Shown one piece after another: positions 1 through 36,094 of a stretch of DNA of 36,094 bases. This stretch comes from a virus: positions 1 through 36,094 of IMG/VR virus record IMGVR_UViG_3300030390_001940; one strand, 5' to 3'. The notes under the pieces are model-generated. The model was not told the origin of the DNA. It saw only the letters and a list, made by a program, of their open reading frames with translations, and made no database searches. The translations under genes were made by a program, and so were the position numbers. Positions within the stretch are counted from its first letter, which is position 1, and each line of letters starts with the position of its first letter.

Positions 1-1725
1 CTAAACGCTCAAGATACTTTTGATGGTACTAACTGGACAATAAAAGATTATGCTGGCAGCAGTGATGGAGCATCTCTTAATATGAATGCATCTAGCTTAG
101 TTCTAACTAATATAAATGGAGAGCTTGTAGCAAATCCAATGGCAATTAGCCCTAAACCTATAGCTTACTATCAATTAGGTGACCAATCAGTTTCTACAGG
201 ACCAACTGCAGATTATCTAGTTCCAAACAATAGTTTACAAGATTATGTTTTTGATTTTAGTTCTGACAAAGTAACAATTCCTTCTTATGCTTTAACGCAA
301 AACGCTACTGTTTCTTTCTGGGTAAATTTCGATAGCATTCCAGATGATGTTGTATTGGGAGGTGTTTATGGTGATAGATACCCTCTAATTAAAAGCTATC
401 TTGGTAACTTTCAAATTCTTATTTCTGCTCCAGGCCAAAATACATTTTTTACAACAAATACTGCATTAGTAATAAATACTTGGTATCATATAGCAATAAG
501 TCAAAATAGTTCGTCTGCAACTTTATATATAAATGGAGAAGTACCATCATCTGGAGGCACTGGAAATCCAGCTACACCAACATTAACGATTATTGGTGGT
601 TTTTCAAGTGGAAACCCTAATCTTGATGGACAACTGTCAAATGTTTCTATTTTTAATAGTACTTTGCCAGCTACTGGAACAGAATCAATTGCTTCATTAT
701 ACAACAATGGAAGTCCACCAGCAGATATTTCTTCTTATAGTGGTTTACAAAGATGGTATAAACTAAACGCTGAAGATGTTTTTGCCTATCCAAATTGGAT
801 TATTATAGATTCAGCTGGAAGCAATAATGGTGCAAGCGTTGGAATGACTTCAGCTAACTTAGTTCAATCTAACTTACAATTAGGTGTTGGGTATTCGCCC
901 TATGCGCTTGAACTAGACGGAGCTTCAAATTATTTTTCTTGTGGTAGTGAACTAGGAAATTCACTTGGAAATGCTGTAACAAATTTTACTTTATCTGGAT
1001 GGTATACAGCTCAAGGTGGGGCTAGCAACGAGGGTTTATTTGGACTTAGTGATGCTTCTGGTAATAATAAATTTTCACTTGTTCAATCAAACTATGCCAG
1101 GAGAATTGTTTTTTTTAATAATGGTGCGATACAAAGATCTTTTGATTATGATTCTAGAAATCAATGGGCAAACTTTGTAATAGTAGTTAGTGGTAATGGA
1201 AGTTCTCCTTTAACAATTAAATATTACCATGATGGAACAGAATTAAGTATTAGTTCATCGTCTGGAACACTACCTAATTCAATAGATTTTTCTGGAAATA
1301 ATGCTTACATAGGAAACGCATATCCATTAACTAATTTTTTTAATGGTGATGTTTCAAACTTTAGCTTTTTTAATTTTAGTTTAACAAGCGCGCAAGTAAC
1401 AGAGCTCAATAACAATCAAAGAACTGCTAATCTGAATAATTTATCATTTGCAAAACCATTAGCATGGTGGGAATTAGGTTCTAATAGTTCTTTTAATTCA
1501 ACCACAAACACGTGGACAGCTTTAAATCAAGGAACATCAACAGGTGGTAACGCTATAAGTACAGCAAACATGACAAATGATGATATTATAAACGGAGTTG
1601 GATACACTGCCAATGGTTTAGGAAATAGTTCAATAGATATTGTAGGTGATGCACCCTACAGCACAGCAAATGCTCTTAGTGTGAATATGGACGTTTTAGA
1701 CAGAGTTGAAGATACGCCAAGTTAA
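1..1725 (+). CDS. Modular LamG/concanavalin A-like tail adhesin, 5'-truncated by window edge
   Basis: The frame is open from the first base, so this is the C-terminal 574 residues of a longer protein; the ATG at 82 is internal. The sequence is rich in Ser, Asn, Gly and Thr and looks beta-stranded. It carries repeated modules of the LamG/ConA-like sandwich type. Module starts show a W/Y-W/Y-x-L-G/N signature near window codons 56 (YYQLG), 254 (WYKLN) and 488 (WWELG). A second recurring motif, [N/T]W followed by about 15 residues rich in S and G and then a Met, occurs near codons 11–35, 264–291 and 503–530. Phages use such proteins as tail fibres or spikes that bind surface glycans. It lies just upstream of small tail-region genes and the packaging genes. 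The last module is short and ends abruptly in an acidic tail. Adhesin role is inferred; no enzymatic residues were recognised. Confidence 0.75.
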   Translation, partial: LNAQDTFDGTNWTIKDYAGSSDGASLNMNASSLVLTNINGELVANPMAISPKPIAYYQLGDQSVSTGPTADYLVPNNSLQDYVFDFSSDKVTIPSYALTQNATVSFWVNFDSIPDDVVLGGVYGDRYPLIKSYLGNFQILISAPGQNTFFTTNTALVINTWYHIAISQNSSSATLYINGEVPSSGGTGNPATPTLTIIGGFSSGNPNLDGQLSNVSIFNSTLPATGTESIASLYNNGSPPADISSYSGLQRWYKLNAEDVFAYPNWIIIDSAGSNNGASVGMTSANLVQSNLQLGVGYSPYALELDGASNYFSCGSELGNSLGNAVTNFTLSGWYTAQGGASNEGLFGLSDASGNNKFSLVQSNYARRIVFFNNGAIQRSFDYDSRNQWANFVIVVSGNGSSPLTIKYYHDGTELSISSSSGTLPNSIDFSGNNAYIGNAYPLTNFFNGDVSNFSFFNFSLTSAQVTELNNNQRTANLNNLSFAKPLAWWELGSNSSFNSTTNTWTALNQGTSTGGNAISTANMTNDDIINGVGYTANGLGNSSIDIVGDAPYSTANALSVNMDVLDRVEDTPS

Positions 1726-1743
1726 AATATTAAATAAATAAAA

Positions 1744-1995
1744 ATGAATAATAAAAGTTATATAGTAATTGAGCTAAGTAATACAAACTTAGTTTTATTT
1801 TCTCAAGTAGATCAGCAAAATGCACAATCAATGAGAAGAAATTTAGCAAACACTCAAGGGTTATTAAGTTACAGAGTAGCTCCAAGTTTTGTTACAGATG
1901 GTAGTTTACCTATCGTTGGTGATGTAATGAATCAAGATGAAGCTTTAGCTTTAATGGCAACTGCAGCTTGGAGTAAGCCAGATCCTATTGATTAA
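1744..1995 (+). CDS. Small hypothetical protein downstream of tail adhesin
   Basis: This 83-residue soluble protein has no signal peptide or membrane segment. It starts with a beta-like stretch (SYIVIELS), contains a FSQV…S-M-R-R-N-L segment (about 19–34), and ends in an Ala-rich helix followed by W-S-K-P. The ATG follows the adhesin stop by 18 bases and is preceded by A-rich sequence with no Shine-Dalgarno. It recalls small proteins found next to tail fibre genes in marine phages, so a fibre-associated or assembly role is possible. That is association only; no function is assigned. Confidence 0.6.
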   Translation: MNNKSYIVIELSNTNLVLFSQVDQQNAQSMRRNLANTQGLLSYRVAPSFVTDGSLPIVGDVMNQDEALALMATAAWSKPDPID

Positions 1996-2017
1996 TAGAT
2001 AAATGTAAAAAAAGATT

Positions 2018-2233
2018 ATGAGTGGTAATATTCCTATAGACAACCCTGCTGTTCGAACTTATTGGATAGCTTATGGCAGCAACTCAGAAGAAGATGTCAA
2101 GAGCTATGGCTATGTAGATCCTCAGCAAAAGCTTTTATCCAAGTGGTTTATCGATGAAACAATAGATGAAGCTGAATGGATAGCAGAACTCGCATCTCAT
2201 GGCATAACGCCTGAGCCGCCAGAAGAAGAGTAA
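2018..2233 (+). CDS. Small acidic hypothetical protein
   Basis: This 71-residue protein is strongly acidic at the C-terminus (ends PPEEE). It contains a YWIAYGS motif near residues 15–21 and a SYGYVDP motif near 29–35, followed by an amphipathic acidic helix. The base composition looks less AT-rich than the flanking genes, which could mean a different origin or stronger amino-acid constraint. It sits between the adhesin-associated small gene and a coiled-coil gene, with 22- and 25-base gaps. I do not recognise a domain. A tail-associated role is possible from position alone. Confidence 0.55.
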   Translation: MSGNIPIDNPAVRTYWIAYGSNSEEDVKSYGYVDPQQKLLSKWFIDETIDEAEWIAELASHGITPEPPEEE

Positions 2234-2258
2234 AACAAATACAATTAAATTAAATCAA

Positions 2259-2507
2259 ATGAAAATTAAAGAAGAAGAATTATTATTAATTCAAGAGCAA
2301 CAAAAACAATTAAACGAATTAATTAGTAACATCGGATTATTAGAATCTCAAAAGCATGGATTACTTCATGAAATAGCTGGTGTTAATAAAGAAATTGAAG
2401 ATTATAAAGAGATATTAGAAGCTGAATACGGCGCTATTAATATTAGTCTTGAAGATGGTGCTTATACTGAGATAGAAAAAGATGTCGAAGGTAATAAGGA
2501 AGATTAG
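2259..2507 (+). CDS. Small coiled-coil protein
   Basis: This 82-residue protein is almost entirely a charged, Leu/Ile-heptad coiled coil over residues 1–57. It is followed by a short conserved-looking tail (EYGAINISLEDGAY). Small coiled-coil proteins ending in this kind of Y-G-x-I-N-I-x-L-E-D-G segment are common in marine phages, but I know no established function. The last 26 bases overlap the next gene in another frame, so translation of the two is probably coupled. Confidence 0.6.
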   Translation: MKIKEEELLLIQEQQKQLNELISNIGLLESQKHGLLHEIAGVNKEIEDYKEILEAEYGAINISLEDGAYTEIEKDVEGNKED

Positions 2508-2709
2508 TATAGGTTCTGACTATAAGAATGAGGCAATGCATTATTCTACTGGTCAGGAAGTATATGGTGGACATACTATTAGCGATATTCTTTTTGAAGA
2601 CAAAGACCAATCATATAATATTTTTATAACTAAAAATAATGAAGTCTTGCCTTGGAAAAAGTTTAATGCTAATATGTCAATATCTGTAGAGTATGATCTT
2701 AAGTATTAG
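2482..2709 (+). CDS. Conserved hypothetical beta-rich phage protein
   Basis: This 75-residue protein starts inside the preceding coiled-coil gene (26-base overlap). Its TAG stop shares one base with the GTG of the next gene. An N-terminal basic strand (VIRKISIGSDYK) leads to a MHYSTGQ motif and a beta-rich remainder with a VLPWKKF segment. The start at 2482 keeps the RKISIGSDYK stretch that looks like the conserved beginning of the family; an internal ATG at 2536 would lose it. I assign no function. The tight packing suggests it belongs to the same translational unit as the GroES-like gene. Confidence 0.55.
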   Translation: MSKVIRKISIGSDYKNEAMHYSTGQEVYGGHTISDILFEDKDQSYNIFITKNNEVLPWKKFNANMSISVEYDLKY

Positions 2710-3302
2710 TGAAAAGCTTATATTATTTTATTGTCAAACCTTTAAACGATAGGTATGACAATACAAGAAGAGTTGCTGGTACTGATCTTATTATCAATAG
2801 TGGTATTGAAGATCACAGATTTATTAGTAAAAAAGCTGTAGTAGTTTCTACTCCTGCAGCTTATACTACTAAAATAAATGTAGGAGATGAATTATATATT
2901 CATCATAATATATTTAGAAGGTGGTATGATCAAAAAGGCAAAGAACGAAATAGCTCAACTCATTTTAAAGATGATCTTTATTTTGTTGCGCCTGAGCAAA
3001 TCTATATGTACAATTTAAAACCTCATTTAGATTATTGCTTTGTAAAACCACTAAAAAACCAAAGTGTTTTAGAGAACAGAAAAGAACAACCTAACGTTGG
3101 TATAGTAAAATATTCTAACAAGTCCTTAGAAGCTCTAGGAATAACACCTGAAACACTTATTACGTTTACACCTAACTCTGAGTTTGAGTTTATTATAGAA
3201 GGTGAACGACTTTATTGTATGAAATCTAATGATATAGCCTTAACTCATGAATACGAAGGAAACGAAATTGAAAATAATCCAAGCTGGGCAGAAGGCAGTT
3301 GA
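2709..3302 (+). CDS. GroES-like protein with two tandem co-chaperonin-type domains
   Basis: The first half (about residues 5–100) follows the layout of GroES/Hsp10: a VKPLNDR-like opening (residues 9–15; GroES has RPLHDR), a strand that could precede a mobile loop (DLIINSGI), KAVVVSTP, then VGDELYIHH (58–66, matching the VGD-x-V-x-F strand), and FVAPEQIYMY. The second half (about 109–180) repeats it: FVKPL (111–115), VGIVKY, LITFTPN, and MKSNDIAL (171–178, like the GroES ESDILAIV end). The gene starts with GTG, overlaps its upstream neighbour by one base, and overlaps the probable small terminase by 56 bases. Phage GroES analogues such as T4 gp31 help GroEL fold capsid protein, and this gene lies in the packaging/capsid block, so that role is plausible. 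Similarity is by eye only. Confidence 0.65.
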   Translation: MKSLYYFIVKPLNDRYDNTRRVAGTDLIINSGIEDHRFISKKAVVVSTPAAYTTKINVGDELYIHHNIFRRWYDQKGKERNSSTHFKDDLYFVAPEQIYMYNLKPHLDYCFVKPLKNQSVLENRKEQPNVGIVKYSNKSLEALGITPETLITFTPNSEFEFIIEGERLYCMKSNDIALTHEYEGNEIENNPSWAEGS

Positions 3303-3522
3303 GGAATTAATAAAGGTAGCAAAAGAAAAGATTGTAGACTCAGACGATGATGTAAGCGCTGACAGATTAAAGAATGCTGCCGCAACAAAGAAGCTAGCTA
3401 TATTCGATGCTTTTGAAATACTTAATCGTATACAAATAGAAGAAGATATACTAAACGAAAAACCTAAAGAAGTTAAAGAACAAAAAACTTTTAAAGGTTT
3501 TGCAGAAGGGAGAAGTAAGTGA
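3247..3522 (+). CDS. Probable terminase small subunit (TerS-like)
   Basis: This 91-residue basic/acidic helical protein ends in a 4-base overlap with the terminase large subunit gene. It has an N-terminal helix with repeated Lys/Glu, an ADRLKNAAATKKLAIFDAFEIL helical core (about residues 38–59) and a charged C-terminus. Position directly upstream of TerL, size and helical content fit a small terminase that recognises DNA and stimulates TerL. No helix-turn-helix is obvious, so the call rests mainly on gene order. The start overlaps the GroES-like gene by 56 bases. Confidence 0.5.
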   Translation: MNTKETKLKIIQAGQKAVEELIKVAKEKIVDSDDDVSADRLKNAAATKKLAIFDAFEILNRIQIEEDILNEKPKEVKEQKTFKGFAEGRSK

Positions 3523-5741
3523 GTTACAAACAAACTCTTTGGAAAGAAATTAAGGATATTGTAAATCCTAAGATATTAGCTAAGAACAATAGATTTAAAA
3601 AGTGGGATTATGGTTATAATTCTGATTATGATTTTATAGTAATAAGTAAAACAGGACAAATTGGACAAATCATTGAAATACAAGATCTCAGGATTGCTTT
3701 ACCAGCAACAAATCAATCGTTTAAACGAAGCAAAAACAAAGCGGATCAACATTGGGAAAAGCAAGAGTACCCGAAAGAGCTAAGTAAAATTAAAAGTAGA
3801 TTTGACTGGGAAGAGTATCCAGCTGAATTTAAAGAAAAATGGTACGATTATATTGATAATGAATTTACTAAACGAGAGCAAGGATTTTGGTTTTACAATA
3901 ATGGTATTGATACTTACATTACTGGCACTCATTACATGTACTTGCAATGGTCAAAGATTGACGTTGGAGCGCCAGACTTTAGAGAAGCAAATAGATTATT
4001 CTTTATATTTTGGGAAGCATGTAAAGCAGATACAAGGTGTTACGGAATGTGTTATCTTAAGAACAGACGATCTGGATTTTCATTTATGTCGTCAGCAGAG
4101 CTTGTTAACCAAGCTACAATATCTAGCGATTCCAGATTTGGTATATTATCAAAGTCTGGTTCTGATGCGAAAAAAATGTTTACCGATAAAGTTGTACCAA
4201 TATCAGTCAACTACCCGTTCTTTTTTAAACCCATTCAAGATGGTATGGATCGGCCAAAAACTGAATTGGCATATCGTGTTCCAGCATCTAAACTTACTAG
4301 AAGGAAGCTTGAATCAAATGAACAGCTTAGGGAACTAGACGGACTTGATACAACTATTGATTGGAAAAACACAGGTGACAACTCTTACGATGGTGAAAAG
4401 CTAAAGCTATTAGCCCATGATGAGAGTGGTAAATGGGAAAGACCTGACAACATATTAAACAACTGGAGAGTAACAAAGACTACATTAAGGCTAGGATCAA
4501 GAATCGTAGGTAAATGCATGATGGGTTCAACTTCTAATTCATTAGATAAAGGTGGAGACAATTTCAAAAAATTATACAACAATTCAGACGTTAATAAAAG
4601 AAATAGAAACGGACAAACATCTTCTGGACTCTATAGCTTGTTCGTTCCTATGGAGTGGAACTATGAAGGGTTCATTAACACTTATGGATTACCTGTCTTC
4701 ATTGGAGGTAAAAATCCAGTCAAAGGAGTTGATGGTTATGAAATTACAACAGGAGTTATTGAACACTGGGAAAACGAAGTTGACGGCTTAAAGTCAGATC
4801 AAGACAGTTTAAATGAATACTACCGTCAGTTTCCAAGAACTGAACAACATGCTTTTAGAGATGAAGCTAAATCATCTTTATTTAATCTAACTAAGATATA
4901 TCAACAAATAGATTATAATGAAGAGGCTAATAACAAGGCGGCAATTACAATAGGTAGTTTTTCTTGGGAAAATGGTATTAAAGATTCTAAGGTTTTATTT
5001 AAGCCTAATAAAGATGGAAGATTCAAAATTAGCTGGGTACCACCAATTAATATTCAAAATAGAATAATTAATAAAAATGGAGGCAAATATCCTGGTAACG
5101 AACATATTGGAGCTTTTGGCTGTGACAGTTACGACATTAGCGGTACTGTTGATGGTAAAGGCTCTAATGGAGCTTTACATGGATTAACTAAGTTTTCAAT
5201 GGAAGACGCACCGCCTAATCATTTTTTCTTAGAATATATATCAAGGCCTCAAACAGCTGAGATATTCTTTGAAGATGTTTTAATGTCTTGTATATTTTAT
5301 GGCATGCCTATACTTGCTGAAAACAATAAACCTAGACTATTATACTATTTTAAACGTAGAGGTTATAGAGGTTTTTCAATTAATCGTCCTGATAAAATTT
5401 GGAACAAACTATCTGTAACAGAAAGAGAAATAGGTGGAATACCTAACTCAAGTGAAGATATTAAACAATCACATGCCGCGGCTATAGAGTCTTACATAGA
5501 AGAATATGTTGGATCTAGTGAGCTAGGCCATGGAGATATGTACCATCAAAAGACATTAGAAGACTGGGCAGCGTTCAATATAAACAATAGAACAAAGCAT
5601 GATGCTTCGATAAGTTCAGGTTTAGCTATAATGGCTTGCAATAAAAACAGGTATACACCTGTAGCTGTTAGACAGAAAAAATCTATAAACTTAGGTATTA
5701 AAAAATATGATAACACAGGTTATAATTCAAAAATAAAATAA
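3519..5741 (+). CDS. terL: Terminase large subunit (DNA-packaging ATPase/nuclease)
   Basis: This 740-residue protein would cut concatemeric DNA and drive it through the portal into the procapsid. An N-terminal extension of about 110 residues precedes the ATPase domain. The P-loop appears to be the deviant form KNRRSGFSF at residues 181–189, with Lys at the start and none before the final Ser. The C-terminal RNase H-like nuclease shows GCDSYD (D536 is the likely first metal ligand) and LAENN (E601 the likely second). The length is above the usual 500–650. No intein motifs were seen. A GTG start overlaps the upstream stop by 4 bases with purine-rich AGGGAGA before it, one of the few Shine-Dalgarno-like sites in the window. 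The portal ATG follows the TAA immediately. Confidence 0.9.
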   Translation: MSYKQTLWKEIKDIVNPKILAKNNRFKKWDYGYNSDYDFIVISKTGQIGQIIEIQDLRIALPATNQSFKRSKNKADQHWEKQEYPKELSKIKSRFDWEEYPAEFKEKWYDYIDNEFTKREQGFWFYNNGIDTYITGTHYMYLQWSKIDVGAPDFREANRLFFIFWEACKADTRCYGMCYLKNRRSGFSFMSSAELVNQATISSDSRFGILSKSGSDAKKMFTDKVVPISVNYPFFFKPIQDGMDRPKTELAYRVPASKLTRRKLESNEQLRELDGLDTTIDWKNTGDNSYDGEKLKLLAHDESGKWERPDNILNNWRVTKTTLRLGSRIVGKCMMGSTSNSLDKGGDNFKKLYNNSDVNKRNRNGQTSSGLYSLFVPMEWNYEGFINTYGLPVFIGGKNPVKGVDGYEITTGVIEHWENEVDGLKSDQDSLNEYYRQFPRTEQHAFRDEAKSSLFNLTKIYQQIDYNEEANNKAAITIGSFSWENGIKDSKVLFKPNKDGRFKISWVPPINIQNRIINKNGGKYPGNEHIGAFGCDSYDISGTVDGKGSNGALHGLTKFSMEDAPPNHFFLEYISRPQTAEIFFEDVLMSCIFYGMPILAENNKPRLLYYFKRRGYRGFSINRPDKIWNKLSVTEREIGGIPNSSEDIKQSHAAAIESYIEEYVGSSELGHGDMYHQKTLEDWAAFNINNRTKHDASISSGLAIMACNKNRYTPVAVRQKKSINLGIKKYDNTGYNSKIK

Positions 5742-8150
5742 ATGATAAATACTAATTACAATAGTTCTTTTCCAGATCAGGTAGTACCAGATGCAGAAAA
5801 AGCTACTTATGAGTATGGTTTGCAGGTTGGTAGAGCTATAGAGTCTGAGTGGTTTACTAATGACAATGGCTTCACAGATAGATTTGGTAGTAATTATAAT
5901 TCTTTTCACAATTTAAGATTATATGCAAGAGGAGAACAATCTGTACAAAAATATAAAGACGAACTTTCTATTAATGGTGATTTATCTTATTTAAATTTAG
6001 ACTGGAAACCTGTACCAGTAATTCCTAAATTTGTTGATATAGTTGTCAATGGTATGTCTCAAAGAAATTATGAGATTAAAGCTTATGCTCAAGATCCTGA
6101 GTCTTTACATAAAAGAACTGCATACGCTGAGGCTTTACAAAAAGATGTAATGCAAAAAAACTTACTAGCTAAAATGACTGAAATGACTGGTTTAGATATT
6201 TCTGCGTCTAAAGGCAAAGCTGTTGGTATGGAGAGTGAAGAAGATATAGAACTTCACATGCAGATGAATTATAAAGAGTCTATTGAAGTGGCTGAAGAAG
6301 AGGTAATTAACAATGTATTAGCTAATAATAAATATGATTTAATTAGAAGAAGATTAAATTATGATTTAACTGTATTAGGTATATCAGCTGTTAAAACTGA
6401 TTTTAATAGATCTGAAGGCGTTACACTAAACTATGTTGATCCAGCTAGTTTAGTTTATTCATATAGTGAAGATCCTAATTTTGAAGATTTATATTACGTA
6501 GGTGAAGTTAAATCAATTAGTTTGCCAGAACTTAAAAAACAATTTCCTTATTTAACTGCTGAAGAATTAAAAGAAATACAAAAGTATCCAGGTAATCAAA
6601 ACTATACTAGAAACTGGAGTGGTCGTTATGATAACAACACAGTTCAAGTAATGTATTTTGAATATAAGACTTATGCTAATCAAGTATTTAAAATAAAAGA
6701 AACAGCTAATGGTCTTGAAAAAGCTATAGAAAAAACTGATACTTTTAATCCACCAGAAACAGATTCATTTTCAAAAGCATTTAGAGCTATTGAAGTTCTT
6801 TACTCTGGAGCTAAAATACTAGGGCATAACAAGATATTAAAATGGGAACTAGCTGAAAATATGACTAGACCTTATGCTGACACTGTTAAAGTCAATATGA
6901 ACTATAACATCGTAGCTCCTAGAATATACAAAGGTCGTATAGAATCAATTGTAAGCAGAATAACTGGTTTTGCTGATATGATACAGCTAACGCATCTAAA
7001 ACTGCAACAGGTTATGTCTAGAGTAGTTCCTGATGGAGTTTACTTAGACATGGATGGTTTAGCAGAAGTAGATTTAGGTAATGGTACTAATTATAATCCA
7101 TCTGAAGCTTTGAATATGTATTTTCAAACAGGTTCTGTAGTTGGTAGATCAATGACTCAAGATGGAGGCATGAACCCAGGTAAAGTTCCTATACAAGAAT
7201 TACAGTCTAGCTCTGGTGGTGGTAAAATTCAATCATTAATACAAACTTACGAGTATTATCTTAAAATGATTAGAGACGTAACTGGACTTAATGAAGCTAG
7301 AGATGGTACATTGCCGGACAAGCAATCATTAGTTGGTTTACAAAAACTAGCTGCTGCTAACTCAAACGTAGCTACTAGACATATATTACAAGCTAGCTTA
7401 TACCTAACTCTTAGAACTTGTGAAAACATATCATTAAGAATAGCTGACGCTTTAATGTTTCCATTAACTATGCAGACATTAGCTTCTAGTATATCTAGAT
7501 ACAATGTAGCTACTTTACAAGAGCTATCTCAAGTAAACATGCATGACTTTGGTATTTTCTTAGAACTAGAGCCTGATGAAGAAGAAAAGCAAGTGTTAGA
7601 GCAAAATATACAAATAGCTTTAAAAGGTGGTCAAATAGATCTTGAAGATGCAATTGATATTAGACAAGTTAACAATTTAAAGTTAGCTAATCAAATGCTT
7701 AAGAAAAGAAGAAAAGAAAAGCAAGCTAAGGATCAACAAATGCAACAGCAGAATATGCAAGCGCAAGCTCAAGCAAATGCTCAAGCAGCTGAAAAAATAT
7801 CTTTAGCAGAAGCTCAAAAGCAACAAGTTATATCTGAACAGAACATTAACTATGAACAAGCTAAATCTCAATTTTCTATACAAAAAATGGAAAGAGAAGC
7901 TCAAATCAAACAACAGTTGATGGAACTAGAGTTTAATTACAATATGCAATTAACTCAAGCTCAGTCTAAAGCTAAGCAGCAAGATGAAGCTTTTAAAGAA
8001 GATAGAAAAGATCAAAGAACAGAAATGCAAGCTACACAGCAGTCTGAACTTATAGATCAAAGAAAAAATGATTTATTACCTAAAAACTTTGAATCCGCAG
8101 GTAATGATACTATGGGCGGTTTTGGTTTAGAGCAGTTTGGCCCTAAATAA
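5742..8150 (+). CDS. Portal protein
   Basis: At 802 residues, directly after TerL and before the scaffold and capsid genes, this is the expected dodecameric portal at the DNA-entry vertex. The body mixes helical and beta segments (for example VPVIPKFVDIVVNGM near residue 87, and a long helix around 600–650). It ends in a Gln/Glu/Lys-rich coiled coil of about 120 residues (about 650–775), then a short tail with GGFGLEQFGPK. Large portals with long C-terminal coiled coils (barrel/crown region) are typical of N4-like and crAss-like short-tailed phages. The ATG has no spacing from the TerL stop, so translation is probably coupled. Confidence 0.85.
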   Translation: MINTNYNSSFPDQVVPDAEKATYEYGLQVGRAIESEWFTNDNGFTDRFGSNYNSFHNLRLYARGEQSVQKYKDELSINGDLSYLNLDWKPVPVIPKFVDIVVNGMSQRNYEIKAYAQDPESLHKRTAYAEALQKDVMQKNLLAKMTEMTGLDISASKGKAVGMESEEDIELHMQMNYKESIEVAEEEVINNVLANNKYDLIRRRLNYDLTVLGISAVKTDFNRSEGVTLNYVDPASLVYSYSEDPNFEDLYYVGEVKSISLPELKKQFPYLTAEELKEIQKYPGNQNYTRNWSGRYDNNTVQVMYFEYKTYANQVFKIKETANGLEKAIEKTDTFNPPETDSFSKAFRAIEVLYSGAKILGHNKILKWELAENMTRPYADTVKVNMNYNIVAPRIYKGRIESIVSRITGFADMIQLTHLKLQQVMSRVVPDGVYLDMDGLAEVDLGNGTNYNPSEALNMYFQTGSVVGRSMTQDGGMNPGKVPIQELQSSSGGGKIQSLIQTYEYYLKMIRDVTGLNEARDGTLPDKQSLVGLQKLAAANSNVATRHILQASLYLTLRTCENISLRIADALMFPLTMQTLASSISRYNVATLQELSQVNMHDFGIFLELEPDEEEKQVLEQNIQIALKGGQIDLEDAIDIRQVNNLKLANQMLKKRRKEKQAKDQQMQQQNMQAQAQANAQAAEKISLAEAQKQQVISEQNINYEQAKSQFSIQKMEREAQIKQQLMELEFNYNMQLTQAQSKAKQQDEAFKEDRKDQRTEMQATQQSELIDQRKNDLLPKNFESAGNDTMGGFGLEQFGPK

Positions 8151-8162
8151 TTTTATATTAAC

Positions 8163-8176
8163 TATTATATTATATT
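8163..8176 (+). promoter_or_regulatory. AT-repeat leader before scaffold gene
   Basis: TATTATATTATATT abuts the ATG at 8177 and is the same array found directly before the ATG at 11225. No other gene in the window has it. The function is unknown; a start-site enhancer or promoter element is possible. Confidence 0.35.
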
Positions 8177-9319
8177 ATGTCAGAAGAAATAAAAGAAAAC
8201 CCTAAAGGGGAATTAGAACAAGGTGAGTTTAAGGTTAAGAAACCTAAAGTAAAAAAACTTACTAATAAAAAAGCAACAACAGCTAAAATAGATTTATCTA
8301 AAAAAGAAGAAAAAACTGTAGATAAAGTAACTATTAAAGAAGAACCTGTAATCAAAGAGGAAGTAGAAGCTAAAGAAGAAGTAGTAGAAACAAAAGAAGA
8401 AACTACATCTCCTATATCTGAAATCACAGAAGAAGAAGTTGTTGAAGAAGTAAAAGCACCTATAGTAGAAGATGTTGTTGAAAAACAACCAGAAATAAAA
8501 CTACCAGAAAACATAGAAAAACTGGTAAGCTTTATGGAAGATACAGGTGGAACAGTTGAGGATTATGTTAGATTAAATGCTGATTACTCAAATGTAGATA
8601 AAGATACTCTATTAAGAGAGTATTACAAACAGACTAAACCACATCTTGAAACAGATGAAGTTAATTTCTTGTTAGAAGATAACTTTCATTATGATGAAGA
8701 TTTGGATGAAGAGCGAGATATAAGAAAAAAGAAACTTGCTTATAAAGAAGAAATTGCCAAAGCCACTAACTTTTTAGAGGAAACCAAGAGTAAATATTAC
8801 GACGAGATCAAGTTGAGACCGGGCGTTACTCAGGAACAACAAAAAGCTACTGACTTTTTCAATAGACACAACGAAGAACAAAAAATGGTTAAACAGCAAC
8901 ATGATACGTTTAAATCAACCACTAAAAATTTCTTTAATCAAGAGTTCAAAGGTTTTGAGTTCAATTTAAATGAAAAGAAATTTAGATACGGTGTTAACGA
9001 TGTAGACTCTGTTGCTAGTAATCAATCTGATCTTACGAACCTAATCGGGAAGTTCTTAGATAATAAAGGGGAAGTTAAAGACTATAAAGGTTATCATAAA
9101 GCTATTTTTGCAGCACAAAACGCTGATACTATCGCCAATCATTTTTACGAGCAAGGGAAAGCCGACGCTGTTAAAGATGTAATGGCTAAATCTAAAAATT
9201 TAAACAATGAACTTAGACCAACGTCTACGGGAGATGTTTTCATTGGGGGAATGAAAGTAAAAGCAATTAGTGGTGTGGATAGTTCAAAGTTAAAATTAAG
9301 AATAAATAAAAACAAATAA
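8177..9319 (+). CDS. Probable head scaffolding protein
   Basis: This 380-residue protein lies between portal and capsid genes. The N-terminal 115 residues are low-complexity Lys/Glu/Val repeats (extended, probably disordered). The middle has a conserved-looking FMEDTGGTVEDYVRLNADYS block (about 116–135) followed by long charged helices. The basic C-terminus (KLKLRINKNK) would suit capsid binding. Such charged helical proteins act as internal scaffolds during procapsid assembly and are later expelled or degraded. No protease motif was found. The ATG is preceded by the AT-repeat leader that also precedes the 258-aa gene at 11225. Confidence 0.7.
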   Translation: MSEEIKENPKGELEQGEFKVKKPKVKKLTNKKATTAKIDLSKKEEKTVDKVTIKEEPVIKEEVEAKEEVVETKEETTSPISEITEEEVVEEVKAPIVEDVVEKQPEIKLPENIEKLVSFMEDTGGTVEDYVRLNADYSNVDKDTLLREYYKQTKPHLETDEVNFLLEDNFHYDEDLDEERDIRKKKLAYKEEIAKATNFLEETKSKYYDEIKLRPGVTQEQQKATDFFNRHNEEQKMVKQQHDTFKSTTKNFFNQEFKGFEFNLNEKKFRYGVNDVDSVASNQSDLTNLIGKFLDNKGEVKDYKGYHKAIFAAQNADTIANHFYEQGKADAVKDVMAKSKNLNNELRPTSTGDVFIGGMKVKAISGVDSSKLKLRINKNK

Positions 9320-9329
9320 AAGATAAAAA

Positions 9330-10820
9330 ATGAGTTTTGCAACATTAAACCCAACAAATGCATTTCCTCCATCACTTTTGCCTCATCAAACTCAAATGAC
9401 GTTAGCGTCAAATTACTTGAGTTTTGACAACGCAACTGGTGGAAACTTTGCACAACAATATCTACCTGAGCTTTACGAAGCAGAAGTAGAAAGATACGGA
9501 AACCGAACTTTAGGTGGTTTCTTGAGAATGGTAGGCGCTGAAATGCCTATGACATCTGATCAAGTAATTTGGTCTGAACAAAATAGATTACACGTTTCTT
9601 ATGAGGACTGTGTATTAATTGCTTTAGGATTATCTATGACAGTTCCAGTTGAAACTGGAAAAACTTGTGCTATTAAAATAGGCAATACAATAGTAATATC
9701 TAATGGATTAACTACTATTAAAGCTAGAGTCACTAACGTTGTTGTTGCTACAGCTACAACTGCTACTGTTACTTTTCAGACTTACCAAGTTGCTAACGCT
9801 CTTGGATTAGGAGCTGCTGGTACACTCGTTAAGACGTTTGTATATGGTTCTGAATTTGCTAAAGGTTCTGGTGGAGCTGACGCCACTGGAAGTAACTATG
9901 CTGGAATGTCAAGTATTGAACCAACTTTAACACAATTTTCTAACAAGCCAATTATCTTAAGAGATAAGTTTGAAGTATCAGGATCTGATACAGCTCAAAT
10001 TGGTTGGGTAGAAGTTGCTACTGAAGATGGAACAAATGGATACTTATGGTATTTAAAGTCTGAGTCTGAAACAAGATTAAGATTTGAAGATTACCTAGAA
10101 ATGTCTATGGTTGAAGCTGAGAATAATGGCGCTGCTGGTGTTGTTAACTTAGGTGCTGGTACAGTTTTAGGTAATGAAAATGGACCTGGTTCTGAAGGTT
10201 TATTTGCTGCTATTGAAGCAAGGGGAAACGTTTATAACGATTTCGCTGGTGCTGCTGCTCCTGGAGCTGGTGCATTAGGTGATTTTGATACTATCCTAAA
10301 ACAACTAGATACACAAGGTGCTATTGAAGAAAACATGTTATTTTTATCTAGAGCTACTGCTCTTGATTTTGATGATATGATTGCTGCTCAAGCTGGTGGA
10401 GGTTTTCCTTCTACTGCTGCTGCTTCTTACGGTCTTTTTGACAACGAAGCTGAAATGGCAATGAATTTTGGATTTTCAGGATTTAGAAGAGGTTCTTATG
10501 ACTTTTATAAAACTGATTGGAAATACTTAAATGACTTTGCAACTAGAGGATTAATCGGAGACATTGACGGAGTAATGATTCCTGCTGGAACATCAACTGT
10601 TTATGATCAAAGTTTAGGATCTAATATCAGACGACCTTTCTTACACGTAAGATATAGAGCTTCTGAAGCTGATGATCGTAGAATGAAGTCTTGGATCACT
10701 GGATCTGTTGGAGGTGCTTACACTTCTGATTTAGATGCAATGACTGTGAATTTCTTATCTGAAAGATGTTTAGTTACACAAGCGGCTAATAACTTCGTGT
10801 TATTCAAGTCAACTATATAA
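9330..10820 (+). CDS. Major capsid protein (HK97-fold expected)
   Basis: This 496-residue protein directly follows the scaffold, with a typical major-capsid length for this phage type. It has an N-terminal arm (FPPSLLPHQTQM), a long helix with YLPELYEAEVERYGNRT (about 45–62), and an Ala/Gly/Thr-rich beta insertion (about 110–185) that could be a surface-exposed domain. The C-terminal half is Ala/Gly-rich and ends in a beta-rich segment. The start is preceded by an A-rich run with no Shine-Dalgarno. Assignment rests on order, size and composition; I could not test the HK97 fold. An intrinsic terminator lies 355 bases after the stop, past one small gene, which fits high-level expression of this unit. 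Confidence 0.8.
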   Translation: MSFATLNPTNAFPPSLLPHQTQMTLASNYLSFDNATGGNFAQQYLPELYEAEVERYGNRTLGGFLRMVGAEMPMTSDQVIWSEQNRLHVSYEDCVLIALGLSMTVPVETGKTCAIKIGNTIVISNGLTTIKARVTNVVVATATTATVTFQTYQVANALGLGAAGTLVKTFVYGSEFAKGSGGADATGSNYAGMSSIEPTLTQFSNKPIILRDKFEVSGSDTAQIGWVEVATEDGTNGYLWYLKSESETRLRFEDYLEMSMVEAENNGAAGVVNLGAGTVLGNENGPGSEGLFAAIEARGNVYNDFAGAAAPGAGALGDFDTILKQLDTQGAIEENMLFLSRATALDFDDMIAAQAGGGFPSTAAASYGLFDNEAEMAMNFGFSGFRRGSYDFYKTDWKYLNDFATRGLIGDIDGVMIPAGTSTVYDQSLGSNIRRPFLHVRYRASEADDRRMKSWITGSVGGAYTSDLDAMTVNFLSERCLVTQAANNFVLFKSTI

Positions 10821-10846
10821 TTATTAACATTTAAAAAATAAGAAAA

Positions 10847-11158
10847 ATGGGATATGTAAAAATAAACAAGCCTGGAATAGCTAGTGGAGTACCTCAATTC
10901 GACTTGCTTTTAGCCGAAAATGTAGCTACTATAAGATTAGCTACTGGGTTGATTGAAGTTAATTACGTAGGTGATTTTGCTAATAACATAACAATAACAC
11001 CTGTTGATTATGTTGCTGGTACTACTTCTACTCACTTCACTCAAGTGGATATACAAGTAATAGAAAATGCTGTTGGATTAATAGGCGGAGGATCAGGAAT
11101 GATTGACACCGGTATGTTAAGTAAATCAGTTGATACTGTAGTTTACGCTGCTGTGTAG
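10847..11158 (+). CDS. Small capsid-associated protein (decoration candidate)
   Basis: This 103-residue protein is rich in Ile, Val, Gly and Thr, looks mostly beta-stranded, and has a Gly-rich GLIGGGSGMIDTG segment near residues 77–89. It follows the capsid gene by 26 bases and ends 16 bases before a strong terminator, so it is probably co-expressed with the capsid protein at high level. Position and size suggest a decoration/cement or head-fibre-base protein. No motif proves this. Confidence 0.6.
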   Translation: MGYVKINKPGIASGVPQFDLLLAENVATIRLATGLIEVNYVGDFANNITITPVDYVAGTTSTHFTQVDIQVIENAVGLIGGGSGMIDTGMLSKSVDTVVYAAV

Positions 11159-11174
11159 ATTTAAAACAAATAAT

Positions 11175-11202
11175 AAGATCCCGCTTCGGCGGGGTCTTTT
11201 TT
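11175..11202 (+). terminator. Intrinsic terminator after capsid unit
   Basis: An 8-bp GC-rich stem (GATCCCGC/GCGGGGTC, one G-U pair) closes a TTCG tetraloop and is followed by six T. The stem stands out against the AT-rich background. It follows the 103-aa gene by 16 bases and precedes the next ATG by 22 bases, leaving little room for a separate promoter. Confidence 0.9.
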
Positions 11203-11204
11203 AA

Positions 11205-11224
11205 TTATTATATTATATTATATT
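11205..11224 (+). promoter_or_regulatory. AT-repeat leader shared with the scaffold gene
   Basis: The bases before the ATG at 11225 are a TATTATATTATATT array running directly into the start codon. The same 14-base array, also abutting the ATG, precedes the scaffold gene at 8163–8176. It may be a translation-enhancing leader for a Bacteroidota-type ribosome or a -10-like promoter element. Simple AT-richness cannot be excluded. Confidence 0.35.
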
Positions 11225-12001
11225 ATGGAAACAAAAGAAAAGAAAAAGCCTCAAGTAAAAAAAGATACTTGGGAAGTGAAAGATAGATACTACCATTTAC
11301 TCAATGGTCAATCACCTTTAACAACTAGAATTAATTCTAAACACTCTTCAAGAAAACCTTTAATGTGGTTTGACGAAGAAAAACAATACAATAGAGAGCT
11401 TAGATATGCTACCAATATGAAAAGTCCATTTATGGACGAGCAGAAAGGTACAGCAACGCTAGGTCATATTGTTTTTCACAATGGTGTTTTAATGGTACCT
11501 AGAGACAAACAAGCTTTACAAAAGCTTTTATCATTATACCATCCTAATAAGAACAAAGTGTACTCTGAAAGAGATGAAGTGGTTGAAGCGAGTAATGAAC
11601 TAGACAACTTAGAATTACAAGTTGAAGCTATGGCCATGGCAATGAACATGGACGTAGACAAGGCAGAGGCTATATTAAGAGTTGAATTAGGATCAGCAGT
11701 ATCTAAAATGAGTTCTAAAGAACTTAAAAGAGATTTACTACTATTTGCTAAGAGCGACCCAATGTTATTCTTAGAATTAGTTAATGATGAAAACGTTGAA
11801 CTTAGAAACTTTGGTATACGAGCTGTTGAAGCTGGTATTGTTAGTTTAGCGCAAGATCAAAGAACTTTTACTTGGGCTAGTAATGGCCGTAAGTTAATGA
11901 ATGTTCCTTTTGATGAAAACCCATACTCAGCAATGGCTGCATGGTTTAAAACAGATGAAGGTGTTGAAGTTTACAAATCAATAGAGAAAAAGTTTAAATA
12001 A
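11225..12001 (+). CDS. Conserved structural-region protein between capsid and connector genes
   Basis: This 258-residue soluble protein starts with a Lys-rich 13-residue tail and continues with WEVKDRYYHLL, a KHSSRKPLMWFDEEKQYNRELRYATN block (about 39–64), and GHIVFHNGVLMVPRDKQ (beta). After an acidic linker comes an all-helical C-terminal half with ELKRDLLLFAKSDPMLFLELVND (about 165–187) and FDENPYSAMAAWFKTDEG. I recognise it as a recurring protein of marine phage structural blocks but know no established function; virion or assembly factor is likely from position. It is bracketed by two intrinsic terminators (11175–11202 and 12019–12047), so its dosage probably differs from its neighbours. 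Confidence 0.65.
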   Translation: METKEKKKPQVKKDTWEVKDRYYHLLNGQSPLTTRINSKHSSRKPLMWFDEEKQYNRELRYATNMKSPFMDEQKGTATLGHIVFHNGVLMVPRDKQALQKLLSLYHPNKNKVYSERDEVVEASNELDNLELQVEAMAMAMNMDVDKAEAILRVELGSAVSKMSSKELKRDLLLFAKSDPMLFLELVNDENVELRNFGIRAVEAGIVSLAQDQRTFTWASNGRKLMNVPFDENPYSAMAAWFKTDEGVEVYKSIEKKFK

Positions 12002-12018
12002 CAAGTGACTATAAATAT

Positions 12019-12047
12019 GAGGGGTTACATAAGTAACCTCTCTTTTT
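12019..12047 (+). terminator. Intrinsic terminator after the 258-aa gene
   Basis: A 10-bp stem (GAGGGGTTAC/GTAACCTCTC, one G-U pair) with loop ATAA is followed by five T. It begins 18 bases after the stop codon. Only 12 bases separate it from the next ATG, so downstream genes probably depend on readthrough or on a promoter inside the upstream gene. Confidence 0.85.
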
Positions 12048-12059
12048 AAAATATTAAAG

Positions 12060-13109
12060 ATGGCAATAAGCGTAGATACCGTATATAAAACTGTATTACT
12101 TATTTTAAACAAAGAACAAAGGGGTTATATGACTCCTGATGAATTTAATAAAATAGGTACTCAAGTTCAAAGAGAACTCTTTGAAAAATGCTTTGAGGAT
12201 TTAAACCAACAGGTTCGTACTCCTCAAACAGATATGGACTATGCTAATAGAGTTGCTTTAACTGATGAGAAAATTGCAGAATTTAAAACTGAAAACGATC
12301 AATCAATTCCTGAAAAAGCTATAGGCGTTACAACACCAGTCTCTAGTACATTCACAGTTCCTTCTGAGCTGTATAAGCTAGGTTCAGTTACTTATGAACC
12401 AAGTTCTAATATCTACCCTGAAATTCAAAGATTAGGTAGATCTGAGTTTTACAATATAAGAAAAGCTCCACTTACTACTCCAACAAAAAACTTTCCCGTA
12501 TATTTATACGAAGACAATAAATGCATAGTTTACCCTACAGATATAACTGATGTTACTCACATTAAAATGCAATATGTTAAAAAACCTACAGATATTAGAT
12601 GGGGTTACGTAATAGGTGGTTTAGGACAATATGTATTTACTAATTATCCTTATGTAGCTACAGCTATTAATATAGGTGATTTAACTGCATCTATTGGCTC
12701 TAACAACACAGCTGATATAACTATTGCAACTTATCCAGCTGCTACATATACTAGTACTGGTAATAATCAAACTGCTGTGTTTAGTGTAACAGTTACTGGA
12801 GGCGCTATAAGTGGTGTTGATGTAACATCTCAAGGATCTGGTTATTCAGTAGGTGATACAATTACTTTTGCAGCTTCAGATTTTCCAAATGGTGGTGCGC
12901 CTGTTGGCTCTGCTGTTATTACTTTAACAGAAGCTAACTTGTTTTCAGGATCACAACAAGGTTACATAGACTTTGGATTACAAACATCTGAACAAACAGA
13001 ACTTATATTAAACATATTATTATACGCTGGAATAGTTATAAGAGATCCTCAAATAATTCAAGTAGCTCAAAATGAATTACAACAAGACAAAATTAATGAA
13101 AAATCTTAA
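12060..13109 (+). CDS. Head-tail connector (adaptor) protein
   Basis: This 349-residue protein opens with a helical region resembling phage adaptor/ring proteins (VDTVYKTVLLILNKEQRGYM at about residues 5–24). Next comes a beta-rich segment with YLYEDNKCIVYPTDIT and a conserved-looking KMQYVKKPTDIRWGYV near 168–185. Residues about 205–300 look like an inserted Gly/Thr-rich beta module with the signature GSGYSVGDTITF (about 259–270). A short helical C-terminus (QTELILNILLYAGIVIRDP) follows and resumes the adaptor fold. A ring beneath the portal is the expected place in the particle. The stop is 3 bases before the next ATG. Confidence 0.65.
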   Translation: MAISVDTVYKTVLLILNKEQRGYMTPDEFNKIGTQVQRELFEKCFEDLNQQVRTPQTDMDYANRVALTDEKIAEFKTENDQSIPEKAIGVTTPVSSTFTVPSELYKLGSVTYEPSSNIYPEIQRLGRSEFYNIRKAPLTTPTKNFPVYLYEDNKCIVYPTDITDVTHIKMQYVKKPTDIRWGYVIGGLGQYVFTNYPYVATAINIGDLTASIGSNNTADITIATYPAATYTSTGNNQTAVFSVTVTGGAISGVDVTSQGSGYSVGDTITFAASDFPNGGAPVGSAVITLTEANLFSGSQQGYIDFGLQTSEQTELILNILLYAGIVIRDPQIIQVAQNELQQDKINEKS

Positions 13110-13112
13110 CAC

Positions 13113-14345
13113 ATGGGACTATTAACTGAAACAAATGCACAATATTATTCTGGTCAACAAGTAATAGGTTCTAAAACCTCCACGGCTGGCGCTGACTTAA
13201 TTATAGACGGTTGGAGTTTTGACACAGATCCTATTAGTGCTTTTGGACTACCTGTTATTGGAACAACACCTACAAGAGCTTTAACTCAAATATTAGCTGC
13301 TTCTAATTTTAATATATATTTTGCACCTGCGGCAACTCCTACTACTTACGCTAAGATAAATCAAAACTTAGTATATATTAGCAATGTTAGTTCAAAGCAG
13401 ATAACTATAATAGCTCCTGATACAGCTGCCACTAATTACACTGGTAATTTTTATATTCAATTAACTCAATCATCTATAGATAGCAATAACGGTAGTTACG
13501 AGTATATAAGCTTAAATGATATTATAAATAATTTTATGGTGGCATACATTGGTGTTGGCAAATTAATACCAAATGTAAAAAGAACTGACATAATGTTCCA
13601 CGCTAAAAGAGGTTTACAAGAGTTTAGTTATGATACACTGAGAAGTATGAAGTCTCAAGAATTAACTATACCACCTAGTCTTTCTTTAATAATACCTCAA
13701 GACTATGTCAATTATGTTAACCTATCTTGGGTTGATGCAGCTGGTGTTAAACATATAATATATCCAACTACATTAACTTCTAACCCAACTGACTTACCAC
13801 TGCAAGATACAACTGGTGTACCAACTCAAAACTCTGAAGGAGGCAATAACTTAGCTCAACAATCACAAACTGAAACTAAATGGGCTGCTAATAATGCTTT
13901 GAATTTAACTGGTGAAATAACTAATGAAATATTTGAAACAGCTAATGTGTACGATTGGGGCTGGGATAAGCTAGCTTACGGACAAAGATACGGTTTAGAA
14001 CCTGAAGTTTCTCAAAAAAATGGTTGGTTTACTATAAACGAAAGAACAGGATCTTTTAATTTTTCTAGTGATTTAGCAAATAAATTAATAATACTAGAAT
14101 ATATATCAGATGGCTTAGCGATCGATGCAGATACTAGAGTACCTAAAATGGCAGAACAAGCAATGTATATGCATATAGCTTATTCAATATTATCTGGTAG
14201 AGCTAATATTCCTGAGTATATTATAAACAGATTTAAAAAAGATAGATCTAGCGCACTTAGAAATGCTAAAATAAGATTATCTAATATAAAATTAAATGAA
14301 TTCACTCAAATAATGCGTGGTAAATCTAAATGGATTAAACATTAA
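13113..14345 (+). CDS. Second connector / tail-ring protein
   Basis: This 410-residue protein has a variable beta-rich N-terminal third. From about 130 it carries a conserved-looking core: ISLNDIINNFMVAYIGVGK, KRTDIMFHAKRGLQEFSYDTLR (about 160–181), and IIPQDYVNYVNLSWVD. The C-terminal end is helical and basic (NAKIRLSNIKLNEFTQIMRGKSKWIKH). Pairing with the 349-aa protein directly upstream suggests the two form successive connector rings between portal and tail. Only 2 bases separate it from the 1375-aa gene. Recognised as a marine-phage family from memory; ring position is inference. Confidence 0.6.
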   Translation: MGLLTETNAQYYSGQQVIGSKTSTAGADLIIDGWSFDTDPISAFGLPVIGTTPTRALTQILAASNFNIYFAPAATPTTYAKINQNLVYISNVSSKQITIIAPDTAATNYTGNFYIQLTQSSIDSNNGSYEYISLNDIINNFMVAYIGVGKLIPNVKRTDIMFHAKRGLQEFSYDTLRSMKSQELTIPPSLSLIIPQDYVNYVNLSWVDAAGVKHIIYPTTLTSNPTDLPLQDTTGVPTQNSEGGNNLAQQSQTETKWAANNALNLTGEITNEIFETANVYDWGWDKLAYGQRYGLEPEVSQKNGWFTINERTGSFNFSSDLANKLIILEYISDGLAIDADTRVPKMAEQAMYMHIAYSILSGRANIPEYIINRFKKDRSSALRNAKIRLSNIKLNEFTQIMRGKSKWIKH

Positions 14346-14347
14346 TT

Positions 14348-17300
14348 ATGCCAGAAATTAAAAATACTTTTCTAAAGTCTCGTATGAATAAAGATACAGA
14401 GGCTAGAATACTTCCACAAGGCGAATATAGAGATGCTCAAAACGCTAGTGTTAGTGCTTCTGAAGATGCTAGTGTTGGTTCTTTAGAAAATATTAGAGGT
14501 AATAAGTTATTAACTAGTTTTGGTTTAACAGACTTTAACATTGAAATAATAGGTCAATATGCAGACACAGCTAATAATAGAATATATTTCTTTTTAACTA
14601 ATTTTACAGATGCCTCTGCAGATAGTTTAGGTAATCTTTCTCAACTAAGTGCTACTAACGCAGGTTTAAACCAATACCTTGATTTTGTAAGAAATGGTGC
14701 AGGTAATTATATAGCCTACTGCCAATTACCTAATGTAGCTGATTCCTCTGCTATAGATCAATCAAATATTAAATTTGACATATTAGTATCTGGAACTTTT
14801 TTAAACTTTTCTAAAACTCACCCTATATGCGGTGTCAATATAATAGAAAACTTATTGTTTTGGACTGATAATAGAAATCAACCAAGAAAGATAAATGTAG
14901 ATAACGCAATTTCAAACCCTTTAACTTACTACACAAATGAAGATCATATTTCTGTTGCTAAATATGCTCCATTTGAACCTATATCTTTTTTAAAAAATAC
15001 AACAGGTGTTATAGAGTCAACTTTAATAAACGAAACAGAAGAATGGTTACCTGCTTTTTGGGGTGCTCCAGGCCAAATACAACAAGATAATAGTACTAAT
15101 AATTGCTTAGTATTTAACGAAAATCCAGCTTCAATCCCCAACAACACGTCATATAGTAAGATATTGACTTATTTAGGACCTGGGCCATTTGGCCAAACCA
15201 CCAACCCTCCACTGCCAGCTTCAAGTTTAGTTGTTAGAGTTCAGAATGCACAAGATCCTAACGGTGGTTATGCCTTAGTAAGAGCAATAAATACAGACGC
15301 ATCATTAGATCGTGTTTTTTTAAACAACGTGTCTGGTCAACAAATTACAACAATTGCAGAAACTTTAGGTTGGGGACAAAACACTGTTTTTCTTTTTTCT
15401 TTAAGAAACCCTTACTACAACTCTGCTTTTGTTGGAGATACTAAGCTTTTAGAAGATAAATTTGTTAGATTTAGTTATAGATTTAAATACGATGATAATG
15501 AATATTCTTTATCTGCACCATTTACTCAACATGCTTTTGTACCTAAACAATATGGTTATTTTTTAGAAGGTGATGATGAAAAAACTAAAGCTTCTAGTAT
15601 AGTTGAATTTATGGAAAACCAAATAACTACAGCTGGTTTAGTTATTAATTTACCGTATAAAAACAACGAACTTTCTAGCAAATTAAAAGTAAATGAAATA
15701 CAATTACTTTATAAAGCTTCAGATGATTTAAATGTTAAAGTTATAGCAGACGTAAAAAACAATGAATTTAATCAAGGTGTAATTGCTTCTTTATCTTTAG
15801 TCGCCGGTGGTAGTAACTATGTTAATGGTAATTATCCTGATAGAACTTTAACTTATTTGGGAGACGCAAACAGCAACAACACTGGTTCTGGCGCTAAAGC
15901 TAATATAACTGTAGCTAGCGGAGCAGTTACAGCGGTTACTGCAACTATTTCTGGTGAAAACTATAGAGTTGGCGATGAATTGACATACGAAGAGTTTGGT
16001 GGAACTGAAGCAGTATTTAAAGTAGCTTCTTTAGGAACGACTTATATATATAATTACAAATCTGAAAAACCTATAAAAGTTTTAACTGACGAAGAAGTTA
16101 CAAGAGTTAGTGATATAGTCCCTATGAGAGCTCAAACTCAAGAGGTTGTAGGTAATAGAATTATTTATGGAAACTTTTTACAAAACAATTCTAGTCCTTT
16201 AAATTTAGATTATAATTTATCTTCTGTAGCTAAAGGTACTGTTTTAAACCCAGCAACTCCAACACCACCTGCAAGCACGACTAATATAGAGTTTTTAAAC
16301 AACACGATAAAACAAAATAGAGCTTATCAAGTTGGTGTAGTTTTACAAGATAGATATGGTAGATCTTCTAATGTTATAATTAATCAATTAGATTTAATTA
16401 ATAAAAATTCTACTATATTTATGCCTTATAGTAATGGTGGTTTAGATCCTCTTTCTTGGCCTGGAGACTCTTTACAAGTGACTTTTAATAGCCCTATACC
16501 AGCTCAGCTTTCTTCGTCTTTGCCTTACAACGGCTTATGGGTAGAAGGTGAAAATCCTTTAGGTTGGTATACTTATAAAGTAGTAGTTCAACAACAAGAA
16601 CAAGATTACTATAATGTTTATGTTCCAGGCGCTTTAAGTGGCAATATAATATATGAAAAAAACGGCACAGCTGGAAAAATTATTCCACCAGCTACAGATC
16701 CGGTTGCTGATTACAAAGGTTTGCAGTATTCAAATACTTCTTCCGTTGCTAGTATAGCTTTGTTTAATGATAATATAAATAAAATACCAAGAGATTTAAA
16801 AGAAGTTGGGCCTACAGACAATATATATGGATCTAGTGTTATTCTTTACAATAGAGTTAAACAAACGCAGTTTAACGCTTCGGTTGGAACTAATACTAAT
16901 ATAACAATAGGCCAACAAAACACATTACCTTTAACACAAGAAGTTACTACAGTTAGACCTTTTAACGAGCTTGGCGAATGGACTACTAAAAAGAACGTAG
17001 ATTTGCATTATTTAAATTCAAGCTCAAGTTCTGTTTTCAATACAGACACTTCAGCAACTGAAACAAATTTCCAATCTCAATATGTTGTAGGTTCTTTTAT
17101 ATATCCTGGATCAGTAGGAGATGTTGATCCTTTCTTTTTAAGAAATAATAAAAATCCTTTAATAGCCACTATAAATACTCAAAAACGAATGGGATTTACT
17201 GCTGTTAATCAAGAAAGCACTGAATGGCATTTTGCAGATAAACTTATGGTTTTTGAAACAAAACCCTTTAAATCTAATATAGATATATACTATGAAACTT

Positions 17301-18475
17301 CAACTACAGGTATTATAAGTGAATTAAACAATTCTATATTAACATCTGGAGACGGAACCGCAGCGACAGATGCTCCTTTTGGATTAACTGAATTAGTTGT
17401 TAGTGACTGGTTTGAAAGTTCTGTAGTAGGGCAAGTTATAAGTAACACTTTTGGTGTTGTTAATTCTGCCGGTGCTGCGCAAGGTGGCTCTACAGCTTTA
17501 TCTACTCAAGTTAAAATAGTAGAAATAACTAATTCTTTACAAGTAGTAATAAACGAACTTGACTCTAATAACCAGCCTAATTGGCCAGTATCAATTGAGC
17601 GAGTTAGTGCCACTGGACAAGCGCCAACATTTAGGTTGTTGTGCAATAAAAGAATTGTTTTTGAAAATGGATCTGATGTAGATGATAATTATAATATTAC
17701 TTTTGAAATATCAACTAATACTTTTTCACCTATACAAGTATCTTTTTCAGAAATTAAATTAACAAATATAAATCCTATTATATATAGAATTAGTCCTAGT
17801 ACTTCAATCAATGGTAATAGTAAAAATGGAGCTGAAATTGTAAATCAAACAAATCCATTAATTTTACAAAATTCTAGTATAACCAGCCCAATATCTACTA
17901 TTTTTCCTGGTAATGTTGGGGATGAGTACGCAATGAAATTAAATGCTTTATCAAAAGAAAAACCTGGTTCTGGCGCTGTCGCCGCTAGGGTACTTCTTGT
18001 TGCTGGTAGATTTTCTTTTTTAACTAACGGGTTTGATCCTATAACTGTTTTTAACGCAACCACAGATAGTGGCGGTGTAAATTCTAATATTGATAGACTT
18101 AAAGGTATTGAATATACAATAGAAGAAGTCAACAGATATGGCGGTGGTTATAAAGAAATAAATTCACCAAACCCAAATCTTACTACCAGTGGTAAGTATT
18201 ACGCAATTAAACAGGGGAATTTTCCTGTAGATGACACAACCGCTGACTTTCAAATACAAAATTCCACTCAAACTTCAAGCACTCTTAGTATTAATCATTT
18301 TATAAAATATGTTGGAGATAGAAGTTTTCCAGGCATGCCTACAAATAACCTAGCTGGGTCAGGCTATAAAGGAGCTTATATATATGAAATAAAATTAAAA
18401 ATAATTGATGCTTCAAGAGGCACAAATAATCTACCTTCACTTTCTTACACTATACATTATATAATACATAGATAA
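14348..18475 (+). CDS. Large tail protein of the 'stabilization protein' type
   Basis: This 1375-residue, mostly beta protein has an N-terminal signature MNKD…ARILPQGEYRDAQN (about 13–32) followed by VSASEDASVGSLENIRGN (35–52). It is typical of large proteins annotated as tail stabilization/structural proteins in short-tailed marine and crAss-like phages. The rest alternates Ser/Thr/Asn-rich strands and turns with no enzymatic motif that I can see. Residues about 478–560 carry two Gly-Asn-Tyr motifs (GGSNYVNGNYP and SGENYRVGDELTY) resembling the inserted module of the 349-aa connector. A role in the tail barrel or nozzle is inferred. The TAA shares a base with the next ATG. Confidence 0.7.
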   Translation: MPEIKNTFLKSRMNKDTEARILPQGEYRDAQNASVSASEDASVGSLENIRGNKLLTSFGLTDFNIEIIGQYADTANNRIYFFLTNFTDASADSLGNLSQLSATNAGLNQYLDFVRNGAGNYIAYCQLPNVADSSAIDQSNIKFDILVSGTFLNFSKTHPICGVNIIENLLFWTDNRNQPRKINVDNAISNPLTYYTNEDHISVAKYAPFEPISFLKNTTGVIESTLINETEEWLPAFWGAPGQIQQDNSTNNCLVFNENPASIPNNTSYSKILTYLGPGPFGQTTNPPLPASSLVVRVQNAQDPNGGYALVRAINTDASLDRVFLNNVSGQQITTIAETLGWGQNTVFLFSLRNPYYNSAFVGDTKLLEDKFVRFSYRFKYDDNEYSLSAPFTQHAFVPKQYGYFLEGDDEKTKASSIVEFMENQITTAGLVINLPYKNNELSSKLKVNEIQLLYKASDDLNVKVIADVKNNEFNQGVIASLSLVAGGSNYVNGNYPDRTLTYLGDANSNNTGSGAKANITVASGAVTAVTATISGENYRVGDELTYEEFGGTEAVFKVASLGTTYIYNYKSEKPIKVLTDEEVTRVSDIVPMRAQTQEVVGNRIIYGNFLQNNSSPLNLDYNLSSVAKGTVLNPATPTPPASTTNIEFLNNTIKQNRAYQVGVVLQDRYGRSSNVIINQLDLINKNSTIFMPYSNGGLDPLSWPGDSLQVTFNSPIPAQLSSSLPYNGLWVEGENPLGWYTYKVVVQQQEQDYYNVYVPGALSGNIIYEKNGTAGKIIPPATDPVADYKGLQYSNTSSVASIALFNDNINKIPRDLKEVGPTDNIYGSSVILYNRVKQTQFNASVGTNTNITIGQQNTLPLTQEVTTVRPFNELGEWTTKKNVDLHYLNSSSSSVFNTDTSATETNFQSQYVVGSFIYPGSVGDVDPFFLRNNKNPLIATINTQKRMGFTAVNQESTEWHFADKLMVFETKPFKSNIDIYYETSTTGIISELNNSILTSGDGTAATDAPFGLTELVVSDWFESSVVGQVISNTFGVVNSAGAAQGGSTALSTQVKIVEITNSLQVVINELDSNNQPNWPVSIERVSATGQAPTFRLLCNKRIVFENGSDVDDNYNITFEISTNTFSPIQVSFSEIKLTNINPIIYRISPSTSINGNSKNGAEIVNQTNPLILQNSSITSPISTIFPGNVGDEYAMKLNALSKEKPGSGAVAARVLLVAGRFSFLTNGFDPITVFNATTDSGGVNSNIDRLKGIEYTIEEVNRYGGGYKEINSPNPNLTTSGKYYAIKQGNFPVDDTTADFQIQNSTQTSSTLSINHFIKYVGDRSFPGMPTNNLAGSGYKGAYIYEIKLKIIDASRGTNNLPSLSYTIHYIIHR

Positions 18476-20412
18476 TGGCATTTAACTTAGAAATAAAATA
18501 CTACAATACGTTTTGGTTAAAACAGAATACAACTCCTTTTTTAACAACTAATTGGGATGCTAATCCTACTCCACCAGCTACCGCAACGACGCCTTTAAGG
18601 CCTAGTTATGTTAAATTATTTCCTGGTATACCTTTTTTAGATCATACTAATCCTGATAATGCTCAATTTCCCAATTGGCCTAAATCTAGTACTTCTATAC
18701 CATCTGGCGTTACTCCAACGCCTCCTTATTCAAATGTTTACACAGGTAGTAATAGTACTTATTCTGATATTAATGGCTCTAACTGGATAATAGAAGAGTC
18801 TAGAATTAGAGGTGGATATAACAACACTCAAGTTGACTTTGGCGTTAGAGCTTATCTAATGGAAGAATCTAGTAGTGTTAGATATAGATCAAATGCTTTA
18901 GTTTATTCAGGAGTTTTTAATTCTAAAACAAATATAAATAGAACTAATGTTTTTTCTGTAGGTGAAGACATAACTAAGTCTGTTGATCCTCATAATGGAT
19001 CAATACAACTTATTTATGCTATGGATAATAACTTAACTATATTTCAAGAAAACAAAGTTAGCCAAGCATTAATAGATAAAGACGCTATATATTCAGCTGA
19101 AGGAACACCTATAAATACTGTTTCAAATGTAGTAATAGGTCAAGTTACTCCTTACACAGGCGAATACGGTATAAGTAGAAACCCAGAAAGCTTTGCTCAT
19201 TTTGGATTTAGAAGATACTTTGCAGACAAAGACCGAAATGCTGTTTTAAGACTATCTAGAGACGGTATAACTGAAATATCACAGTATGGCATGAGAGACT
19301 TTTTTAGAGATGAACTAGCTAAGTTGTTGGATAGAAAAGTTATAACTACGGTGCCTTACGCTTTACAATATACTCAATCATCTGGAGTAATTGTTCAAGG
19401 TCCTCAAGTCGACCAAAATTTAACACCACCACCACCCGCGGTTCCAACTCCACTAGGTCCTTGGGTTGCGCTTTTGAATCCTGGTGAATTAGATTTGAGT
19501 AATATAATAGTAGGTTCTCAAGTTCAAGTAAATGCAGATGTTAGTGGTAGTGGAGTTTGGAATTCAATAAATTCTTTTGTAACAGGAACTGGAACTGTTA
19601 AAATAAGTAATATTAACACAGATGTTGTTTATTTAGATAATGGTCCTTTATTTTCTTCCACACCTCCTTCTCCAGGGACTGCGGCTGATCCACAGATAAG
19701 ATTTGTTTATTATGAAAAAGATAAAATAGAAGGTGGTTTTGATAATTACAAAGATAGCTACACTATATCTATACAGCAAGAGTCAGGTAGTAAAACACTA
19801 GATGAAACAAGTGATTACTATAGTACGCTCACATTCAGCGAGAGAGCTCAAGGATGGAATACTTTTTACACATATAGACCTGATCTATTGTTTAGTTTAA
19901 AAAACAACTACTTCACTACTAAAGAAGGTTCTTTATATATTCACTATGATAGCTTAACTAATGCTAATGAATTTTATGGTGTTTCAAGTCCTTCATCTAT
20001 AACTTTTATATTTAACCCTAGTCCTTCAGTTAATAAAAACTTTAAAACTATTAATTACGAAGGTAGTAATGGTTGGCAAGTTGACAGCTTTGTAACAGAC
20101 GCTGCTAATATAAGACCTGGAGTTAATGAGAATTTAGACCAAACAAACAATGTAAAGAGTTACAACGAAGGTTTGTATACTGAAAATGGTATACCTTATT
20201 ACGCTGGATTTGTAGAAAAAGAAAATAAATACTACGCTAATTTAGTTAATAATACTGCTGCCACAAGTGGGGAGGTTGTATTTGGAGACTCTATGACAGG
20301 CGTAAAAGGATATTTTGCTACGGTAAAAATGTCAACGGATTTAACAACTAACGCTGGTGGAACAAAAGAAATGTTTGCTGTATCATCAGAATTTGTAGTA
20401 TCATCAAGATAA
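18475..20412 (+). CDS. Tail nozzle/muzzle-like structural protein
   Basis: This 645-residue beta-rich protein overlaps the upstream gene by one base (TAATG). The N-terminal 100 residues are Pro/Thr-rich. It then shows WIIEESRIRGGYNNTQVDFGVRAYL (about 105–130), a region around DITKSVDPHNGSIQ, and a strongly conserved-looking NPESFAHFGFRRYFADKDRNAVLRLSRDGITEIS stretch (about 237–271). The last resembles a propeller-like blade repeat. Pairing with the 1375-aa protein fits the two large tail-tube/nozzle proteins of podovirus-like tails. No catalytic motif was found. Function is inferred from position and family memory. Confidence 0.6.
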   Translation: MAFNLEIKYYNTFWLKQNTTPFLTTNWDANPTPPATATTPLRPSYVKLFPGIPFLDHTNPDNAQFPNWPKSSTSIPSGVTPTPPYSNVYTGSNSTYSDINGSNWIIEESRIRGGYNNTQVDFGVRAYLMEESSSVRYRSNALVYSGVFNSKTNINRTNVFSVGEDITKSVDPHNGSIQLIYAMDNNLTIFQENKVSQALIDKDAIYSAEGTPINTVSNVVIGQVTPYTGEYGISRNPESFAHFGFRRYFADKDRNAVLRLSRDGITEISQYGMRDFFRDELAKLLDRKVITTVPYALQYTQSSGVIVQGPQVDQNLTPPPPAVPTPLGPWVALLNPGELDLSNIIVGSQVQVNADVSGSGVWNSINSFVTGTGTVKISNINTDVVYLDNGPLFSSTPPSPGTAADPQIRFVYYEKDKIEGGFDNYKDSYTISIQQESGSKTLDETSDYYSTLTFSERAQGWNTFYTYRPDLLFSLKNNYFTTKEGSLYIHYDSLTNANEFYGVSSPSSITFIFNPSPSVNKNFKTINYEGSNGWQVDSFVTDAANIRPGVNENLDQTNNVKSYNEGLYTENGIPYYAGFVEKENKYYANLVNNTAATSGEVVFGDSMTGVKGYFATVKMSTDLTTNAGGTKEMFAVSSEFVVSSR

Positions 20413-20418
20413 AAAATT

Positions 20419-21462
20419 ATGAGTAATATATTTAAAGATTTTGACCTAGTTAAAGGAACTGGAATGAAAGCTGGTATAGCTGGAGCTGGAGCTCTTTTTA
20501 GTGGTTACCAAGCTGTAAGAGCTAAAGTTGACTATGGCAACAAAATGAATGAAATAAAAAACTATGACGACAATAGGCAAAAAATAACAAATGCTTTTGG
20601 TCAAATAGAGAATCCATATAAAAACTTAGCTGTAGCTACTCAAGCTGCAGAAATAAAAATGGAACAAACAGATCAAGCTTTAGCTAACACTTTAGACACG
20701 TTGAGAGAAACTGGAGCTGCTGCAGGTGGAGCAACTGCCATAGCAAATGCTGCATTAAAATCTAAACAAGGTGTTGCTGCTAGTATAGAAACTCAAGAAG
20801 TTAACAACCAAAAACTACAAGCTCAAGGTCAATTACAAGTTGATATTGCAAAAGGTAAAGGTGAAATAAAAAGAATGGAAATGCAAGAAGATAGGGACGT
20901 TGCAAAACTTGATAGACTACAGAGTCAAACTGACGTACTTAGATCTCAACAACAATCTGCTACTTTAGGTGCAGTACAAGGTTTAATGAACGCAGGAGAT
21001 GCTTTAATAGGTGGCATGACAGCCGCTGATTTAACAGATTCTTTCATGGATGACCCTAACAAAAGAAATAACGCAGCACAAGAAGAATCAGAAAAAGATT
21101 TTCAAGAAAGAATGGAAAACAGCAAAATTGACAACAGTTTTGGTGATAATTTAACGCTAGCAGACGAAATTATTGATCCAAGTAGCGCGCCAGTTGTTAG
21201 TTCTCAAAACAATTTACAATCAATGAGAAACCCTGGTAATACGCAAGGCAACATGGACATGATGAAGGCTTATTCTGCCAATAAAACTAAACTTGAGTAT
21301 ATGCAAGATTTAGATATTCTTGCACAAGATGAAACTTTAGGAATACTTGATGGTGAAATAGTTTTAGGAGGTATAAATCCTTATATAAGTGGACCTAAAG
21401 ATAAAGCGTTTTTTGACGCTAGCGCAAGTAATAATCTTATGTTTTCAAACCTTTACGAATAA
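20419..21462 (+). CDS. Internal virion-like helical protein
   Basis: This 347-residue protein has a short Gly/Ala-rich hydrophobic N-terminal stretch (MKAGIAGAGALFSGYQAV, about 16–33). Long Ala/Gln/Glu-rich helices and coiled coils span about 55–195, including an Ala/Gly-rich AAAGGATAIANAALKSKQG region. The C-terminal 150 residues are acidic and loosely ordered. Similar helical proteins near the end of short-tailed phage structural operons are ejected or lie inside the head (as T7 gp14/gp15). The Gly/Ala hydrophobic segment could associate with membrane. Role inferred from composition and position. Confidence 0.5.
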   Translation: MSNIFKDFDLVKGTGMKAGIAGAGALFSGYQAVRAKVDYGNKMNEIKNYDDNRQKITNAFGQIENPYKNLAVATQAAEIKMEQTDQALANTLDTLRETGAAAGGATAIANAALKSKQGVAASIETQEVNNQKLQAQGQLQVDIAKGKGEIKRMEMQEDRDVAKLDRLQSQTDVLRSQQQSATLGAVQGLMNAGDALIGGMTAADLTDSFMDDPNKRNNAAQEESEKDFQERMENSKIDNSFGDNLTLADEIIDPSSAPVVSSQNNLQSMRNPGNTQGNMDMMKAYSANKTKLEYMQDLDILAQDETLGILDGEIVLGGINPYISGPKDKAFFDASASNNLMFSNLYE

Positions 21463-21478
21463 AAATAAAAAATAAACT

Positions 21479-23074
21479 ATGGGAACATTTTCAAAACCAG
21501 GATTAACACGAGGAGAAGAAAGACTAGTAGATAAAAGTGGTATTGCTATAAATCAAGCAATACAAATACTAGGCACTAGCTTTGAAAGTCAAGTTGCTAT
21601 GATAAACTTGAATAAAAACGCTGCTTTAGAACAGCAAATGCAAGTTTACAAACAAGCTAGTGAAATTGAATCTTCAGATGCTTCATTAGGTAACAACCTG
21701 GCTCAAGCTCTTAGGCTTCAAGCTGATGACCTATATAAGACTACTATAAACACTATGGGTGAAGATCAAACGGAAGCTTTAAGAAAAGAAAGTAATTTAA
21801 TAGGTTCTGTAGAAAATTTAGGTGGTAATTTAGAAGTAATAAATATTACGGCTAAAAAACTACAAAAAATGAGGCAAGAAGGTAAAAGTGGATTAGTTAG
21901 TATGAATTCAAATCCAAAATTTATGGAATTTTATAGTAATATAGCTTTATACGGAGGAGCTGGAAGTAAGGTTAATGGAGTAGAAGCTGTTGAATCAAGA
22001 ATAGAAAATGGTAATATTATACTTTCTCAAAAAAATTCTGATGGTGAAATAGTTGAATTTAGCATGCAAGGTAATGCTAATGCTATGGCTAACGGCGGTG
22101 CACCTCACATAAGTTTTGTAGATTCAGAAGCTATAAATGGTAGTTATAAAACAAATTGGACTGGTTTAACTAAAGATATTCCAGCGCTTGTTAAGCAAAC
22201 AGAAGAATACAATAAAAGCAAAGGCATAACTACAAATGTTGACAAAATTTACGAACAACAAAGTAGTATAGCTTTTGAGAAAATGAAAAACAATAAAGCT
22301 GAAATAGCTTTAAATAATAGCGATGACTTTCAGTATTTAACATTTACTGGTAATTACAAAGCTGGTCAAGGAGATACTCTTGATAAAGATGGTAATGTCT
22401 TGTGGACAGGATCTCAAGAACAAAGAGAAAGAGTTCAGTTAGCTAAAGCTGAGTATGCGCAACAGCAGTTTTCAAACCAAAACGTAAGAACTAAAATAAC
22501 TGAAAACCTACCTAAACCAAAAACTAAAACTGGAACTAGTAAAACTGGAAAAGGTAAAAAAGGTAAAATTACTAAACTAAATCATACTAAATTTATAAAT
22601 ACTTTAGATGACTTAAAAGGATCTGGTATTTCCATTGTGCCAGGTGTTCCTAATATTAAAACTACTCCTGCGAATCCTAATCTTATAAAAGGACAAGTTT
22701 ATAAAAATATGAATAGAGATTCTGATGATTTTGAAAAAATCTACAAATTTGATGGAAAAAAATACATAGAGTTAGATAAAGAAAATTATTTTAAAACCAA
22801 AGGAGACAATACTAATCAAAAAATAGTTGAAATTAAAAAATATTTAGAAAACCACCCTAGTTCCAAGGTTTTTAGAGGTGATAATGCTGAAGTTAAAGCA
22901 TCTGATTCTTTAAATAATCCAGATCCTAATAAACTATATAGAAAAGGTGGCACTATAGCTAAACCAACTTTTATAGAAATTGACTTTGATAATTTATTTA
23001 ATTTAGATGTTTTAGATAATTTAAACAAAATGGAAGTTGCTTTAAATAAAGCTTTAGGTGTAAATCCAATTTAA
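21479..23074 (+). CDS. Internal virion-like protein
   Basis: This 531-residue soluble protein has a helical Gln/Asn-rich N-terminal half (IAINQAIQILGTSFESQVAMINL near 21–43). A beta-rich section is centred at 150–225, followed by a short Lys/Gly/Thr linker (about 343–362) and a C-terminal acidic/Lys-rich part with a KVYKNM/KLYRKGG type of repeat (GQVYKNMNRDSDDFEKIYKF; NKLYRKGGTIAKPTF). It lies between the 347-aa helical protein and the giant protein, as internal or injected proteins do. I recognise no catalytic domain. Position suggests a virion protein carried with or ejected ahead of DNA. Confidence 0.5.
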   Translation: MGTFSKPGLTRGEERLVDKSGIAINQAIQILGTSFESQVAMINLNKNAALEQQMQVYKQASEIESSDASLGNNLAQALRLQADDLYKTTINTMGEDQTEALRKESNLIGSVENLGGNLEVINITAKKLQKMRQEGKSGLVSMNSNPKFMEFYSNIALYGGAGSKVNGVEAVESRIENGNIILSQKNSDGEIVEFSMQGNANAMANGGAPHISFVDSEAINGSYKTNWTGLTKDIPALVKQTEEYNKSKGITTNVDKIYEQQSSIAFEKMKNNKAEIALNNSDDFQYLTFTGNYKAGQGDTLDKDGNVLWTGSQEQRERVQLAKAEYAQQQFSNQNVRTKITENLPKPKTKTGTSKTGKGKKGKITKLNHTKFINTLDDLKGSGISIVPGVPNIKTTPANPNLIKGQVYKNMNRDSDDFEKIYKFDGKKYIELDKENYFKTKGDNTNQKIVEIKKYLENHPSSKVFRGDNAEVKASDSLNNPDPNKLYRKGGTIAKPTFIEIDFDNLFNLDVLDNLNKMEVALNKALGVNPI

Positions 23075-23085
23075 TAAAATAAAAT

Positions 23086-26000
23086 ATGCCAATAGAAGAT
23101 TTTTTAGTAGATTTTTATTCTAAAAACACTGATCAAGAAATTGATCAAGTTAAGATTGATAGTATAGTAGATCATTATGGTGGAGACAACGTTTCTATGA
23201 TAAACGATCTATATGAAAAATATGATACTGGAAATATAAATGATGATAAAGTTTTAGAAATACAAGATTATTATTCACTTGATTTGCCTGAGCAAGAGTT
23301 AGTTGCAGAGTTTGTTGAAGAGCCAGTTGCAAAAGAAGAAATTATAGAGAAAAAACCTGTTGTAAAAGAAGTTGAGGAAATAACTGAGGAAGATTGGAAG
23401 TCAACAGAAGAAGATTTTATTAAAAACAATAATGAAAAACTAGCTAGATTATATCCTGAATTTGAGTTTAGTGAATCTACTTTTGATTTTAATGGAATTA
23501 CTGCTAAAAACAAAACAACAGGAGAAGAAGAAAGTTTTGATTTAAACACTAACTATGCTGGATTTAGTGACTTTAATGAATTTAAAGATTTTGTTAGTAA
23601 AAAACCTAAATTAGACCCTACAAAACAAGAGATTTATAATAAAACAAATTTAACTGTTGATTATGATGATTACGGTGATATTTCTTCAAATAACTTATAT
23701 AGCCAAATAGAGATAATAGAAGAATATGGTAAACCTGCTCCATTTTTACCACAAGAACTAGGTGTTACAATTAACGAAAAAACTAGAAATCCAAAAAGCC
23801 CTGATGAAATGCTAACTATAGTTAATAGCATAGAAGGAATTGCTATAGATGCAGCTACAAATCTTAATAAAGTTTTTCCAGGTATAAGAACAGAAAATGA
23901 ATCTTTATCTGCTAGTTTTAATAAACTAAATGGTGAAGAAAAAGATATTCTTACGGATTACGTTTATAATAATGTAAAAGAACAAACAGGTTTAAATCTA
24001 ACTAAAGATAGTTTTTTATCTATATATGATAGTGGTAAAATGCAAAGCCTTATAGATAATAGATCTGAGTCTATAGCTGACGAAAGAATATACTCAGACG
24101 CTGTAAAATATTTAGGTAGAGCTGAAGCAAGTCAAGAATATACAAGTCTTAAAACAAAAGAGTTAAAAAACAATTTAACAGATAAACAATTAAACTTAAA
24201 AGAATTAAATAGTAAAATATCAAAAGTTAATGAACAAGTAGAATTATTAGAATTAAAAAAAGATAGAAGTGAAGATGATAAACAAAGAATAATAAATTTT
24301 AAAAAAGAAAAAGAAAAACTAATTATAAAACAAAAAGACTTAGGTGGTGGAGCTTGGGATGAGTCTGGCAACTGGGTTAACACTTTAAACGTTACTAAAA
24401 AGAAAAAAGAAGAACTTAAGCAAATAGAAGAAAATGCTTATAATATGGCGTCTTCAATGAACATGTTTGCAGATGAAGGTACTGATATTGAAAAACTTTC
24501 AGCTAGAGATTTAAGTAGAAATTTACTAGACAACAGAATATTAGAAACAGAGTTTTTAGACGCTAAAGGTGAAAAAGATTCAATATCTGTTAATTTAAAA
24601 AGTTTAGGTGTTAGAAAACCTTTGGAAGTGCTAAAATTAACTAATTTTTTAAAGGCTAAAGGTTTAGATGTTTATTATAAATTAGATGACTTTGAGTCTG
24701 AAGCTAGAATGTATTACTCTGAATCAAATGAAGAAGTTGGAGAAATATATTTAACTTATAATGATTTATATAATCTTGGTGTTAGAAGCGAGGAAGCTGG
24801 AGGTTATAAAGGAGGATTAGATGATGTTTTAGCTAAAAAAGAAGGTGAAGATATTTTAAATTATAGAATTTGGGAGGAAGAAAAACTAGAAACTGAGGCA
24901 GAAATTAGAGGTTTATATAGACTAGTAGAGCTAGGCGAAAATCCTGCTTTAATTGAAAAACCTACAGATGCTTACAGTAAAGGTAAATATAGAGACGGTA
25001 TACCTTTAAATGGTGTTGCGTCTGATATTTTTGGGTTTGTAGAAACGGGTTTAACTAGAGCTTTACCAGAAGCGGTTTTAATGCAATGGGGTGGTTATAA
25101 TCAAGAAGAGATTGAAACTACAATGGGTCAAAGTCCTAGAAACTTATTGGATCAAATACAACAGACAGTATCTATAGTTAATAACTCTGAAAGCGTTAAA
25201 TCTGGTAAAGCAGAACCTATAAAACTTACAAAAGCTCAAGAAGAAAACTTTGAAATGGGATTATCTGAAATGACATCTACTGCCACTTTTGGATTTGTAC
25301 CTACATTACTTGAGTTTGCAGCTTTTGAATTAGCCACTGGTGGTACTGCTACTGGTGCTGCAATAGCTAGACTTCCTAGATTAGGTAGATTTCTAGCTGG
25401 AGCTTTTAAAGAAGAAGTTAAAATGCAATCAACTACTGCTGACTTTGGTTTAGGTACTGGTGCTTTGTTCTTTGGTTTAGGAAAAGTTTTTGAACCTATA
25501 AAATTCTTTAAAAAACATAGAATTGGGTTAAACACATTAATGGATAAGTATGGTAAAGCTGGGCCAGCTGGAGCATTGTCTATAGAAGGTAGCGAGATTG
25601 TGCATGGTATTGTTGATGATATGTTAGATAATAGTGATTTCAATGCAGCTATAGACGAATTGTACGGAGATACTGATGAAGCCACTAAAAGATTCTTATC
25701 TAATATTATGATGTTTAAGCTTACTGGTGCTCAACATTTTAAAGGTAGAGATTTTAAATCTAACCACGGCTTAGGTAGAGAAATGAATAAGCTTAATAAT
25801 AGATCTAGAGATCTTGCCAAGCAAGGTCAAAGATTATTAGTAGAAAACGGAGTTAGTACAATACCAGACAATAGACTTACTTCAGATGGTAAAAGAATAC
25901 CAACAACTTCTTCAGATAAAAACTTTAAAATACAAGAACAATTAAATAAGTTATCAAAAGAAAACACTCCAGAAGGTAAAAAAGCTTTAGAAATTTTAAA

Positions 26001-29000
26001 TAAATTATCAAAAGTAAGTGAAACAATGAACACCGTTGATCAAATGCTAAGCATAAGAACTCAACATCAATCATTAAATCCTTTTGCTACTGACCCTAAC
26101 ACAGGCGAAAAAATAATAAATAAAGAAACTGGAGAATTTGAATTAAATCCTAGTTTTGAAAAGAACTTTAATAATCAAATAACTAAACCTATTTTTAAAT
26201 CTTTGAGTGAATCTGCTCCTAAAGGTAAAAACGGTGAATCAACTTTTGTTAATCCAGAGGTTTTATTTTTAAAAGCTGAAGATGCTAAAATGCAAATGCA
26301 AGAAGGTAACACTGCTGAATTTTTACCAGAGCAAAATAAAATATTAGTAGACTTAAGTAAGTATACTCCTGGAAAACCTTTGCATGAATTATCACATGTT
26401 ATATTTAATGCTTATTTTAAGAAAAATCCTCAAGCTAAAATAAATTTTACAAACAAAATGCGTGAAATGTTTAAGGGTGTTGATTTTGGCACGTTTAAAG
26501 ATACTGAATTAAGAAGAGCAATACAAGAGAATTACAAGGATAAAAACGTACAAGGAGAGGAATATATAGCTTTTTTAACTGAATTCTTAACAGATCCTAA
26601 AGTTTATTATCAAAACAAATATACGTCTGGTACTTTTGTTAATGGAATTAAGTCTGAGATTAGATTAATTCAAAAACAATACGGACTAGGTGATTTTGCA
26701 CCACCAAAAACAGCTGAGGATTTAGTTAGAACATTAGGAGATTTAGGTAGAGAGTTTCAAAAAGGTTACGTATCTGATGTTACTGCTAGTCAATTTGCAG
26801 CTTTAGGTAAAATAGACTTATCAGAGGTGGAGTATTATCCTGCAAACACTGATGCTGAAGCTAAGAAAGCCGATGTAATAGCTTCTAAAGATTTAACTAA
26901 AGAAGTTGTAGTTTCTAAATCTAATAAAGAAATAGCTGATGCAAACACTAAAATAGAAGAAAAAATAATAAAAGCTGGAGATAATAGAGTTAGAGATATT
27001 AAAAATCAAGAACTATCAAAAGAAATTAAAAAAGAACTATCTGAAAATAACATAGGTAAAGCTACACAATTAGCCAACCAAGCAGCTAAAAGTGCTGGTG
27101 CTATGGCTTTAGAGCCTAATAAAAGAGTTTCAGCAGAAGAATTTAAGTCTGGATATGAAGAGCAGTTAGCTAGATTAATTGAAACTTACAAACCTGTAGT
27201 AGATGGCAAGCGTATACCTTTTGGTGCTTACATGCAAAAGAATTTAAAAAGAAGATATAGTCAAATACTTCAGCAAGCTAAAAAAGGTAAGTTTGAAGGT
27301 CAAGAAAAAAGACTAGGCCAAGATATAGCAGAAGGAGAAAAAGAGTTTGATATTAAATCAGAAGAGGCAACACCAGAAGAAGCTTTAATAGCTTCAGAAG
27401 AAAGCTCTTCCACAGGTAGAGAAGGTATAACTGTTTCTAAAAAACTTGGTAATAAGGCTGATAAAGTTGTAGCTGAAATTAAAAGAAAAATACCAGTTGA
27501 AAAAGAATTACAAGATAAATTTCTTGAAGATAAAAATTACAAAAGCTTAAAAGACTTAGCTGCTAAAGAAACTCAAGAGATGTTTGGTATAAAACCAAAG
27601 TCTGGTAATTTAACTAAGTCAGATGTTAAAAATTCTCAAATATTTATTAATAATAATCCTGATTTGTTTTATGGGTTATTACCAAAACAACATACTACTA
27701 AAAGAGTAAATGTAGGAACTAGTAAAGAGCCTAAGTATGTTACTAGACCAGACAAGGCTACAGGCGTTCAAGATGTATTATTAAACGCTTTCTACAATAA
27801 AGGAACTAGAAAAGACAACTTAACACCTTGGACTAAGAAACCTGCTAGAGATGTAAATACTTCAGAATTTTTAGAATTGTTTGGTATAACAGAAAGAGGT
27901 AATCCTAATCTATATGTTAAAAACTCTAATGTAAGCTCTAGAATAAAAGCTTTAGTAGAACAAACAGGTAGAATAATAACTAACCAGACAGTTAGAGAAA
28001 TGTTACCTGAAGCTAGATTAGTGGGCGAAGGAAGGTCTAAAACAATGGCTTCTAAAAATTCAGTTGTTGAAGAAATAAAAAGAATTGGATTAAAAGATTA
28101 TAGTTTAGAAAAATTAGAAAAAGATTTAAAATTAATTGCATCTAACAAAGGAACAAAAAGACCTAAAGAAGTTGAAGATTTTTTAATAGACTATAAAAGA
28201 GGAGAAATGGTTGAAGCTTCTCAAGAAACTCCTACTTTTAAAAGTGAAAGCAAACTATTTAAAGGAACGAAATTTAAAAACCAAGATATAAAATTTGAAG
28301 ATATATTTGATGGTAAAACAGGTAAAGGTGTTTGGGGTCAAGTTAAAAAAAATGGTAAAAAAATATATGAAGAATATGATTTACCAAGAATTGAAGAACA
28401 GATAGAATTAGCTATACAGTTTGCAGAAGTATTCCCTAAAGCATTTTTAAGAGGAGAAAACTTAATGCAAACTTTTTTCATGGGTACTAGATCTACAGCT
28501 AATAAAGTTAAAAAAATGCTTGAAAGTACTTCTGATACACCCAAATATGTAAAAGGAACTGTTGATCCAAAGACAGGTATAGGTACGGAAATTGGAAGTG
28601 TTGCAAGTCTTAAAAACCAGCGGGATAGATTACAAAAAGCTTTAGGTTCAGGTAAAACAAGTAAGTTTTTTAAAGATTTAGTTGCTGATTACAAACCTGA
28701 GGGTGTCCAAAAAGGAGCGCTTAAAAAAGCAATGGAAAAAGCATCAACAGATGCTGATAGAATAGAAATACTTCAAAAAGCAATAAATAAAGGAGATAAT
28801 AAAATAAAATCTGATTTATATTATGCTATAGAGTCAGCTAAACAAGAGTGGCTTTATTCTTCAAAAGATAAAAATGAATTTATAAAAAGAGCTAAGTTTA
28901 TATATCAAGGAGCTTCTTCTAATAGTAATTTAATATTAGGTTCTTCTAGGCAATTTGTGCCTATAGAAGCTGTTTATTTTAAACCAGGTGAAAAGTTTAG

Positions 29001-31953
29001 TTTTGAAAAACTTAAATTAGAGCATTTAAAATCTTCACTAAAGCAATCTATGGATGCAGCTAGAGCTGTAGTAGAAGGTAGATTTATAGAGCAAGGTAGA
29101 GATATAATGAGTGATTATAAAGGTATTATATCTGAAAAAAAATACTTAGATATTATAGATAAAATTGGTGGTACTACTAATAATTCAGGTTTAGCTAGAA
29201 TGACCGCTGATTTAAATAACTTAAAAAATTATAGAACTGTAGAGAGTGGTTTTAAAGAAACTTTATATGATAAAATAATAAAAGAAACAGCCAAAGAAAT
29301 TAATGAAAAAAGTTATGAATTAGAAAACAGTTTTATAGCTGATCAAGTCGCTAGGTACATAGCTGAACCAACGCCTTCTAATGAAATTATTTTAAAATCT
29401 AAAATAAAAAATAAAGCTAATTTAAGAAAATTAAAATTTCAAAATAAGTCAGTTGTAGAAGAAGCTTCTATGGCTAGTAAAGACTTAAGTCAGAGTGAAA
29501 TGCTCAATGAACTTAATAAAAGAGATAAAGCTTTTAGATTAGGTAATAAACGTAATAAAACTGTTAAAAAAATTGAAGTTGATTTTGATGCTTTAGGTAT
29601 TTCCAAGAATGAAGCTAAAGTACAATGGCTAATTGACAAAGCTTCTGAAGGTTATAATGATTTTAATTTTGCAAATGATGCTAAATCAAATGTAAAAGCA
29701 GTTAGAGATATTTTAGAACAATTAGATGTTAAATCTCAAGTACAAAAAACTTATGCATCTAAAGATTTATCTGGGGATTTTAATAAAATAATAGAAGAAT
29801 CAACAGGTATAGACAAGTTTAAAGTTTATTCAGATATAAAAGCTCAAGTAAGAGGTGCTAGTGCTAAAAGACAAAAATTCTTTATACCACCTTCAGCAGA
29901 AGACATGCTTGGTTTGTTGTATACTACATTAGGTAAAGGCAAAAAAGGTGAAGCTCAATTAGATTTTTATAAAGAAAACATTTTTGATCCTTATACAAGA
30001 GCTATGGAAAACTTATCTACTGATAGAGTTAATCTTATGTCTGATTTTAAAGCTTTAAAGAAACAACTAGACGTGCCTAAAGATCTTACTAAAACTACAG
30101 AATCAGGTTTTACTAATGAACAAGCAACTAGAGTTTATTTATGGAATAAAATGGGTGAGAAAATACCTGGATTATCTAAAACAGATTTAAAAGAATTAAA
30201 TGATATTATAGAGAAAGATCCTAAACTTAAAGCTTTTGCAGATCAAATATTAACTATAACTAAAGGAGACGGTTATTCAACTCCTAAAGAAGCTTGGGCA
30301 GTTGGAACTATAACTACTGATTTAATAGATATATTAAATACTAAAAAACGTGGTAAGTACTTAGAAACATGGAATCAAAATACTAGTGAGATATTTTCTA
30401 AAGATAATTTAAACAAGCTAGAAGCTGCTTACGGTCCCAAGTATAGAGGAGCTATGGAAAATATGCTTGCGAGAATGAAATCAGGCAGCAATAGACTTAG
30501 CGGTGGTAATAAACTAAGCAACAACGTTTTAGATTATATTAATAATTCTACTGGAGCTATTATGTTTTTTAATACTAGGTCAGCAGTTCTTCAAACTTTA
30601 TCAGCTGCTAACTTTATTAACTGGGGATTTAACAACCCACTTAGAGCAGGTACTGCTTTTGCTAACCAACCACAGTATTGGAAAGACTTTTCTAAATTAA
30701 TGAATTCAGACTATCTAATAGACAGACGTAATGGACTTAAATTAAACATTAATGAATCAGAGATAGCTAATGCTGCAAAAACCTCTAAGAACAAGGCTAA
30801 AGCAGCTTTAAACTACATACTAGAGAAAGGTTATTTACCTACTAAATATGCTGATAGCTTTGCTATAGCTTCTGGAGGAGCAACATTCTATAGAAATAGA
30901 ATAAATGATTTAATTAAAAATGAAGGTTTAACTAGGTCTGAAGCTGAGATAAGAGCTATGAAAGAATTCAGACAAGTTTCTGAAACTTCTCAACAGTCTT
31001 CTGATCCTAGTAAAATATCTTCTCAACAAGCTAGTGACTTAGGTAGAGTTGTTCTTCAATTTGCTAATACTCCTATGCAGTATGCTAGAATACAAAAAAG
31101 AGCTGTACAAGACATAGTTAATGGTAGAGGTGATTTAAAAACTAATATAAGTAAAATAGCTTACTATGCGTTTGCACAGAATTTATTGTTTAATGCTTTA
31201 CAAAACGGTTTATTTGCTTTAGGTTTTGGAGATACTGATATAGATGAAAAAGAAGAAAAATCAATTGTAAGAACAGTTAACGGGATGCTTGACTCTAGTT
31301 TAAGAGGTCTAGGCTTTGCTGGTGTTACTGTTCAAGTTCTTAAAAATTTAGGTATAGATATATATGATAGATCTAAAAGAGATAGACCTGAGTATGGAGA
31401 TGCTTATAAAAAGTTATTAGACTTTTCGCCTGCAATAAAAAGTAAGTTAGGTAAGTTTTCTTCAGCTGGTTATCCTTTTGAAACTAAAAAGAAAAGAGCT
31501 GAGGTTTTTGATAAGGGATTTAGTTTAGATAATCCAGCATATGAATCAATGGCTAAGGTTATTACTGGAACTACAAATCTACCTTTAGATAGATTATATA
31601 GTAAAGTTAATAACTTAAAAGCTGCTTCAGATGAAGAAACAGAAACATGGCAATCAATAGCTATGGTTTTAGGTTGGCCAGAGTGGCAGATAAAAGGTAG
31701 ACAAAACTACGTTGAAGCACCTAAGACAGATGAAGAAAAAATAAAGATTAAAGAAGAGAGATCTAAAACAAGATTAAAGGCAGCTAAAAGTTCTACAGAT
31801 TTTGAAACTTTAAAAAAGCTAAATAAGCAAGAGCAATTAAGGATTTTAAAAAACCTAGGTGTTGGTAATAAAACTTTAAAAAGACTTAAAAAACTAAAAG
31901 AAGCTGATTTAATAGAAGAAATAATAAAAAGAAACAAGAAAAAGGAACAATAA
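23086..31953 (+). CDS. Giant 2955-aa multidomain virion protein with zincin-like motif
   Basis: The longest gene in the window ends the structural array. Order of visible parts: acidic N-terminus (1–110); helical and coiled-coil regions (about 345–455); a Gly/Ala-rich hydrophobic stretch (about 735–805) that could enter membrane; HELSH at 1100–1104 with GEEYIAFLTE at 1157–1166, a gluzincin-like HExxH…E arrangement; a segment with PFGAYMQKNLKRR (about 1378–1390) weakly recalling sigma region 2; long charged helices; a conserved C-terminal block from about 2480 (GAIMFFNTRSAVLQTLS…ANTPMQYAR) with hydrophobic helices; and a Lys-rich SAP-like tail. ASK[D/N] occurs at 1266, 1655, 2130 and 2224. Such giants are packaged and ejected in short-tailed phages. 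No RNA polymerase motif was seen. Protease and membrane roles are inferred. Confidence 0.7.
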   Translation: MPIEDFLVDFYSKNTDQEIDQVKIDSIVDHYGGDNVSMINDLYEKYDTGNINDDKVLEIQDYYSLDLPEQELVAEFVEEPVAKEEIIEKKPVVKEVEEITEEDWKSTEEDFIKNNNEKLARLYPEFEFSESTFDFNGITAKNKTTGEEESFDLNTNYAGFSDFNEFKDFVSKKPKLDPTKQEIYNKTNLTVDYDDYGDISSNNLYSQIEIIEEYGKPAPFLPQELGVTINEKTRNPKSPDEMLTIVNSIEGIAIDAATNLNKVFPGIRTENESLSASFNKLNGEEKDILTDYVYNNVKEQTGLNLTKDSFLSIYDSGKMQSLIDNRSESIADERIYSDAVKYLGRAEASQEYTSLKTKELKNNLTDKQLNLKELNSKISKVNEQVELLELKKDRSEDDKQRIINFKKEKEKLIIKQKDLGGGAWDESGNWVNTLNVTKKKKEELKQIEENAYNMASSMNMFADEGTDIEKLSARDLSRNLLDNRILETEFLDAKGEKDSISVNLKSLGVRKPLEVLKLTNFLKAKGLDVYYKLDDFESEARMYYSESNEEVGEIYLTYNDLYNLGVRSEEAGGYKGGLDDVLAKKEGEDILNYRIWEEEKLETEAEIRGLYRLVELGENPALIEKPTDAYSKGKYRDGIPLNGVASDIFGFVETGLTRALPEAVLMQWGGYNQEEIETTMGQSPRNLLDQIQQTVSIVNNSESVKSGKAEPIKLTKAQEENFEMGLSEMTSTATFGFVPTLLEFAAFELATGGTATGAAIARLPRLGRFLAGAFKEEVKMQSTTADFGLGTGALFFGLGKVFEPIKFFKKHRIGLNTLMDKYGKAGPAGALSIEGSEIVHGIVDDMLDNSDFNAAIDELYGDTDEATKRFLSNIMMFKLTGAQHFKGRDFKSNHGLGREMNKLNNRSRDLAKQGQRLLVENGVSTIPDNRLTSDGKRIPTTSSDKNFKIQEQLNKLSKENTPEGKKALEILNKLSKVSETMNTVDQMLSIRTQHQSLNPFATDPNTGEKIINKETGEFELNPSFEKNFNNQITKPIFKSLSESAPKGKNGESTFVNPEVLFLKAEDAKMQMQEGNTAEFLPEQNKILVDLSKYTPGKPLHELSHVIFNAYFKKNPQAKINFTNKMREMFKGVDFGTFKDTELRRAIQENYKDKNVQGEEYIAFLTEFLTDPKVYYQNKYTSGTFVNGIKSEIRLIQKQYGLGDFAPPKTAEDLVRTLGDLGREFQKGYVSDVTASQFAALGKIDLSEVEYYPANTDAEAKKADVIASKDLTKEVVVSKSNKEIADANTKIEEKIIKAGDNRVRDIKNQELSKEIKKELSENNIGKATQLANQAAKSAGAMALEPNKRVSAEEFKSGYEEQLARLIETYKPVVDGKRIPFGAYMQKNLKRRYSQILQQAKKGKFEGQEKRLGQDIAEGEKEFDIKSEEATPEEALIASEESSSTGREGITVSKKLGNKADKVVAEIKRKIPVEKELQDKFLEDKNYKSLKDLAAKETQEMFGIKPKSGNLTKSDVKNSQIFINNNPDLFYGLLPKQHTTKRVNVGTSKEPKYVTRPDKATGVQDVLLNAFYNKGTRKDNLTPWTKKPARDVNTSEFLELFGITERGNPNLYVKNSNVSSRIKALVEQTGRIITNQTVREMLPEARLVGEGRSKTMASKNSVVEEIKRIGLKDYSLEKLEKDLKLIASNKGTKRPKEVEDFLIDYKRGEMVEASQETPTFKSESKLFKGTKFKNQDIKFEDIFDGKTGKGVWGQVKKNGKKIYEEYDLPRIEEQIELAIQFAEVFPKAFLRGENLMQTFFMGTRSTANKVKKMLESTSDTPKYVKGTVDPKTGIGTEIGSVASLKNQRDRLQKALGSGKTSKFFKDLVADYKPEGVQKGALKKAMEKASTDADRIEILQKAINKGDNKIKSDLYYAIESAKQEWLYSSKDKNEFIKRAKFIYQGASSNSNLILGSSRQFVPIEAVYFKPGEKFSFEKLKLEHLKSSLKQSMDAARAVVEGRFIEQGRDIMSDYKGIISEKKYLDIIDKIGGTTNNSGLARMTADLNNLKNYRTVESGFKETLYDKIIKETAKEINEKSYELENSFIADQVARYIAEPTPSNEIILKSKIKNKANLRKLKFQNKSVVEEASMASKDLSQSEMLNELNKRDKAFRLGNKRNKTVKKIEVDFDALGISKNEAKVQWLIDKASEGYNDFNFANDAKSNVKAVRDILEQLDVKSQVQKTYASKDLSGDFNKIIEESTGIDKFKVYSDIKAQVRGASAKRQKFFIPPSAEDMLGLLYTTLGKGKKGEAQLDFYKENIFDPYTRAMENLSTDRVNLMSDFKALKKQLDVPKDLTKTTESGFTNEQATRVYLWNKMGEKIPGLSKTDLKELNDIIEKDPKLKAFADQILTITKGDGYSTPKEAWAVGTITTDLIDILNTKKRGKYLETWNQNTSEIFSKDNLNKLEAAYGPKYRGAMENMLARMKSGSNRLSGGNKLSNNVLDYINNSTGAIMFFNTRSAVLQTLSAANFINWGFNNPLRAGTAFANQPQYWKDFSKLMNSDYLIDRRNGLKLNINESEIANAAKTSKNKAKAALNYILEKGYLPTKYADSFAIASGGATFYRNRINDLIKNEGLTRSEAEIRAMKEFRQVSETSQQSSDPSKISSQQASDLGRVVLQFANTPMQYARIQKRAVQDIVNGRGDLKTNISKIAYYAFAQNLLFNALQNGLFALGFGDTDIDEKEEKSIVRTVNGMLDSSLRGLGFAGVTVQVLKNLGIDIYDRSKRDRPEYGDAYKKLLDFSPAIKSKLGKFSSAGYPFETKKKRAEVFDKGFSLDNPAYESMAKVITGTTNLPLDRLYSKVNNLKAASDEETETWQSIAMVLGWPEWQIKGRQNYVEAPKTDEEKIKIKEERSKTRLKAAKSSTDFETLKKLNKQEQLRILKNLGVGNKTLKRLKKLKEADLIEEIIKRNKKKEQ

Positions 31954-31988
31954 AATACTGGGCACCATACCCAAAAGTTCCTGTAACC

Positions 31989-32022
31989 AAAAAAGGGGAG
32001 GTCATTACGACTTCCCCTTTTT
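31989..32022. terminator. Bidirectional intrinsic terminator between convergent operons
   Basis: A 13-bp stem (AAAAGGGGAGGTC/GACTTCCCCTTTT, one G-U pair) with loop ATTAC is flanked by A on the left and T on the right. It therefore reads as a terminator on both strands. It ends the + strand structural array (stop at 31953) and the - strand operon, whose last small reading frame ends at 32027. Confidence 0.9.
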
Positions 32023-32026
32023 ATAT

Positions 32027-32068
32027 TTAACACCATGGGCAAAATCCGCCCGGACAGTTTTCACACAT
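32027..32068 (-). CDS. Candidate 13-residue cysteine microprotein
   Basis: The reading frame encodes MCENCPGGFCPWC: four cysteines as two CxxC pairs (C2/C5 and C10/C13). The second pair, CPWC, resembles glutaredoxin-type active sites (CPYC). The frame fits exactly between the 51-aa gene stop (10 bases upstream) and the bidirectional terminator (4 bases downstream). It is about 48% GC (20 of 42 bases) in very AT-rich surroundings, as Gly/Pro/Cys/Trp codons would demand. The start is preceded by TTTAAATT, as for other genes here. A redox or metal-binding peptide is conceivable, and the operon also encodes a thiol-dependent reductase. The frame is so short that chance cannot be excluded. Confidence 0.4.
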   Translation of the reverse strand: MCENCPGGFCPWC

Positions 32069-32078
32069 AATTTAAATT

Positions 32079-32234
32079 TTAGAATCTATAAGTAATACCA
32101 AAAGCAAATATAAAACCTCCACCAGCTATAGCTAAAGTATTAGGATTTAAATTGATTTTTTGTTTATGTAGTATCATATTGCCAGCTGCAAAGCTAGCTA
32201 TGCTTATACCACCTATTATTGCTAATTTTCTCAT
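32079..32234 (-). CDS. Small two-helix membrane protein (holin-like hairpin)
   Basis: A 51-residue protein starts in a 4-base ATGA overlap with the stop of the 90-aa membrane gene, the classic sign of coupled translation. It has a basic N-terminus (MRKL), a first hydrophobic helix (about 4–22), a polar turn HKQKINLNPN (23–32) and a second hydrophobic, Gly-rich helix (about 33–48), ending TYRF. This hairpin form fits small phage holins or membrane accessory proteins. No endolysin gene is in the window, so lysis is only a possibility. Confidence 0.6.
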   Translation of the reverse strand: MRKLAIIGGISIASFAAGNMILHKQKINLNPNTLAIAGGGFIFAFGITYRF

Positions 32235-32503
32235 TGTTTTATTTTTATTATAAGATAAACATTAGAAAACATTATACTTATTAAAACAATAGCTGCATAT
32301 ATTATAGAGTCACCTAAATAAGGTTTGACTGCTAAAGTAAATGCAGATAAAGTTACCATTTTAATAAATAAACTTCCGTACATAATACCATAGCCGGCTT
32401 TTGAAAACCGACTAGTTAGCATTACTACCATAAATGTTATTACAAGAACCAGTATTGCAGCAACAAATCCATATACAGCTGATACTATCATGTTATCTCG
32501 CAT
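32231..32503 (-). CDS. Small three-helix membrane protein
   Basis: This 90-residue, strongly hydrophobic protein has predicted membrane segments at about 6–30, 38–58 and 66–87, separated by short basic or polar loops (SRFSKAG and KPYLGDS). The start overlaps the ribonucleotide reductase gene by 16 bases, and its stop overlaps the 51-aa membrane gene by 4. It could be a holin, an ion-transport-like accessory or an unknown membrane factor. I recognise no family with confidence. Confidence 0.65.
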   Translation of the reverse strand: MRDNMIVSAVYGFVAAILVLVITFMVVMLTSRFSKAGYGIMYGSLFIKMVTLSAFTLAVKPYLGDSIIYAAIVLISIMFSNVYLIIKIKQ

Positions 32504-34350
32504 GAACTACCAACACAAGCTAATTCTCCAGCTAGATTAGTATCATCATCAACTTCTACAATTTTACTAAGATCAACATCTTTAAGATGAGTCATAGCCA
32601 TATCGTAATTAACTTTACTTATATCTTCAAACGGTGCTTGAGTATAAGTTCCGCCATCGTAAGGTAGTACAGATAAACCGTTATAATGATCTCTGTTTTC
32701 CCACATCCACTTGCCTGCTTGATCCCACTCTTCTTGCTTTAAACTAACCGTAGCTGAAACATTATGAGTGTTAGATCCTTTTCTATGGCCAGGAACAATC
32801 CACTCTTGAGCTACTTTCTTTATTCTTTCAAATAAATCAAACGGTGATTCATCTCTCATTATAGAACCTTCAGGTGCTTTTTGTGGTATACTAATAACAG
32901 CAGTGTCGTGAGGTCTAAAAAACTCATCTTCAACTAACTCAGGATGGTTTTCAATTAAATACTTGTACATAGACTCGTTTTTACCAACTCTAATCCTACG
33001 CGTATAATAATCAGCGTGCCATGCATGAATACCAGATGAAGTTCCTAATGCCAGAGATGTCGTCCCAGCAGGCTTCACGGTCGTGCATCTTGCAGCTGGA
33101 TTAATACCAATTGCTTTAGCTGTCTTTGTATTTTCTCGTTTTACTATATTTGCAGCTTCCTTCATATCCAACTGCAGCACAGCGGCACTCCCTATCCCTG
33201 TCATTGATACACCGATAAGCGCGTCCTTCTCTGTCGTATCTTTCCATATGTCTCTTAAATAATGAAAGTCAGTGTAACCAGCTTGTAGTGTACCTATGAA
33301 ACTAGCTTGCTTAACTCTATCGTTAAAATCTTCTTGTGATTCAAGATCACTAGCATTTACTTCACATAGATTACAAAACTGAAAAGGTCTTAATGCTATT
33401 TCACAACAAGGGTTTGTGCCCCAGTCTTTATCGTTATTAAGGTATATACCAGGTTCACCTGATCCTGATAGCTCAACGCGTTTCCATAGATCCATAAAAA
33501 ACTCTTGAGTTACTTTATGTCTCATAAGAACAGCTGAGTTATTAGCTCTACCTCTTTGTGGATTTTTCTCCCACCAAGTTCCTGACTTACAACTAATCAT
33601 CTCGCTGTCTTCAGCAGAAAACAAACTAATTAAAGCAGCTCTACGTATACCACCAGCTAAAACTGAATCGGCTATATGACACACTATATCGTGAGCTTCA
33701 ACAGTTGTTAAAGCAATACCATCTTCTTTAGCATCGAATATACCTTTAATTTTAAGTATACACTCTTTTAATGGCTGTGGTCCTGGTGCTTTACCGCCTG
33801 ATGTAACTAGCTGAGCGCCTTTAGCTCTAATATCTGAGTAATCAAACTCAACAGTAGAACTTCTTTTTTCACCCATATAAGACTTCATAAGAACTTTAAT
33901 AGCGTCTGCCCAGCCTTCAATACTATCACCAATTAAAAACCTTCTAGTTCTTTTAGAGTAAGGTTGGTTAACTGGTGGCATTTGTTTTACGTGATGATTC
34001 TGTACAGAGTATCCAACGCCTGTTCCTCCAAGAAGTAAGAACATTGTTTCATGGAAACTATCAATGTGATCAATTGGTAAATAAGCACAATTATAAACGC
34101 GATTAGGACTAATCTCAATTGGTTTACCTCCGAATTGTAACGAACGCATGCTTGGTAAAATTTTCTTATCATAAACTAATTTATAGGCTTCTTCAATTTG
34201 TTCTCTTAATTTAGGGTATTTTTTAATATGCATACTTTTATTACGCGTAACTAATTCGTCCCAAGTTTCTCTACGATTTAACTCAGGCACGAACTTAGCA
34301 TACTTCATATACACTGTTATATCACTTAGTATTTTGTTCGATAACTCCAT
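32488..34350 (-). CDS. nrdJ: Adenosylcobalamin-dependent (class II) ribonucleotide reductase, monomeric type
   Basis: This 620-residue enzyme reduces ribonucleotides (the triphosphate form is likely for this subtype) to deoxyribonucleotides for phage DNA synthesis. By comparison with the Lactobacillus monomeric enzyme, C88 (in RVYNCAY) and C326 (FCNLCEVN) are the active-site redox pair. N313-P-C315-C-E317 carries the thiyl-radical Cys C315 with its Asn and Glu partners. C612 and C617 at the extreme C-terminus (CVGSSC) form the shuttle pair. The 11-residue gap between C315 and C326 matches C408/C419 of that enzyme. No ATP-cone is visible, and the protein is shorter than the approximately 740-residue reference. 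No separate small subunit is expected. It overlaps the upstream 75-aa gene by 29 bases. Common in marine phages. Confidence 0.92.
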   Translation of the reverse strand: MELSNKILSDITVYMKYAKFVPELNRRETWDELVTRNKSMHIKKYPKLREQIEEAYKLVYDKKILPSMRSLQFGGKPIEISPNRVYNCAYLPIDHIDSFHETMFLLLGGTGVGYSVQNHHVKQMPPVNQPYSKRTRRFLIGDSIEGWADAIKVLMKSYMGEKRSSTVEFDYSDIRAKGAQLVTSGGKAPGPQPLKECILKIKGIFDAKEDGIALTTVEAHDIVCHIADSVLAGGIRRAALISLFSAEDSEMISCKSGTWWEKNPQRGRANNSAVLMRHKVTQEFFMDLWKRVELSGSGEPGIYLNNDKDWGTNPCCEIALRPFQFCNLCEVNASDLESQEDFNDRVKQASFIGTLQAGYTDFHYLRDIWKDTTEKDALIGVSMTGIGSAAVLQLDMKEAANIVKRENTKTAKAIGINPAARCTTVKPAGTTSLALGTSSGIHAWHADYYTRRIRVGKNESMYKYLIENHPELVEDEFFRPHDTAVISIPQKAPEGSIMRDESPFDLFERIKKVAQEWIVPGHRKGSNTHNVSATVSLKQEEWDQAGKWMWENRDHYNGLSVLPYDGGTYTQAPFEDISKVNYDMAMTHLKDVDLSKIVEVDDDTNLAGELACVGSSCEIT

Positions 34351-34549
34351 CTTTCTTTTCTTTTTCTAATTCTTCAGCTTTAATTTTTAACTCTTCAATT
34401 GCTTCCTTATAACCAGGCATTAATTTTACAGCTTCTAAAGTACCCATAGTTGTAGTACTAAGTATATTAAGTTCATTAATCATTTGTTGTATTACTCTAG
34501 TTAATGATGCAATTTTGTTTTGCATTTCTAGTAATTTACTTTCTTTCAT
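34322..34549 (-). CDS. Small helical protein upstream of ribonucleotide reductase
   Basis: This 75-residue protein is helical and probably coiled coil: an N-terminal heptad region (1–30), a conserved-looking TMGTLEAVKLMPGYKEAIEEL block (about 34–54), and a Lys/Glu-rich C-terminus. Its ATG overlaps the stop of the 57-aa gene by one base (TAATG), and its 3' end overlaps the reductase by 29 bases. Similar small proteins occur in marine phage genomes, but I know of no function. Confidence 0.55.
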   Translation of the reverse strand: MKESKLLEMQNKIASLTRVIQQMINELNILSTTTMGTLEAVKLMPGYKEAIEELKIKAEELEKEKKDGVIEQNTK

Positions 34550-34722
34550 TATGTTATTTTTGGTACTCCATATTTATCTGAGTATTTTATTAAGTCTTTG
34601 TATTTTAAATATCCTTTAGATTCAAAGCTCCAGTCTATATACTTTTGCAGTTGACGTTCAGCATATTTTCTTCTTGCTAAATCTTTCTGCTCGAAAGAAT
34701 TAAGCTCACGGTTTCTTCGCAT
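34549..34722 (-). CDS. 57-residue basic hypothetical protein
   Basis: A short frame (MRRNRELNSFEQK…YGVPKIT) fills the gap between the nuclease gene and the 75-aa gene. It overlaps the nuclease 3' end by 46 bases and shares one base (TAATG) with the next start. It is rich in Arg, Lys and Tyr, with an amphipathic helix about 9–30 (a QKDLARRKYAERQLQKYIDW core) and a segment SKGYLKYKDLIKYSDKYG. The tight overlap and sensible composition support it as real. Function unknown; a nucleic-acid-binding or host-takeover peptide is possible. Confidence 0.55.
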   Translation of the reverse strand: MRRNRELNSFEQKDLARRKYAERQLQKYIDWSFESKGYLKYKDLIKYSDKYGVPKIT

Positions 34723-35126
34723 TCCTTTTGATTTTGAGGTTTGTATAACGTAATGTTCGGTAAGTGTTTATGTACATAAGCTTTAAATAACTTCCAACGT
34801 ATGGGAAAAGATTCATTAGCACGTCCTTTACATTCAATAATAAAATTATCTCCCACAAAATCTGGAGTATACTTAATGTTAAGTATTTTTTTATTACCTC
34901 TATTACGGTATTCACCTTTGCCATTACCTTGCCGTTCATAAGCTTCTTGTTCAAAGTTAAAAGAAGGGACAAGCTCGTAAGTTTGCCCCTCATAATGTGC
35001 CTTTATCTTAGCTTTTTTCAAAGCTATGTACATGTGTTTTTCTAAACCTGAGGCAAATTGTATGCCATCATGTTTAACTTTTTTAGATCTTACCGGACCT
35101 TTCTTGCGGCTAAATCGGCGCGACAT
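34677..35126 (-). CDS. PDDEXK-type nuclease (T7 endonuclease I / DUF1064-like)
   Basis: This 149-residue protein begins with a basic N-terminus (MSRRFSRKKG). The nuclease core is E29 in a helix (SGLEKHMY), then PDF (D89) and an E-x-K motif at 98–100 (IIECKGR). This E…PD…ExK pattern is that of PDDEXK enzymes such as T7 endonuclease I and DUF1064 proteins, which cut branched or recombining DNA. The C-terminal helix/strand (WKLFKAYVHKHLPNITLYKP) completes the usual fold. Its 3' end overlaps the 57-aa gene by 46 bases. A Holliday-junction resolvase or replication-intermediate nuclease role is inferred. Confidence 0.75.
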   Translation of the reverse strand: MSRRFSRKKGPVRSKKVKHDGIQFASGLEKHMYIALKKAKIKAHYEGQTYELVPSFNFEQEAYERQGNGKGEYRNRGNKKILNIKYTPDFVGDNFIIECKGRANESFPIRWKLFKAYVHKHLPNITLYKPQNQKECEETVSLILSSRKI

Positions 35127-35463
35127 GATCTGTCCAATCTAATTGCGCTGATGAAGCATCTGAAGGATGCGGTGGTCTAAAGCTTGCTTTATTAGCTTCT
35201 TCCATAGCTATTTTAGCATCAAGATCTTTTTTCATAGCAGCATGTGATTCTTTTGCAGCTTGAATATAAAGAACAGCATCCATAAGCTCTTCTTGAACAT
35301 CATTAAGATAACCAGCTAGATCTTTATGTCCACCAGTTCTTTCTTCGTGTAATGTTCTACCGTACTTAGCATAGCCAACATCTGATCTTGTAACGAACTT
35401 GTCGCAGACTCTTTCTACAACAGGATCTCTGAATATTATAGTCTTACTTTTCATCTTTAACAA
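35110..35463 (-). CDS. Small MazG-like nucleotide pyrophosphohydrolase
   Basis: This 117-residue protein shows RSDVGYAKYGRTLHEERTGG (about 26–45), then a long helix with EE-L-M-D (E58, E59, D62) typical of the MazG/all-alpha NTP-pyrophosphohydrolase superfamily. A second metal-binding helix is less clear, and the C-terminal 40 residues are Pro/Ser/Ala-rich and look disordered. It overlaps the larger MazG-like gene by 20 bases; an ATG at 35454 would make it 114 residues and cut the overlap to 11. It probably hydrolyses a nucleotide or dNTP to adjust pools. A non-catalytic role is possible. Confidence 0.6.
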   Translation of the reverse strand: MLKMKSKTIIFRDPVVERVCDKFVTRSDVGYAKYGRTLHEERTGGHKDLAGYLNDVQEELMDAVLYIQAAKESHAAMKKDLDAKIAMEEANKASFRPPHPSDASSAQLDWTDHVAPI

Positions 35464-36082
35464 ATGTTCCGTTAACCATTTTACCAGTTCTCTTTGAGAT
35501 AACTTTGTATGCGGCGTCTATACACTCTTCAATTGTTGTACCACCAAGATGAGCCATGTTGGTTAATACTACAACCATATCGCCTATAGCATCTACAAAC
35601 TCATGTTGATCATCTTTTAGTACAGCTCTACCTAGTTCACCAGCTTCTTCCATTAGCTTACAGAACTGAGTTTTCTTATCGCCTTTAGTATAAAGACCTC
35701 TTTCACCAGCCCAGTCTCTTATAAGCTGAAACCTATTATCAGTCTTCATATAGGTTAAGCTACCGTTGCCATTAGCTCTAGTCGTGAGCGTATCTAAATA
35801 AGCTTGGTAAGCATCTTTACCAAATGGAAATCTTTCAGCTTCTGTAGCGTGATCATGAACTTGAAAGTATTTAGCAAATGCTTTATTGTATATGTAAGAT
35901 CTTTCTGTAGTGTACATGGATGTCTTAACATTACCCATTATCCAAGCAATTGTTTCCATGTTGATTTCAAATTCACCATGAAGTGTTTCCCATGTTTTAC
36001 CCATCATATCCATTAGTCTTCCTTTTAATTTAGATACTGGTACTGGAAATGTGCTTGTCTGCTCTGTTGCGTTTATATACAT
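35444..36082 (-). CDS. MazG-type nucleotide pyrophosphohydrolase with unknown N-terminal domain
   Basis: This 212-residue protein carries a MazG-type helical core at its C-terminus: EEAGE (E145, E146, E149) and EFVDAIGD (E161, D164, D168), the EExxE…ExxD metal-binding pattern. The domain extends to about 200 (GTTIEECIDAAYKVISKRTGKM). The N-terminal ~115 residues (KGRLMDMMGKTWETLHGEF…) do not match anything I recognise and may bind substrate or a partner. Phage MazG homologues hydrolyse NTPs or dNTPs, some with a role in the (p)ppGpp response. The ATG lies 12 bases from the window edge; the frame stays open to the edge, so an earlier start cannot be ruled out. Confidence 0.75.
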   Translation of the reverse strand: MYINATEQTSTFPVPVSKLKGRLMDMMGKTWETLHGEFEINMETIAWIMGNVKTSMYTTERSYIYNKAFAKYFQVHDHATEAERFPFGKDAYQAYLDTLTTRANGNGSLTYMKTDNRFQLIRDWAGERGLYTKGDKKTQFCKLMEEAGELGRAVLKDDQHEFVDAIGDMVVVLTNMAHLGGTTIEECIDAAYKVISKRTGKMVNGTFVKDEK

Positions 36083-36094
36083 TTTATTTTGGTT

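Follow-up and report, generated by a model that had tools for sequence, protein, structure and literature searches.

Dimeric class II ribonucleotide reductases (RNRs) of the NrdJd and NrdJb kinds end in a Cys-rich zinc finger (CRD) whose six cysteines and Zn are used in turnover; the CRD is missing from monomeric NrdJ and sits on a separate polypeptide in NrdJa+b (PMC5704485, PMC9669993). It is 150-220 aa long, and its six cysteines (Cys-920, 923, 933, 936, 939 and 945 in S. nassauensis; PMC5704485) comprise four for Zn and two for redox. For one monomeric NrdJ from a phage, host thioredoxin sufficed as reductant, with no helper (PMC6459318). Designed metallopeptides of 12-13 residues, among them ambidoxin and nickelback, indicate that such a length can suffice, ambidoxin being artificial, heterochiral and modelled on ferredoxin loops (PMC12329447). 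Small phage genes are numerous (PMC11323111, with reference to Fremin et al. 2022). Because ORFs as short as 30 nt were included in a global catalogue (PMC11364881), the micropeptide sequences described below may sit in such lists unnamed.

The window, by which we mean the whole 36,094-nt stretch analysed (IMG/VR record IMGVR_UViG_3300030390_001940), holds a minus-strand operon, nrdJ-ORF90-ORF51-micro-ORF, which converges with the 3' end of the late operon and in which a 13-codon ORF with two CxxC pairs comes last (Table 1). The peptide resembles the CRD in its CxxC-spaced Cys pairs, in its link to a class II reductase and in being a separate polypeptide, as the CRD can be; it differs in having 12-15 aa across the family and four cysteines where the CRD has six, and in lying beside a monomeric NrdJ with its own tail pair. 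With ambidoxin and nickelback it shares length, and with nickelback also four cysteines as sole ligands, but the micropeptides are natural genes and their metal binding is only predicted. The NrdJ itself matches TIGR02505 with E=1e-77, which is below the curated cut-off. As the earlier note had described, there are four cysteines in 13 residues at a GC content of 48% (20/42), the ATG (32068) follows the end of ORF51 (32079) after 10 bases, the stop ending at 32027 is separated by 4 bases (atat) from the A-tract and stem of the terminator, and the same operon encodes the class II reductase with the C-terminal CVGSSC. A plus-strand reading of 32027-32068 (LTPWAKSARTVFTH) was discarded as meaningless, the coding strand being minus. 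The two small hydrophobic ORFs, of 51 and 90 aa, that separate nrdJ from the micro-ORF (32079-32503) are variably present in relatives.

Table 1. Features of the nrdJ operon end and the convergent junction in the window
Feature	Coordinates	Strand	Description
nrdJ	32488..34350	minus	adenosylcobalamin-dependent class II RNR, RTPR-like monomeric type; C-terminus CVGSSCEIT
ORF90	32231..32503	minus	hydrophobic 90-aa protein; in some relatives only
ORF51	32079..32234	minus	hydrophobic 51-aa protein; usually precedes the micro-ORF
micro-ORF	32027..32068	minus	13 codons + TAA, 42 bases; encodes MCENCPGGFCPWC
intrinsic terminator	31989..32022	minus	AAAAAGGGGAAGTC...GACCTCCCCTTTTTT; A-tract on one side, T-tract on the other
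conserved non-coding element	31960..31988	minus	GGTTACAGGAACTTTTGGGTATGGTGCCC; just past the terminator; anchor independent of the micro-ORF
2955-aa gene	23086..31953	plus	closes the convergent late operon; its 3' end meets the junction of micro-ORF and terminator

A protein search of IMG/VR with NrdJ led to 80 fetched loci, and in 22 of them nrdJ is followed by a micro-ORF that fits MCxxC(x)3-4CxxC, in three types: MC[DE][GN]CPGGFCPWC, MC[GP]LCLGGICEYCxx and MC[EP]YCNGYCGSC. DNA pattern scans of IMG/VR that were independent of nrdJ (MCxxCxGGxCxxC or MCxxCxGxCxxC) brought the family to about 90 distinct DNA contexts (93 counted) and 40 peptide variants of 12-15 aa, which beside MCENCPGGFCPWC include MCGLCLGGICEYCNS and MCPYCNGYCGSC. 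Frame, start, stop and all four cysteines are kept across these contexts. The invariant columns are C2, C5, C9/C10 and C12/C13, which the search patterns set and which flank-anchored sampling (below) confirmed. The first pair is often C-P-[LYI]-C-x-G, a zinc-knuckle pattern, and the second varies with type (CPWC, CEYC, CGSC, CGLC, CQGC or CGGC). Wherever upstream DNA suffices, every short ORF of the GG pattern is found downstream of nrdJ or of genes of its operon, three matches having too little to be placed; the remaining GG-pattern matches were longer unrelated proteins and were rejected. In the nrdJ clade the micro-ORF ends the nrdJ operon in every match with enough upstream DNA, and in several loci (L167, L186, L190, L208) it follows nrdJ directly.

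A scan of GTDB genomes (257 Gb of bacterial DNA) gave 53 matches, 51 of which look like chance occurrences inside other frames, and the two real ones (L219, L255) are nrdJ operons on Flavobacteriaceae MAG contigs. L213 and L214 were rejected as chance matches. There was no match among GenBank phages in a nucleotide search with the 1-kb region, nothing above threshold in Rfam, and no match in the PDB with either profile at E up to 10. No comparable peptide follows nrdJ in cultured phages whose NrdJ is 60-67% identical (Microcystis, Oceanospirillum, Vibrio), and cultured pelagiphages that share the gene downstream of the MCEYCGGGCGGC group lack such a micro-ORF in the stretches fetched. Proteins of 52-62 aa that begin MCxICEGGGCSxCFKTE (L087, L098, L118 and others) have a similar N-terminal CxxCxGGGCxxC; their gene setting is unlike that of the nrdJ phages, and they were not merged with the family. 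Separately, a 15-aa four-Cys ORF, MKHICPICIGCGWCK, is convergent with and lies just past another nrdJ (L054, 6607-6654, minus strand).

Pattern scans fix the cysteines, and their totals are inflated because the Cys and Gly columns are set by the patterns; we therefore anchored instead on the conserved element after the terminator, in a ASCERTAINMENT-free check with the anchor GGTTACAGGAACTTT(T)GGGTATGGTGCCC whose sample comes from among the matches listed. Among these, the strict micro-ORF was present at 50 of the 71 junctions with enough upstream DNA and a variant that still has four cysteines (MICPLCLGGICEYCNS, MCPFCNGYCSC or MCPLCLGVCLCKD) at 3, which makes 53 of 71 in total. The other 18 listed junctions show no trace of a micro-ORF, and broken-Cys remnants numbered zero. 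The earlier note had proposed that frame and Cys spacing be compared among relatives and held that substitutions breaking the cysteines would speak against a gene; conservation is clear (22/80 nrdJ loci; 53/71 listed junctions), and no such substitutions appeared at those junctions. It had likewise suggested comparing synonymous with nonsynonymous change. In the flank-anchored set, minimum-spanning-tree counts were 42 synonymous versus 22 nonsynonymous, against an expected synonymous share of 27% (p ~1.5e-10). With the Cys codons left out, the synonymous excess was significant only in the EYC type alone (p=0.0009), with p=0.08 in the PWC type and no excess in the CxG type, so silent TGT/TGC changes in the codons of the invariant cysteines account for much of the signal. 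Cys codons do alternate between TGT and TGC, and in the EYC type five different codons occur at Leu4. In the EYC and PWC types the ORF is 75-100% identical even where the upstream 60 nt are less than 50% identical.

Such ORFs do arise by chance in high-GC genomes, as the 51 of 53 bacterial matches illustrate. In the window itself, by comparison, one four-Cys CxxC...CxxC ORF of like size occurs where 400 first-order Markov windows gave none. Loop lengths of four-Cys short ORFs in the fetched phage loci cluster at 4 residues (42) and 3 residues (36), and the same pattern with control residues gave at most 8 at any loop length. The recurrent, flank-independent and synonymous-biased conservation in phages refutes a chance origin, to which we assign practically no probability. 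The reading of the micro-ORF as a genuine gene of 12-15 codons is well supported by its conservation, purifying selection on its codons and invariant cysteines. The leaders of the flavophage copies are A-rich, which is usual in Bacteroidota, and MCEYCGGGCGGC and its kin (L175, L182, L194, L200), a separate group, have a strong AGGAGG Shine-Dalgarno at normal distance. Terminase identity is 45% to a Flavobacterium phage and 63% to phage MW202828, from which we infer a Bacteroidota host; translation there is presumed.

We considered whether the conserved object could instead be an RNA or DNA element, either with a hairpin close to the terminator as the real feature and the ORF as a by-product, or with the ORF serving as a Cys-codon leader peptide for attenuation. 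The stretch in the window folds well (z -3.8, though with the terminator included), and each type has short local hairpins. However, the ORFs fold no better than their synonymous recodings (z 0.1 to -1.5), so the hairpin in the window is not evidence for such an element. The dominance of synonymous changes also argues against it, as does the absence of any downstream gene on that strand within the window, the next gene being convergent, and other loci have tRNA genes or a lysin gene in place of this terminator. We regard this alternative as very unlikely.

The junction itself is variable. An A-tract and a T-tract flank the terminator stem, which is therefore probably bidirectional. In relatives the ORF may be followed by any of several terminators or by a tRNA gene, the terminator being swapped or supplanted. 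The element GGTTACAGGAACTTT(T)GGGTATGGTGCCC occurs in at least 118 IMG/VR stretches, including some without the micro-ORF, and belongs to no Rfam family. tRNA-like genes lie between micro-ORF and terminator in L003, L022, L086, L102 and others, which suggests a recombination hot spot. At least 9 changes are required to place the three types on the nrdJ DNA tree, against a mean of 10.8 after shuffling, which is near random placement. Alleles are thus exchanged in a kept slot with the four cysteines retained, and any four-Cys version seems to serve.

Exchange of this kind could also point to the host. A Cys4 knuckle might bind a host protein or withhold zinc, acting in transcription, defence or at the membrane, with allele exchange mirroring host differences. 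Fast exchange in one slot is consistent with this, as are the many small phage proteins that act on hosts (PMC11323111) and the further contexts of the micro-ORF beside lysis and tail-fibre genes. Against it, the peptide has almost no side-chain surface beyond its cysteines and several types look mutually replaceable, as would be expected of a metal site more than of a specific protein surface, and we judge host targeting unlikely.

Copies outside the nrdJ clade occupy a different setting. The 12-residue versions MCPICNGYCGLC, MCELCGGHCGLC and MCPICGGYCGLC are in the late region, where most inspected loci read secreted thioredoxin-fold protein, micro-ORF, M15 peptidase, and the others use other slots. 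The secreted protein (L177:6058-6468 and homologues; PF00085) occurs in class I RNR phages and, by eye, is missing the CxxC active site. In L177, L188, L180 and L205 the micro-ORF shares DNA, in another frame, with the signal-peptide start of one or other of two different secreted proteins, possibly by overprinting; these four are therefore weaker evidence for an independent gene. Most records of this second group beyond short fragments carry NrdA, with NrdB where tested.

The micro-ORF always lies in the nrdJ operon in one clade, and it also occurs in class I RNR records and in one record with no RNR detected. This raises the question of an RNR helper acting in trans, a miniature counterpart of the Cys-rich zinc-finger C-terminus that most class II reductases have, that would pass electrons from host thioredoxin to the C-terminal Cys pair of NrdJ or NrdA, or shield or position that pair. 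The position at the nrdJ operon end and the company of class I NrdA elsewhere are both consistent with a helper, as is the lack of phage thioredoxin or glutaredoxin in 6 of 6 nrdJ/micropeptide records above 59 kb; the CRD, separate chain included, offers a precedent (PMC5704485, PMC9669993). However, one peptide-bearing record of 60.5 kb (L192/G011) gave no match to PF02867, PF00268 or NrdJ, and micropeptide type does not follow NrdJ phylogeny. Compensation by a phage thioredoxin or glutaredoxin was not seen, given that thioredoxin is missing from peptide-free nrdJ phages as well and that redoxin content does not differ between carriers and noncarriers. In addition, the NrdJ here has its own tail pair and one phage monomeric NrdJ can rely on host thioredoxin alone (PMC6459318), and the peptide's four cysteines compare with six differently spaced ones in the CRD. 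We consider the helper improbable on balance. The suggestion in the earlier note that the peptide re-reduces the RNR tail is accordingly not established, all the more as no RNR was found or annotated in the related phage MW202828, whose equivalent convergent junction encodes a four-Cys protein of 33 aa. That protein (MKQIHCKYCYSIIKSNANGDGYCCNNCRRLANK; 416-517, L323) lies beside a tRNA-like sequence and is weakly similar to the TiaS zinc ribbon.

In more distant nrdJ phages, which lack the micro-ORF, a four-Cys DUF5522 gene (PF17653, E=2.5e-15) comes just past nrdJ. DUF5522 is likewise small and Cys-rich and shares C-x3-C-x2-C with the CxG type; it differs in its 33-42 aa here, its YHxxRG and its CC dyad, and the likeness is one of spacing. 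Its core YHxxRG(x)CCxxxCxxC is absent from all 40 peptide variants, and the micropeptide phages lack DUF5522. Among the 80 loci, DUF5522 is present in 25, the micro-ORF in 22 and both in 0, a mutual exclusion that is suggestive only, given that the two are largely in different clades.

What the peptide might do follows from how little of it is conserved: only the cysteines, a glycine or two and a position that is bulky or proline, which makes a metal-thiolate knuckle the simplest model. In the peptide a tight turn containing Gly (xGx or xGGx) would link the two CxxC pairs, and the whole is most likely able to fold only by wrapping four thiolates around one metal ion, with Zn2+ the most likely metal and Fe or an Fe-S cluster possible. 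The shape would recall the two knuckles of a zinc ribbon with the ribbon itself absent. Zinc ribbons and rubredoxins do share the two CxxC knuckles, often C-P-x-C-x-G, but the loop here is 3-4 residues in place of a hairpin-length spacer of about 10 or more, with no beta-hairpin and no other residues. Neither is the pattern CxxCx(3-4)CxxC that of the bacterial ferredoxin loop, CxxCxxCxxxC. The likeness of CPWC to a glutaredoxin site, raised earlier, holds as a resemblance to the dithiol CxxC of glutaredoxin and thioredoxin; CPWC is one of several second pairs, the CxxC dipeptide varies by type, and 12-15 aa compare with about 80-100 aa for a thioredoxin fold.

Reading the locus as a whole, we lean modestly toward a coding micro-ORF whose product forms a metal-thiolate knuckle, carried as an exchangeable cassette that serves phage thiol or metal chemistry. 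The several types could be interchangeable because such a knuckle needs little else. In marine Bacteroidota phages the cassette would lie close to where the early (nucleotide-metabolism) and late operons converge, and in infection would probably contribute to phage thiol or metal chemistry, with ribonucleotide reduction the most obvious client and others possible. More specifically, and more tentatively, the peptide may be a free metal-thiolate or Fe-S cofactor acting in trans, for example as an electron relay or thiol partner for RNR and other thiol enzymes; unrelated-looking versions would then be interchangeable, as only the metal site matters. The redox or metal-binding micropeptide proposed in the earlier note has therefore fared well as to the micropeptide, and its role is compatible with the data because of the four invariant cysteines, the nrdJ operon end, the thioredoxin-fold neighbour in the second group and DUF5522 in the same slot. 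With the peptide or an equivalent present in dozens of related uncultured phages, we take it to be, in all probability, a real miniature protein that had escaped annotation and that binds a metal ion or joins thiol chemistry.

In summary, no description of this four-Cys micropeptide family was found in the literature searched. We class it as a conserved phage micropeptide and a possible natural minimal metallopeptide. Genes this short are below the reach of gene callers and profile libraries, so a recurrent family of 12-15 codons under coding selection shows a class of phage function that is missed. If the peptide holds a metal or relays electrons, it would be a natural minimal metallopeptide; if it acts as a free cofactor, its genes would be among the smallest conserved protein-coding genes and a natural counterpart of designed minimal metallopeptides. 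The finding bears on dNTP synthesis in phages that have their own reductase but no redoxin, and on origin-of-life work, which has so far relied on designed peptides.
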